Assembly: GCA_021784755.1 (NCBI GenBank)
Contig: JAJYHM010000072.1
Span: 1 to 64,000, forward strand
Source: Pseudomonadota bacterium
GTDB lineage: Bacteria; Pseudomonadota; Gammaproteobacteria; Acidiferrobacterales; Acidiferrobacteraceae
Reading direction: 5' to 3'
Length of the DNA stretch: 64,000 bases
The notes beneath the pieces are model-generated. The model was not told the origin of the DNA and did not search any database. It was given only the letters and a program-made list of their open reading frames with translations. This document shows, in pieces, positions 1-64,000 of the stretch (within the stretch, counting starts at the first letter, position 1; each line of letters starts with the position of its first letter). The position numbers were made by a program, and so were the translations under genes.

Positions 1-132
1 GCGGCTACCGCAATTTTACCCAATATCGCATCGCGATTCTCTTCCATTGCGGGAAGCTTGACCTTTATCCGGCGGGGCGTCCGTCATGAGGCTTTTATGA
101 GCTACCCACACGAAACCCGGAAGAGCCTTATA

Positions 133-387
133 TCAAGGCAGGAGTGGCCCGGTGGGAGAATCCTCGACCGGCCTATGAGGCACCGATTTGACTCGGTGAC
201 CCTCGATTGTAGAGCGAGGCAGCTCCACGACGAAGCGAAGTCAGGCGGTATCCAACCCGCGTATATCAGAGTGATCGACCGTCGTTAACAGCCGCTCGTG
301 CCTTGACTTAAAGGCTTACGAATCAAAGGAGAACAAAAGACGCTAAAAAAACCCACGCCGCTAGTTGACAGGTCAATACATATCAGG
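133..387 (+). repeat. 255-bp structured direct repeat, copy 1 (candidate structured RNA, possibly HEARO/omegaRNA-like)
   Basis: Nearly identical to 15469-15723 (same length; differences confined to the last ~45 bp). Contains several stem-loops, e.g. CACCGA(181-186)/TCGGTG(193-198), CCTCG(201-205)/CGAGG(215-219), GCCTT(300-304)/AAGGC(311-315), CCGGT(150-154)/ACCGG(168-172). Confidence 0.85.
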
Positions 388-406
388 CCGGATGGCCTAT
401 GGCCTA

Positions 407-847
407 TCAAGCGGGCTGTTTGGCCTTACGGGGCTTTTCCTTGGTCCCCTGACTTTCCACATAACGACGCACGGTCTCCAACGTGGCGCCACCGACACTG
501 CCTATGTAATAAGCCCGATGCCAAAAATACGGTTTCCCGTAAAACGGCTTCAAGTGCTCAGTAAACCGGTTCCTTGCACGTCTGGAGCTGGCGGTTTTCA
601 GATTGTTGATCAGCGTGGAGATGTTGAGGGCGGGGTGGATCTCCACCAACAGATGCACATGATCGGCCTCGCCGCCGAACTCCAACAGGGTGCAGCGCCA
701 TGCTTCCAGTATTTCCGTAAAGGCCTCGCGCAAATAATCCAGCAACTCCGGCGTCAGCGTTTTGCGGCGATACTTGGTCACGAAAACGCTATGTAGCTTG
801 AGAGAATATACCGCATGAGAGGAGGATTTATTGGCTTGATTGCCCAT
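407..847 (-). CDS. tnpA: IS200/IS605 family Y1 transposase TnpA
   Basis: 146-aa ORF with the HUH motif DHVHLLVE and a downstream catalytic-Tyr region (RRYVESQG). Confidence 0.95.
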   Translation of the reverse strand: MGNQANKSSSHAVYSLKLHSVFVTKYRRKTLTPELLDYLREAFTEILEAWRCTLLEFGGEADHVHLLVEIHPALNISTLINNLKTASSRRARNRFTEHLKPFYGKPYFWHRAYYIGSVGGATLETVRRYVESQGTKEKPRKAKQPA

Positions 848-871
848 GCGACCAAAGGTAGCATTGGATCA

Positions 872-2365
872 ATGCGCACGCAAACCGGCTTCCGATTTCG
901 CTGTTATCCCACCGCCGCGCAGGCGCACATCCTGCTGCGCTGGATCGGCTGTCAGCGATTTGTCTACAACGCCAAAGTGACGGAAGACCGGTATTACCGG
1001 AAGTTCGCCGGGAAGGCGTTGGGCCTACCCGAGCCATATCCGCCGGTGGACCAGCAGTACAGCCGGTATATCCACCCCGATCTCACGCCCTGGCTCAAAG
1101 AGGTGCCGTCCCAGGTGCTGCGCAACGGCGCGGTGCGCTGGCGCCAAGCTTATGCCCGATACTTCCAGAGGCTGGGCGGACGCCCGGTGATCAGAAAGAA
1201 GAGCGGACGACAGGCCGTGTGGCTGACATCGGAACTGTTCACCTTCACACCCATTGCGGACACCAGGACCGGCGAGATTCTGGGAAATAGACTGACCGTG
1301 GGGACCAGGAAAGTTGCCGTGGGCGACATCCTGTTCAACGCGCACAAGGATTACCGCATCCCCAACTCCATTCGCATCGGTGTGGAAGCCGGGCAATGGT
1401 TTCTGTCCTTCAGCAACGAAGATTTGAGTCAGGTTCCTGATGAGGCGGAAACCGTGGAATGGCTGCGGCAGTTCTCCGAAGAGGAATTACTGGCCCGAAC
1501 CTTCGGCGGCGATCGGGGCGTGGAGATCCCGCTGGCGGGCAATCATGGGGAAGCCTTCGACTTCGACCCCGTCCAGAAAGCGCGTATGGAGAAGAAGGTG
1601 CGCCAGACCAAACGCTACCAGCGCCAGATGGCCCGCCAGCGCACTCAGGCGGCCAAGGAAAAGTGTCCGGCCGGCGCGAACTATCGAAAGACCAAAAGCC
1701 GTCTCGCCAAGACGTATCAGTACGGCAAGAACGTTCGGGATGACTTCGCCCACAAGACCAGTCGGGCCATTGTGCATAATCCCGACACTTTGCTGATGGT
1801 GTACGAAGACCTGAACGTCAAAGGGATGGCGAAGAAGCCCCAGGCCAAGAAGGACGAAAATGGCCACTGGGCGAGGAATCAGGCGGCGGCCAAGGCCGGG
1901 CTCAACAAGAAAATACTCACGGCCGCCTGGGGCAAAACGGTGACTTTCACCCAATACAAGGCCGTCAAGGCCGGTAAATTGTGTATCAAGATCAACCCTT
2001 ATCAAACCTCGCAGGAATGTGCCGCGTGCGGGCACATTCATCCTGACAACCGGGTTTCGCAATCCGCGTTTGTCTGCCAAGCCTGCGGGCATCAGGACCA
2101 TGCCGATCACAATGCGGGGCGGGTTATCGCCAGGCGGGGTGTGCGGTTGCTGCTTTCCGGCGGGTATCTACCCAAAGAGAGTAAGCGCTGCGGAATCTTT
2201 CGGCGCAAAGCAGTAGAAGCGATAGGGCCGGTGCGGTCCGAATCTACGCCTGGGGAGTCCATCGTAAGTCGTGAGGCTGGAAACAGCCTGACGCAGGGGA
2301 CGGCGAACCAGGACAATCTCTTCGTGAGGAGAGAAACCCCCGCTACAACCGCTTGTGCGGTTTAG
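872..2365 (+). CDS. tnpB: RNA-guided endonuclease TnpB (IS605 OrfB family)
   Basis: N-terminus MRTQTGFRFRCYPTAAQ; RuvC motifs GGDRGVE, YEDLNVKGM and DHNAGR; zinc-ribbon CAACGH...CQACGH. ATG at 872 preferred over ORF start 815. Confidence 0.95.
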   Translation: MRTQTGFRFRCYPTAAQAHILLRWIGCQRFVYNAKVTEDRYYRKFAGKALGLPEPYPPVDQQYSRYIHPDLTPWLKEVPSQVLRNGAVRWRQAYARYFQRLGGRPVIRKKSGRQAVWLTSELFTFTPIADTRTGEILGNRLTVGTRKVAVGDILFNAHKDYRIPNSIRIGVEAGQWFLSFSNEDLSQVPDEAETVEWLRQFSEEELLARTFGGDRGVEIPLAGNHGEAFDFDPVQKARMEKKVRQTKRYQRQMARQRTQAAKEKCPAGANYRKTKSRLAKTYQYGKNVRDDFAHKTSRAIVHNPDTLLMVYEDLNVKGMAKKPQAKKDENGHWARNQAAAKAGLNKKILTAAWGKTVTFTQYKAVKAGKLCIKINPYQTSQECAACGHIHPDNRVSQSAFVCQACGHQDHADHNAGRVIARRGVRLLLSGGYLPKESKRCGIFRRKAVEAIGPVRSESTPGESIVSREAGNSLTQGTANQDNLFVRRETPATTACAV

Positions 2366-2400
2366 CGGCGGGAGAGTTCATCCGTTGGCAGAGAAGCCAC
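2216..2400 (+). ncRNA. Candidate TnpB reRNA/omegaRNA overlapping tnpB 3' end and IS right end
   Basis: AGGCTG-GAAA-CAGCCT stem-loop at 2274-2289; right-end hairpin CCGCT..AACCGC-TTGT-GCGGTT..AGCGG at 2340-2368. Position matches known TnpB reRNAs (established knowledge); boundaries inferred. Confidence 0.6.
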
Positions 2401-2588
2401 GCGGTTTTGTTCGTTGTATCGAGGTCGCGCCGGATGGTGAGCATGCGTGCCGCCGCCGCGTCCCGGGATGTCGCCGCGCCCAGCGACGCTGTTGGGGCTT
2501 TGATGCGGCCGCGTTGCCGGTCAGTGACCGGCCCGTCGCATCGGCCGGCGCCTCGACCATTCCGTTTTTGATTTGTCCGGGAGGTTCT

Positions 2589-4439
2589 TTGACCGCGTCC
2601 AATGCCCGCTCGGACAAGCTTGTTCAGGTCGAACGCGAGGCCGTGACGGCGGCGCTCCTGCAGGCGGCGGCGCATCTGGCTCAGGGTCAGGACGCTGAGG
2701 GCATCCTGCGACCGTTCTGTGACGCACTGGTAGCGGCCACCCGCCACATTCGGCTTGCCTGGATGTGGCTCGGAAGCGCGGACACTACCATTATCCGCCC
2801 GACTTACGCTGTGGGCGCTGCTCGCGAATATGCCCAGGCCCTGGTCTTGGGGGCTGACGAGGCCACGCGCCCCTTGAGCCCGGGTCTGCGCGCCTTAGCC
2901 GGTGGACGGCCCGTTATGGCCACCGTCCGATCAGACCCGGCCTTCGCGCCCTGGCGCGCCGAGGCCTTGCGTTATGGTCTCGAGGTGGCCGCGAGTTTCC
3001 CGTTCGGTGAGGCGGGTGACGGCAAACAGGGCCTTGTGGCGGTCTATGCCGACGAGCCGGATTATTTCGCGCGCTTGGGCTGGGCCCCCTTCGTCGCGTT
3101 TCAACACCTAGCCCAGGTGGCGCTGACCCAGGCGGCCCTGCGCGACCGCTTGAATACGCTCGCCTCCTTCGACAGCCTCACGGGCTTGCTGAACCGCGGC
3201 GCGATGCAGGGTGCGCTGGAGCGCCTGCATGGCGAAGCGTGTCAGGCGCACGAGACCTATGGCGTGCTGCTCCTCGATATCGATCGCTTCAAGCTTATCA
3301 ATGACGGCTATGGCCATGGGGTTGGCGATACGGTGATCCAGGAAATGGCCCGCATCCTTCGGGAGGGCTTACGTGCCGAGGATCAGGCGGGGCGTTGGGG
3401 CGGGGAAGAATTCCTGTGCCTCCTGCCAGGCGCCGATTGCGCGATTACCGGGGCAATTGCCGAGCGTCTGCGCGCGGGCATTACGGCTCACTCCTTCGCG
3501 GTGAGCGCCGGACACGCCTTGCACGTGACGGTCAGCCTCGGCATGGCCTGTTTTCCCATCGACGGTGACAGCGTTCAGACGCTGCTGAATCACGCCGACA
3601 TGGGGCTCTACGAGGCCAAACGTGACGGCCGCAACCGGACGGCTCGGGCGAGTGATCGGGGGCGCAGCCTGTTTTCTACCGCCCAGCAACTCGAGGCGGC
3701 GCTCACGTCGGGACAGGTGCGACCGGCGTACCAGCCGATCGTGGCGCTGGCTGATGGTCGCCTCGTGGCCAAGGAGGCCCTGGCGCGCATCATCACGCCT
3801 GAGGGCGTGCTGGAGGCCGAACATTTTATCGAGGCGGCGGATCGGTTCCAGTGGCTCCATAGACTCGATCACGACATGATCGGCCAAGTCATCGAGCACT
3901 GTGCGGTCATGCGCAATAGCCAAGACCCGCCCATCGCCTATTTCGTCAACGTCTCGACCGATCTCTTCCACCACGCCGAACGGGTGCAGGATCTCCTTCA
4001 GCGTATCACGCGTACAAGTATGCCGTGCTGCGCGGATACCGATATCGAAAAGCCTTTGGTCATCGAGATCACCGAACGGCAGTTTCTGGGCGACTTTGAT
4101 GCCGTGCGCCGGACGCTTGCCCCGTTCCTCGCCTTCGGCATCCGGCTCGCACTGGATGATTTCGGCAGCGGTTACTCCTCTTTTCGTTATCTCACCGAAC
4201 TCCCATTCGCCTTCGTCAAATTGGATAAGGTGCTCGTGCACAGGGTTCAGACCGCACAAGGCCGGCGCATCCTCCGCGGTCTTCAGGATCTCGCGCGCGA
4301 TCTTGGGTTTCGCACGATCGCCGAAGGTGTCGAGGATAAGGTGTATGCCGATGCCTTGGCCGCCCTGGGTGTCGATTGGGCGCAGGGGCACTATTTCGCA
4401 TCGCCACGATTCGAGGATACGCCCGAGTTGTCCGGGTAG
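2589..4439 (+). CDS. Diguanylate cyclase/phosphodiesterase with N-terminal GAF-like region, GGDEF and EAL domains
   Basis: GGEEF motif (RWGGEEFLCLLPG), EAL motifs (KEALARI, EITERQF, LDDFGSGYSSFRYL). TTG start at 2589 with GGGAGGT upstream preferred over ORF start 2355. Confidence 0.9.
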   Translation: MTASNARSDKLVQVEREAVTAALLQAAAHLAQGQDAEGILRPFCDALVAATRHIRLAWMWLGSADTTIIRPTYAVGAAREYAQALVLGADEATRPLSPGLRALAGGRPVMATVRSDPAFAPWRAEALRYGLEVAASFPFGEAGDGKQGLVAVYADEPDYFARLGWAPFVAFQHLAQVALTQAALRDRLNTLASFDSLTGLLNRGAMQGALERLHGEACQAHETYGVLLLDIDRFKLINDGYGHGVGDTVIQEMARILREGLRAEDQAGRWGGEEFLCLLPGADCAITGAIAERLRAGITAHSFAVSAGHALHVTVSLGMACFPIDGDSVQTLLNHADMGLYEAKRDGRNRTARASDRGRSLFSTAQQLEAALTSGQVRPAYQPIVALADGRLVAKEALARIITPEGVLEAEHFIEAADRFQWLHRLDHDMIGQVIEHCAVMRNSQDPPIAYFVNVSTDLFHHAERVQDLLQRITRTSMPCCADTDIEKPLVIEITERQFLGDFDAVRRTLAPFLAFGIRLALDDFGSGYSSFRYLTELPFAFVKLDKVLVHRVQTAQGRRILRGLQDLARDLGFRTIAEGVEDKVYADALAALGVDWAQGHYFASPRFEDTPELSG

Positions 4440-4491
4440 GAGCCTGAAGGCCACAGTAGCTACCCACTCATTCGGGTCTGTGGACCCCTGT
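4250..4491 (+). repeat. Direct repeat A: 3' end of EAL gene plus ~50 bp downstream
   Basis: Imperfect (~90% by eye) copy of 9028-9271, same orientation. Confidence 0.9.
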
Positions 4492-4979
4492 ATCCGAGGG
4501 AGGGCTGGACGAAACGCCGTCGCATAAATGTGTCCTCACGCAAAATGGGGGATGCTTAACTCTCGAGGCGCGCAGACGACCGCCCGCGCTTTATGGGCAA
4601 TTCTGGGTCGGCCAAGCAGTACCCAAGAATGGTCCGCGTCGCGCCCTAGGCGCCGCACGTCCCGTCCCGGCGGGGATGCCTGTTCCTCATGGTCCCGAAT
4701 CCAGTTTGTGACCGTGTCCAGACGCCAAAGCAGTCGCCGACAGCCCGGAACCGTACCGGCGGTGGGAAGCGCCCAGGCGCATACAGAATACGGGTTCGGA
4801 TAGGTCTAAAGGGTGGTATACCACATGGAGCCAGATGCTCGACCGGAATAAGCTGGTCCAGGTCACCCGTGTACACTCATTCTCTTCATGATTCATGGAA
4901 AAGGACGCCCGCGGGCCAGGAGCGGCCATCGATGCCCCGCCCGCAGACCCGTGAAGTGCCTTGTGCCGCCATGCGGCTT

Positions 4980-5001
4980 GCTCGGGGCGCTTGCCCCGAG
5001 C
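4980..5001. other. Perfect 9-bp inverted repeat GCTCGGGGC-GCTT-GCCCCGAGC
   Basis: Just 3' of the TonB-receptor gene (minus strand); no T-tract, so only terminator-like. Confidence 0.45.
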
Positions 5002-5020
5002 TTGCGCGCATCCCTTGACG

Positions 5021-7474
5021 CTAAAACTTGGCGCTCAGGGAAACCTCGAAGGATCGTGGAGCGCCGGGCTCGCCGAGAAGCTGGCCGGCCACCCCGTAGT
5101 ACCCGCCGCTGCTGATGTACTCGTACGCATTGTATTGCTTGTTCAATAGGTTGTAGATGCCGACGCTGATGTTAACCCGGTGGAGATGGGCGCCCAGGTC
5201 CTCGTGGCCGACCGCGATCTTCAAGGCTGCGTTCCATATCCCGAATGCCGGAAGCTTTTGCGTAGTCGGCGCGTTAGTGTTGTTGTTGTAGATATCCTGG
5301 GCGCCGGTATATTGCCACCAGAGGCTGGGCGTATAGACGACACCACTTTGGTACATTTCGTAAAACGCCCCAATATTGGCGGTCTGCGCCGGCACGTTCG
5401 AGACCGGCAAACCGTCATAGGAGCCGCCACTTGGCGTCGTGTACTGCGAGTACCGCGCGCGCTCAAAGCTTACGTTGGCAAACAGGTGCAGCGTGTAGAT
5501 GGGGTTGTCATCGGCATAGATGTTGACACCGCTGAAGCGCGACGATCCGGAGGCGAACAGGCTATAGAGATGACTTACCACCGGTATCGGTATGATCTCG
5601 TTCGTGTCGTCGAGGTTGTAGTAGTTGGCCCCGAACGCGGCGTCGTTCAGGAGCCCGTCGTGGCGCACATAACCCTTCAATCCGACCTGGTATTGCGTGG
5701 ATTTCTGGGGCGCAAGCGAACTCGCCAATAGGTGGGCGTAGGTGCCGGTCGCCCCGGCGGGCGCCTTATAGGCCGTCGAGTAGTTGGCGTAGAGCGCGAG
5801 GCCCTTCCGGATCTGCCAGTTGACGCCCAGGGACGGCTCGAGTTCACTGAACGTAGTCGACGAGTTCGGGGCGTTGTTGCCGCCGGTCCCGTCGCCGTTC
5901 GTGCCGATCTGGTCTGTCACGTTGATCGGGAACGCCGACGAGGCGTTGTTGACGAAGTTCGTCTGGAAGCTCACGACGCGGATGCCGGGGGTGATGCGCA
6001 CGGAGCGCAGCGGCTGGATGTCGTCCTGGATGAAGGCCGCAAGATCGGTCATGTAGAGGTAGGAGTCGTGGTAGTGGCTGGGCAGCGACATGCTGTAATT
6101 GACAGGCTGCCCGTTCACCGTCGCGTTGCTTCCGGCGTTGGGCCCGTAGGCGTACTGGGCGGGCAGGACCGGGTTGTAGAACTCGAGGAGCGAGGCGTAC
6201 TTGCTGGTCAGATAGTATCCGCCGGCCGAGATGTCGTTGTAGGGGGCGCGGATGTCGAAGTAGAGCTTGTCGCCAAAGGTGTCGCTGGTCGTGTAGTAGT
6301 ACTGATTGAGGACGTTGTTGTTGTTGCCGTAGTTGTCGTAATGCAAGTGTTCTCTGTGGCCATAACGGTACCACATGAGGTTATGCATGGATATGTGGCG
6401 CGATAGGCGCGACACGAATCGCGAGTAGAGCAGTTCGGTGCTGACGATGCTCTGCTTCCAGTATTCGCTGTACGGCAAGGTCGTGTAGAACCCGGTCGTC
6501 TGCTGGCTGTAGAGGGGACCCGGATTCACGGCGCCGGTGTTGGGATTGACACCGTTGACGGTGACGTTGGCGTTCGGACTTACCGGAATGGGCAAGGGCC
6601 GATAGGACTCGGTGCGGGCGTCGTAGGCGCCGAAGCTCACGTGGCCGCCGTGGAAGGTCTTGCGGAATTTGGCGTAATAGGCGTGGTTCTTGGATGGGTT
6701 GTCGAACCCGTAGCCATGGAGATAGTTACTGTCGGCCTTGGTGACGCCGCCCGCTACGACCCCCGACCAGCCGTCGCCCATCTTACCTGTCTGGACGCTG
6801 AAGTTTTCGCCGTAGGTACCGAAGCTTCCGGCAAACGCCCCTATGGTCGCGCTGGGATGGCGACTGGGCTGGATGGGGCTCAGGTTCACCGCGCCCCCGA
6901 TGTTGTTGTACCAGCGGTTCACCGCATAACCCGGGCCGTAGGTCACGGACATGGCCTGTATCAAGGAAAGCTGCGGGACTTCGGAGGCCTGCCAGACCGT
7001 GTAGGCAGGGTCGATCATGGGCACGCCGTCGAAGGTCACCATCACCGTGCCGTCATTGGCGTTTCCGGCAATATTGCCCCAGCCGGTCTTCATGCCGTTG
7101 ATGCTGATGCTGGACCGCGGGGCGCCGGTGACGCCTTCGGCCATGACATTAACGCCGGGCGCGACGGCAAGGGCCTGGGCCGCCCCGTTCGCCGGCCCGG
7201 CGACCGTCATCTGCTTTTTGCCGATGACCTTGATCGACTGCGTGGACTTGAAGACCTGCTTCGCGGTGGGCGTCCTGTCGAGGGTGTTCAAGGCCCGGGA
7301 GCCCGCCGAGACATGGCCGACGTTGACGTAGGAGGAGTCGGACGCCGGGGCATCGGCGCCGGCTTGCGTGGCGGCTTTGGCGCCAGCGGTCGCGAACAGG
7401 AAAGCGACTGCGAAGAGGCGCAGCGAAGGACGCGGGGCGAGGGCCTTGCGAAGGCGATGGGGCGTTACCGGCAT
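5021..7474 (-). CDS. TonB-dependent outer-membrane receptor
   Basis: Signal-peptide-like start MPVTPHRLRKALAPRPSLRLFAVAFLFATAGAKA; plug-domain-like region (NIGGAVNL); long beta-barrel region; C-terminal aromatic residue FEVSLSAKF. Start at 7474 has an AGGAGA upstream. Confidence 0.93.
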   Translation of the reverse strand: MPVTPHRLRKALAPRPSLRLFAVAFLFATAGAKAATQAGADAPASDSSYVNVGHVSAGSRALNTLDRTPTAKQVFKSTQSIKVIGKKQMTVAGPANGAAQALAVAPGVNVMAEGVTGAPRSSISINGMKTGWGNIAGNANDGTVMVTFDGVPMIDPAYTVWQASEVPQLSLIQAMSVTYGPGYAVNRWYNNIGGAVNLSPIQPSRHPSATIGAFAGSFGTYGENFSVQTGKMGDGWSGVVAGGVTKADSNYLHGYGFDNPSKNHAYYAKFRKTFHGGHVSFGAYDARTESYRPLPIPVSPNANVTVNGVNPNTGAVNPGPLYSQQTTGFYTTLPYSEYWKQSIVSTELLYSRFVSRLSRHISMHNLMWYRYGHREHLHYDNYGNNNNVLNQYYYTTSDTFGDKLYFDIRAPYNDISAGGYYLTSKYASLLEFYNPVLPAQYAYGPNAGSNATVNGQPVNYSMSLPSHYHDSYLYMTDLAAFIQDDIQPLRSVRITPGIRVVSFQTNFVNNASSAFPINVTDQIGTNGDGTGGNNAPNSSTTFSELEPSLGVNWQIRKGLALYANYSTAYKAPAGATGTYAHLLASSLAPQKSTQYQVGLKGYVRHDGLLNDAAFGANYYNLDDTNEIIPIPVVSHLYSLFASGSSRFSGVNIYADDNPIYTLHLFANVSFERARYSQYTTPSGGSYDGLPVSNVPAQTANIGAFYEMYQSGVVYTPSLWWQYTGAQDIYNNNTNAPTTQKLPAFGIWNAALKIAVGHEDLGAHLHRVNISVGIYNLLNKQYNAYEYISSGGYYGVAGQLLGEPGAPRSFEVSLSAKF

Positions 7475-7517
7475 GACGGAATCTCCTGGGTTGAGGAAAG
7501 GGGAGTGCATTGGGAAT

Positions 7518-8327
7518 TCATTTGCCGCGAGCGCCCGTGCGTGCCGGGACGAGGGCCGTGCGCAAGGACGGTGCCGCAGTGATGGCGTAGCGGTAACCGA
7601 GCCGATGCACGGTTTCGATGCAATCGGGGACGCCGGCGTCGCGCAGGCACTTTCGCAGCCGCGAGACACAGATGGTGAGCGCGCCGGGCGTCATGGGTTG
7701 GGTGCCGGTGAGGCCGGAGCAGAGCCGCTCGGTCGTCAAGAGCTTGCCGGGGCTTCGGGTGAGCTCGTGCAAAATGCAGAATTGGCGCGGCGGCAGGGCA
7801 AGCCATTTGTCTCCGACGCGAATTTGGGCGGTCAGGGGATCGAGCCACAGGCCGTTCGGGTCGGAGGCCATCCGGTAGACCATATCCGAACGGGGGTTCA
7901 TCGGACCTTGGATGATCCGCGACAGACCCCGAATCAAGGTTGGTGCATCGATCGGTGCCGGGATAAAAAGCACGGCGCCCGTCGCCAACGCCACCGCCTC
8001 GTGTTGTGGAGGGCCCACGAGGATGACGGGCAGGGTGCCCGAGGTGGCCCCGGATGCGCGCTTGCCGGCGGCCGGGATCCAATCGGTAATCACAGCGCTT
8101 GCGCCGAGTATGTGCGCGGCGCGGTCGATGTGGCGCAGACGCGGAACGCGGTGGCAGGTCCAGCCGATGCTCGTGATGGCATGCACGCACGGCAGGGCCA
8201 GGTGATTGGCGACGCACAAGAGGACGGCGGGGGGCCTGGGCTGCTTGCCCCATTTCTTTTGCACGGCCGCCGCCACGAGCTTGATGCGGCAAATGGCCGT
8301 ATGGATGAGAAGCGGTAGAAGACACAT
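7518..8327 (-). CDS. Winged-helix (OmpR/ToxR-type) transcriptional regulator
   Basis: C-terminal trans_reg_C-like sequence (LPPRQFCILHELTRSPGKLLTTERL...ISVSRLRKCLRD...IETVHRLGYRY pattern). N-terminal half lacks a recognisable phospho-acceptor receiver signature. Confidence 0.75.
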   Translation of the reverse strand: MCLLPLLIHTAICRIKLVAAAVQKKWGKQPRPPAVLLCVANHLALPCVHAITSIGWTCHRVPRLRHIDRAAHILGASAVITDWIPAAGKRASGATSGTLPVILVGPPQHEAVALATGAVLFIPAPIDAPTLIRGLSRIIQGPMNPRSDMVYRMASDPNGLWLDPLTAQIRVGDKWLALPPRQFCILHELTRSPGKLLTTERLCSGLTGTQPMTPGALTICVSRLRKCLRDAGVPDCIETVHRLGYRYAITAAPSLRTALVPARTGARGK

Positions 8328-8607
8328 GCCCCAAAACCTTTGTCGGTGGTGCCCTGAATGCATTGAGAAAAGGCCCTGCCGGCCGCGCGTTTGCGATCCC
8401 GGCGGCCTCTTGTGGGCGGAAGTGTATGAGCGGGTGATGACGGCTCGGTGAAAAAATCCTTTCAATGGGGCCGCGATGGGGCCCGGCACGCCCGAGCGCG
8501 TGTCGTAGCCCACGGGGTGACTGGGTGACGGGCCGGCGGCGGCGAGGCAGACCCTCAGTCGAACGCCGGCAGGGGCGGCCTCCTGCCAAACCAGAAGCGG
8601 GTCTTTC

Positions 8608-9028
8608 TTAAGGACCGATCCCAGTCGGTTCGGGTACACCGTCTTCGGTGCCGAACGTGAGGTACCAGTGGCCGGCATCGAGGACCAGCCGGCTAGAGGC
8701 CGGAAGGCGGTAACCCTTGTGGGCGGTGAAGGCGATGGGACCTACCGGGAATTTCTTCGTTCCGACGAGGAGCCTGTGGCCCAGAACTTCCCCGGTCTGG
8801 GTGGAGACTGCGGGCTCGAAGGCGAACAGTTCCGAGGTCAGCCACAGGGATTGGAGGCCGTGCTTCTTGCGGATCTTCGGGCGCCCGGCGAGGCTTTTGA
8901 AGAAGCGCTGGTATGCCTGGGCCCAGCGCACCGCGCCGTTGCGCGGCACTTGCGAGGGCACCTCCCGCAGCCACGGGGTTTCCGGGCCGATGAATTGCCG
9001 GTAGGCCTGATCCACCGGCCGCTGCACG
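8608..9028 (-). pseudogene. tnpB: Truncated tnpB (N-terminal part only)
   Basis: Translation ...PWLREVPSQVPRNGAVRWAQAYQRFFKSLAGRPKIRKKHGLQSLWLTSELF... aligns with the TnpB at 872-2365 but lacks the start region and all RuvC motifs. Confidence 0.9.
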
Positions 9029-9271
9029 ACCGCGCAAGGCCGGCGCATCCTCCGCGGTCTTCAGGATCTCGCGCGCGATCTTGGGTTTCGCACGATCGCC
9101 GAGGGTGTCTGGGATAAGGCGTGTGCCGACGCCTTGGCCGCCCTTGGGGTCGATTGGGCGCAGGGCCACTATTTCGCATCGCCGCGATTCGAGGATACGC
9201 CTGAGTTGTCCGGGTAAGAGCCTGAAGACCGCAGCAACGCCACCCACTCGTTCGGGTCTGTGGACCCCTGT
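9028..9271 (+). repeat. Direct repeat B: duplicated 3' end of GGDEF-EAL gene
   Basis: Matches 4250-4491, including EAL C-terminus (ARDLGFRTIAEGV...DWAQGHYFASPRFEDTPELSG) and downstream GTTCGGGTCTGTGGACCCCTGT. Confidence 0.9.
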
Positions 9272-9387
9272 CCGGCCCGCAGGGCGGCGATGCGCGTCAG
9301 TGCCTCCTGGGCCCGGGGAGAGACGGTGAACTTAGGGTCCGCGAGGATACGATCCAGGAGCGCCAAATTGATGGTGTGGTCGGCGAG

Positions 9388-9450
9388 CAAAGGAGAACAA
9401 AAGAGGGAAGAAAAAACCACGCCGCCCGTTGACAGGTCGAAACACATCAT
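9388..9450 (+). repeat. Partial (3' tail) copy of the 255-bp repeat
   Basis: CAAAGGAGAACAAAAGAG...CACGCCGCCCGTTGACAGGTCGAAACACATCA matches the tails of 133-387 and 15469-15723; structured 5' part absent. Confidence 0.75.
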
Positions 9451-9787
9451 GTCGGCGACCGTGCATCTTGAGGGCGAACTGGTCGTGCGGCACAATCTCC
9501 CGTGCGCCACGCAGACACTCATCAAGAAGCTTGGCTAATGGATGTGGACGAGCGCGAACATACCGCTGGTATCGGCTCCGCGTGAAATTCGATGCCCGGT
9601 GCCGCCGTTGCCCCGCAGGTCCCGACGCGAGGACAGAGAGTGGCTATGAGATTGGGGAGTGGCTCGCGAGATATCGCCTTGACCGCCGAAATCGGGCGCC
9701 ATTCAGACACTCCAGCAGCCGCTAGCTCTCGGGGGTCATGTTTGCTAGTACTGCAGTTACTACCCCGGTGGTTCTGCTGTCGGGCGC

Positions 9788-9816
9788 AGGGCCTCTTCGG
9801 AGGCCCTAGCTTTTTT
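9788..9816 (+). terminator. Rho-independent terminator
   Basis: AGGGCCTC-TTCG-GAGGCCCT perfect stem with UUCG loop, then TAGCTTTTTT. Confidence 0.85.
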
Positions 9817-9829
9817 GGGGTACATCGCA

Positions 9830-9882
9830 TGGGCACAGGTCCCTACCGCACCGTCGTCTACGTGGACGGAGTCAATTTTTGA
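9830..9882 (+). pseudogene. 5' remnant of a NYN-domain-like gene
   Basis: ATG GGC ... encodes MGTGPYRTVVYVDGVNF then stop; YVDGxNF resembles the start of NYN-domain proteins. Confidence 0.4.
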
Positions 9883-10007
9883 AAGGAGGTGGCGCGCTAA
9901 AAGGTTGCGAAAGATACGACACGGTGTGATGGCAAACAGGTTAGACCGTGACCCGCCAAGCCTGCATGATAGTTCGGGCGAAAAGCCCATAGGAGAAATG
10001 AGGCGTG

Positions 10008-10032
10008 GATCAGCAGATTCCATCTGCTGATC
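10008..10032. other. Perfect 10-bp inverted repeat GATCAGCAGA-TTCCA-TCTGCTGATC
   Basis: Direct reading; lies in a reading frame encoding [28 protein letters not shown]. Confidence 0.7.
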
Positions 10033-10185
10033 GTCGAGGCGTACCGCCGCGGCGAAGAACGGGGCGGCAGCATCGACTGGGAGGACCTGGATCGGGCCGA
10101 CCAGGCGGCGCTTCAGGCATCTGGGGCAAGTCCGGAGACGGATCGTCCCGAGCCAAGTCCGCGCTGCTCGCGGCTTGCCGTCGTC

Positions 10186-10800
10186 ATGGAAGGCGGCATC
10201 GTGCAAGCGGTGATTGCCGAAAGGTACCGCATGAAAGAATTCATCCAACTGCCGGTAGAACGCCGCCGGCTGGTCTGTACGGAAGCCGGTGCACGACTGA
10301 ACCTGTTCGAGATTGCCGTCGAAAAGGATTTCTGGGTGTGCTGGACCTTGCGCAAGCTGTTCGAGTTACCCGAATGGGGCGAACACCTGTCGTTCAAAGG
10401 CGGTACGTCACTGTCAAAGTGCTGGAACCTCATCGAACGCTTTTCCGAAGATATCGATATCGTCATCGACCGGGGTGTCCTGGGCTTTGGGGGAGACAGT
10501 GCGCCGGAATCGGCGCCCAGTAAGAAACAGACGACAAAGCGCATCAAGGCGCTGAAAGAAGCCAGTCAGCAGGCGATCACGGAGAACATACAGCCAGCAC
10601 TTATCGAGGCGATCTCATTGGAACTGCCTGGGGATCTCGAATGGGCGCTCGAGCCCGATCCCGACGATCCCGATCGGCAGACCTTGCTGTTGGTCTATCC
10701 GACGGCCTCCCGGAGCAGGCCGCCTATCTCCGCCGTGCCGTCAAGATCGAGATGGGCGCCCGCTCGGTACGGACCCTTGCAAAATGCTGCCGTGCAAGCA
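10186..10800 (+). pseudogene. AbiEii-like nucleotidyltransferase toxin, frameshifted and truncated
   Basis: [14 protein letters not shown]...[29 protein letters not shown] (AbiEii-type GGTS...DIDI motif). After LLLVYPTA the coding signal moves to another frame ([20 protein letters not shown]). Confidence 0.8.
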
Positions 10801-11362
10801 CGAGGACTGCTCCGTATCATAACTTCGGTCTTTATCCCTTTATAGTATACCGCGCGTGCGCCCTTGATCCCGAAGCGCTCAAGGGCATCAACGAAACGCG
10901 TTGATGGTGGGTGGCACTGCTTAAGGGTCCACGTGGATATCGATGTGCTGGCCGAAATGTCTAAGAACGGTGCGCGCCAGCAAGCAGAGACCCTAGAACA
11001 CCGGCCAACCAAAGGTGGTGGTGCGCTTGCGCGGGGAGGGGTAGTAAGAGGTGGAGGTGTGCGGAGAACTCGGCTTGTGCGGCAAGAGCGAGGTCGCGGT
11101 GTGGCTATCTATTGGATACCGACCACTACGAGCGCAGTTGCTTCGCGCCAAGCGGTATTGCTTCCAGTGGCGAGCAGCAGTGGAGCCTGGAAGGAGATCA
11201 AGCGCAAAATCCGCGCCGAGATAATGACGAAGACAATGGCGCCACTCTCCACGGAACAGTCATGCTTTCGTTCGAAGCATGGGAGAACGGAATAATTTCG
11301 GCAAAGATTGTCGATATCTGCGGAACCGAGTCGCTGAAAGTCATGACCGTGGGAGACTGATC

Positions 11363-12526
11363 ATGCACGTTACGCGTGTGGAGCTAACGAATTGGCGTAA
11401 TTTCCGGGACGTGAGCGTAGGCCTAGGGCCCCGCACCTACCTGATAGGTGCGAACGCGTCTGGGAAATCGAATTTCTTGGATGTGTTCCGCTTTTTGCGC
11501 ACGCTCGCGGCATCCGAAGGTGGGGGCTTGCAGCGGGCACTTAAAGACCGTGGTGGACTAACCAAGTTACGCAGCCTGCATGCGCGGAAGGACCCCAAGG
11601 TACGCATCGCATTGGAGGTCACCGATGAAACGGAAAACGGTGCCCCCATCACCTGGTCTTATATTTTGTCACTGAAGTCTGAAGGCAAGGGGCAACAACG
11701 AGTCATGGTCAGTGAAGAGCGCGTCACTAAGAATGGCGAAACCCTGCTTGAGCGCCCAGATAAAAGCGATCGCAGCGATCACGAGCGACTGACGCAAACG
11801 CATCTGGAGCAGATCGGCGCCAACTCCAGATTTCGCCCCCTCGCCGAATTCTTCGCTTCTGTGACCTATCTACACTTGGTTCCGCAACTACTCAAGCATG
11901 GCGATGAGATTAGCGGCCGCGTACTGGAACACGATCCCTTTGGGCAGGGACTGTTACAACGCATTGCCAAGACGCCAACGAAGACGCGCGATGCACGGCT
12001 AAGACGCATCAAGCAAGCGCTCACAAAAGCGGTGCCGTTATTTTCCGATCTGCGGTTCGATCAGGACCAAGTATCGGGGCTATGGCATCTTGAGGCCAAC
12101 TTTGCTCATTGGCGCGTACATGGCGCTTGGCAGCGAGAGGATCAATTCTCCGACGGCACGTTGCGTCTAATTGGTTTGCTTTGGGCCTTGCAGGATGGCG
12201 ATGGCCCGCTGCTTCTGGAGGAGCCAGAGCTCTCCCTCAACGACGCCATCGTTGCAAAAATTCCGTTGATGATAGACCGTGTACTGCGCGATCGCAAAAA
12301 GCGCGCCTCGTCCCGGCAGGTGTTGGTTAGCACCCACAGCGAGACGTTGCTGCAAGATGCTTCAGGGGGCGTCCTGCTGCTTATTCAACCCGGCAATAAC
12401 GGCTCCACCGTTCGGCAACCAAACGAGGAGGAGAATGCCCAGATGGAGCATGGTCTGACACCGACCGAAGTCTTGTTGCCCAAGACGCGCCCAGAGGGAA
12501 TTGAACAGCCGGACTTGTTTGCATGA
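11363..12526 (+). CDS. AAA family ATPase (OLD/RecF-like, AAA_15/21 type)
   Basis: Walker A GANASGKSN, signature QFSDGTLRLIGLL, Walker B LLLEEPELSL, switch VSTHSE. ATG at 11363. Confidence 0.92.
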   Translation: MHVTRVELTNWRNFRDVSVGLGPRTYLIGANASGKSNFLDVFRFLRTLAASEGGGLQRALKDRGGLTKLRSLHARKDPKVRIALEVTDETENGAPITWSYILSLKSEGKGQQRVMVSEERVTKNGETLLERPDKSDRSDHERLTQTHLEQIGANSRFRPLAEFFASVTYLHLVPQLLKHGDEISGRVLEHDPFGQGLLQRIAKTPTKTRDARLRRIKQALTKAVPLFSDLRFDQDQVSGLWHLEANFAHWRVHGAWQREDQFSDGTLRLIGLLWALQDGDGPLLLEEPELSLNDAIVAKIPLMIDRVLRDRKKRASSRQVLVSTHSETLLQDASGGVLLLIQPGNNGSTVRQPNEEENAQMEHGLTPTEVLLPKTRPEGIEQPDLFA

Positions 12527-13121
12527 AACGGGTGTTGGTTGTCGGAGAGGATGCGCTGAGCTGCGCCCTTGGAGAGCGCTTGGTTGGTTCGGCCATGCCT
12601 GGATGGTCGCTTGTGCCACCGATAAACACAAAAGGCGTCACAAAGTTGATTAGCGGTCTTCCGCGGTATATCGAGCAGGCGCGTTATGTGCGGCCTGTTG
12701 TGTGCGTAGCAGACACAGACGGGAGTTGCGTAAAAACTCTTCTCGCGAGATGGGTGCAGACCCCACCACCAACTGCCTTCCACCTGCGCTTGGCGGTTAC
12801 GGAAGCGGAGAGCTGGGTACTTGCCGACCGCGATGGCTTTGCACGGTATTTCAGGGTGTCGCTCAACAGAGTTCCCAGTCGCACGGACGACATTCAGGAT
12901 CCCAGCGCCTTCTTTTGCAAATTATTTCGAGATCGCGCGTGCGACAATACCGAGACGAGATGATTTCCTCGACGGACCCCAATAAGCCCGGAACAGGTTA
13001 TAACGTCCACTTGTGCGCCTTCATGCGCGATGCGTGGTGCGCCGATCCGGCAAGCGCCGCCTCATCTAGTCTGACAAGATCCCTCACGCGCCTCGTTTCT
13101 TTTGCTGGGAGCTATGAATAG
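12523..13121 (+). pseudogene. TOPRIM-like partner protein of the AAA ATPase, apparently frameshifted near ~12925-12950
   Basis: ATGA overlap with upstream gene; VLVVGED and CVADTDG (TOPRIM-like E and DxD) and AVTEAESW. Frame 0 ends at 12963, but a -1 frame continues plausible sequence (SRSRVRQYRDEMISSTDPNKPGTGYNVHLCAFMRDAW...SLTRSLTRLVSF). Confidence 0.65.
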
Positions 13122-13729
13122 AGTTCGAAATCTGCTGTCCGAGTGATGTCGCCGATACCACAGCGTCCGAAGGTGGTGGTCTTTTGTCGGTCGTTTATCG
13201 CGTAGTTGCAGGAGAATAAGATCGCCTCTGCGGAGGTGCCAGAAAGGGGCCGTCACAGTAGGTTATCTGTCACGGTTTGTTCTGCGGCTTGAGGTTGCAC
13301 GGGGTGGTATCAGTCGCATCGTTTCGGTCCTGTTCAGATTCGAATACCATGATCTGAGTTACCACAAAAAAGTAGGGTACAGGTTGTTGTTGATCCGTGC
13401 ATTCGACGTGGCTCTCGTCGCTACTCGTTCGTTCCCGCCTTTTGCTTTCAGTCACGCGGGAGGCAATTGCCGGGATTGCCTCGCTCTAGGTAATTCGCGC
13501 CCCGGTCCGCCCGCTTTGCCGCATTCGATCTCATGGGCTTAGGCAGGGACCGTCATGCCCGCACTGCTGCCCTGTGCCCGTTTGACCTGACGCTTCACCT
13601 GGGGGGCGCCAGGCACGCTTCGATCGCATATCCCCGTTCCCGCAGTGTCCCGTAAGCGGTACTGCCTTGCGGCGTGTCTGCAGCTCGATCACGACGAAGG
13701 CGGCGACCGATGCCTTTTAGGTTACCGCA

Positions 13730-13870
13730 TACCCAGCGGGTGAGATCGCGTACGGCTTTTGGTTCCGGTCCCGGGAGCCAAGCCGCGTTGAACTCGCCGG
13801 CCTGGTGCACCCGTGCAAGTTGTTCACTATGCCGGCGGTCGGTCTTGACCCGAGCCTTGCCCGGCGTCCA
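13730..13870 (-). pseudogene. IS110-family transposase relic
   Basis: VKTDRRHSEQLARVHQAGEFNAAWLPGPEPKAVRDLTR closely matches VKTDRRDSESLARLHRAGELTAVWIPGPEQEAVRDLTR of the intact IS110 transposase at 14265-15377. Confidence 0.85.
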
Positions 13871-14178
13871 GCGCATTGGATCAAAATCGTATGGCTTGTG
13901 GATTGTCTTGCTCCCGTTGCCCAGAAAACGTGTGGACAAGCCTGTGGATGATTGGCTCTCATCCCCCACGCCGCGCAGAGCTCGGAAGCCGCAGCCGGAG
14001 CTGTGAGGTCGCACGCTGCGACCTTTGTTGGATTGCCTGTTTTGCAAACAGCACGCGAGCCGTTGTGGGCCACGTGTGTGCGAAAAGGGGGCAGGGTTGC
14101 GCTTGGGATCCGCGGCATCAAGGGGCGCGATTTTCAGCAGTTTGGTCGCTGTTCACAGCAGTTTAGACATCATGTGTT

Positions 14179-14264
14179 GACCTGCCCGGCCTCAAGCGAC
14201 GTGGATTAAGCTTGAGGTCGGGTAAACCACCATCAGCTCAGAGCCACAATTGAGGGGGCAGGTC
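14179..14264 (+). ncRNA. Structured IS110 5' leader / candidate bridge RNA segment
   Basis: Closing stem GACCTGCCC(14179-14187)/GGGCAGGTC(14256-14264), 9 bp perfect; hairpin GGCCTCAAGC(14188-14197)/GCTTGAGGTC(14210-14219); small hairpin CTCA(14237-14240)/TGAG(14251-14254). Directly abuts the transposase ATG. Confidence 0.5.
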
Positions 14265-15377
14265 ATGACAAAGTTTAGCAAGTACGTAGGGCTAGATACA
14301 CACAAGGACACGATCGCCGTCGCCATTGCCGAGGCCGGCCAAAGTAAGCCCCGTTATTACGGGGAGATCGCCAACACCCCGGAGGCGGTGGCAAAGCTCG
14401 TGAAGAAGCTAAGCCCCCAGGGGGAAGTCCTGTCGTTCTGCTACGAGGCCGGCCCCTGCGGCTATGGCATCCACCGGCAGCTGACCCATCTGGGTCACGA
14501 CTGCGTGGTCGTCGCCCCCTCACTCATTCCCACCAAACCGGGCGATCGGGTGAAGACCGACCGCCGGGACAGCGAATCGCTCGCCCGCTTGCATCGCGCC
14601 GGCGAGCTCACCGCCGTCTGGATCCCGGGACCCGAGCAAGAGGCGGTACGCGACCTCACCCGCGCCCGGGAAGACACCAAGGCCCTCGAGCGCCAGGCGA
14701 AGCAACGTCTCAGCGCCTTTCTCCTGCGCCATGGCCGCCTCTATGCCTCAGGAAAGACCAAGTGGACCGAGGCCCATACACGCTGGCTTACCACCCTCAA
14801 GTTCGAGGCCCCGGTCCAGCAGATCGTCTTCCAGGAATACGTGGACACCGTGGCGCATCTCACCGGTCGGGTGGCGGCCCTGGAAGAGGAGATGGTGCGC
14901 GTCCTGGATCATTTCTCGCTCGCCCCTGTGGTGCGCGCCTTGATGGCGTTGCGCGGCGTTCAGCTCATCACGGCCCTCACCGTGGTGGCCGAGATCGGGG
15001 ATCTCACCCGGTTCGATTCCCCACGCCAACTCATGAGCTATCTGGGGCTCGTGCCCTCCGAATCCTCTAGTGGCGCCACCACCCGCCGCGGCGGCATTAC
15101 CAAGACCGGCAATGGGCACGTCCGGCGGGTGCTCACCGAGGCCGCCTGGTGCTACCGCTTCCCGGCGCGCAAGACCGCGCATCTGCAGCGACGGGCCAAG
15201 AACACCAGCGATCCCGTGCAGGCCATTGCCTGGAAGGCCCAAAAGCGGCTCTGCGGCCGCTATCAGCACCTGCTGCGGGCCGGCAAGATCAAGGTGCGGG
15301 TGTGCACGGCCATTGCCCGTGAGCTGACGGGCTTCCTGTGGGCCATCGCCTGCGCGGTCCAGACGGAGGCCCAGTAA
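14265..15377 (+). CDS. IS110-family transposase/recombinase (DEDD RuvC-like plus Tnp_20)
   Basis: YVGLDTHKDTIAVAI start, VKTDRRDSESLARLHRAGEL, and C-terminal GVQLITALTVVAEIGDLTRFDSPRQLMSYLGLVPSE...RRGGITKTGNGHVRRVL. Confidence 0.95.
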   Translation: MTKFSKYVGLDTHKDTIAVAIAEAGQSKPRYYGEIANTPEAVAKLVKKLSPQGEVLSFCYEAGPCGYGIHRQLTHLGHDCVVVAPSLIPTKPGDRVKTDRRDSESLARLHRAGELTAVWIPGPEQEAVRDLTRAREDTKALERQAKQRLSAFLLRHGRLYASGKTKWTEAHTRWLTTLKFEAPVQQIVFQEYVDTVAHLTGRVAALEEEMVRVLDHFSLAPVVRALMALRGVQLITALTVVAEIGDLTRFDSPRQLMSYLGLVPSESSSGATTRRGGITKTGNGHVRRVLTEAAWCYRFPARKTAHLQRRAKNTSDPVQAIAWKAQKRLCGRYQHLLRAGKIKVRVCTAIARELTGFLWAIACAVQTEAQ

Positions 15378-15468
15378 CCCACTTTATGACATAAGCGTTC
15401 GAGCCCACTATACATGTCATTGCGGTTGGTAAACTCTTAGCCATTCACTATGAGACGTGAGTCTTTAG

Positions 15469-15723
15469 ATCAAGGCAGGAGTGGCCCGGTGGGAGAATCC
15501 TCGACCGGCCTATGAGGCACCGATTTGACTCGGTGACCCTCGATTGTAGAGCGAGGCAGCTCCACGACGAAGCGAAGTCAGGCGGTATCCAACCCGCGTA
15601 TATCAGAGTGATCGACCGTCGTTAACAGCCGCTCGTGCCTTGACTTAAAGGCTTACGAATCAAAGGAGAACAAAAGACGCAAGAAAAACTACATTGCTAG
15701 TGGACAGGTCAAAACATATCAGG
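15469..15723 (+). repeat. 255-bp structured direct repeat, copy 2
   Basis: Same length and orientation as 133-387; identical over the first ~210 bp by eye. Confidence 0.9.
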
Positions 15724-15775
15724 GACTTGACCGATTCTTGTCTTATCATGGCGCCTCATCTACGGGGGGTTACAT

Positions 15776-16114
15776 ATGAAGGTCGCCTATATCTTTACCA
15801 CTCAAGGCCATACAGTTTCCTATAAGCTTGGCAAGATGATCCTGCCTCAGCTCGAGGCGAATGCCCATGGCGTGGACGTCGTGGGCATGTTTTTCTTCGA
15901 GGACAACAACTACGTTCTGGTGCGGGGTAACCCCTTGGGCGAACGTCTGGCAGCGGTTGCCCGCGCGCAAGGGATGTTGTTGATGGGCTGTGATCAGTGT
16001 TGCTATGAGCGCGGGATTGCCGAATCCCTGGTGGAGGGCGCGGTGATCGGCTGCTTCCCCAACCTCTACAACGCATTGGCCTCGCACGCACCGGATCACG
16101 TGATCAGCCTCTAA
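15776..16114 (+). CDS. DsrE-family-like small protein
   Basis: MKVAYIFTTQGHTVSYKLGKMILPQLEANAHGVDVVGMFFFEDNNYVL...GCDQCCYERG; DsrE/F-like fold signature with paired cysteines. Confidence 0.7.
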   Translation: MKVAYIFTTQGHTVSYKLGKMILPQLEANAHGVDVVGMFFFEDNNYVLVRGNPLGERLAAVARAQGMLLMGCDQCCYERGIAESLVEGAVIGCFPNLYNALASHAPDHVISL

Positions 16115-16197
16115 AAGGGCGCTCGAGACATAAGCGCTATGCCCCGATCATGCTGGAGCGCTGCGGGCCCTTCGGCGTCGGTGGATACCTTTTGGGC

Positions 16198-19100
16198 TTA
16201 GCGGTGCTGGCGGCGCGGCGGCGCCTCGACACCTGTCTGCGGATTGCCGCCGAGACTTTTTATGAGGGCCAACACCCCCTCGATGCGGGTATCGGGGTCG
16301 GCCCATTCCGCCTGCACCCGCAGGCCATGGGGCCCGTCCAAGCGGTATTGCTTGGGCGATGATTGCATGAGCGCGATCAGTTGCCCCGGGTCCAGCGCCG
16401 GATTGGGCGTGAATTGGATGCGCGCGCCCTTGGGGCCTGCGTCGATACGCGTGATGCCTAAGGGACGCGCAAGCCGCCTCAGGCGCGCGAGTCGAAAGAG
16501 GCGCGTGGCAGCCTTCGGGGGTGTGCCAAAGCGATCGGTGAGCTCGCCCGCCAGGTCGTCGAGCTCCTCGCCGGAGGCGGTGGCGATGCGCTTGTAGAAC
16601 ACGAGGCGCAGGTGCGGGTCCGGGCAATAGTCCTCGGGGAGCAGAGCCGGCACGTGTAGTTCGATGTCGGTTTGGCGGGTGAAGAGGGCCGCCTCTCCTG
16701 CGCCCTCGTGCCCGGCTTTCAAGGTGGCGACCGCGCGTTCCAGGAGCTCGCTGTAGAGGCCGAAGCCTATTTCGTTGATCTGGCCGCTCTGCGATTCGCC
16801 GAGGAGTTCGCCCGCGCCGCGGATCTCCAGGTCGTGGGAGGCGAGCGCGAAGCCCACGCCCAGATCTTCGAGGGAGGCGATCGCATCCAGGCGCTTGCGG
16901 GCATCGGCGGTCAGGGCCGCCGGGTCCGGGGTCAGGAGGTAGGCGTAGGCGCGATGGTGCGAGCGGCCGACGCGCCCGCGTAGCTGGTGGAGCTGGGCAA
17001 GCCCGAAGCGGTCGGCGCGCTCGATGATGATGGTATTGGCAGTCGGGACGTCGATACCGGTTTCTATGATGGTGCTGCAGAGCAGGATGTGGAAGCGCTG
17101 GTGATAGAAGTCGAGCATCACACGTTCCAGTTCGCGCTCCGGCATCTGTCCGTGGGCCACGCGGATGTCGACTTCCGGCAAAAGCGCCTTCAGTTCCTGT
17201 TCCCGTCGCGCCATGGAGCGGACGTCGTTGTGTAGGAAGTAGACCTGGCCTCCGCGGCGCATCTCACGCAGACAGGCCTCGCGGATCAAGGCCGTGTCCC
17301 ACGGCGTCACGAAGGTCTTGATCGACAGGCGATCCTGAGGGGGTGTGCCGATCAAGGAAACGTCGCGCAATCCCGCGAGCGCCATGTTCAGGGTGCGCGG
17401 TAGTGGTGTCGCAGTCAGGGTGAGGATGTCGACATGGGCGCGTAGCGCCTTCATGCGTTCCTTCTGGCGGACCCCGAAGCGGTGTTCCTCGTCGACGATG
17501 ACGAGGCCCAAGGCCTTGAAGCGCACGTCTTCTTGCAGGAGCCTGTGGGTCCCTATGGCGATGTCGACGTGGCCGGCCTCGAGGCGTTTCAGGGCCTGCT
17601 CGATTTCTTGGCGGCTGCGAAACCGGGACAGGATCTCGATCTCCACCGGGATGTCAGCGAAGCGGTCGCGGAAGTTCTGATAGTGCTGCTGGGCGAGCAG
17701 AGTGGTGGGTACGAGGACCGCCACCTGCTTGTGGTCCTGGACTGCGAGGAAGGCGGCGCGCATGGCGACCTCGGTCTTGCCAAAGCCCACGTCGCCGCAC
17801 ACCAGGCGATCCATGGGGCGCGGGCTTTCCATATCGGTCAAGACCTCGGCTATGACGCGCGTCTGGTCGGGCGTTTCTTCGAACGGGAAGGCATCGGCGA
17901 AGCGCGTGTACTCGAGGCCCCGGGCCGCGAAGGCGTATCCGGGCTTGGCCGCGCGCCGCGCGTAGATCTCGAGGAGTTCGGCCGCCGCATCACGGGCCTT
18001 CTCTTCGGCGCGGCGCTTGGCCTTGTCCCAGGCCTCGTTGCCGAGCTTGTGCAAGGGGGCGCGGTCCGGGTCGGTGCCGGTATAGCGTCCAAGAAGATGG
18101 AGGTCCGTGACGGGCACATAGAGCTTGTCGCCGCCGGCGTATTCGAGCGCCAGAAACTCGTTTTCAATGTCCGAGACCGAGAGCTTCACAAGCCCGAGAT
18201 AGCGGCCCACGCCGTGGTCTTCGTGCACCACCGCATCTCCGGCTTTAAGCTCGCCTAGCCCCTTCAGGAGGGCCTGCTGGTCGCGGACCTTGACGCGCCG
18301 CCGTCGCTGTTGCACGCGTTCGCCATAGAGCTGCGATTCGACAATGACGCTCAAGGAGGGGTCGTCGAGTTCCAGGCCGCGGTCGAGCGGCGCGGACATG
18401 AGACCAAGCGGCGCGTCGTCCTGGATGAAGGCCTGCCACGAATCGAAGGGGCGCGGGTGGTGTCCGTGGGCGCCAAGGGTGTCACGCAAGGCCTCGCGTC
18501 GACCGGCAGTCTCGGCCACGAGTAGCGTGCGCCGGCTATTCGTGTCGAGCGCCGCGAGCAGGGCGGCATAGGGTTCGGGTGTGCGCGTCTCTTGGGGTAG
18601 GAAGGGCGGTTCGCGGGTAGCGAAGCGTCGTACCACCCCGTCACCTTCGTCGGCGAGTGAGATGGCCGAGAAAGGTGCCAGGCGCTCATTCAGCTTTGCC
18701 GCGGTGAGAAACAGCCGCTCGGGTGGGAGGAGCGGCCGCTCTATGTGACCGCGGGTCGCCTCGTAGCGTTCCGCCGTTTCTTTCTCAAAGTGCTCGGTCT
18801 GCGCTTGCGCGCCTTCCATGAATACCAGGATCGCGTGGGCCGGCAGATAATCGACGAAAGTCGCGGTCTCGGAAAAAAAGAGCGGCAGGTAGTATTCGAT
18901 GCCGGCCGGGCTTCGGCCTTCACTCACTTCGCGATAAATGAGGCTCGCGCGCGGGTCGCCCGCGAATGCCACGCGGTAGTTCGACCGGAAGGTCTGGATG
19001 GCGTCGCCCGTGAGCGGATGTTCGCGCGCCGGCAGCACGCGGATTTCAGGGAGTGTCGTCTGCGAGCGCTGCGTCTCCGGGTCGAAGGTGCGAATCGACT

Positions 19101-19695
19101 CGATGGTGTCGTCGAAGAGGTCGATGCGGTAGGCCGTATCGGCCCCCATCGGAAACAGATCCACGAGCCCTCCGCGAATAGCGAACTCGCCGGCCTCCAT
19201 GACCTGGCCCACCGCGTGGTAGGCGGCTTGTACGAGGCGTTCGCGGAAGCGGTCTATATCGAGCTTGTCGCCGATGCGCAACAGGAAGCTGTGGCCGAGG
19301 AGGTGCGACGAGGGCGGCAGGATATGCATGAGCGTGGCTGCCGCCGTGAGCACGATGCCATGGGCCAGATGCGGGAGGGCCGCCAGCGTCGCCAGCCGTT
19401 CGGACACGATGTCCGGGTGCGGCGAGAAGCGGTCGTAGGGCAGGCACTCCCAGTCGGGAAAGGTGAGGACCGGCGGATCGTGCGGGTCCCGGTAGAACGC
19501 GATCTCGTCTTCGAGCCGCTCGCGTGAGCGCACGTCTTGCGTGACGACGATGAGGAGGCGGCCGCTCTCGGCAAGCCGCGCGAGCGCAAGCCCGCGGGCG
19601 CTTGCGTGGAGTCCCACCCAATGCTCCCGTCCGGACGGCGCCGGCGGATTCAGAGGGGAATAGACTGCGTTCGATTCGGGGGCGGACGTCACCAT
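16198..19695 (-). CDS. mfd: Transcription-repair coupling factor Mfd
   Basis: VHEDHGVGRYLGL...LEYAGGDKLYVPV (RID), GDVGFGKTEVAMRAAF (Walker A), DEEHRFGV, TATPLPRTL, RGRVGRS. ATG at 19695 preferred over ORF start 20286. Confidence 0.97.
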   Translation of the reverse strand: MVTSAPESNAVYSPLNPPAPSGREHWVGLHASARGLALARLAESGRLLIVVTQDVRSRERLEDEIAFYRDPHDPPVLTFPDWECLPYDRFSPHPDIVSERLATLAALPHLAHGIVLTAAATLMHILPPSSHLLGHSFLLRIGDKLDIDRFRERLVQAAYHAVGQVMEAGEFAIRGGLVDLFPMGADTAYRIDLFDDTIESIRTFDPETQRSQTTLPEIRVLPAREHPLTGDAIQTFRSNYRVAFAGDPRASLIYREVSEGRSPAGIEYYLPLFFSETATFVDYLPAHAILVFMEGAQAQTEHFEKETAERYEATRGHIERPLLPPERLFLTAAKLNERLAPFSAISLADEGDGVVRRFATREPPFLPQETRTPEPYAALLAALDTNSRRTLLVAETAGRREALRDTLGAHGHHPRPFDSWQAFIQDDAPLGLMSAPLDRGLELDDPSLSVIVESQLYGERVQQRRRRVKVRDQQALLKGLGELKAGDAVVHEDHGVGRYLGLVKLSVSDIENEFLALEYAGGDKLYVPVTDLHLLGRYTGTDPDRAPLHKLGNEAWDKAKRRAEEKARDAAAELLEIYARRAAKPGYAFAARGLEYTRFADAFPFEETPDQTRVIAEVLTDMESPRPMDRLVCGDVGFGKTEVAMRAAFLAVQDHKQVAVLVPTTLLAQQHYQNFRDRFADIPVEIEILSRFRSRQEIEQALKRLEAGHVDIAIGTHRLLQEDVRFKALGLVIVDEEHRFGVRQKERMKALRAHVDILTLTATPLPRTLNMALAGLRDVSLIGTPPQDRLSIKTFVTPWDTALIREACLREMRRGGQVYFLHNDVRSMARREQELKALLPEVDIRVAHGQMPERELERVMLDFYHQRFHILLCSTIIETGIDVPTANTIIIERADRFGLAQLHQLRGRVGRSHHRAYAYLLTPDPAALTADARKRLDAIASLEDLGVGFALASHDLEIRGAGELLGESQSGQINEIGFGLYSELLERAVATLKAGHEGAGEAALFTRQTDIELHVPALLPEDYCPDPHLRLVFYKRIATASGEELDDLAGELTDRFGTPPKAATRLFRLARLRRLARPLGITRIDAGPKGARIQFTPNPALDPGQLIALMQSSPKQYRLDGPHGLRVQAEWADPDTRIEGVLALIKSLGGNPQTGVEAPPRRQHR

Positions 19696-20088
19696 AGGGC
19701 CGGCATTGTAATCCAAAGCGCGGTGTGATGAGGAGCGTTGTCGTGGCGGTGCGCTCGCGCATCGCCCGTTGGGGACTCTGTTTGGGGTGCGGCGGGGTGT
19801 GTGCGCCGACATCCGCGTACCATGACTCTTGGGTGATAGTCCCGGCGCCGAGTCGGGGGCGTGCGGGTCAAAACGGAGGCTTTGTGCGCTTTCGTTGTCC
19901 GTCTTCAGGTCTTCAGGGCATAATGGGGGCCCATGGCGCGGGTGTACCGATGACACGAGAGCAAGTTGAGGTCGCAGGGGTCGAGATGGCGATGCGAGGC
20001 ACGAGCGAAGGCCGGGTGCGAGCGCCGATCGCCGAGGCCCCAGCCGTAGGGGCGTGTGTTCTTTCGAAATTTGGTCCGCGAAGGGTGT

Positions 20089-20589
20089 ATGAAAAAAGGT
20101 GACTTCAAGGTCGGGCAGGATGTCTTTTACCCCACCGCCGGTGTCGGGGTCATAGAGGGCATGGAGGAAGTGGTTTTCGGGGTCGAGCATGAGCTCTGCT
20201 ACGTCATACGGATCCCCGAGAACCGCGTCACGATCAAGGTGCCGAAGACCCGTGCTGTGAGCAATGGCCTGCGTCCGCTCTTGCATGGCAAGGGCGTGAA
20301 GGAGCTTCTCGCGGTCTTAGCCGACAAAAGTAGCGTGCGGCCGGCGGGTCCCTGGGCCGAGCACTACAAGGATCTCGAACGGCGCATTCAGTCCGGCGGG
20401 GTCCTGCAGGTGGGTTCGGCGGTGCGCGATCTGCTGCGCCTGAAGGCCGAGGCCGGCCTGTCGTTCGAAGAGGCACGCCTCTTGGAGTTGGCTGACGGTT
20501 ATCTCACCCGAGAACTCGCCGTAGCCCAGGGCGTGAGTCTCGAGGCTGCGCGTGAGGTCATCCGCGGATCGGTGGGACTGGGAACCTAG
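20089..20589 (+). CDS. CarD-like (CarD_CdnL_TRCF) transcriptional regulator
   Basis: MKKGDFKVGQDVFYPTAGVGVIEGMEE...CYVIRIPENRVTIKVPKTRAVSNGLRPL plus helical C-terminal domain. Confidence 0.88.
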   Translation: MKKGDFKVGQDVFYPTAGVGVIEGMEEVVFGVEHELCYVIRIPENRVTIKVPKTRAVSNGLRPLLHGKGVKELLAVLADKSSVRPAGPWAEHYKDLERRIQSGGVLQVGSAVRDLLRLKAEAGLSFEEARLLELADGYLTRELAVAQGVSLEAAREVIRGSVGLGT

Positions 20590-20594
20590 GGCAG

Positions 20595-21302
20595 GTGTCA
20601 TCTCCTCGCGTTTTTGTCGTCGTGCCGGCCGCTGGCCGCGGTATGCGATTCGGGGCCTCGCGCCCGAAGCAATACCTTCCGCTTGCAGGCGCCACAGTCA
20701 TCGCCCAGACCTTGCGACGACTCGATTGCCTGTGCGCGCGCGCCATCGCGGTGGGCCTTGCCCCCGACGATTCCTATTGGGCGGCCGTGCGGCCGACGCT
20801 CACCACGCCGCTTCTGACCTTCGTAGGCGGTGGCGAGCGCGTCCTCACGGTCCTGAACGGACTCGCGGCCCTGGGGGGCGAGGCGGCCTCGGGCGATCTC
20901 GTGTTTGTGCATGACGCTGCGCGCCCTTGTGTCCGCGAAGCCGATTTGCGGCGTCTCCACGAGGCGGCGCTCGAGTCGCCCGACGGCGCGCTCCTGGCGC
21001 GTCCCGTGGCTGATACCGTCAAGCGCGGCGATGCGCGGCGCGAGGTGATCGCCACCGTCGATCGCCGCGACCTCTGGCTTGCCCAGACGCCACAGGTCTT
21101 CCGGTTCGAGCGGCTCTATGCGGCGCTGTCGGCGGCGGTGGCGGCCAACGAACTTGTGACCGACGAGGCGGCCGCCGTCGAGCGCCTGGGCGGCCACCCC
21201 CGGCTCGTGGCCGGCAGCCACGACAACCTCAAGATCACGATGCCCGAGGACCTAGCCCTCGCGGAGATCTATCTGGCGCAACAAGATTCTCGGAGCGGAT
21301 GA
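20595..21302 (+). CDS. ispD: 2-C-methyl-D-erythritol 4-phosphate cytidylyltransferase
   Basis: VVVPAAGRGMRFGASRPKQYLPL, VHDAARPCV, GSHDNLKITMPEDL; GTG start. Confidence 0.95.
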   Translation: MSSPRVFVVVPAAGRGMRFGASRPKQYLPLAGATVIAQTLRRLDCLCARAIAVGLAPDDSYWAAVRPTLTTPLLTFVGGGERVLTVLNGLAALGGEAASGDLVFVHDAARPCVREADLRRLHEAALESPDGALLARPVADTVKRGDARREVIATVDRRDLWLAQTPQVFRFERLYAALSAAVAANELVTDEAAAVERLGGHPRLVAGSHDNLKITMPEDLALAEIYLAQQDSRSG

Positions 21303-21306
21303 CGAT

Positions 21307-21785
21307 ATGCGGATAGGGCAGGGATTCGATGCGCACGGGCTGGTCGAGGGTCGGCCGCTGATTCTAGGGGGCGTGACGATCCCGCACCCCCGCGGTCTCG
21401 GCGGTCATTCCGACGCTGATGTGCTGACCCACGCGGTGACGAGCGCCTGTCTCGGGGCGGCCGCCTTGGGCGATCTGGGTCGGCATTTCCCGGCCAAGGA
21501 TGCCCGTTACCGGAATTGCGACAGCCGCATGTTGCTGCGTACCGTGGTCGCCATGATCAAGGAACGGGGGCTATTCGTAGTCAACATGGATGCCACGATC
21601 GTGGCCGAGGCTCCGCGTCTTGCTCCGTTCGTCGGGCAGATGGTCGAGCACCTCGCCGCCGACCTCGAGGTCGCATTGGACTGCGTGAACGTCAAGGCGA
21701 CGACCACCGAGGGGATGGGCTATACCGGACGCGCCGAGGGCATGAGCGCGCATGCCGTCGTGCTTTTGGATCGGCGGCGAGCGCC

Positions 21786-21789
<4 letters not shown>
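21307..21789 (+). CDS. ispF: 2-C-methyl-D-erythritol 2,4-cyclodiphosphate synthase
   Basis: MRIGQGFDAH, GHSDADVLTHA, KATTTEGMGYTGRAEG. Confidence 0.97.
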
Positions 21790-23301
<1,512 letters not shown>

Positions 23302-23404
23302 TCAGGTATTATAGGCCCAATCCTGCCCCTTTTGTCGGCCTGGATCAACGCGCCGTGGCGGGCTCGTCCAAAGCCCGTTAGACTGGCAAGGATCGGAGGA
23401 TCGT

Positions 23405-24469
23405 ATGCGCATAGGGATACCACGGGAAGTGAAGCCATGGGAAGCGCGGGTCGCGTTGGTGCCGCACGCGGTGGCGGTCCTGGTCCAGGAGGGGCATGAG
23501 ATCTTCTTTGAGGCGGGGGCGGGTTGCGGCAGTGGTTTCGGTGATGAGGAGTATGCGGTGCACGGTGCGCGCATCGTCCCCGACGCCGAGACGCTCTTCC
23601 GGTCGGCGCAACTGATCGTGAAGGTCAAGGAACCGATCAGTGAGGAGTGGCACCTGTTCCGGTCCGATCACATCTTGTTTTCCTATCTGCACCTCGCCGC
23701 CAACCGCCCATTGACCGAGGCCCTTCAAGGGCTTGGCCTCACCGCCGTGGCCTTCGAGACCGTCGTCCAGGATGGCCACCTCCCGCTGCTTGCGCCTATG
23801 AGCGATATCGCCGGACGGCTTGCAATCCAGATCGGGGCGCAACTCCTGCACGCTGGGGCGGGCGGCCGCGGCATCCTCTTGGGTGGCCTGCCCGGGGCCG
23901 AGCGTGGCCATGTGGTTGTGGTGGGCGCCGGAGAAGCGGGAGGCAATGCCGTGCGCGTGGCCGCCGCGCTCGGTGCGCGGGTTACCGTATTCGATCGCTT
24001 ACGCTCCCGTTTGAGCGCCATGATGGCGGTAGGCCCCAATGTGACAGCCTTGCCGGCCTACGAGGAGACGATCGCGGCGGCGGCGCGCGAGGCCGATCTG
24101 CTCATAGGCGCCGTACTCGTGGCAGGCGCCCGTGCCCCGCGCGTTGTGACCCGCTCGATGGTGCGTGGGATGCGGCGGGGCTCTGTCATCGTTGATATCG
24201 CGATCGACCAGGGCGGATGTGTGGAGACGATACGTCCGACCGATTACGGGCATCCGGCCTATGTCGAAGAGGGTGTCATCCATTTTGGTGTGACCAATAT
24301 GCCGGGTGCCGTACCGCGTACCGCATCGCAGGCGCTCTCCGCGGTGCTGCTCCCTTATGTGCAGATCTTAGCCGCACACGGGGTCGACGATGCGCGGCTC
24401 GCCGGCGGTCTCAATGTGCGCGAGGGCCGCATCGTCCACGATGCGGTCGCGTCCGCCATGTCATCATGA
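23405..24469 (+). CDS. ald: Alanine dehydrogenase
   Basis: [20 protein letters not shown]...KVKEP...[27 protein letters not shown]...[15 protein letters not shown]. Confidence 0.95.
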
Positions 24470-24512
24470 GGTGCCAGGTGTCGGCCGGGCGTGGCGTGGA
24501 GACTTCACTCGC

Positions 24513-26768
24513 ATGAGTCAGGCACGGTTTAAGCGCGAGCGGGCGGCGCTTGCGCCCGCGGCGTCGCGCCTCGTGCGTGAGGCCTTGCTGTTTGTGGTAT
24601 TGGCGCTCGCTCTTTATATGGCGCTCGCGCTCGCGACCTTCCATGGCGACGATCCCGGGTGGTCGCACACAGGCGGCACCGCAGTGCGTAACGCGGGCGG
24701 ACTTGTCGGCGCATGGCTCTCGGATAGTCTGCTCGCGCTGCTTGGTGTGCCCTCCTATGTGATTCCGGTCCTCGTCGCCTGGGGCGGCGTGCGTCTTTTG
24801 CGCCCGCGCGCCGCGGCCCCTGGACATTCATTGAAGGTGGCGGCGTTTGGCGTGGCGCTTGCCTTCGTCGGCGCCTGTGGTTTGGCGGGTCTGGATTTCC
24901 ACGGACCGCTCTTCCTGCCATTTCGCGCCGGCGGCCTCTTGGGCGGAGTCGTGTCGACCGCCCTCTCGCGCATCATAGATCCGGTGGGGGCGACCCTCTT
25001 CCTGCTCGCCGTGTTTCTGGCGGGTTTTACCCTTGCGACCGGCATCTCTTGGTTCGGAGTCATGGATCGCGTCGGGGATGCGGCCTTTGGCGTGGTATTC
25101 GGGATCAGGGCGCGCCTCGGGGCTTTGGCGGATCGTTGGCGAGGCAGGCGCGCACGTCACGAACGCGAGGAGACGGTACTGAGGGGCCGTAAGGCCTTGA
25201 AGCGGCCCGCGCCGCCGCGCATCGAGCCCGCCGTGGGGGCGCCCGAGGAGCCGCCGGTCGCGCGCAGCCGCCAGACGAGCTTTCTCGCATCTACCGATTC
25301 GGCATTGCCTTCGCTGTCTCTGCTCGACATGCCCTCGGGAGAGAAGGCGAGCTTTTCCGAGGAGTCGCTGCACGCCATGTCGCGTCTCCTCGAAAAGAAG
25401 CTACTCGACTTTCATATCGAAGTTAAGGTGGAGGCGGTGCACCCGGGTCCTGTCATCACGCGCTTCGAGATCGAGCCCGCCCCCGGCATCAAGGCCAGCC
25501 AGATTACGGGGTTGCAGCGGGATCTGGCCCGCGCCTTGTCGGTAGTGAGTGTGCGTGTGGTCGAGAACATACCGGGTAAGACCTATATCGGGATCGAGGT
25601 GCCCAACGAGCGGCGCGAAGTGGTGCGCTTGCGCGAGATCCTCTCATCCAGCGCCTATGAGGCGGTCGCCTCGCCGCTTGCGCTCGCGCTCGGAAAGGAC
25701 ATAAGCGGCCAGCCTGTCGTGACGGATCTGGCGCGTATGCCGCACCTCCTGATCGCGGGCACCACCGGGTCTGGGAAGTCCGTGTGTCTGAACGCCGTGA
25801 TCTTGAGTTTCGTCTATAAGGCGACGCCCGCCGACGTGCGGCTCATCCTGATTGATCCCAAGATGCTCGAGCTCGCCGTCTATGACGGGCTACCGCACCT
25901 CCTGGCGCCTGTGGTCACGGACATGAAGCAGGCCGCGCAGGCCTTGCGGTGGTGTATAGGCGAGATGGATCGCCGTTACCGGGCCATGGCCTCCCTCGGC
26001 GTGCGCAATCTTGCCGGCTACAACAAGCGCTATGACGACGCGCACGCACGTGGCGAGATATTGAACGATCCCCTGGCGCCCGAGGGGGAGGTGCGGGAGA
26101 TGGGCCGGCTCCCCTATGTGGTCATCGTCATTGATGAGTTGGCGGATCTTATGATGGTGGTCGGTAAGAAGGTCGAGGAGCTGATCGCGCGCCTTGCGCA
26201 GAAGGCGCGTGCGGCGGGACTACATCTCGTACTCGCCACGCAGAGGCCGTCGGTCGACGTCATTACCGGGCTCATCAAGGCCAATATTCCGGCGCGCATT
26301 GCCTTTCAGGTATCTGCCAAGGTCGATTCGCGCACGGTCTTGGATCAGATGGGGGCGGAACAATTGCTGGGCCACGGCGATATGCTGTTCTTGCAGGCGG
26401 GGACCGGGTTTCCGCATCGCGTCCACGGCGCCTTTGTGGCCGATGCCGAGGTGCATAAAGTGGTCTCGGCCCTGAAAAAGACCGGCACGCCTGTGTATGA
26501 CGAGCGCATATTCGCCCCCGAAGAGGGTGGCGAAGGTAGCGTGGAAGGCGGAACGGAAGACGGTGAGGCCGACGAATTGTATGATGAGGCCTTGCGTATC
26601 GTGACCGAGAGCCGACGCGCCTCGGTGTCCGGTGTGCAGCGGCGCCTGCGCATAGGATATAACCGGGCTGCGCGGCTTATTGAACAGATGGAGCGTTCGG
26701 GCGTGGTCGGTCCGCTCCAATCGAACGGCAGCCGCGAGGTGCTCGCGCCGCCCCCACCGGAGGATTGA
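24513..26768 (+). CDS. ftsK: DNA translocase FtsK
   Basis: Multiple N-terminal TM segments; [17 protein letters not shown] Walker [13 protein letters not shown]-terminal gamma winged helix ([24 protein letters not shown]). Confidence 0.97.
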
Positions 26769-26771
26769 TTC

Positions 26772-27383
26772 ATGGGCCGCAACTTCTTATCGGTCGCCTT
26801 GTGGCTCGCGGCCCTGGTCCCGTCACAGGTCTTTGCCGCCGATCTTGCGCGATTCTTCGCCACCGTCCATACCCTGCATGGACAATTCACGCAGACCGTG
26901 CGCGACCACCGCGGACGGGTGGTGAGCCATGGCCAAGGGCAGCTTTGGCTTGAGCGTCCGGGGCGATTCCGTTGGGATTATTCGGCGCCCTACCGGGAGC
27001 AGATCATAGGACATGGGCATAGTGTGTGGTTGTATGATCCTGGGCTTGCGCAGGCTACGCGCTACAGTGCGAGCGCCGCGCTTGGCCGCACGCCTGCGCT
27101 CCTGCTGGCGGGCGATGGTCATCTTAAGAACTTCTTTTCGGTGCGAACGCTCGCAAGCCGCGGTGGATTGCGGTGGATAAGCCTTAAGCCGCATGGCCGC
27201 GGCCAAGGCTTCCGCTGGATTCGGATCGGCTACCACGGGGCGCGCATCCGGCGCATCATCGTGGAGGACGCCATGGATCAGACGACCGACATCCGCTTGC
27301 GCGGTCTGCACTGGAACATGCGACTTCCAAGTTCCACCTTCCGGTTCCGGCCGCCACCGCACACGGCCATCGTCTACCAATAG
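26772..27383 (+). CDS. lolA: Outer-membrane lipoprotein carrier protein LolA
   Basis: Signal peptide; LHGQFTQTVRDHRG...GRFRWDYSAPYREQIIGHGHSVWLYDPGLAQAT; position between ftsK and rarA. Confidence 0.93.
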   Translation: MGRNFLSVALWLAALVPSQVFAADLARFFATVHTLHGQFTQTVRDHRGRVVSHGQGQLWLERPGRFRWDYSAPYREQIIGHGHSVWLYDPGLAQATRYSASAALGRTPALLLAGDGHLKNFFSVRTLASRGGLRWISLKPHGRGQGFRWIRIGYHGARIRRIIVEDAMDQTTDIRLRGLHWNMRLPSSTFRFRPPPHTAIVYQ

Positions 27384-28672
27384 TGCATACTCCCCTGGCG
27401 GAACGCCTGCGCCCCCGGACTCTTGCCGAGTTCGTGGGACAGGAGTCGCTGTTGGCGGCTGATGCGCCGCTGCGTGTAGCCTATCAACGCGGCCACCCTT
27501 ATCCCATGATTCTTTATGGGCCGCCAGGAAGCGGCAAGACCACGCTCGCGCGTCTGCTGGCGCAGGCCTCGGGCGAGGAGTTCGTCGCCTTGAGCGCGCT
27601 TTCGAGCGGTGTGCGGGAATTGAAGGATTTGGAGGAGCGCGGGCGGCAGGCGCGCGAAAAGGGTCGCGGCCTCATCGTCTTCGTAGACGAGATTCACCGC
27701 TACACGCGTGCCCAGCAGGATGCGCTGCTGCGACCCTTGGAGGAGGGCAGCGTGGTCCTGATCGGGGCGACGACCGAGAACCCGGCCTTTGCGCTCACGG
27801 CCGCCATCCTCTCGCGTCTGCGACTCCATGTTCTAGAGCCTCTCACCGAGCAGGATTTGAACGCGCTCCTGCATCGGGCCCTGGAGGCGCCAGAGGGCCT
27901 GGCGAGTGCCTTCACGGCGTCGGACGAGGCGCTCGCCTTCGTAGCGGAACTGGCCGACGGCGATGGGCGCCGGGCGCTCACCCTGCTTGAGATGGCAGCG
28001 GAGCTTGTGGAGGAGGCGGGCACCGGGCTCATTGAGGAGCCACACGTGCGCCGAGCGGCCGGCACACGTTATCGGCGCTTCGATAAAGGTGGAGATCTCT
28101 TTTATGACCAGATCTCCGCTCTGCACAAGGCAGTGCGTGGCTCGAGCCCCGATGGCGCCTTGTATTGGCTCGCGCGGCTGCTTGATGGGGGTTGCGACCC
28201 GCGCTACGTCGCCCGGAGGTTGGTGCGCGCCGCGAGCGAGGATATCGGTAACGCCGATCCGCGCGCACTCACCATCGCCCTGGATGCCTGGCAGGCCTTC
28301 GATCGCCTCGGGCGTCCCGAGGGGGATCTCGCGCTTGCGCACGCCACGGCGTATCTGGCTTCGGCACCCAAGAGTAACGCCGTCTATCGGGCCTTCCAGG
28401 CCGCCCTGCGCGATGTGCAAACCCACGGGACGCAACCGGTTCCAGTGCATCTGCGCAACGCCCCGACCAAGCTTGCCCGAAGCTTGGGCCACGGCCGCGA
28501 TTACCGCTACCCCCACGACGAACCCGAGGCCTATGCGGCTGGTGTCTCCTATTTTCCCGACGGCATGAAACCTGCGGTCTACTACGAACCCACCGACCGT
28601 GGTCTAGAGGGTCGCATCAAGGAGCGTTTCATGCGGCTGCGTACCCGCGACCGCGAAGAGGGCGGGTCGTAG
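27383..28672 (+). CDS. rarA: Replication-associated recombination protein RarA (MgsA)
   Basis: PLAERLRPRTLAEFVGQESLL, YGPPGSGKTTLARLLA, GATTENPAF; GTG start overlapping lolA stop. Confidence 0.96.
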   Translation: MHTPLAERLRPRTLAEFVGQESLLAADAPLRVAYQRGHPYPMILYGPPGSGKTTLARLLAQASGEEFVALSALSSGVRELKDLEERGRQAREKGRGLIVFVDEIHRYTRAQQDALLRPLEEGSVVLIGATTENPAFALTAAILSRLRLHVLEPLTEQDLNALLHRALEAPEGLASAFTASDEALAFVAELADGDGRRALTLLEMAAELVEEAGTGLIEEPHVRRAAGTRYRRFDKGGDLFYDQISALHKAVRGSSPDGALYWLARLLDGGCDPRYVARRLVRAASEDIGNADPRALTIALDAWQAFDRLGRPEGDLALAHATAYLASAPKSNAVYRAFQAALRDVQTHGTQPVPVHLRNAPTKLARSLGHGRDYRYPHDEPEAYAAGVSYFPDGMKPAVYYEPTDRGLEGRIKERFMRLRTRDREEGGS

Positions 28673-28895
28673 GGGCATATAGCGAAGGCGACCGGAGCCT
28701 TGCCGGCCGCCTCCTTTAGACGCCTTACGTTATAACGGTTTTTTCCGGACGAGATGCAGGGAACTGCCTTCTCTGTGCGCGCCGCGACGAGGTGGTGCGG
28801 CCCGCTGGATAGATGTCTAACAGACCGAAGTCGGATTGTCTCTAGGCGGCCGCTGCCGCTAAATGGCACCAGCTGAGCCGTTACAGGGACGTAAC

Positions 28896-30281
28896 ATGAT
28901 TCGTATCTTCAGGCATTATCTGCCCAAGGGTCTCCTGATTCTTGGCCTTTCCGAGACATTGGTTCTGTGGGGTGCGCTTTATCTCGGCGCGCAGGTTCGC
29001 TACGGTGAGCTCGCCGAGCGGACGCATTTGAGTGCGACGTCTGGCAAGGCACTTCTGTTCGTTCTCGTGATGATGACCGTCATGACCGCGCTTGGTCTCT
29101 ACCAGCGCGAACTGAAGGAGGGTCAGTGGGGTTACTTCCCGCGCTTGGTCGTAAGCCTCTCCCTGGGCTTCCTCGTGTGCTGTGTCCTGTTGCCGGTGCT
29201 CCCCTCGCTTGTCCTGCCACCCGCCGTGCTTGCCTCTGTGGTGCTCGTGGCCTTGTGCGGGACAATGCTTACCCGAATCCTCTATTTGGCGGTGGCCAAC
29301 CATACGGCCATCAACCGCCAGGTTCTCGTGCTGGGTACGGGTCGCCGGGCGCGCGCCGTCCATGCTCTTGCCAAAGGGGGGGCCGGGCGGCCCGGGTTTC
29401 AGATCGTGGGGTTCGTTCCGTGCGGCGAGCACGAGGATATGGATGGTCCACTGGTCTTGCGCGGCGGCCAGTCCATAGCAACCATCGCCAGGAACAATCG
29501 TGTCACGGAGATCGTAGTCGGGAGCCGCGACCGTAGGCTCACACTGCCGGTCAATGAGTTGCTCGAGTGCAAGCTCGCAGGGACACGCGTCATGGATCTC
29601 ACCACCTTCTTTGAGCGCGAGAGTGGGCGCATCGAGCTTGAGTCGCTCAATACGAGCTGGCTCGTTTTTGCTGATGGCTTTGAGCAAGGCCTCTTCAAGG
29701 CGTGGGTAAAGCGCGCCTTTGACATGGCAGTGAGCGCGGTCCTGCTCCTTGTGTGCATGCCCATCATGGTGATCACGGCGATCCTGATCAAGATCGAGGA
29801 CCATGGTCCGGTGTTTTATCGGCAGGATCGCGTGGGGCAGGGGGGGCACGTTTTCTCCCTGCTCAAGTTCCGCAGTATGCGCGTCAACGCTGAGAAAGAT
29901 GGGGCACCGCAGTGGGCCCGCCAGAACGACGCCCGCGTGACGCGGCTTGGGGCATTCATACGCAAGGCCCGGATCGACGAACTGCCCCAGGCCTTCAATG
30001 TCCTGCGTGGAGATATGAGCTTCGTGGGGCCACGCCCCGAGCGCCCGTTCTTCGTGGACCAACTTAGGCGGGACATTCCCTACTACGGCTATCGCCACGC
30101 CATAAAACCCGGCATCACGGGTTGGGCCCAGGTGCGCTATCCCTATGGCGCGTCCGTCGAAGACGCCATAGAGAAGCTCAAGTATGACCTCTATTACGTA
30201 AAAAACAACACGCTGTTTCTGGACCTGATTATTCTTTTTCAGACGGTTCAGGTCGTTATCTTTCAAGACGGCGCACGCTAG
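28896..30281 (+). CDS. EPS-priming sugar transferase (bacterial sugar transferase, EpsB/PEP-CTERM-associated type)
   Basis: C-terminal KRAFDMAVSAVLLLVCMPIMVITAILIKIEDHGPVFYRQDRVGQGGHVFSLLKFRSM...FVGPRPERPFFV; N-terminal TM region. Confidence 0.93.
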   Translation: MIRIFRHYLPKGLLILGLSETLVLWGALYLGAQVRYGELAERTHLSATSGKALLFVLVMMTVMTALGLYQRELKEGQWGYFPRLVVSLSLGFLVCCVLLPVLPSLVLPPAVLASVVLVALCGTMLTRILYLAVANHTAINRQVLVLGTGRRARAVHALAKGGAGRPGFQIVGFVPCGEHEDMDGPLVLRGGQSIATIARNNRVTEIVVGSRDRRLTLPVNELLECKLAGTRVMDLTTFFERESGRIELESLNTSWLVFADGFEQGLFKAWVKRAFDMAVSAVLLLVCMPIMVITAILIKIEDHGPVFYRQDRVGQGGHVFSLLKFRSMRVNAEKDGAPQWARQNDARVTRLGAFIRKARIDELPQAFNVLRGDMSFVGPRPERPFFVDQLRRDIPYYGYRHAIKPGITGWAQVRYPYGASVEDAIEKLKYDLYYVKNNTLFLDLIILFQTVQVVIFQDGAR

Positions 30282-30378
30282 TAAACCGTAAGTATCACGG
30301 GTGGACCTTGGTCGGATATAAGGGATGAGCCCGTAGCGATAATGTTGAGTTGCTCTTACAAGGAACAGGCACCCAAGG

Positions 30379-31014
30379 ATGGAACAGATGAAGCTAAAGT
30401 TATTAGTCGCCACTTTCGCGCTGGCCGGGTTAAGCGCTTGCGCGCAGACCCCGATGGCCACGGGCGGTGGGGCGCCGCGCGCGGCCACGCTCGCTCGCGC
30501 CACCATTCCCCATTACCGTCTGGCCGTAGCAGACATCATCGAGATCTCCGTTTGGCATAACAAGCGTTTGTCCGAGACCGTTCCTGTGCGGCCGGATGGT
30601 CGCATATCTATGCCGCTGATCGGTGCGGTACCCGTGGCCGGACATACCGCATCCAATGTCGCGCAGACGATCAAGTCCAAGCTCGCGTACTACGTCCGGG
30701 ACCCGCAGGTGACGGTGATTGTGAAGCGCGTCGTTCAGGACAGCTACGAGGACATGGTGCGCGTCACGGGGGCCGTTCAGCATCCCGCGTCGCTCCATTA
30801 CGAGCCGGGCATGACGGTGCTCGATGCGGTATTGGATGCCGGCGGTATCAACTCCTTCGCAGCGGCCAATGACACCGAGATCCATCGGGTTGTTGGCCAT
30901 TCCGAGCGCGTCATTCACGTAAATCTCGGCAACATACTGAGCGAGGGGCGGCTCGGCACCAACTACCGTCTGCGCCCGGGGGATATCGTCACGGTCCCTG
31001 AGCGCCTCCTCTAA
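30379..31014 (+). CDS. Polysaccharide export outer-membrane protein (Wza-like, SLBB)
   Basis: Lipoprotein-like LSACAQ; YRLAVADIIEISVWHNKRLSETVPVRPDGRISMPLIGAV; SLBB-like GAVQHPASLHYEPGMTVLDAVLDAGG. Confidence 0.93.
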   Translation: MEQMKLKLLVATFALAGLSACAQTPMATGGGAPRAATLARATIPHYRLAVADIIEISVWHNKRLSETVPVRPDGRISMPLIGAVPVAGHTASNVAQTIKSKLAYYVRDPQVTVIVKRVVQDSYEDMVRVTGAVQHPASLHYEPGMTVLDAVLDAGGINSFAAANDTEIHRVVGHSERVIHVNLGNILSEGRLGTNYRLRPGDIVTVPERLL

Positions 31015-31043
31015 GTCATCCGCATCTGAAATAAGGACAACGT

Positions 31044-32573
31044 ATGAGACTGACATTCGAGCAAAACGCTCAGATTCTCGGCAAGGAGGCGTTCTCGCAC
31101 CGCCGCTTCGTTGCCGGAACATTCATCGCGGTGACGGCGCTCGCGACCGTGGCGGGGTTGTTGTGGCCCAGGACCTATCAGTCCACATCGCTCATTCTCG
31201 TCAACAATAAACGCCTCATAACGCCGCTTATCAAAGGTGCCGCTTATCAGCCGGATGTGGGGCAGCAGCGGGCCAAGATCGCGCAAGATCTCATAACGAG
31301 CCACGAAGTCCTCATGCCCGCCCTGGCTAAGGCGGGCCTGTTCAACAAATCCATGTCACCGCGCAAGAAGGCCGTGATCCTGAAGAGCATGCGCGGCCAA
31401 GCATCGGTCATGGACCTTGGCAAGAATCTCATAAGTGTCTCGTTCAAGGATTCTGACCCCGCGCGTGCCCACCGTGTAACTGCGGCAGTCGTTGCCCAGT
31501 TCATCGCGCAAGACCAAACGGCGGCTCTGAACCAGTCGCAAGGGGCCTACACTTTCCTGAACAATGAGGTCGCCTTGTATCGCCATAGGCTGGCGAGCGA
31601 GGCCGCCGAGATCAAGAAGTTGAAAGCGAACACCATGGAGGCCAACCATACGTTTGCACGCTACGAGCGGCGGCGCATTGCCCATTTGCGCATGGCCTAC
31701 GACAAGAGTCGTATCGAGCTCAAGGAAGATCAAGGGCGGGTGCGTGTTTTGGAACAGGAGCTCACAGGCCAGGGCCATAGCAACTCGATTCTCGCCCAAG
31801 AGGGTGTCGACCGCTCGCGGCTCATCGCGGACGAGGCTCAGCTGCAGAAGCTGAGACTCTACTACCGACGCACCTATCCAGGCATCCGGGCCCTGAACTC
31901 CGAGATCGCAGGCTTGCGCACGAAGCTTGTGCGTCTTACGGCGCGCGAGAAGGCCTTGCACCCTGGCCAGCAGTCGTTCGCCTTCGCTGTGGGTTCGGGA
32001 CAGTTCTTCCGCAAGTTGGAGCACGACCTGGACCAAACTCAGACCCGGGTCGCCACACTGCAGGCGGAGACCGCCGAGTCACAGGCTTTGTTGCAGACGC
32101 AGTTGAAGGCCCTGCATAACGCCCAAGGCTCATCCGCGGTATCCACGCTCTTGCGCAACTACGAGGTGAACCAGAAAACGCTGGACGGTCTCCTGAAACG
32201 CCGTGAACAGGCTCGTGTGTCTTTGAACCTAGACGAGGCCCGGCAGGCGCTTTCGTTCCGGGTCTACCAGCCGGCCACGCGACCCGTTAACGCCATAGGG
32301 CCGCCGTTCGCCCTCTTCGTGATCGGTGGCATCGTTCTTGGTCTTCTGCTCCCGTTCGGTCTGCTCTACGGCCGCAACCAGATGGATGCACGGGTCCGCG
32401 CTGAGGCCGTTATTCCGGAGACCCTAAACCTGCCACTACTCGCCGTCGTGCCGCATCTCTATGCGCCCACCGAAGCGCTATCGGCCCGACGTAGTGTTCA
32501 TTGGCTCGGCGTCCTCGTATTTAGCGTCCTTTTTATCGCAGTCAGTATCGTCCTTTCAGGTAGAACACTATGA
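31044..32573 (+). CDS. Chain-length determinant protein (Wzz/GNVR-like)
   Basis: N- and C-terminal TM segments with long coiled-coil; gene context. Confidence 0.88.
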   Translation: MRLTFEQNAQILGKEAFSHRRFVAGTFIAVTALATVAGLLWPRTYQSTSLILVNNKRLITPLIKGAAYQPDVGQQRAKIAQDLITSHEVLMPALAKAGLFNKSMSPRKKAVILKSMRGQASVMDLGKNLISVSFKDSDPARAHRVTAAVVAQFIAQDQTAALNQSQGAYTFLNNEVALYRHRLASEAAEIKKLKANTMEANHTFARYERRRIAHLRMAYDKSRIELKEDQGRVRVLEQELTGQGHSNSILAQEGVDRSRLIADEAQLQKLRLYYRRTYPGIRALNSEIAGLRTKLVRLTAREKALHPGQQSFAFAVGSGQFFRKLEHDLDQTQTRVATLQAETAESQALLQTQLKALHNAQGSSAVSTLLRNYEVNQKTLDGLLKRREQARVSLNLDEARQALSFRVYQPATRPVNAIGPPFALFVIGGIVLGLLLPFGLLYGRNQMDARVRAEAVIPETLNLPLLAVVPHLYAPTEALSARRSVHWLGVLVFSVLFIAVSIVLSGRTL

Positions 32574-33409
32574 GCAAAGTCGAAAAAGCGTTGCAAAAGG
32601 CCCGGGCCATGGACGAACTCGCCCAGCCGGTGCCCACCGTCGCCTCGGTCGCCGCGCAGGAAAAGCCGCTTGTACTAGGTGGCAAGGAATTGTCGGCCTA
32701 CACGACACAGATCCCCAGGATGACCCAGAAGTTTCAGATGGAGAAATCCGATCTGAATGAGGCCAAGATCATCTACCAAGACATGGAGGACACCCGAGTG
32801 GTGGAATCGTTCCGGCACATGCGGACCCACATCTTGCAGAACGCAGGTCCCAAGAACTGTGTGATCCTTGTGGCCTCCGTCGTCCCAGATGGCGGTGCGA
32901 GCTTCGTGGCGCTGAATCTGGCCGCTTCGTTCGCGTTCGACGAGACCAAGACGGCGCTTTTGATCGATTGTCGGTTGCGCGATCCGCAACAAGATCGCCT
33001 TGTCGCGGGCGACATTCATTATGGATTGACAGATTACCTTGAGGCCGAGGACGTCGACGTGGGCCAAATCATCCACGAGGGCGGGCTGCCGCGTTTCCGA
33101 CTGATTCCGGCAGGCCGTCGGAGTGATGCCGGGACTGAGCACCTCGACTCGCGGCGTATGCGGGATCTCATTAGTCACTTGCGGGATCGCTATCCTGATC
33201 GCTACATCGTGCTCGACGCGGCATCGCCTGCCGAGTCCGCGGACGCGGCTGTGCTTGCGGAGATTGCGGACTTTGTTCTGCTTGTCGTGCCCTACGGGAA
33301 GGCGACAGAATCGCAGATCTGGGGCGCTGCCAAGGGAATCGACGAGCAGAAGTTTCTCGGTGTCGTGTTTAACGACGAGCCGCAGCCACGTCGCATCATC
33401 TGGAATTAA
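32570..33409 (+). CDS. BY-kinase/CpsD-like P-loop protein with degenerate Walker A
   Basis: MSKVEKALQKARAMD...ESFRHMRTHIL...VILVASVVPDGGASFVALNLAASFAFDETKTALLIDCRLRDP: Walker A position reads PDGGASF (no Lys). Confidence 0.85.
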   Translation: MSKVEKALQKARAMDELAQPVPTVASVAAQEKPLVLGGKELSAYTTQIPRMTQKFQMEKSDLNEAKIIYQDMEDTRVVESFRHMRTHILQNAGPKNCVILVASVVPDGGASFVALNLAASFAFDETKTALLIDCRLRDPQQDRLVAGDIHYGLTDYLEAEDVDVGQIIHEGGLPRFRLIPAGRRSDAGTEHLDSRRMRDLISHLRDRYPDRYIVLDAASPAESADAAVLAEIADFVLLVVPYGKATESQIWGAAKGIDEQKFLGVVFNDEPQPRRIIWN

Positions 33410-33413
33410 GAGC

Positions 33414-34805
33414 GTGCGTAAAATCAATCGATCGGCCCGCATCGCCAGGATGCTGGGCATGGGGTCCTGCGCCCTTATGGTTCTGTCCGTGAGGGCTGAG
33501 GCAGCCCATATCGAATATGGGCTCGGGTACAACGGGATCTATACGAACAACATCTTTAGGTCGCCGACGTATAAGAAAAACGAGTACATCAATCTTTTTC
33601 GTGGACTGTTTTCCTATCAAAAACATGGTAGACGTCTCGATACGCATTTGGATTTGGAGGCGATAGGGCGGGTATTCACCCTGGGGAGGTACCAAAACGA
33701 TGTCCTTTTTGGGGTGAACTCCCTCACCCATTACATCGTCGTGCCGAAGGCGTTCAGCTTGTCGGAAAGGGACATATTCACGCAGGCGCCAATCGACCCG
33801 CGCTTCGTGATGGCGCCGACGAACCTGCAGAACACGAATGCCTTCTCGGCGGGCCCCAATTTCTCGTGGTATGTGAACCCGATTGACGCGTTCAAGATCG
33901 ATCTGCGCTACAGGAATTTCTATTACCAGAAAGAGCCATCGACTATCCCGCCGACCTACTCGACCAGCAATTATCGCTGGGTGGCAGAGACCCGCTTCGT
34001 GCACGCCTTTTCGCGTCGCACCAAGGCGTCCATAAACTACGTGCCCGAGGTAGTGCGCTACCAAAATACCCTGGTGAACCCGGATTATAGGCGCCAGGAT
34101 GTTTTCCTGGGGGTGGATACGCGCCTTGGAGATCTCGGGCTTACGGCGCAGGGTGGGCGCACGCGTATTGAGCAGACGGGACAGCCGCAAGCCTTGCAGG
34201 GGACCTTGGCGCGCATCGCCCTCACCGATTCACTGGGGCCGCGGTCCAGGGTTACGGCCTCGGCGGACCGGAGTTATGGAGACGCTGGGCGCTATTCGCT
34301 TCTGGAGGCGCCGGCACAGAATCTCATCCTGCCGGTGGCCATCAACCCAGGGCAGATCATAGGCGGCGGCCTCTACTATGGGCGCATGGCGAATCTCGCC
34401 TATGAGTACCGACGCCCCTATGGGGTCGACCGGATCAGCGCATTCTGGCAGCACCTTCACTACTTGACGGCGACCTTGAGCCAACAACTCGAAGGCGGTG
34501 TGTTCAATCTCGGTTACGATTTTTCGGACCGTCTTACGGACTCGATATTTGGTGACTACGTCAAGATTCACTATTTCAACTTCAATGCGGATACGCGTGA
34601 CTTCGGTGGTGGCATGCGCGTGCGCTATCGCCTATCGCCGGATCTCAGTGTGAGCCTTGAGGGTATGTATGACCGCGGTATCAGTACGGATCCCGTGTTG
34701 TCGTACAACGAGTGGAGGGCGATCGTGGGCATATCGTATATGACCAACCCAAGCCGCATGCGGACGGATCCATTCGTCCACTACACAAACGCCATTTTCT
34801 ACTAG
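33414..34805 (+). CDS. Outer-membrane beta-barrel protein of the EPS locus (XrtA/PEP-CTERM-locus type)
   Basis: Signal-like N-terminus, beta-rich repeats, C-terminal HYTNAIFY; GTG at 33414 in frame with ORF 33123. Confidence 0.8.
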   Translation: MRKINRSARIARMLGMGSCALMVLSVRAEAAHIEYGLGYNGIYTNNIFRSPTYKKNEYINLFRGLFSYQKHGRRLDTHLDLEAIGRVFTLGRYQNDVLFGVNSLTHYIVVPKAFSLSERDIFTQAPIDPRFVMAPTNLQNTNAFSAGPNFSWYVNPIDAFKIDLRYRNFYYQKEPSTIPPTYSTSNYRWVAETRFVHAFSRRTKASINYVPEVVRYQNTLVNPDYRRQDVFLGVDTRLGDLGLTAQGGRTRIEQTGQPQALQGTLARIALTDSLGPRSRVTASADRSYGDAGRYSLLEAPAQNLILPVAINPGQIIGGGLYYGRMANLAYEYRRPYGVDRISAFWQHLHYLTATLSQQLEGGVFNLGYDFSDRLTDSIFGDYVKIHYFNFNADTRDFGGGMRVRYRLSPDLSVSLEGMYDRGISTDPVLSYNEWRAIVGISYMTNPSRMRTDPFVHYTNAIFY

Positions 34806-34807
34806 CC

Positions 34808-35890
34808 ATGTATCTCGACCACTTTCACCTGAAAGAGCATCCGTTCCAAATCACACCGGATTCGGACTTCCTATATATGAGCGCGGCGCACTCGCGGGCC
34901 AAAGCTTATATGGACTACAGTATTCGTAATCGCGATGGATTCGTCATCATAACGGGCGAGGTGGGGGCCGGTAAGACGACGCTCATACGCAAGCTCTTGT
35001 CGGAGTTCGACGACAGCGTGTTGGTGGCGAAGATATTCCAGACCCAGCTGGACGAGACGCAATTCCTCCAGGCGGTACTCGTGGAGTTTGGCCTGAACCC
35101 CTTCAACGCCGGCAAGGTCGAGCTCATGGATATGTTGTCGTCCTTTCTGGTCGAGAGCTTTCTTAAACGAAAGCAGCTCATCCTCATCGTGGATGAGGCC
35201 CAGAACCTGAATCGGCGGGTATTGGAGGAGATTCGGATGCTCTCGGGTCTCGAGACCGAAAAACAGAAGATCCTGCACGTCATCCTGGTGGGCCAACCCG
35301 AACTCAACGAAACGCTGGATGCGCCAGGTCTTGAGCAATTGACCCAAAGGGTGCGCCTGCGATTCCATATCGCCGCGCTCACCGAGGCGGAATCCGCCGA
35401 CTACATCTACCACAGATTGCGCGTGGCAGGCGCGGTAGATCCGGAGGCGCTTTTCGCGCGCGAGGCCATACCGCCTATCTACGAGTACACAGGTGGTATA
35501 CCGCGTCTTATTAACACCTTGTGTGACACGGCACTCACCTGCGCCTTCGCGGACGATAGTCAATGCGTGAGCGAAGAGACAGTTAAGTCGGCCATTTTGG
35601 AGCTGCAGTGGAAGCCTTTCAATGCGCGGTCGCGTCAGAGTCTGCGACCATCGCCCTCGCCATTCGGCGACGCGGAGTCGGTGAACCATCGCGATATCGG
35701 GGATCTGGCGCGCGCGGTGGCCGCCATGGAACCGCGGCTAGACGGGATTGAATCTCTGTTGAAGAGCATGGTGACGGTTCTTCAGGCGCGCAATCGCATA
35801 TCCGTGCGCGTAAGTCAGAGCCAGATCACGCAGTTTTTGCAGCAAATCAGCGCAGAGATTGGAAAGCTTCAGACCAACCACGACGCCTAG
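34808..35890 (+). CDS. EPS-locus AAA ATPase (ExeA-like, XrtA-associated type)
   Basis: MYLDHFHLKEHPFQITPDSDFLYMS; GEVGAGKTTLIRKLL; LILIVDEAQNL; GGIPRLINTLCD. Confidence 0.92.
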   Translation: MYLDHFHLKEHPFQITPDSDFLYMSAAHSRAKAYMDYSIRNRDGFVIITGEVGAGKTTLIRKLLSEFDDSVLVAKIFQTQLDETQFLQAVLVEFGLNPFNAGKVELMDMLSSFLVESFLKRKQLILIVDEAQNLNRRVLEEIRMLSGLETEKQKILHVILVGQPELNETLDAPGLEQLTQRVRLRFHIAALTEAESADYIYHRLRVAGAVDPEALFAREAIPPIYEYTGGIPRLINTLCDTALTCAFADDSQCVSEETVKSAILELQWKPFNARSRQSLRPSPSPFGDAESVNHRDIGDLARAVAAMEPRLDGIESLLKSMVTVLQARNRISVRVSQSQITQFLQQISAEIGKLQTNHDA

Positions 35891-35901
35891 AGGGACCACC
35901 T

Positions 35902-37875
35902 ATGTGCGGAATCGCGGGAATAGTCGCTTTTTCAGGAGGCAAGCCGCCTGCGGCGCGGGAGGTCGAGGCGATGGTGGCGCGCATCCACCATCGCGGACCG
36001 GACGGGCGGGGATGTTATGTGGATGGCCACTGCTGCTTGGGGCATGCGCGGCTCAGTATTATCGATTTGGCCGGCGGTACTCAACCTTTGGCAAACGAGG
36101 ACCGCAGCGTATGGGTGACCTTCAATGGAGAGATATTCAACTATATCGAGCTTAGGAGGTTTCTCAAAAAGCGCGGGCACGCGTTTTCCACGCAAAGCGA
36201 TACGGAGGTCATCGTGCACCTCTACGAGGAGTACGGTGAAGATTTTGCGCGCCACCTAAATGGCCAGTTTGCGATCGCTTTGTGGGACGTAAGACGGAGG
36301 AAGTTGGTGCTGGCGCGAGATCGGGTCGGGATACGGCCGCTTTTTTTCCACAAAGCGCGTGACCGGGTCTATTTCGGGTCTGAGGTGAAGGCCCTTTTTT
36401 CCTGCCCGGAGATCCCGCGGAATTTGGATTGGCGGGGTGTTGCACGGGTTTTCACGTATTGGGGGGCGCCCGCGCCTGGCACTGTCTTTGCGGGTATCGA
36501 GAGCGTCGCCCCTGGATCTATCGTCACCTTCGCCGAGGACGGCCACCGGGAGCAGCGCCAGTACTGGGATTGGGAGTTTCCGGACCGTGGAAACCGCGAT
36601 GCACGGGAATTTGGGGAATGCCTCGGCGGATTGGATGAAGCCCTGCGAGCGGCGGTGACGCGCCAGGTGCGGTCAGACGTGCCTGTAGGCGCCTATATAA
36701 GTGGCGGGATCGATTCGGCGATGATCGTGTCTTATATGGCGGGCATCCTGGAGGGGCCCCTGCCCACTTTTTCTCTGCGCTTTGCCGATCAGGAGTTTGA
36801 TGAGGGCACCTACCAGAAGGCGGTGGCGTGCTGCTTCGGCACACGGCATACCGAGATCACGGTAAGCAGAGCGGATATCGGCCAGGCATTTGCCCGCGCC
36901 GTGTGGCACGCCGAAAGCCCCATCCTGCGAACGGCGCCTGTGCCGATGATGTTGTTGTCGCAGCGGGTGCGCGAGGCAGGGATCAAAGTCATCTTGACGG
37001 GTGAAGGGGCAGACGAGGTGCTCGCCGGCTACGACATCTTTCGCGAGGCCCGCGTGCGCCGCTTCTGGGCGCGTCATCCCACTTCACGCATGCGCCCGGC
37101 GCTCCTTGGGCGTCTCTATCCCTATTTGAACGCGAACCCCACGGCATCCCAGGCTTACGCTCAAAAGTTCTTTGGGCAGGATCTCGATTCCGCGGAACAT
37201 CCCGGCTTCGGGCATTGGCCGCGCTGGCAGACCACCCAGCGGGCCCTGCAATTCCTGCACCCAGACCTTCGCGTCGAGGTCGGCTTTGACTACAAGTCGG
37301 AAGGTGGGCCGCGTTTACCAACTCGCCATGAGTCCTGGGACAAACTGTGCGTCGACCAGTATGTCGAGGCGCACACGCTTTTATCGGGCTATCTCTTGAG
37401 TTCACAGGGCGACCGGGTGGCTCTTGCCAACAGTGTAGAGACGCGCGTGCCATTCCTGGACAACAAGGTGATTGAGTACGCGAACGGTCTGCCGGCGCGC
37501 TACAAGCTTATGGGCCTCAAGGAGAAATACATTCTGAAGCGCTTGGGTCGCGGGCGCATACCGGACGCCGTGTGTGATAGGCCGAAGCAGCCCTATAGGG
37601 CCCCGGACAGCGCGAGCTTCTTTCATCGCGGTGTGCCTGACGAAGGTGTGGCGCGGGCATTTGAAAAAAGGCGACTGCTAGAAGTCGGATATTTCGATGT
37701 TGAGGCTGCTGGTAAGCTCTTTGATAAGTGCCGTCGTGGCAGGGCAATAGGGTTTGCGGACAACATGGCATTTGTCGGAATCTATTCGACCATGCTTCTC
37801 CACGAGCAATTCGTGGAACGCGACGGATCGGAACATTGTGCGACGGATGTGTTGCCCAAGGTTGTGGCCGGTTGA
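35902..37875 (+). CDS. Asparagine synthase-like amidotransferase (XrtA-locus type)
   Basis: MCGIAGIVAFSGG...HRGPDGRG (Ntn amidotransferase), SGGIDSAMI (PP-loop). Confidence 0.93.
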   Translation: MCGIAGIVAFSGGKPPAAREVEAMVARIHHRGPDGRGCYVDGHCCLGHARLSIIDLAGGTQPLANEDRSVWVTFNGEIFNYIELRRFLKKRGHAFSTQSDTEVIVHLYEEYGEDFARHLNGQFAIALWDVRRRKLVLARDRVGIRPLFFHKARDRVYFGSEVKALFSCPEIPRNLDWRGVARVFTYWGAPAPGTVFAGIESVAPGSIVTFAEDGHREQRQYWDWEFPDRGNRDAREFGECLGGLDEALRAAVTRQVRSDVPVGAYISGGIDSAMIVSYMAGILEGPLPTFSLRFADQEFDEGTYQKAVACCFGTRHTEITVSRADIGQAFARAVWHAESPILRTAPVPMMLLSQRVREAGIKVILTGEGADEVLAGYDIFREARVRRFWARHPTSRMRPALLGRLYPYLNANPTASQAYAQKFFGQDLDSAEHPGFGHWPRWQTTQRALQFLHPDLRVEVGFDYKSEGGPRLPTRHESWDKLCVDQYVEAHTLLSGYLLSSQGDRVALANSVETRVPFLDNKVIEYANGLPARYKLMGLKEKYILKRLGRGRIPDAVCDRPKQPYRAPDSASFFHRGVPDEGVARAFEKRRLLEVGYFDVEAAGKLFDKCRRGRAIGFADNMAFVGIYSTMLLHEQFVERDGSEHCATDVLPKVVAG

Positions 37876-37889
37876 TGAGGGGAGTGGGA

Positions 37890-39500
37890 ATGCTTTTGCA
37901 GGATGCGTTCTTAGAATGGGCTGCCGAGCACCCAGACGCCGAGGCCTTGGTGTGCGCAGGCGAACGACTCAGTTATCGTGATATCGACGAGCGCAGCGAC
38001 GCCCTGGCGGCGACCTTGATCGCGCGGGGCGTAGTCCGGGGCGACCGCGTCGTTGTGTTCATGGACAACTCCTGCGCGGCCGTGATCGCGATCTACGCGG
38101 CCTTGAAGGCCGGAGCGGCGATGGTGCCGGTGAATCCGCTCACCAAGTCCGAAAAGCTGGCCTTCATCCTTGAGGATGCGCAGGCCAAGGCTTTTTTAAG
38201 CGATCACCATCTTTGGCCGGCGTATGGTTTGGCTCTGCAGACCTATACGCCGTCTGTGATCATCGTCAATGGTGCCGACGACCGTGATCGGCAGTGGGGG
38301 GCAGTCGCCTGGGCTGTGGCGACGGCATCCGCGGTCTGCCCAGCGGTGCCCATTATCGATCAGGATCTTGCCGCCATCATCTACACGTCGGGCTCCACGG
38401 GCTCACCCAAGGGGGTGATGCTTACGCACTTGAATATGGTGAGCGCCGCGCGTTCAGTATCGTCTTACCTTGGCCTGATCGCCTCCGACCGCATTCTCTG
38501 TTGCCTGCCATTGGCCTTTGACTACGGTCTCTATCAGGTCCTTATGGGGTTGACGGTAGGGGCCTGCGTGGTCCTCGAGCGATCCTTCGCCTTTCCGGCG
38601 GCGGTTGTGAAGGTGGTTGCGGAGGAGCGCGTGACGGTGTTTCCGGGCGTGCCCACGGCCTTCTCGATATTGTTGAACCACGAAGGCATCCTCGATGCGC
38701 ACGATTGTTCGCATGTGCGCATCATAACCAACACAGCCGCGAGCCTTCCACCTAGGCATATCGAGCGACTGAAAGCCCGGTTCCCACAGGCGCGGATATT
38801 CTCTATGTACGGTTTGACAGAATGTAAGCGGGTGACCTACCTGCCACCGGAGGAGTTAGAGCGGCGGCCCACGAGTGTCGGTCGCGGCATGCCCAATGAA
38901 GAGGTTTACCTCGTCGATCCCGAAGGGCACAGGCTGCCGCCCGGTTCGGTCGGCGAGCTTGTGGTCCGCGGGAGTCACGTTATGCGCGGTTACTGGCGAC
39001 GGCCCGAGGAAACCGCGCAACGTCTGAAGCCCGGTCTTTACCTGGGGGAGATGGTCCTGTACTCAGGGGATATATTCCGTATGGATGCGGACGGCTACCT
39101 GTATTTCGTTGGGCGCTCGGATGACATCATAAAAAGCCGTGGCGAGAAAGTGAGCCCCAAGGAGATCGAGAACGTTCTGTACGGCATACCGGCGATTTTG
39201 GAGGCGGCGGTCATCGGCGTGGACGATGAAGTCCTAGGCCAGGCTGTCCATGCCTTCGTCGTCGTCGATGCCAAAGCCGCGATCACGGATCGGGATGTCG
39301 TGCGGCATTGCAACGAACACCTAGAGAGTTACATGGTTCCGAGGGTCGTTCACATCGTGTCGGCGTTGCCTAAGACGGACACGGGGAAGATACGAAAGAC
39401 GGGTCTTGCCTCGCTGGCCCGCGAAAGAATAGGTGAAGCGACGAACGGCATGGCAGGCCTAAAGCAACCCCTTAAGGAAGAGCGGGAGTACATTCGATGA
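37890..39500 (+). CDS. Acyl-CoA ligase / AMP-dependent synthetase (exosortase-A-locus type)
   Basis: AAIIYTSGSTGSPKGVMLTH; YGLTECKRVTYLPPEE; YSGDIFRMDADGYLYFVGRSDDIIKSRGEKVSPKEIE. Confidence 0.93.
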   Translation: MLLQDAFLEWAAEHPDAEALVCAGERLSYRDIDERSDALAATLIARGVVRGDRVVVFMDNSCAAVIAIYAALKAGAAMVPVNPLTKSEKLAFILEDAQAKAFLSDHHLWPAYGLALQTYTPSVIIVNGADDRDRQWGAVAWAVATASAVCPAVPIIDQDLAAIIYTSGSTGSPKGVMLTHLNMVSAARSVSSYLGLIASDRILCCLPLAFDYGLYQVLMGLTVGACVVLERSFAFPAAVVKVVAEERVTVFPGVPTAFSILLNHEGILDAHDCSHVRIITNTAASLPPRHIERLKARFPQARIFSMYGLTECKRVTYLPPEELERRPTSVGRGMPNEEVYLVDPEGHRLPPGSVGELVVRGSHVMRGYWRRPEETAQRLKPGLYLGEMVLYSGDIFRMDADGYLYFVGRSDDIIKSRGEKVSPKEIENVLYGIPAILEAAVIGVDDEVLGQAVHAFVVVDAKAAITDRDVVRHCNEHLESYMVPRVVHIVSALPKTDTGKIRKTGLASLARERIGEATNGMAGLKQPLKEEREYIR

Positions 39501-39769
39501 AAAACGTAAGGGATCACGTCAAGGAGTACATCTCCGAGAATTTTCTGATGGGCCTAAAGGATTCGGCCATCACCGACGATGCGTCGTTTCTGGATCTCGG
39601 GATAATTGACTCCACTGGGGTGATAGAGCTCATTGCATTTCTCGAGGAAAGCTATGGGATACGGGTCGATGATGCGGAGATGGTGCCAGATAACCTGGAT
39701 AGCCTGGACGCCATCGATCGATTCATAGCCCGCAAGACCTTTGCGCGGGCCTCGTCGATGACAGCGTAG
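39497..39769 (+). CDS. Acyl carrier protein
   Basis: DDASFLDLGIIDSTGVIELIAFLEESYGI: LGIIDSTG phosphopantetheine-Ser motif; ATGA overlap with the ligase. Confidence 0.9.
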   Translation: MKNVRDHVKEYISENFLMGLKDSAITDDASFLDLGIIDSTGVIELIAFLEESYGIRVDDAEMVPDNLDSLDAIDRFIARKTFARASSMTA

Positions 39770-39779
39770 GAGCAGCACA

Positions 39780-40754
39780 GTGGAATTGGCTAAAGAGCTC
39801 ACCGGTACATCGCTGCTTGCCATCGACTACGATCGGTCGATAGAGGATATCTCACGGCAGTTCAAGGAGACCGTAGTCAGATTTCGCCGTCGCGGCGCGG
39901 TAGTGGCCGTGTCAGGGGGCGTCGATAGCGCAGTGTGCTGTGCGCTTGCGGTGCGGGCTTTGGGTGCGCAGCGGGTAATGGCCTTGCTGCTTCCCGAGCG
40001 GGAGTCGTCTGGGGATTCGGAGCGTCTTGCCATGCAGGTGGTGGAGATGCTGGGCGTGCCCTACGAAAGAAAGGATATCAGCGAGGCCTTGGAGGCGCTC
40101 GGTTGTTATGAGCGACGTGACGCCGCGATCCGTTCAGTCGTCCCCGAATACGGACAGGGCTGGCGCAATAAGCTCGTGATTGCGGGGGGGTTGTCTGGCC
40201 AGTTTAACCACTTCTATCTGATTGCCGCGGGACCAAGCGGCCAGCGCGTTGAGAAGCGTCTGGGTCTCAAGGAATATCTGGAGATAGTCGCGGCCACAAA
40301 TTTCAAGCAAAGGACCCGCAAAAACGTGGAGTATTACCACGCCGACCGCCTCAACTATGTCGTCGTTGGAACCCCGAACAAGCTGGAGTACGACCAGGGG
40401 TTCTTCGTCAAAAATGGCGACGGCGCGGCCGATATCAAGCCAATAGCCCACCTCTTCAAGACCCAGGTTTATGGGATCGCTCGTCACATGGGTTTGCCGC
40501 ACGAGATTATTGCATCGGCGCCGACAAGTGACACGTATAGTCTCCCGCAGGAACAGGAAGATTTTTACTTCGCTCTGCCTTACGCAAAGCTGGACGTAGC
40601 TCTCGCCTATCTCGATGCCGGCCGTACCGCGGCCGAACTCGCCGCAGCCCTTGGGACTGATGAGTTGTCAGCCAAGCGCATCTATGCCGATATCGCCGCT
40701 AAGCGCCGAACGACTCGTTACTTACACGAAGCCCCGGTCCTCATCAAGGGGTAG
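39780..40754 (+). CDS. NadE-like ATP-dependent ligase/amidotransferase
   Basis: AVVAVSGGVDSAVCCALAVRALG; VGTPNKLEYDQGFFVKNGDGAADIKPIAHLFKTQVY; GTG start. Confidence 0.88.
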   Translation: MELAKELTGTSLLAIDYDRSIEDISRQFKETVVRFRRRGAVVAVSGGVDSAVCCALAVRALGAQRVMALLLPERESSGDSERLAMQVVEMLGVPYERKDISEALEALGCYERRDAAIRSVVPEYGQGWRNKLVIAGGLSGQFNHFYLIAAGPSGQRVEKRLGLKEYLEIVAATNFKQRTRKNVEYYHADRLNYVVVGTPNKLEYDQGFFVKNGDGAADIKPIAHLFKTQVYGIARHMGLPHEIIASAPTSDTYSLPQEQEDFYFALPYAKLDVALAYLDAGRTAAELAAALGTDELSAKRIYADIAAKRRTTRYLHEAPVLIKG

Positions 40755-40764
40755 CGAGGATACT

Positions 40765-41367
40765 ATGCGATACCAGGTGAAGGCCGTGATTGTGTGGGTA
40801 GCCCACCTCTTCACATGGCCCTTTTGGATCCCTGCGATCGTGGCCTACCGGGGATTCGGGTCGGAGCGGCTTTTTGATGCCTCAGCGAAGCTCTTGAGCC
40901 TTTGGCCGGGACGGATTGGACAGTTTCTGCGTGCGTCTTTTTACATGTGCACGCTGAAGGCCTGCCATTACGATATTGCGGTCGGTTTCGGGTCATTCTT
41001 TTCGCATCCGGAGGCTGAGGTCGGAATGTGTGTTGGCATAGGAAGTTTTAGTATTATTGGAACAGCGCGTCTCGATGACGGTGTCATGGTGGCAAGCCGG
41101 GTGTCTGTGCTGAGCGGTAAGTATCAGCATGGCGGCGGTAGGCGGGGGCGCGATTTTCGAGGAAACGAGCTCAGATTGGAGCCGGTCCGGGTGGGTGAGG
41201 GGTCTTGGCTTGGCGAGGGTTCACTCGTCATGGCGGACATCGGTCGTCGATGCATCGTATCGGCCGGGAGTGTCGTGACCAAGCCCATGCCGGACGACTC
41301 GACGGCCGTGGGGAACCCGGCACGATTCCTGCGCTACGCCGATAAGCCTGAGGCTGCGGCGGGATAA
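40765..41367 (+). CDS. Left-handed beta-helix acyltransferase
   Basis: Hexapeptide-like C-terminal half (VGEGSWLGEGSLVMADIGRRCIVSAGSVVTKPMPDDSTAVGNPARFLR). Confidence 0.85.
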   Translation: MRYQVKAVIVWVAHLFTWPFWIPAIVAYRGFGSERLFDASAKLLSLWPGRIGQFLRASFYMCTLKACHYDIAVGFGSFFSHPEAEVGMCVGIGSFSIIGTARLDDGVMVASRVSVLSGKYQHGGGRRGRDFRGNELRLEPVRVGEGSWLGEGSLVMADIGRRCIVSAGSVVTKPMPDDSTAVGNPARFLRYADKPEAAAG

Positions 41368-41478
41368 ATCAGCTGTTTGAGCCCATGGATGGGCGGAGAA
41401 AGGTATGGATAGTAGACGGGCGGGATGCCTTAAGGGTCACAGGCGGGCGACAAGCCATCGCACGGAAGCGAGGATTGC

Positions 41479-42843
41479 GTGACACTTCGCGAGATCATGC
41501 GTTACGCCGGCACCTTGTACGGGGCGAGTGTCGCGGCCTCGATCGTGACCTTTGGGGTGACGGTCCTCATTAGCCGCGATATCTCGCGCGCGGATCTTGG
41601 GGTGTACGGCCTGTTCCAGGCCTACTTTCTCTTTGGGGCCTATGTCTCGAGCTTCGGATTCGCGCCTGCGACCGTAAGATGGGTTGCAAGTGGCAAGGTG
41701 GATGATGGCGAGTTTCTGGCGTTCATCTCCTTGCGGCTGCTCGGAATATCCGTGTTGCTGTACGCGGCGGCGGCTGTGGCCTACCTCTTGTCATTCAAGA
41801 TCCTGGCCGCGGCTTTGTTTGCCCTTCCCGCTTATCAGATCTTCAATGTCGGCTTGAGTGCGGCTCGCGCCCGCCTATGGAGGCGGCGCGAGGCGACGTT
41901 GCTCATGTTCGCATCGCTCGCGACCTCCGCCTGGATATTCGCCCTGTTGACGACGAACCATGGCTATTGGGGCCCCATAGCAGGTCAGGTCTTGGGAGCC
42001 TACACGACAGCTTTCGTGATGGTGGGCTACATGCTTATGCGGGGGATGCCGCGGCTGCGCTCGCCGGGCGCTTGGCGGCGGGCGTTTTGGGGTACCGCGC
42101 TCCCGGTGTTTCTGGGCTCGTCCGTTTTTGCCATGGGCGAGCTCGCCGATAGGCTTGTTATACGCCATGTCGTGGGCTTGCGGGCGTTGGGTGTCTACGT
42201 GTTGGCACTTACCTTATTCAATCTCCTGAACAAGCCTGTCCACATGCTATCGCGGGTATTGTTGTCGCATTTTTCCCAGGCCGGTGACGGCAAGGGCGGC
42301 GCCAAGGCGCCGGAGATCGTGCGCATCAATTTAGCCGTGCTTCCGCTGATGGGGCTTGCCGCGGCCGCCATCCTGCCGTGGGTCATGCCGCTGGTGCTGA
42401 ACCGAAATTACAACGGGGCGTTTCCCGTGTTTGCAGTCTTGACCGCTGTCATCCTGGTCAAGGCCATCGAGCTTGTGCAATCGAGTGTCGCTCTGGCTCG
42501 GGATTCCGCCATGAGCAATCTTCGCGCCCAAATAGTGGCGCTCGTAGCCTACGCCGTGCCTGTGTTCTTTTTGGCCCGTAGCTTTGGCCTGATTGGTGTC
42601 GCGTGGGCCGTGGTCCTGCGCTGGACTGTACTCGCTGTAGTCCAGAGGTTCGACATGAAACGCCAGGGCGTCGAAGTACCGCCATTTCATCTGTTGGTGC
42701 GCGCGGGCGGGGCTTATCTCGTGGCGCTCGCTTTTTTCCCGGTTGCACCATGGTTTATGGGGATCGCATACCTGGGGCTTGGAACGGCGCTACGGATCTG
42801 GTCCGCACCCCGTTCGTGGCGCCCGGCCATGCGCCGGATCTAG
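41479..42843 (+). CDS. Polysaccharide flippase (Wzx/MATE-like)
   Basis: Multi-TM protein in EPS locus; VSGVYGLFQAYFLFG-like flippase N-terminus (ADLGVYGLFQAYFLFGAYVSSFG). Confidence 0.85.
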   Translation: MTLREIMRYAGTLYGASVAASIVTFGVTVLISRDISRADLGVYGLFQAYFLFGAYVSSFGFAPATVRWVASGKVDDGEFLAFISLRLLGISVLLYAAAAVAYLLSFKILAAALFALPAYQIFNVGLSAARARLWRRREATLLMFASLATSAWIFALLTTNHGYWGPIAGQVLGAYTTAFVMVGYMLMRGMPRLRSPGAWRRAFWGTALPVFLGSSVFAMGELADRLVIRHVVGLRALGVYVLALTLFNLLNKPVHMLSRVLLSHFSQAGDGKGGAKAPEIVRINLAVLPLMGLAAAAILPWVMPLVLNRNYNGAFPVFAVLTAVILVKAIELVQSSVALARDSAMSNLRAQIVALVAYAVPVFFLARSFGLIGVAWAVVLRWTVLAVVQRFDMKRQGVEVPPFHLLVRAGGAYLVALAFFPVAPWFMGIAYLGLGTALRIWSAPRSWRPAMRRI

Positions 42844-42870
42844 ACCTGAATCGATAAGGAGGGACAGACA

Positions 42871-44157
42871 ATGCTGATGCCGCAGATGGCGCGAACGAAA
42901 TCCGGACCGGGCGGCCCGTCGCGTGCCTGGGATGCAGGCCGCATTATAGAGACGCCGCTTGCTAATCGGCTCACGCTGGCCTCGATGTTCGTATTTTTGG
43001 CGAAAATCGGGAATCTTCCGTATCTCGGACATTACGAGATCGGTAAAGTCTTGATTGGGCTTTCGGTGTTGGCCCTGCTTTTTGAGGGCGGTGGCTGGAA
43101 GGAGGGTGTGCTGAGTCACCCCGTTATGCGGTCATACCTGGGGCTCTTTACCGTCGCTCTCTTGACCATTCCTATAGCCGTGTGGCCAGGCGGCAGCGCG
43201 CGCTTTCTGTTTGGCAATTATCTGAAGGACATGGTTCTTGTGATCCTGTTGATCGTGACCACGAGGACCGCGCGGGATGTGCGCCGCTTAATGTGGACGG
43301 TCATCATCAATACCTTGATATTAGACGCGATCTTGCTGCATTACGGCGATCAGAACATCACCATCGTGCATCTCGGAAAGAATGAAATCGCTATGACCTC
43401 GGTGATCGCGTTCGGGATGCTGTTGGGTCTGCCAACCACCGGTATAGGCAAGATCTTTAAGTTGGCCGCAGGCATGATGCTGATTGTTGGCATATTCATG
43501 AGCGTCTCGCGCGGAAGCTATTTGGGTGTCGCGGCGGTTCTCATGCTCTACATGTTCTTGCGGTTTGGGCGGCGCGCAGGCCTAGCCGTCGTGGGGTCGG
43601 TGGTGATCGCGTTATCGCTGCTCGTGGGTGCTTACGAGTTCGGCCCTCCCAAGGTGCATCATGCGATCAGTACGCTTATACACATCAAGAAGGACTACAA
43701 CCTGACGGCGCGCACCGGGCGCATAGCGATCTGGAAGCGTGGTCTCAAGATTGTCAAGGACCACCCCCTGGGGGTCGGCATGCGTAACTTCCCGATCGCC
43801 GAGGGCCACCTGGTCGAGGATGTGATCGGGGAGCGGTGGATGGATGCGCATAACGCACTCCTCGAAGTGACGGCCGAGCTCGGGATACTGGGTGGCGTAG
43901 TGTTCTTGATTCTGCTGAAGCGTGGCATGCAAACCGCTAATAGGCTCCGTAAGAATCCAGAGACAGAGGAAATGGCGCGCGTCGGGCTTTCTCTGGTGTT
44001 GGCTCTATTCGGGTATTTCGTGACCGCCGCATTCCTGTCCGAGGCTTATGCGGTGATCTTGTATATCCAGATGGCGGCCATCATATCCGCCGACCGTGTG
44101 TACAGCTACGCGATGATGATGAGGAAAGGCAATGTCGTATCTCAGCCGAGTGCGTAG
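42871..44157 (+). CDS. O-antigen ligase/polymerase-like protein
   Basis: Multi-TM; Wzy_C-like GRIAIWKRGLKIVKDHPLGVGMRNF...DAHNALLEVTAELGILGGVVFL. Confidence 0.88.
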   Translation: MLMPQMARTKSGPGGPSRAWDAGRIIETPLANRLTLASMFVFLAKIGNLPYLGHYEIGKVLIGLSVLALLFEGGGWKEGVLSHPVMRSYLGLFTVALLTIPIAVWPGGSARFLFGNYLKDMVLVILLIVTTRTARDVRRLMWTVIINTLILDAILLHYGDQNITIVHLGKNEIAMTSVIAFGMLLGLPTTGIGKIFKLAAGMMLIVGIFMSVSRGSYLGVAAVLMLYMFLRFGRRAGLAVVGSVVIALSLLVGAYEFGPPKVHHAISTLIHIKKDYNLTARTGRIAIWKRGLKIVKDHPLGVGMRNFPIAEGHLVEDVIGERWMDAHNALLEVTAELGILGGVVFLILLKRGMQTANRLRKNPETEEMARVGLSLVLALFGYFVTAAFLSEAYAVILYIQMAAIISADRVYSYAMMMRKGNVVSQPSA

Positions 44158-44857
44158 GCGCGAAGGGCGCGTGGCGGACGCATTGTATCGCGGTTACAAG
44201 GCAATCCAGCGGGTGAATGTGCCAGAGATCCCGTTTCTCTACGGGCTATTGGCGAAGGAACGGATAGCGCGTCGGCATGTCGGCGGTTGGCTCAAGCGGA
44301 AACTGTACGATGAGCCTCTGTTTCGCCGGCAATGCCGCTCGTGCGGTCGGGGTCTGTGTCTGTTTGATGGCGTGCCGTCGATTTTTGGTGGGCTGTCCGT
44401 CGAGATCGGCGACGATGTGGTTATGCACGGGACCTCCACCTTGGTCGGCGCCAAGGTGTTCGATCACCCGCGTCTCGCCATAGGCGATAGGAGTCATTGC
44501 GGATCGTACTTCTCGGCTTCGGTCGGTGCGGACATCATCATAGGCTCGGATGTACTGATCGCCAACAGGGTGTCTTTGTTCGCCTACGATGGCCACCCCC
44601 GGGATCCGGTCGCGAGGGCGGCGGGATCGCCTGCCGAGGCCGCGAGCAGTCGGCCTATAGTCATCGAGGATGGGGCGTGGATTTGCATGGGGTCCATCAT
44701 TCTGAAAGGTGTGACGATCGGGATGAATGCGATTGTCGCGGCGGGCTCGGTGGTGGTGGAGAACGTTCCGCCCAACAGCGTGGTGGGCGGCAACCCCGCG
44801 CGCGTGCTCGCAGGCCTGCCCGGCCGCCCGCGGCAGGCGCAATCAGGGCGAGTCTGA
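44132..44857 (+). CDS. Acyltransferase (left-handed beta-helix)
   Basis: Hexapeptide repeats; IVIEDGAWICMGSIILKGVTIGMNAIVAAGSVVVENVPPNSVVGGNPARVL. Confidence 0.9.
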   Translation: MSYLSRVRRREGRVADALYRGYKAIQRVNVPEIPFLYGLLAKERIARRHVGGWLKRKLYDEPLFRRQCRSCGRGLCLFDGVPSIFGGLSVEIGDDVVMHGTSTLVGAKVFDHPRLAIGDRSHCGSYFSASVGADIIIGSDVLIANRVSLFAYDGHPRDPVARAAGSPAEAASSRPIVIEDGAWICMGSIILKGVTIGMNAIVAAGSVVVENVPPNSVVGGNPARVLAGLPGRPRQAQSGRV

Positions 44858-44858
44858 T

Positions 44859-46013
44859 ATGAGCGTTCCGATACTGGCGCGTTACCCACGGATAGCTACC
44901 GTGCCGCGTATCGTCGTGCTGATATCGACGCGCATCGTGGGGGGTCCTGCGAAAGGGCTTTTGCAGGTCATCCCGGAGTTGCGCAGGCGCGGTCGCTTCG
45001 ACGTGGTGTTGTGCACATTCGCCGGTCGCCGGGAGCCGGAGTCCCCTTTTGTGCTCGCGGCGCGAGAACACGGAATCCGCGTCAAGGTTTTGCGGCAGAG
45101 ACATCATTGGGATCTCGGTCCACTTAACGAGTTGCGCGAACTTGTCGATCCGCCGGGGACGATCATTCAGACCCACGGCTACAAGGAGGCGGTGTTCGGG
45201 CTTGCAATACAAAGGCTCTCTAGGCGGCCATGGATTGCCTTCCTGCATGGCACCACCGAGGAGAATCTTAAAGTGCGATTCTATCATCGCCTGGATCGGG
45301 GACTGATCAAACATGCAGACGCCATAGTCTCGGTTTCGCGGGAGCTCGCCGAGCGGAGGGTTCGGCCGCGCCATAGGGGCAAACTTACGATCATCGAGAA
45401 CGCAGTCGAGAGACCTTCCCAAGAAGCGCTTGTTCCACGACGGACTCTGCGGCAGAAATGGCAGACGAAGGGATGGGTGATTGGCTGCGTAGGAAGGCTG
45501 AGTCATGAGAAGGGTCAGGCGCAGCTCTTAGAGGCGGCGGGCAAGCTCTTAAGGCAGGGGGCGCATTTTACGCTGGTCATGGTCGGAGATGGCCCGGACC
45601 GCGATCTTTTGCAGGAGAAGGCGCAGACCGAAGGAGTAGGCGCGCACGTGCGGTTCCTTGGGTATATGTCGCGTACAGACGAGATCTACGCCAATATCGA
45701 TATGTTGGTGTTGCCGTCGCATCAAGAGGGCATGCCCAATGTCATATTGGAGGCCATGCAGTGGCGGTTGCCAATTGTGTCGACCGCGGTGGGGGCGGTT
45801 CCGGAGATGCTCGTAAACGGGGTATCCGGTTTGCTGGTGCAGCCCCGGGACCCGATAGCCCTGGCCCGGGCGATCGCAGCCTTTATGGGGGATCCAGAGA
45901 AGGCGGCGCGTATGGGGCGCAAGGCTTATGAGGCGCTCTATCCGCGCTTCTCGCCCGAGCGGCGCGCTGAACGATTCGAGACCCTTTATTATCGTGTTTT
46001 GGAGGCGGGATGA
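44859..46013 (+). CDS. Glycosyltransferase family 4-like
   Basis: GCVGRLSHEKGQAQLLEAAG...MLVLPSHQEGMPNVILEAMQWRLPIVSTAVGAVPE. Confidence 0.93.
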   Translation: MSVPILARYPRIATVPRIVVLISTRIVGGPAKGLLQVIPELRRRGRFDVVLCTFAGRREPESPFVLAAREHGIRVKVLRQRHHWDLGPLNELRELVDPPGTIIQTHGYKEAVFGLAIQRLSRRPWIAFLHGTTEENLKVRFYHRLDRGLIKHADAIVSVSRELAERRVRPRHRGKLTIIENAVERPSQEALVPRRTLRQKWQTKGWVIGCVGRLSHEKGQAQLLEAAGKLLRQGAHFTLVMVGDGPDRDLLQEKAQTEGVGAHVRFLGYMSRTDEIYANIDMLVLPSHQEGMPNVILEAMQWRLPIVSTAVGAVPEMLVNGVSGLLVQPRDPIALARAIAAFMGDPEKAARMGRKAYEALYPRFSPERRAERFETLYYRVLEAG

Positions 46014-47134
46014 GTGTGGTCTTTTGGGCCGCCCTGGGATTCACGGTCTATACGTACGCGGGTTATCCATCGATATTATGGGTGTGGGCGAGACTCAAGC
46101 GCCCCCCGACAAACCACCTATGGGGCAACGCCCTTCCCAAGGTGGCGGTCGTGATCCCGGCATATAACGAAGAGTCCGTCATTGCCGACAAGTTGCGCAT
46201 GGTGCTCGCCTCGCGCTACCCCCGCGATCTTCTGCGGGTGCTTGTGGTGTCCGATGGTTCCGCGGACGGAACGCTCTCCGCCGCTCAGTCGGTTTCGGAT
46301 CCCCGTCTCACGGTGATAGGAAAGACCATGCGGTCGGGCAAGATGGCGACCGTCAATTACGCCATGAGTCTCGTGTCAGAGCCGATAGTCATCATGACCG
46401 ATGCTGGCGAACAGTTCGAGGAAGAGACCGTTGCACGTCTTGTGGCGCGCTTTGCGGATCCGTCCATGGGCGCGGTCTCCGGGGAGCTTGGGCTTGTGGC
46501 CATGGATACGGGATTTAGCCGCAGTCTGGGGGCCTATTGGCGCTATGAGAAGGCTATCCGCGCCCTCGAGGCCATGGTGGGCTCGGTGGTGGGGGTGACG
46601 GGACCCGTTTACGCCATGCGACGCGCCCTGTTTCGGCCCATGCCGACCGACACCATCCTGGACGATCTCGCGATTCCGCTCGAAATCATAAAGCAGGGCT
46701 ATAGGGTAGGTTACGAACGCAGCGCCTTGGCGTTCGAGAGGGCGACACAGCAAAGCCGGCAAGAGTTTGTGCGTAAACGTCGCACGCTCGCCGGAAACTA
46801 TCAGGCCATAGGACGCTACTGGCGCCTTTTGTTGCCAGGGAGTCCGGTCGCGTGGCAGTTTTGGTCGCACAAGGTGTTCCGGTTACTCGTGCCTTATGCT
46901 CTCGCCACTATGCTCTTGACAACAGCCGCTCTGCCCGCGCTTTTGCGCGCTATCGCATTTGCCGCCCAAGGTCTCTTTTATGGACTTGCGCTGACGGCGG
47001 TGTTCGTGCGTCGCTCCGAGCGGCCTTGGCTCAATATTCCGTACACTTTCTGTGTGTTGAACTGGGCGGCTATTGCCGGTTCCTACCATTATCTCGCCGG
47101 CCGCATGTCGGTGCAGTGGGAGAAGGTCAAGTGA
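46010..47134 (+). CDS. Glycosyltransferase family 2, membrane-associated
   Basis: VAVVIPAYNEESVIADKL...VVSDGSADGT; C-terminal TM segments. Confidence 0.93.
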   Translation: MSVVFWAALGFTVYTYAGYPSILWVWARLKRPPTNHLWGNALPKVAVVIPAYNEESVIADKLRMVLASRYPRDLLRVLVVSDGSADGTLSAAQSVSDPRLTVIGKTMRSGKMATVNYAMSLVSEPIVIMTDAGEQFEEETVARLVARFADPSMGAVSGELGLVAMDTGFSRSLGAYWRYEKAIRALEAMVGSVVGVTGPVYAMRRALFRPMPTDTILDDLAIPLEIIKQGYRVGYERSALAFERATQQSRQEFVRKRRTLAGNYQAIGRYWRLLLPGSPVAWQFWSHKVFRLLVPYALATMLLTTAALPALLRAIAFAAQGLFYGLALTAVFVRRSERPWLNIPYTFCVLNWAAIAGSYHYLAGRMSVQWEKVK

Positions 47135-48345
47135 TGGGTCGGGAGCGGTGTTTGTTCATAGCCGCGGGTCCGGACTGGGGCCGGCACCCCTGCAGCCTTT
47201 CCCATATTATGGACGTCGTGGTGCGTGAGCACGCGGTGATTTGGATCAATAGCATAGCTCAGCGCGCCCCGCGTCTGTCGCGCCAGGATCTCATACGTGC
47301 CGTGCATAAGGCGATGGCATCGATTCGATCGACCAGTCGGCCCGCAAGCGATGGGCCGCTCGTGATCCATCCGCGGGCCGTCCCTTACCACAAGTACGCA
47401 CCCGTTCGATCGGTCAACGGCTGGCTCATCGCACGCCAGTTAAAGCCACTGCTTGCGCGTTTTGCGGACCACAAGGTGGTATTGGTGGCCACCAACCCAG
47501 CGGCGGTGGCGCTTGCCAACAGCCTGCGGCCTGACGCCACCATCTATTTTTGTATGGATGAATACGCGCGCATGCAGGATTCGGATAGGCGCCTGATCGA
47601 GGTGTGCGAGCCATTGATGCTCTCGCGCGCGGATGCCACCGTGGTGACGGCGCGCACCCTTGTAGAGAGCAAGACATGGCGCGGCAAGATACCCGTCTAC
47701 CTGCCCCAAGGCGTCGATGTCGCGCATTTCCAAAAACGTGCGCAGCCGCAAGCCGCGCTCGCGGCCTTGCCGCGTCCGATCATAGGATTTCAGGGCATTA
47801 TCGGCAAGCGCGTCGACATCGAGTTGCTCGAGAAGATCGCGCGCGCCTTCCCGTGGGCATCGCTGGTCCTTGCTGGCAAGGAGGAGGTGGATATCACCCG
47901 CTTAAAGCGCCTCCCCAATGTGCATGCCCTGGGGCCTATCCTCTATGCCGCTCTACCCTCCGTCATACAGGTCTTCGACGTGGGCCTTGTGGCCTACCGC
48001 AACGATGCCCATGTGGCCTGCGTGAACCCCCTGAAGCTGCTGGAATATTTGGCCTTGGGTCAGGAGGTCGTGTCGGTCTACCTTCCGGAGCTCGTGGCGC
48101 ACAGTGAATATGTGCGCTGGGCACGCAGCCACGAGGAATACTTGGCTGTTTTGGGTGAGGTGCTGGCTCGCCATCCATTCGATCCCGCGGACAAGGGTCG
48201 ACGGGCGGCCTATGCGGCGTCGCACTCCTGGAAGGTCCGTGCCCGCGACTTTCTTGCCCTTTGCGACCATCTGTTGGCTAAGCCGCGTTCCGCCACTCCC
48301 ATCCTAGACGGCGCTGTAGACCATCGCCAAAGGACATCCGTATGA
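47134..48345 (+). CDS. Glycosyltransferase
   Basis: ATIYFCMDEYARM; IPVYLPQGVDVAHF; GFQGIIGKRVDIELLEKIARAFP; ATG at 47134. Confidence 0.85.
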   Translation: MGRERCLFIAAGPDWGRHPCSLSHIMDVVVREHAVIWINSIAQRAPRLSRQDLIRAVHKAMASIRSTSRPASDGPLVIHPRAVPYHKYAPVRSVNGWLIARQLKPLLARFADHKVVLVATNPAAVALANSLRPDATIYFCMDEYARMQDSDRRLIEVCEPLMLSRADATVVTARTLVESKTWRGKIPVYLPQGVDVAHFQKRAQPQAALAALPRPIIGFQGIIGKRVDIELLEKIARAFPWASLVLAGKEEVDITRLKRLPNVHALGPILYAALPSVIQVFDVGLVAYRNDAHVACVNPLKLLEYLALGQEVVSVYLPELVAHSEYVRWARSHEEYLAVLGEVLARHPFDPADKGRRAAYAASHSWKVRARDFLALCDHLLAKPRSATPILDGAVDHRQRTSV

Positions 48346-49109
48346 CCGTGGTTTTCATGCATCACGATGTAATCGACGCGTCCAAGGCCCAGAGGTCGGG
48401 ATTCTACGGAGCCGGCGCCGAGGTCTATAAGGTGACGCTTGCCCGGTTTCGGGAACAGATTGCGGGGCTTGCTGCCGCGTTTCCCGGCAAAAGCCCGGCG
48501 CTCGAGCCGGGCGCGCCCTTTGCGCTCACGTTCGACGACGGAGGGGCGTCGGCTACCGAAGTGGTGGCCGAAGTGCTGGCCGAGCGTGGATGGAAGGCCC
48601 ACTTTTTTGTGGTGACGGGTGTGCTTGGCATGCGGGGTTTCGTGTCGGTCTCGGGGCTGCGGATGTTGGTCGGGCAAGGTCATACGGTAGGAACGCACAC
48701 GGTGACCCATCCCCGTCGTCTTCAGGTGCTGCCCTATGCCCATATCGTGCGTGAATGGCAGGATAGCCGCGAGCGCCTCTCGGATCTGCTCGGGCAGTCA
48801 GTGCATTGCGGTTCGGTGCCTGGTGGATACTGTAGCCGGGCGGTGCGCCGGGCGGCGGCCCACGCCGGCCTGTCTTTACTGCTGACCTCGGAGCCCACGA
48901 TCCGACGTTACGAGAGTGATGGGGTGGCGGTGCGGGGTCGATTCGCGGTGTCGGGCCGTGATCCGGCGGAAAGTGCGGTACGGCTCGCGCAGCGGGCCTA
49001 CGCAAGAGGCATGAGGGCGTTGCGCTGGCAGGCCTTAGGCGTCGCCAAGAACGCCCTCGGACCCGTTTATCCAGCAGTGCGCGAAGGCCTCTTGCGGTTA
49101 CGCGCTTAA
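48342..49109 (+). CDS. Polysaccharide deacetylase
   Basis: NodB-type FALTFDDGGASA and VGTHTVTHP motifs. Confidence 0.92.
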   Translation: MTVVFMHHDVIDASKAQRSGFYGAGAEVYKVTLARFREQIAGLAAAFPGKSPALEPGAPFALTFDDGGASATEVVAEVLAERGWKAHFFVVTGVLGMRGFVSVSGLRMLVGQGHTVGTHTVTHPRRLQVLPYAHIVREWQDSRERLSDLLGQSVHCGSVPGGYCSRAVRRAAAHAGLSLLLTSEPTIRRYESDGVAVRGRFAVSGRDPAESAVRLAQRAYARGMRALRWQALGVAKNALGPVYPAVREGLLRLRA

Positions 49110-49127
49110 ACAGGGACGACCAAAAGT

Positions 49128-50234
49128 ATGAAGCGACAAGACCTAGTAGTCGAGGTCATCTATGCGCCGCTCGTGGGCGGATCGGAGATGCTGGCCTTCA
49201 ATCTGTGTAGGGAGTGGCAGACAAGCGGTATCAAGGCGCGCATCTGCTGTCTTTACGAACGATCCGGTGCCTTGACGAGCTCCTTTGATGAGGCCGGGAT
49301 CCCCTATGATCTCCTGGATATCGGTGGGCATGGGCTTCTTGGCCGCTGGATGCGCACGACCCGGTATTTTCTGCGCGTGCGGCCCCGCGCGATTCATGTG
49401 CACCATCTGGGGTCGCTCGTGAACGTCCTGCTCCCCGCCTATGTGGCGGGATGCTTCAATATTGTTTATACCGAACACTCCGCTTATGCGATCGCCCGGA
49501 CGCGATGGATGCAGCGCGCGCTGCCCATCGTCAGTCGGCTCGTGACGCGGTTTACGTGCGTGTCGCGCAATCTCGCGGATTTTTTTACGACGCTTGGCGT
49601 GCCGAAGGATCGGCTTATGACCATTTATAACGGTGTGGATATTGAGCGCTATAAGCCAGGTACGCCGCGCCCCGAGGTATGTCCGGTTGTGCGTATAGGC
49701 GCGGTAGGCAGGCTTGTCGGTGAAAAGGATTACCCGACACTGCTTTCGGCGCTTGCCATTCTCAAAGAAAAGAATGTGCGCTTCTTCGCCGAAATCGCGG
49801 GCGACGGCCCGCTTGCCGAGGGGCTCAAGGAGCGGGCCCAGGCTTTGGGTTTGCGCGATGTTCTCGCGTTCCGCGGGTCATGCAGCAACGTGCCGGCATT
49901 CCTGCGCGATCTTGACATCTATGTTTTGAGCTCGCGCCACGAAGGCTTGCCCATCGCGGTGCTAGAGGCTATGGCAACCGCGTTGCCGGTGGTGGCGACA
50001 CGCATCACCGCCATTCCCGAAATCATAGAGGACGGGCGGACCGGGGTGTTGGTTCCCCCCGGGGATCCGCTGGCCATGGCCGAGGCCCTGGCCGCTTTGG
50101 CCGCTGACGGCGCTCGTCGACGCCGCCTTGGGGATGCAGCGCGCGAGATTGTGCGACTTCAGTATACGATCGCTGGCACCAGTCGTTCCTACGCCGTGGA
50201 GCTTGGCATGCGGGTGCGGAGGAAGATAGGATGA
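49128..50234 (+). CDS. Glycosyltransferase family 4-like
   Basis: GAVGRLVGEKDYPTLLSALAIL...YVLSSRHEGLPIAVLEAMATALPVVATRITAIPEII. Confidence 0.94.
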   Translation: MKRQDLVVEVIYAPLVGGSEMLAFNLCREWQTSGIKARICCLYERSGALTSSFDEAGIPYDLLDIGGHGLLGRWMRTTRYFLRVRPRAIHVHHLGSLVNVLLPAYVAGCFNIVYTEHSAYAIARTRWMQRALPIVSRLVTRFTCVSRNLADFFTTLGVPKDRLMTIYNGVDIERYKPGTPRPEVCPVVRIGAVGRLVGEKDYPTLLSALAILKEKNVRFFAEIAGDGPLAEGLKERAQALGLRDVLAFRGSCSNVPAFLRDLDIYVLSSRHEGLPIAVLEAMATALPVVATRITAIPEIIEDGRTGVLVPPGDPLAMAEALAALAADGARRRRLGDAAREIVRLQYTIAGTSRSYAVELGMRVRRKIG

Positions 50235-51946
50235 GGAGGGTAGTCCTGGCGGGCTGTTTGTTCTGGACGGCCATGGCGCAAGCGCATTTGGCCGTTTGGT
50301 CGAGTCATAGCACCCACAAGATTCGCCCGGACGCGCATGCGGCTTCGCGCTCGGCCATCCGCCTGTTTGCCGCGCATGGGGAATACGCGGCCATGCAGAT
50401 ATCCGTGAGGGCCGATCACCCCATCAAGGTATTGCGTATCGTGCCAAGCGCGCTCGAGGATCGGCAATCGGTCATCGGCCGCTGGCAGATGACGGTCTAT
50501 CGCGAGGCCTTCATAAGGACGATGCACCCGACTAATGTCGTCGCACCTGTAGGCTTATGGCCGGACGCCCTCATTCCGACCGTCGACAACTACTACCATG
50601 AACGCCGCAATGCGCTACCGTGGAGGGTTCCAGGACGATTTACGCAAAGTTTTTGGATCGATATCTATGTGCCGCGCACGGTAGGGTCCGGGCGCTATAG
50701 CGGGACTGTTGCTGTGACAGTCCGCGCCCATGGACGCAATGAGGTGCGTGTGCTGCGCGTACGGCTGCGCGTTTTGCCGTTCGCCATCCCTGCAACATCC
50801 TCGCTACCATCGAGCTTCGGCTTCGACGGAGCGCCGCTGTCGCTCGTATTTCGTGGGCGGTACGGGGCGCTTACGAACGCACAACTGATGCATCTCACGC
50901 AACTGTTCGATACCGCCGCGCTTAAGGACCGTATCGCCCTGGGCGGCGGATCCGGAATACCGGCACCGATGCATTGGAAGCACGGTCATCTCTTCGTCAA
51001 TTGGCAAGAATACGATGAGGAGGTGGGGCCGTTCATGACCGGTTGCAAGGCGGCTCACGGAGCGCGGTGGCGTGAGACGGACGTTCGGTGGCTTACCCAC
51101 GTCTTCTATCACAAAATGCCGCGGCGCGAGCAGATCGCGTATTTCCGCGCATGGGCCCGGCACTTCCGGCGCGAGCATTGGCATGTGGGGCTCTATGCGC
51201 TCGGATTGGACGAGCCGCACTCGCCAAAGCAGTTTGCGCTGGCCAATCGCCGCGCAGCCGTCATACGTCGTGCGACGCATGTGGTTTTACCCATGGTAAC
51301 GAGCGCGAGCATCGATAAACTCAATGGCAAGAATTTTGGGATACTCTGCCCTGTCATAAACGACGTGGAGGGCCTAAACGACGTGGATAAGCGTGGGATG
51401 CTCGGTCGTTATGCGCGCAAGTATCACCTAAAGATCTGGTGGTATCAGTCGTGCATGAGTCACGGCTGCTGGATCGTGGGCCGGAGGAGCAGTCTCGGTT
51501 GGCCGAGCTACATGATAGACCAACCCGCGATTTACAATCGTATCATGCCGTGGTTAACATGGAAGTATGATATGGATGGCGAGCTATATTACGACACAGA
51601 CATAGGATTCAGCATGGGTCATAAAGATCCATGGACGGATCAATACCATTTTGGGGGAAACGGTGATGGGACGCTCTTTTATCCGGGCCGCCCGTCGGTC
51701 ATAGGCGGCAAGCGCGATATCCCCATCCAAAGCATCCGTCTCATGATGATCCGCGCAGGCTATCAGGACTACGAATATCTGCACATGGCATCACAGCTCT
51801 ATGGGCGGGGTGCAGTTTTGCAGGTCATAGGCCACGCCATCCGTTCTACACACAGCTGGACCAAGCGACCGGCGGTCTTGCGTGCTCTCAAATGGAAGCT
51901 CGCCACCATGATTGTGCGGGGGCTGCATGAGAAACCCGTTCACTGA
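50231..51946 (+). CDS. DUF4091-like glycoside-hydrolase-like protein
   Basis: Signal peptide; WWYQSCMSHGC...NRIMPWLTWKYDMDGELYYDTD...LMMIRAGYQDYEYLHMA resembles DUF4091 proteins. Confidence 0.72.
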   Translation: MRRVVLAGCLFWTAMAQAHLAVWSSHSTHKIRPDAHAASRSAIRLFAAHGEYAAMQISVRADHPIKVLRIVPSALEDRQSVIGRWQMTVYREAFIRTMHPTNVVAPVGLWPDALIPTVDNYYHERRNALPWRVPGRFTQSFWIDIYVPRTVGSGRYSGTVAVTVRAHGRNEVRVLRVRLRVLPFAIPATSSLPSSFGFDGAPLSLVFRGRYGALTNAQLMHLTQLFDTAALKDRIALGGGSGIPAPMHWKHGHLFVNWQEYDEEVGPFMTGCKAAHGARWRETDVRWLTHVFYHKMPRREQIAYFRAWARHFRREHWHVGLYALGLDEPHSPKQFALANRRAAVIRRATHVVLPMVTSASIDKLNGKNFGILCPVINDVEGLNDVDKRGMLGRYARKYHLKIWWYQSCMSHGCWIVGRRSSLGWPSYMIDQPAIYNRIMPWLTWKYDMDGELYYDTDIGFSMGHKDPWTDQYHFGGNGDGTLFYPGRPSVIGGKRDIPIQSIRLMMIRAGYQDYEYLHMASQLYGRGAVLQVIGHAIRSTHSWTKRPAVLRALKWKLATMIVRGLHEKPVH

Positions 51947-52102
51947 GCGGCCCAAAAAACGCCGGAAGCTTTGCGCGCAACACACGCCCAATTTTGTCGT
52001 AGCCCGTGTCGGGGCAAGCGGTCTATGGTACGGATGAAGGGGTGTGGCGAGCGGGGGAGAGATACGAAAGGGCCGCGCGGCCCAGTCGGCCGCGCCTTCG
52101 CC

Positions 52103-52471
52103 TTACGAGGATTTATTGCCCTTGGATCCACCATGATGCGTGGTCGGCGCCTCGCCGGTCTCGTCCTCGCCGCGCTTTACTTGCGGTTCGGCCTTGTGGC
52201 CTTCCGAGTACTCTTCGTCGCCCTGACGCACCCGCGTCTCCCATCCACCATGGGAGCTCTCGCCACCTTTGCGTCCTATCGCGGCCATATGCTCGCGATT
52301 CTGGCTCACCGCCTCGCCGCCTTTGCGTCCCGCCTCGCGCGCCTCCTCGGGCGTGAACTCGTGAGCGGTCCCCTTCTCGTGCGCCGCTTTGCCGCCCTTG
52401 CTGGCAATCTCGCGTTGCTTGCCGGCATCCATTGCCGCGAAGCCCCGCTTACTTTTTCGCTCGTTCGGCAT
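52103..52471 (-). CDS. KGG-repeat stress-induced protein
   Basis: RGFAAMDAGKQREIASKGGKAAHEKGTAHEFTPEEAREAGRKGGEAVSQNREHMAAIGRKGGESSHGG. Confidence 0.92.
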   Translation of the reverse strand: MPNERKSKRGFAAMDAGKQREIASKGGKAAHEKGTAHEFTPEEAREAGRKGGEAVSQNREHMAAIGRKGGESSHGGWETRVRQGDEEYSEGHKAEPQVKRGEDETGEAPTTHHGGSKGNKSS

Positions 52472-52721
52472 GAAATCTGTCTCCTTGTCGTCTGAATTGA
52501 TACACGAAATGGACCCCCTGCGGGAGGCGAATAACGATGGAGGCAGTCTAGGAGATGCGCTTTAGGCCGTCATCGGACAAAGGCCCGATATTGTGTAATC
52601 TGCTGGAGAAAACCACAAATTAATGGTTGGGAAATACTACTACGGACACGAATCGAACGAAGAACGTCAAAATAACGAGCCCATGGCAGAGGCATGGTCG
52701 CGTTTTGGACGGTCTCGGGGC

Positions 52722-52761
52722 AAAAAAAACCTCCGGACTAAGGGGGGAGGAAGCCGGAGGT
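52722..52761 (-). terminator. Rho-independent terminator (minus strand)
   Basis: Minus strand reads ACCTCCGG-(17 nt)-CCGGAGGTTTTTTTTG; 3' of the epimerase gene at 52977-53921. Confidence 0.8.
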
Positions 52762-52976
52762 CGTAAAAGCCTTAATAGGTTTAAGGCGCCGCTCAGGGAG
52801 GAGGACGAGCGGATGCATCATTATTTGATAAACAGACCGAACTCAGCATCGGACGAAGGTCGGAGCCCCGGCACTGGCCTGCGACGGGGTCGGGGTCCAG
52901 AGCTCAGAGGGAAACGGGATGGCGGATCCGAGCCGCCAGGGCAGGGCGGCCGCCCAGGCGAGGCGGCTGCGGTGGA

Positions 52977-53921
52977 TCAGGTCCCGCAGCGCCCGAGCGG
53001 GGCGCGGTAGCCTAGGAGGTGTCCAAGGCCCGTGCGTAAGGGGGTGGCGGGTACAAGGCCCAGTAGGGTGCGCAGGCGCGCGACATCGGCGCAGGAGCGG
53101 CGTATGTCGCCGGGTCGGTCTGGGCGGAATTCCCGGACGATGCGGCGCCCAGCCAGGCTCTCGAACGCGTCGATGAGCGCGAGCAAGTCTTGTTCGATGC
53201 CGGTGCCGACGTTTATGACGGCGCAGGAGAGGTCCTGGCGTCCCAGGGCACGTACGAGGGTTTCGATCAAGTCATCGATATAAACGAAGTCGCGCGTCTG
53301 GCGCCCGTCGCCATAGACCACGAAGGGGGCGCCTGTTGCCAGTCGGTCGGCAAAGAGGCTAATGACCCCAGAATATGGCGAACTCGCATCCTGCCTTGGG
53401 CCGTAGATGTTGAAGAAACGAAAGACGGTGGCGTTCAGGTTCCGGGTGCGGGCGAAATACGAGAGGTAATGCTCGCCGGCGAGTTTGTCGGCGGCGTAGG
53501 GGGAAAGCGGCATAGAGGTCGCGGTCTCGGAGACCGGCGCCGGCGCCTCGTCGCCGTATATGGCGGCGGAACTGGCATAAAGCACGCGGGCGACCTGGCA
53601 GGATGCCGCGGCCATCAGACAATTCAAAGTCCCGCCAAGATTGGTGGCGTGGGTCCCAAGAGGGTCATGCATGCTTGCCTGCACCGACGCCACTGCGGCG
53701 AGATGCACGATGGCATCCATGCCGCGCGCTGCGCATGCTAGCGCCTCCCCGTCGCGAACGTCGGCGACGAGTAGGTGCGCGGTGGACGCAGGCCCCCGAA
53801 GGTTTTCTCGCTTGCCAGAGGAGAGATTGTCGAAAAGCGTGACCGTGTGCCCGTCTACGACGAGGCGGTCGGCGAGGTGGGAACCTATGAATCCCGCGCC
53901 CCCTGTTATCAAGACCTTCAT
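52977..53921 (-). CDS. NAD-dependent nucleotide-sugar epimerase
   Basis: MKVLITGGAGFIGSHLADRLVVDGH; YASSAAIYGDEA; YFARTRNLNATVFRFFNIYGPRQ. Confidence 0.92.
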   Translation of the reverse strand: MKVLITGGAGFIGSHLADRLVVDGHTVTLFDNLSSGKRENLRGPASTAHLLVADVRDGEALACAARGMDAIVHLAAVASVQASMHDPLGTHATNLGGTLNCLMAAASCQVARVLYASSAAIYGDEAPAPVSETATSMPLSPYAADKLAGEHYLSYFARTRNLNATVFRFFNIYGPRQDASSPYSGVISLFADRLATGAPFVVYGDGRQTRDFVYIDDLIETLVRALGRQDLSCAVINVGTGIEQDLLALIDAFESLAGRRIVREFRPDRPGDIRRSCADVARLRTLLGLVPATPLRTGLGHLLGYRAPLGRCGT

Positions 53922-54093
53922 GACTACACCTTTTTGGGCCGTACGGCCCGAAATTTCAGAAAGACGGCGCTTATGGTGGGGGTGCACGGTTTAGCACGCT
54001 ATCCAGCTTTCGGCTTATTGCCGCCAAGGCCCGTGCCCAGTAGCGTGGCGGCCTGAAGCGTTCGTTATTGTGGGTAATTCGTTGGGAGATTTC

Positions 54094-55395
54094 ATGGATG
54101 AACAGGGACGTTCTATGAGCACAGTGGCAGTGGTGGGCTTGGGCTATGTCGGTTTGCCTCTGGCGGTGGCCTTCGGAAAAAAGTGTCGGACGATAGGCTT
54201 TGATCTCGACGAGAAGAAGGTCGACAGTTATCGACATTATTGCGATCCGACAGGTGAAGTGACAAGCGACGAACTGCGTGAGGCGCGCCATCTGTCGGTG
54301 ACCACCGACCCGAGCGCTTTGGCGGAGGCCGATTTTATCGTGGTTGCAGTCCCGACGCCGATCGACGCCGCGCATCAGCCTGACTTCGGACCGCTCGTGC
54401 GCTCGAGCCGCACGGTGGGTGATCACTTGAAGAAGGGGGCAGTGGTCGTGTACGAGTCCACGGTTTACCCGGGTGCTACGGAGGAGATCTGTGTCCCAAT
54501 TCTCGAGCGGCGCTCCGGACTCAGCTTTCGGCGCGATTTTCACGTCGGCTACTCGCCTGAACGGATCAATCCGGGCGACCGCGAGCATACGCTCACACGC
54601 ATCACCAAGATTGTCGCAGGCGACGACGCTGAGACCTTGGGGAAGGTGGCGGCCCTGTATGGATCGATTATCGAGGCGGGCGTCTACCGGGCCTCGTCGA
54701 TCAAGGTGGCCGAGGCGGCCAAGGTAATCGAAAACACGCAGCGGGACCTCAATATCGCACTCATGAACGAGCTGTCGATCTTGTTCCACAAGCTTGATCT
54801 CGATACCGGGGAGGTCTTGGCGGCCGCCGGCACCAAGTGGAATTTCCTGCCCTTCCGTCCGGGGCTTGTGGGTGGCCATTGTATTGGCGTCGATCCCTAC
54901 TATCTGACCCACAAGGCCGATAAGGTGGGCTACCACCCGCAGGTCATCCTCGCGGGGCGGCGCATCAACGACGGCATGGGCAAATATGTGGCCGAGGAGA
55001 CTATCAAGCAGATGATACGCGCAGGCAGCGCCGTGAAGGGCGCGCGCGTCAATGTGCTGGGGCTCACCTTCAAGGAGAACTGCCCGGATCTGCGCAATTC
55101 CCGTGTCATAGACGTCATCAATGAGTTGCGGTCCTACGGCGTCGAAGTCTTCGTGCACGATCCGGTGCCGGAGCAGGAGGAGGCCCGGGAAGAGTACGGG
55201 ATCACGCTCTTGCCATGGGAGGGCCTGCCGGTGGCCGACGCCATGGTCGTGGCGGTGGCCCATAAGGACTTCCTGGCGCGCGATTCTGAGTCCTTGGCGG
55301 CTAAGATCAAGCCGGGTGGGGTATTTTCTGATGTGAAGTCGCAGTTCGACGTCCAGTCGCTTACGGCATGTGGTTTGACGGTCTGGCGGCTATAA
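54094..55395 (+). CDS. Nucleotide-sugar dehydrogenase (WbpA/TviB-like)
   Basis: VAVVGLGYVGLPLAVAFGKK; YESTVYPGATEEIC; GTKWNFLPFRPGLVGGHCIGVDPYYLTHKA. Confidence 0.93.
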   Translation: MDEQGRSMSTVAVVGLGYVGLPLAVAFGKKCRTIGFDLDEKKVDSYRHYCDPTGEVTSDELREARHLSVTTDPSALAEADFIVVAVPTPIDAAHQPDFGPLVRSSRTVGDHLKKGAVVVYESTVYPGATEEICVPILERRSGLSFRRDFHVGYSPERINPGDREHTLTRITKIVAGDDAETLGKVAALYGSIIEAGVYRASSIKVAEAAKVIENTQRDLNIALMNELSILFHKLDLDTGEVLAAAGTKWNFLPFRPGLVGGHCIGVDPYYLTHKADKVGYHPQVILAGRRINDGMGKYVAEETIKQMIRAGSAVKGARVNVLGLTFKENCPDLRNSRVIDVINELRSYGVEVFVHDPVPEQEEAREEYGITLLPWEGLPVADAMVVAVAHKDFLARDSESLAAKIKPGGVFSDVKSQFDVQSLTACGLTVWRL

Positions 55396-55440
55396 CGACA
55401 CGCACGGTACAATGCTGCTGTATGACACAAGGATGATGAC

Positions 55441-56475
55441 ATGCATATTTTGATTACCGGCGCAGCCGGTTTTATCGGCTCGACACTGGCTCACAGACTG
55501 CTTGCGCGCGGCGACACCGTGACGGGGGTCGATAACCTGAACGATTATTACTCGGTGGACCTGAAAAAGGCGCGGCTTGCCCGTCTACAGGCCCTGCCGG
55601 GTTTTACCTTCAAATATCTGGACATCGCGGATCGCAAGGCCATGTCCGAGCTTTTTTTGGCTGAGCATTTCGATGCGGTCATGAATCTTGCCGCACAGGC
55701 CGGGGTTCGACACTCTCTGAAGGATCCGCATGCCTATGTGGATGCCAACCTTGTGGGCTTCGTGAACCTCCTCGAGGGCGCTCGTCATACTGAGGTCGGC
55801 CACTTCGTTTACGCATCGTCGAGTTCGGTGTATGGATCCAACAGCCAGCAGCCCTTTTCGGAGCACGACTCGGTGGGCCATCCGGTCTCCCTCTATGCGG
55901 CCAGCAAACGCGCCAACGAGCTCATGGCGCATAGTTATGCCCATCTGTTTCGTTTGCCGTGCACGGGCCTGCGCTTCTTTACCGTGTACGGGCCTTGGGG
56001 CCGGCCGGATATGGCGCTCTTCCTGTTTACGAAGGGGATACTCGAAGGCACGCCCATCAAGGTGTTCAATCACGGCAAGATGGTACGCGACTTCACCTAC
56101 ATCGATGATATTGTCGAGGGTGTCGTGCGGGTGATCGACAAGCCCGCGCAGCCCTCCCAAGACTGGTCGCCGTCGAACCCCGATCCAGCCACGAGCAATG
56201 CGCCCTTCCGGCTCTACAATATCGGGAACAACCAGCCCGTTGAACTCATGCATTACATCCGGGTACTTGAGGAGTGTCTTGGCCGCAAGGCCCAGATCGA
56301 GATGTTGCCGATGCAGCCAGGCGATGTGCCCTCTACGATCGCAAGTGTCGACGACCTGTCCGCCGACCTGGGCTTCCGGCCGGCCACCTCGGTCGAGACT
56401 GGTATCGCCCGGTTCGTGGAGTGGTATCTGGAGTATAGGCACGCGCCGGCCGCCAAGCTGGGCGAGCCGGCGTAG
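55441..56475 (+). CDS. NAD-dependent epimerase, UDP-glucuronate 4-epimerase-like
   Basis: [60 protein letters not shown]. Confidence 0.93.
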
Positions 56476-56699
56476 GGGTGCGCCCCGCGTCATGCCAATC
56501 CGGCCCCGGCGCGCCCGGGGAGCAGGGGCCTCCCCGCCTATCGAGACATGTGGACCCTCTCCTTTCTGCGTGGTCGAAAAGGTCCCTCCTCCGAGGGGTG
56601 GGGACGCCGCGCCCCGTGTGTCTGGAGTCCGTCCTTGCGGCTTGCGCTTATGGAGAGGTATAGGGGAGCGCGGTCCTTGTGCCTGTCCGCAGAAGCCGC

Positions 56700-57563
56700 T
56701 TAGGTGATCGCAGCGGCGAGCAGGGCGCGGTAGCGGCGTGCCAGTTCGTTCGTGCCGCCAAGCAGCGTGAAGGCGGCCACCAGGGCCCGGCGTCCGGCAT
56801 CCTCTTTGAAGCGCCGATCGGTGCGCACGATGGTGAGCCATTGCTCCAAGGCCTGTTCGTGGTGCCCGGCGAGGAGGTAGCGGGCCCCGAGGGCGAGCCG
56901 GGCGCCCATGTCACCCGGATGGGCATGAATCTTTTGCTCGAGTTCCGCCAGGGGTGGGGCATCGGCCGCCATGCGGACGAATTCGAGGCGCGCGAGTAGG
57001 GCGTTGATCTCCGTATCGCCCAGGGCGCGCGCCGATAGGCCCTTTAGTACCGTTTCCCCTTCGGCGATTTGGCCTTGTTCGCACAGCAGTCGGCCGAGGT
57101 GGGCCGTCAGGCGGTCGTTCGCCGGGTCAGCTTCGCGCGCCGCCCTGAGGCGCGCGATGGCCCCCTCGGGGTCGCCCGCGCCTTCGAGATCCAAAGCGGC
57201 GCGCAAGAGTGCGTCGGAGGGGCGATCGATGTGGGCATCGAGCAACTCGCGGATCGTACGCTCGGGTTGCGCGCCCACGAACTGGGCTACCTCCGCGCCG
57301 TTCTTAAAGAGCTTGACGGTCGGCAGGCCGCGTACGCCGAAGCGGCCCGACAAGCGTTGTTCTTCGTCGCTATTGACCTTGGCAAGAAAAAACCGGCCCT
57401 GGTACTCTTCGGCAAGTTTGGCGAGGAGGGGCATGAGCGTGCGGCACGGGCCGCACCATTCCGCCCAAAAATCGACCAGTACGGGCACCTTGTGTGAGCG
57501 CGCCAAAACGACTTGGTCGAAATCATTCTCGGTGACGTCGGTGATAAAAGGCGACGCGGCCAT
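56700..57563 (-). CDS. Thioredoxin-TPR co-chaperone (YbbN/CnoX-like)
   Basis: FWAEWCGPCRTLMPLL followed by TPR-like helices. Confidence 0.92.
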   Translation of the reverse strand: MAASPFITDVTENDFDQVVLARSHKVPVLVDFWAEWCGPCRTLMPLLAKLAEEYQGRFFLAKVNSDEEQRLSGRFGVRGLPTVKLFKNGAEVAQFVGAQPERTIRELLDAHIDRPSDALLRAALDLEGAGDPEGAIARLRAAREADPANDRLTAHLGRLLCEQGQIAEGETVLKGLSARALGDTEINALLARLEFVRMAADAPPLAELEQKIHAHPGDMGARLALGARYLLAGHHEQALEQWLTIVRTDRRFKEDAGRRALVAAFTLLGGTNELARRYRALLAAAIT

Positions 57564-57638
57564 GCAATTCCCCCTCCGAAGGTCTCAGTTGGGGGCGATA
57601 TGCGGTCGGACGGGACAAATATCAAGCGAGGCAGAGAA

Positions 57639-57714
57639 TGGCGCTCCCTAGGGGACTCGAACCCCTGTTACCGGCGTGAGAGGCCAGCGTCCTAGGCCAC
57701 TAGACGAAGGGAGC
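57639..57714 (-). tRNA. tRNA-Glu (anticodon CTC)
   Basis: Minus strand GCTCCCTTCGTCTAGTGGCCTAGGACGCTGGCCTCTCACGCCGGTAACAGGGGTTCGAACCCCTAGGGAGCGCCA; cloverleaf arms complete, anticodon loop CTCTCAC, encoded CCA. Confidence 0.96.
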
Positions 57715-57810
57715 AGCGCGCAGCGGCTCTTGGGCGCCGCAAAGCAGTGCTATTATACAGCCCTCGTTTCAAATTGAAACAAACCTGAGCTTGGGAGGGA
57801 CCTTTTTCCA

Positions 57811-59079
57811 TTGACTGACATAAGTAAGGCACCGACGATCGTAGATGCCGCATCCTGCGGCTTAGCGCCAGGGGGGATCAGTTCGCATGCGCGGCAGGTC
57901 ATAGAGCGGCTGAAGGACGCAGGTTACACCGCGTATCTGGTTGGCGGCTGCGTACGCGACCTTATCCTGGGAAAGGAGCCTAAGGATTTCGATGTGGTGA
58001 CGCAGGCGCGGCCCGAGGAGATCCGCCAGGTGTTCCGCAACGCACGCCTGATCGGGCGGCGTTTTCGTCTGGCCCACGTCCACTTCGGGCGCGAGATCGT
58101 CGAGGTCGCCACCTATCGGGCGGCGCCCTCGGACGGCCCCGAGGACGATGGTGGCAACGTCTTTGGGACCCTGGAAGAGGACGCCTTCCGGCGCGACTTT
58201 ACAGTCAACGCCCTCTATTACGATCCGGACGAGGGTCTCATCACCGATTACGTGAACGGTCTTAGCGACCTAGCGCAGGCGCAGTTGCGGGTGATAGGGG
58301 ACCCCGAGGCGCGCTTCCGCGAGGATCCCGTGCGCATGCTGCGGGCGGTCCGGTTCGCAGCCAAGCTGCGATTGCGTCTGACTGAGGACGGACGACGGCT
58401 GTTGCCGGCCTTGGGGCCGCTCCTGCAAGATGTGGCCCCGGCGCGGCTCTTCGAGGAGGTGTTGAAGCTTTTTCACACCGGCAATGCGCTCGCGACCTAC
58501 GAAGCGCTCTGTGAGCACCGTTTGTTCGAGGTGTTGTTCCCGGGTGTGGCCGCGGTGCTAGGCCCACACGCCGACCCTGACTCGCTTCTTGCGCGTGCGC
58601 TTGCCAACAGCGATCTGCGTATTGCCGAAGATAAGCCCGTAACCCCGGCATTTCTCTTCGCGGCCTTGCTATGGGAGGCGGTCCAAGAGGAGGCGGTGCA
58701 TAGCATTGCCGAAGGAGCGCCACCGGCCGAGGCTTGGATGCAGGCCGCCGAACACGTATTGCGCGAACAGCTGCGTATCGTGACCATCCCCAAGCGTTTC
58801 AGCGTGCCGATGCGCGAGATCTGGAGCCTGCAGTCGCGGTTTGAGCGGCGTGCCGGACGCCATGCCTTCCGGTTCCTGGAGAGTAAGCGGTTCCGGGCAG
58901 CCTACGATTTCCTAGGGCTCAGGGCCGCTGCGGGCGAGGCGCAGGAGTCGCTGTTCGATTGGTGGACACGTTTTCAGGAGGCCGCCGCAAGCGAGCGCGA
59001 AGCCATGGTAGCGGCCTTGGATGGGCAAGCCGAGAAGCGGCCTCGCAGGCGACGCAGGCGGCGTGCGGCAGGCGGCTGA
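57811..59079 (+). CDS. pcnB: Poly(A) polymerase I
   Basis: AYLVGGCVRDLILGKEPKDFDVVTQARPEEIRQVFRNARLIGRRFRLAHV; R/K-rich C-terminus; TTG start with GGGAGGGA upstream. Confidence 0.95.
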   Translation: MTDISKAPTIVDAASCGLAPGGISSHARQVIERLKDAGYTAYLVGGCVRDLILGKEPKDFDVVTQARPEEIRQVFRNARLIGRRFRLAHVHFGREIVEVATYRAAPSDGPEDDGGNVFGTLEEDAFRRDFTVNALYYDPDEGLITDYVNGLSDLAQAQLRVIGDPEARFREDPVRMLRAVRFAAKLRLRLTEDGRRLLPALGPLLQDVAPARLFEEVLKLFHTGNALATYEALCEHRLFEVLFPGVAAVLGPHADPDSLLARALANSDLRIAEDKPVTPAFLFAALLWEAVQEEAVHSIAEGAPPAEAWMQAAEHVLREQLRIVTIPKRFSVPMREIWSLQSRFERRAGRHAFRFLESKRFRAAYDFLGLRAAAGEAQESLFDWWTRFQEAAASEREAMVAALDGQAEKRPRRRRRRRAAGG

Positions 59080-59563
59080 GGCGGTCGTAGGCCTGGGGGC
59101 GAACGAGGGCGATACCGTAGCGACGCTCTCAGCCGCGCGGCGGGCCTTGGCGGAGCTGCCCGCCACCTGCCTTGCGGTGGCGTCTTCCCTGTATCGGACC
59201 GCGCCTATCGGCTGGACGGACCAGCCGGACTTTTTGAACGCCGTGTGCCTCTTGCGGACTGCGCTTGCGCCCGAGGTGTTGGCGGAGACGCTCTTTGATC
59301 TCGAGCGGACGCTTGGGCGGGTGCGTGCGGGTGTGCGTAACGGGCCGCGCGTGATCGACGTCGATCTTCTCTATTACGAAGGCGTCACGCGCGACGGACC
59401 GACCTTGACCTTGCCGCACCCTCGCCTGCACGAACGCGCTTTCGTGTTGTATCCTTGGGTGGAGATCATGCCGGGTTTTCGCATCCCCGGGCTTGGGGCC
59501 TTGGACGATCTCCGCCGGGCCGTGCAAAACCAGAGGGCGGAGAGGCTTGCGATAAAGTGGTAA
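59063..59563 (+). CDS. folK: HPPK (2-amino-4-hydroxy-6-hydroxymethyldihydropteridine diphosphokinase)
   Basis: VGLGANEGD, LYRTAPIGWTDQPDFLNAV, RVRAGVRNGPRVIDVDLLYY, LPHPRLHERAFVLYPW; GTG at 59063 plausible. Confidence 0.92.
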   Translation: MRQAAEAVVGLGANEGDTVATLSAARRALAELPATCLAVASSLYRTAPIGWTDQPDFLNAVCLLRTALAPEVLAETLFDLERTLGRVRAGVRNGPRVIDVDLLYYEGVTRDGPTLTLPHPRLHERAFVLYPWVEIMPGFRIPGLGALDDLRRAVQNQRAERLAIKW

Positions 59564-59573
59564 GGAGGCTTGC

Positions 59574-60251
59574 GTGAAGGAACGGGCGCCGGTGCCGGCA
59601 TCTTTGTCTGTCGGATCGTTTCTTGTGATCGAGGGACCGATAGGGGTTGGGAAGACGAGTCTCGCCCGCCGCCTGTCCTTGCATCTCGGTCTCGAAGGGT
59701 TGTTCGAGGAGCCGGAGCAGAACCCGTTCCTGGCGCGTTTCTACGAGAACCGGCAGGCCTTCGCGCTCGCCACCCAGCTCTTTTTCCTCTTCCAGCGCCG
59801 TCGATTGCTTGATGATCTGGCGCAGGGCGATTTTCTGCGCGCGGGCGTCGTGGCGGATTTTTTGTGGGCCAAGGATCGGGTGTTCGCGGGCATCACGCTG
59901 GATAACGACGAGTGGCGCCTCTATGAGCAGATCACCTCGTCTTTGCCGGAGCCCGTCCAGACGCCGGACTTGGTCGTGTTTCTCCAGGCGCCGGTGGATG
60001 TCTTGATGGAGCGCATACGCAAGCGCGGGCGCGCCTATGAGCACATCGATCGCGCCTATCTCGCCTCCTTGGCCGAGGCCTACACCGATTTCTTTCATCG
60101 CTACCAGGACTCGCCGCTGCTTATGGTCAACGCCGCCGAGGCCAATTTCGTCGAGAGCGACGAGGATCTCGCGGCGCTTGTGGAGTCGATCCGCGGCATT
60201 CACAACGGTCGGCATTTCTTCAATCCTTTGGCGTCGGGTACCGGCACATGA
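59574..60251 (+). CDS. Deoxynucleoside kinase-like protein
   Basis: FLVIEGPIGVGKTSLARRL; EPEQNPFLARFYENRQAFALATQLFFLFQRR; MERIRKRGRAYE. Confidence 0.92.
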   Translation: MKERAPVPASLSVGSFLVIEGPIGVGKTSLARRLSLHLGLEGLFEEPEQNPFLARFYENRQAFALATQLFFLFQRRRLLDDLAQGDFLRAGVVADFLWAKDRVFAGITLDNDEWRLYEQITSSLPEPVQTPDLVVFLQAPVDVLMERIRKRGRAYEHIDRAYLASLAEAYTDFFHRYQDSPLLMVNAAEANFVESDEDLAALVESIRGIHNGRHFFNPLASGTGT

Positions 60252-61057
60252 GTAGTGCTTTTTCGGAGATCGTCACAGCGCCGCGCCTTATGGCGATGAA
60301 GAAGGAGGGCCTCAGGATCGCGGCCATGACTGCCTATGACGCGAGCTTCGCGCGCGCCATGGACGAATCCGGCATGGATGTGGTCTTGGTGGGCGATTCA
60401 CTCGGGAACGTGGTACAGGGGCGCAAGAGTACGGTCCCGGTGACGCTCGAGGACATGATCTACCATACACGCTGCGTGGCGCGCGGGATCAGCCGGGCGC
60501 TGCTCATGGCCGACATGCCGTTTTTGAGCTTTCAGGGCTCGGCCGACCAAGCCTTGCGCGACGCTGGGGCCCTGATGCGCGCCGGTGCGCACATGGTGAA
60601 GGGCGAGGGCGGGGGGCCGTTTACGGCCAACGCCGCCTACCTCACCGCGCGCGGCGTCCCCGTATGCGGGCATATCGGTCTGACCCCCCAATTCGTGCAT
60701 AGCCTGGGCGGCTACCGGGTGCAGGGACGCGGTACCCAGGCCGCACGCCTGCTCGCCGAGGCCCAGGAGCTGGCCGAGGCGGGGGTCTCGGCCCTGCTCC
60801 TGGAGGCGGTGCCCGCACAGCTGGCTGCCAAGATCACGGCGAAGGTAGCCGTGCCCACGATCGGCATAGGCGCGGGCCCCTCGTGCGACGGGCAGGTGCT
60901 GGTCATGCACGATGCCTTAGGGCTGGGCGCGCGCCGCCCCCGCTTCGTGCGCGATTTCTTGGCCGGACAGGGTGGCGTCAAGGCGGCCTTCGCGGCCTAC
61001 ATAGAGGCCGTGCGCGCCGGCCGTTTTCCCACACCCGACGAAAGCTACGGCGAATGA
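60248..61057 (+). CDS. panB: 3-methyl-2-oxobutanoate hydroxymethyltransferase
   Basis: MTAYDASFARAMDESGMDVVLVGDSLGNVVQG; GHIGLTPQ; GIGAGPSCDGQVLVMHD. Confidence 0.97.
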   Translation: MSSAFSEIVTAPRLMAMKKEGLRIAAMTAYDASFARAMDESGMDVVLVGDSLGNVVQGRKSTVPVTLEDMIYHTRCVARGISRALLMADMPFLSFQGSADQALRDAGALMRAGAHMVKGEGGGPFTANAAYLTARGVPVCGHIGLTPQFVHSLGGYRVQGRGTQAARLLAEAQELAEAGVSALLLEAVPAQLAAKITAKVAVPTIGIGAGPSCDGQVLVMHDALGLGARRPRFVRDFLAGQGGVKAAFAAYIEAVRAGRFPTPDESYGE

Positions 61058-61890
61058 TCACGATACGCACGCTTGCGGAGCTCGTCACGCAGCGGGCTTC
61101 GTGGCCGGAGGATGTCGGGTTCGTTCCGACCATGGGCGGCCTCCATGAGGGACATATGGCGCTTATACGCCGTGCCCGTGAGGACCACGATGTGGTGGTG
61201 GCGAGTGTGTATGTGAATCCCCTGCAGTTTGGGCCCCAGGAGGACTTTGCCGCCTATCCGCGCACTGAGGACGCCGATTGCGCCAAGCTCGCTCAGGCAT
61301 CGGCGGATGCCGTATTACTGCCAAGCGATGCCGTGATCTATCCCCGTGGGCGGGAGCGACAGACCCAGGTGCATGTGCCGGGCCTCTCGGAGGACCTGTG
61401 CGGCCGCCGCCGGCCCGGGCATTTCAAGGGGGTAACGACGGTGGTGGCGCGGCTCTTGGGTCTCGTGCGGCCGCGGGCCTGCTACATGGGGAAGAAGGAT
61501 TATCAGCAGTGGCGGATTGTGATGCGCATGGTGGAGGATCTGGGGCTTGCGACCACGATCGTTGGGGTCGACACCGTGCGTGAAAACGATGGGCTAGCTC
61601 TCAGCACGCGCAATACCTACCTTACGCCTGCCGAGCGGTCCCGCGCGCCCGGCCTCTACGAGACTTTGACCGAGGGGGCGGGGCAGGTGGTCGCGGGCGC
61701 CGTGCTGACCGATGTCGAGGCCGCCTGTATGGGGCGTCTGAAGGCCTTGGGGTTTGCGCCCGACTATGTGGCCGTGCGTTGCGCGGACGACCTAAGCGTG
61801 CCCTCGGCGACCGACTCCGATCTCGTGATATTGGCGGCCGCGCACCTCGGGCGCACCCGCCTCATCGATAACCGGGAATTCCGCAGGTAA
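61054..61890 (+). CDS. panC: Pantothenate synthetase
   Basis: VGFVPTMGGLHEGHMALIRRA; FVNP-like VYVNPLQFGPQEDF; GKKDYQQW; ATG overlaps panB stop. Confidence 0.97.
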   Translation: MITIRTLAELVTQRASWPEDVGFVPTMGGLHEGHMALIRRAREDHDVVVASVYVNPLQFGPQEDFAAYPRTEDADCAKLAQASADAVLLPSDAVIYPRGRERQTQVHVPGLSEDLCGRRRPGHFKGVTTVVARLLGLVRPRACYMGKKDYQQWRIVMRMVEDLGLATTIVGVDTVRENDGLALSTRNTYLTPAERSRAPGLYETLTEGAGQVVAGAVLTDVEAACMGRLKALGFAPDYVAVRCADDLSVPSATDSDLVILAAAHLGRTRLIDNREFRR

Positions 61891-61944
61891 GGCGGCCCGA
61901 CAGTGGGCATTGGCAGCGCCGCCCGAAAACCGGATAATAGCCGC

Positions 61945-62328
61945 ATGCAAAGAACCATGCTTCATGCCAAATTGCACCGCGTGCGCGTGACTCAGGTCGA
62001 AATCGACTACGAAGGGTCCGTCGCCATTGACGCCGTGTTGCTGCATGCGGCCGGTATTCGCGAGTACGAGCGCATCGACGTATTCAATGTGCGCAACGGC
62101 GAGCGCTTCAGCACCTACGCCATTCGCGGCGAACCTGGCTCCGGTCTCATATCGGTGAATGGCGCGGCCGCCCACAAGGCGAGCGTCAACGATCTCATCA
62201 TTATCTGCGCCTTCGGTGTCTATGAGGAGCGCGAGGCCCGCAAGATGAAGCCGCGTCTCATCTATGTCGATGCGTCCAATCGCATCGTACGCAGCAGTCA
62301 CGCCATTCCCATGCAAGCCGCCGGCTGA
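61945..62328 (+). CDS. panD: Aspartate 1-decarboxylase
   Basis: [25 protein letters not shown] (G-S processing site); GERFSTYAI. Confidence 0.96.
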
Positions 62329-62514
62329 GCCGGTCGTTGGCGCCAATTTCCGTAGTGTCGGTGCCACTTACAGGCCGCAGGCGCACGCGGCCTGCGGTGC
62401 CAAACCCCGATCGTTCCCCGGTCACACGAGACCCGGTCTCCCGGGCGTGTGGGGGCTGCGGCATGGGCCCGGTGGGGGGACGCACGCTCCCCCAGGGGCC
62501 CCTGCGCAGACGCC

Positions 62515-64000
62515 TTACATGAGGTCGATCGGCTCGCCGTGTTCGAGCGGCGTCTTATGCGGATCATCTTTCTTGGCCGCCGACAGGAGGCCCGCCACGA
62601 TATTGATTACAAGCAGGGTGATCATGACCGGCGCGAAGCCGTGCAGGAAGGCCTCCGTCCGCAGCGCAACCGGCAGATCCTTGAAGATGGTCACTTTATG
62701 CCCATGATCGAGGATGTATTGATGCTCGAGAGACGTGAAGATCACGCCCGAGATGTCGACGCCAAAAATGAGCCCAAGCGCCCGCATCATGTTCAGGATG
62801 CCGCCTGCGACACCGAGGCGCTCCTTCGGAACGGAGCCCATGATGGCCGAGTTGTTGGGTGGGGTGAAAAGACCCATGCCGATGCCAAGCACGACAAGTT
62901 CGCCGATCAGGATCGCCATATTGGGGGAGCGTCCTGTGAAGATCAGGAGCGCAGAGGCAAGCGCGCATACACCCATGCCCCACATGGTCATGATTCGGGA
63001 GCCGTATTTGTCGGATATGTGGCCGGCGAACGGGGCCACGATCGCCATGGCAAGCGGGATGGGTGTCAGGATCGAGCCCGTCACCACCGGGTTGTAGCCC
63101 GCGATCTTTTCGAGATAGAAGGGCATCAAAAAGAGGACGGCGAACAGCACATAATAGGACAAAAGCCCGGTGAGATTGCCGGCCCAGAAGGCGTAGCGCT
63201 TGAACAGCGTGAGATCGATCATCGGGTGCTCAACGCGGGTCTCGGTGACGAGGAAGGCCGCGAGCAGGACGGCGCCCAGAATAAAGTAGGTGAGGATGAT
63301 AGGCGCGGTCCAGCCAATGTGCTCGCCCTCGTTGACGGCAAGCACCAGAAAGGCCAGCCCGGTCGCGAAGAGGGTGGTGCCGAGGTAGTCGATCTTCTCG
63401 CGCTTGCCCGAACGTTCAGCGGCCGGCAGACAGTAGAGGGCGGCGAAGGTGCCCAAGATGCCGATGGGCACGTTGACGTAGAAGATCGCCCGCCAGCTGA
63501 CCACCGAGATCAGGATGCCGCCGACGAAGGGGCCGATCGACATGGCGACCGCCTGCACCGCACCCTGAATGCCGATCGCGCGTCCTCGCTCCTTGGCCGG
63601 GAAGGCGGCGGTAATGAGCGCCACGGAGTTGGCTTGCAGGAGGCCTGCGCCGATGGCTTGCAAGATGCGCGCGCCGATCAGGAAACCGGCCGAGGAGGCC
63701 AGTCCGCAGAAGGCGGAGCCGACCGTGAAGACCACGAAGCCTGTGTTGTACATCTTGGTGCGGCCGAAGATGTCGGCGAGCCGCCCAAAGAGCGGAAGGA
63801 AGATCGTGAGGGTAAGCATATAGGCCATCGCTACCCACTCGATGACCGCCATGTTGACCTTGAAGTCGCCTTGCAGGGTCGGTAGGGCGACATTCACGAT
63901 GCTCACGTCCAGGGCCGACATGGAGGCCCCGATCAGAACCGTGACAAGAATGAACCAACGCCATTGTGGATGCGAGCTGAAATAGGGGTGGGGAAACCGA
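62515..64000 (-). CDS. MFS transporter, DHA2/EmrB-type drug exporter (5' end outside window)
   Basis: MSALDVSIVNVALPTLQGDF...ILQAIGAGLLQANSVALI...; frame stays open through 64000 (RFPHPYFSSHPQWRWFILVTVLIGAS upstream of the listed Met). Confidence 0.93.
   Translation of the reverse strand, partial: RFPHPYFSSHPQWRWFILVTVLIGASMSALDVSIVNVALPTLQGDFKVNMAVIEWVAMAYMLTLTIFLPLFGRLADIFGRTKMYNTGFVVFTVGSAFCGLASSAGFLIGARILQAIGAGLLQANSVALITAAFPAKERGRAIGIQGAVQAVAMSIGPFVGGILISVVSWRAIFYVNVPIGILGTFAALYCLPAAERSGKREKIDYLGTTLFATGLAFLVLAVNEGEHIGWTAPIILTYFILGAVLLAAFLVTETRVEHPMIDLTLFKRYAFWAGNLTGLLSYYVLFAVLFLMPFYLEKIAGYNPVVTGSILTPIPLAMAIVAPFAGHISDKYGSRIMTMWGMGVCALASALLIFTGRSPNMAILIGELVVLGIGMGLFTPPNNSAIMGSVPKERLGVAGGILNMMRALGLIFGVDISGVIFTSLEHQYILDHGHKVTIFKDLPVALRTEAFLHGFAPVMITLLVINIVAGLLSAAKKDDPHKTPLEHGEPIDLM

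Follow-up and report, generated by a model that had tools for sequence, protein, structure and literature searches.

In the PARIS system AriA restrains AriB and frees it in response to Ocr (PMC11455837), and AriB is a two-metal TOPRIM nuclease that cuts tRNA (PMC11455837, PMC12409363). The TOPRIM domains of OLD and GajA cut DNA (PMC12409363). AAA proteins neutralise the TOPRIM_OLD toxins with which they are paired, and the two-gene pairs that have been tested behave as toxin and antitoxin (PMC10440598). HEC-04, a fusion of ATPase and TOPRIM, was reported to block T4 and T5 (PMC12111858), and BREX loci take up PARIS-like modules, which has been read as an answer to anti-restriction (PMC12839542). 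In two papers, both of which cite the preprint of Payne et al. (2024), HEC stands for Hma-embedded candidate (PMC12988326, PMC12111858). A literature search found no publication that tests HEC-01 itself or reports anti-phage activity for it.

The window (the whole stretch of 64,000 nucleotides that was analysed) contains a two-gene locus that is, as judged from its sequence, a decayed copy of this already catalogued candidate anti-phage system, HEC-01. The features of the locus and its surroundings are:

9222-15776, no strand: segment with the AbiEii relic, the mod relic, the pair and the IS110 element, missing at the same site in two congeners (blastn of the mfd-adjacent regions, genomes G011 and G006)
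10186-10845, + strand: frame-broken relic of an AbiEii nucleotidyltransferase toxin gene (Pfam AbiEii, 8e-15; PADLOC AbiEii, 2.5e-44)
10824-11360, + strand: remains of the C-terminal part of a type III methyltransferase gene (mod), with a broken frame and in-frame stop codons, its end lying 2 nt upstream of gene A (tblastn)
11363-12526, + strand: gene A, HEC-01A, an OLD/Rad50-type ABC (AAA_21) ATPase (PADLOC, Pfam, fold matches)
12523-12963, + strand: 5' part of gene B, read from its own start, with the Glu9, DxD and ExE residues (HEC-01B profile positions 3-132, 5e-35; alignment with an intact relative)
12906-13121, + strand: 3' part of gene B in another frame, not read in the window copy, with the conserved YN, W and SLxR (HEC-01B profile positions 126-190)
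14250-15377, + strand: transposase gene of the IS110 family, located between the pair and mfd (Pfam Transposase_20, 8e-23; DEDD_Tnp_IS110, 2e-15)

The reading frame of gene A is intact, with an ATG at 11363 and a stop at 12524-12526, and encodes a protein of 387 amino acids. An earlier note on this DNA had described an ATPase with complete Walker motifs. Indeed, the protein matches AAA_21 in Pfam (5e-28) and carries all the motifs of an ABC ATPase, i.e. a Walker A (GANASGKS), a signature (FSDGTLRL), a Walker B (LLLLEEPE) and an STHSE switch, the key residues of which are invariant in 41 sequences that include the window copy. The fold matches of the structural model (pLDDT 86.5) are the ATPases of Rad50, SMC, PtuA and GajA, and a PDB sequence search with the gene A profile led to GajA, Rad50, PtuA and AriA.

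In PADLOC, gene A matches the HEC-01A model PDLC04180 over residues 1-382 (5.8e-144), and gene B matches the HEC-01B model PDLC04193 in two frames (5e-35 for the 5' part and 5e-13 for the 3' part), values well beyond chance. The B protein of L002, the closest relative (88% identical in A), matches HEC-01B in one piece (1.7e-53), and all 71 full-length B relatives match HEC-01B. A search of NCBIfam gave no match above its cut-offs. Since both PADLOC models are matched, the pair is already catalogued as a candidate system, and the possibility of a less-characterised subtype that was raised in the earlier note gives way to a described one. The order of the two genes is identical to that of HEC-01. 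However, a working HEC-01 system needs two intact genes and in the window only A is intact, B being frameshifted near position 12907; moreover, the window pair lies beside the relic of a type III mod gene and not inside an Hma operon.

The pair resembles PARIS in that an ABC ATPase is encoded beside a separate TOPRIM nuclease, for which a logic of restraint and release is plausible, but the A profile resembles AriA (PDB) over the C-terminal ATPase part only. Membership of PARIS was rejected: the earlier note had already called the second protein not obviously an AriB, and neither the window B nor any of the 71 relatives has a DUF4435 match. RloAB and AbiL likewise combine an AAA ATPase with a small TOPRIM-related partner, and RloB is known from type I restriction-modification (R-M) operons. 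The assignment of B to RloB was also dropped, the best viral Foldseek match being an RloB-like protein (prob 0.97, TM 0.46) that stays below significance as a fold hint, with a non-significant profile comparison (0.7%). HEC-04 (IbfA), for which phage defence was reported (PMC12111858), shares the combination of an ABC ATPase and a TOPRIM domain, but is a single fused protein where the window has two genes. Finally, the ATPase fold of A is related to that of Gabija GajA and the OLD nucleases, in which ATPase and TOPRIM reside in one chain, whereas the window pair consists of two genes with an ATGA overlap.

This overlap, like the GED and DTDG motifs, had been pointed out before and was recovered here: gene B starts at 12523, inside the stop of gene A, and encodes both VVGED and ADTDG. 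The operon had also been described as frame-broken, and the alignment with L002, whose intact B has 200 residues, places a single-base length difference in gene B near 12907. A one-base frameshift at this position leaves about 130 of the roughly 200 residues of B in frame. The proposed catalytic residues are among those retained, and the loss amounts to 9 of the 27 highly conserved positions, all C-terminal.

TOPRIM domains have a core of the order b-a-b-a-b-a-b, with a Glu after strand 1 and a DxD motif at the end of strand 3. The AlphaFold2 model of the L002 B protein, which is confident along the whole chain (pLDDT 97, pTM 0.92), shows the order b1-a1-b2-a2-b3-a3-b4 with E9 after b1 and D65xD67 ending b3; judged on the order along the chain, B thus has both elements where a TOPRIM domain has them. 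E9, G39, D65, D67, E97, W99, D103, Y161 and N162 are among the invariant positions in the alignment of the 71 relatives. Foldseek with the same model found no solved structure (PDB) at E <= 1e-3 and no significant viral match, and the B profile, searched against the sequences of the PDB, matched nothing. Profile-profile comparison related B over its full length to DUF4276 (99% probability, E 5.5e-18). B and DUF4276 combined were related to the TOPRIM domains of OLD at 75% (E 2.5e-5), with the Glu and the DxD both in register, the B profile alone reaching 31% and the reversed and unrelated control alignments at most 0.9%. In Pfam, the window B scores 12.7 bits against DUF4276 (PF14103), under the curated cut-off of 30.2, and 69 of the 71 B relatives match this family at E <= 1 (best 5.5e-9). 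These profile comparisons place B with the DUF4276-like families, and B is probably a divergent TOPRIM nuclease. The TOPRIM-like nature proposed earlier is therefore supported by topology, motif placement and profile comparison, but not by a significant structural match. The data supply a candidate active site that can be tested, consisting of Glu9, Asp65, Asp67 and Glu97 with a predicted Glu/DxD metal site.

A genome scan for A yielded 371 relatives, from which the best 80 were taken, leaving 79 loci after one duplicate had been dropped. These best 80 relatives are spread over several phyla, with most in the Pseudomonadota. B follows A almost everywhere, and in 71 of the 79 loci it is full-length. 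In 10 loci the pair has a type III mod gene upstream and a res gene downstream, with gaps of mostly 2-17 nt and ATGA-type overlaps (in L081 mod lies 1.3 kb off). In a Synergistales contig (L056) the order is HmaA-A-B-HmaB, the sole Hma-embedded locus among the 79. The defence-island setting that had been suspected is thus borne out by pairs embedded in both kinds of operon. Of the 57 loci that either are embedded or extend by 1.5 kb or more to each side of the pair, 10 were type III, one was Hma and 46 were other. The pair has been slotted repeatedly into type III R-M operons, and we consider this embedding pattern the most interesting part of the analysis. Type III methyltransferases make up 7 of the 84 proteins sampled within 1.5 kb of the pair, and none is listed among 84 distant ones, both being small sets of mechanically called ORFs. 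Carriage of the pair by phages or plasmids was rejected, there being no phage match, while among plasmids only four match A, and weakly. As a side observation, a gene of 583 residues that is weakly similar to A (L207, 2672-4423) directly follows a more distant type III-like mod and precedes a different large gene, and L204, L206 and L212 also have extra genes at this position, so that cargo in general may be inserted at this junction.

By analogy with the systems described above, the most likely role of HEC-01 is that of a restrained TOPRIM effector that is released on infection. We find it rather probable that the window holds a decayed version of such a system, the intact copies of which would consist of an OLD-type ABC ATPase that restrains the TOPRIM nuclease B and lets it go upon infection. 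A would act as the sensing and restraining partner, and B as a DUF4276-like TOPRIM nuclease that stands alone and has a Glu/DxD metal site. The ATPase would hold B in an inactive state until a signal from the phage, which may be an anti-restriction protein, frees it, after which B would cut nucleic acid (tRNA or DNA) and stop the infection, as AriB does in PARIS. The data show to which family the pair belongs, that its genes are linked, how the motifs are laid out, that relatives are embedded in operons and that the window copy has decayed; the nuclease activity, the restraint by A, the trigger and the target are inferred. The pair moves as a unit, and in type III R-M operons it is repeatedly found with mod on one side and res on the other; the window copy, in a segment next to mfd, would have lost its R-M companions and later, by frameshift, B.

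The recurrence of the pair within mod-res operons suggests a role as a guard of restriction-modification, with which the embedding would fit. That most related loci lie outside a type III operon counts against the explanation as a whole. We put forward only tentatively that HEC-01 could be a mobile second-line guard of type III R-M, i.e. a PARIS-like cassette with another effector family that repeatedly enters mod-res and is triggered once the R-M enzyme has been disabled by anti-restriction proteins of a phage.

B could instead be a DNA nuclease that forms one complex with A and cuts invading DNA directly in the manner of GajA and the class 2 OLD proteins, the two not being related as toxin and antitoxin. 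The fold of A, near GajA and Rad50, the DNA cutting by the OLD and GajA TOPRIM domains (PMC12409363) and the metal-site layout kept in B would agree with such a complex, but B is separate and small, like the partners in PARIS and AbiL, and the tested two-gene pairs of AAA and TOPRIM_OLD proteins behave as toxin and antitoxin (PMC10440598), which makes direct cutting appear rather unlikely. The tight spacing in the 10 mod-pair-res loci might also indicate an accessory role in type III R-M, in which the pair aids Mod-Res in finding or cutting DNA and is not an independent system. In the embedded loci, however, the distances of A and B are correlated at 0.87 (0 of 2000 permutations as high), as opposed to 0.14 (p 0.24) for A and Mod and -0.05 for A and Res. 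The type III state changes at least nine times on the A tree, mod-res is missing in 46 of the 57 loci whose flanks are known, with a further locus lying in Hma, and a close mod-res pair in G443 has nothing in between. We regard an accessory role as highly improbable. The co-evolution of A and B, the changing operon state and the bare mod-res pair of G443 suggest that the pair behaves autonomously, as one unit that different operons carry, A and B co-evolving while the host operon varies.

As to the window copy itself, its frameshift could be an error of sequencing or assembly, in which case the copy would be intact and working. The source genome is a draft of 73 contigs, and the comparison with L002 indicates purifying selection on both parts of gene B (dN/dS 0.26 for the 5' part and 0.19 for the 3' part; 0.12 for gene A). 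B was thus under selection for most of the divergence between the window and L002, so that the break is either recent or an assembly error. The neighbouring AbiEii and mod genes are likewise broken whereas mfd is open along its full length, which argues for a regional decay, and an error is in our view unlikely. The HEC-01 copy in the window is probably inactive. L013 and L042 also have an intact A followed by an apparently broken or missing B, so loss of B may recur.

The pair lies beside the wreck of a type III R-M operon. The mod relic was found by tblastn with the upstream Mod proteins of the relatives (E down to 1e-12) and belongs to the same mod family; its 3' part is common to L002. A search for a res relic downstream of the pair in the window found none. 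This decayed mod C-terminus directly upstream of A, the most telling neighbour, was absent from the earlier note, which had correctly placed the pair beside a toxin-antitoxin relic (AbiEii) and IS elements (the IS110 transposase). In L002, which belongs to the same genus, mfd likewise follows B, and HEC-01B is found in 2 of the 14 genomes of this genus. G011 and G006 have a GGDEF/EAL gene close to mfd and none of the 9222-15776 segment in between, which indicates either an insertion in the window or a loss in those genomes.

Some further observations concern the same region. Positions 9028-9222 are a copy of the 3' end (about 4240-4427) of the GGDEF/EAL gene at 2355-4439, and a partial duplication thus flanks the TonB-receptor/regulator segment between the GGDEF/EAL copies, next to the insertion site. 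A TnpB-like gene at 815-2365 (of the IS200/IS605 kind by eye) is apparently full length, and a fragment of a similar gene is present at 8608-9048. On the - strand, 13595-14047 encodes a peptide (KTDRRHSEQLARVHQAGEF) like an IS110 transposase; this appears to be another IS110 copy, decayed, that adjoins the intact one.
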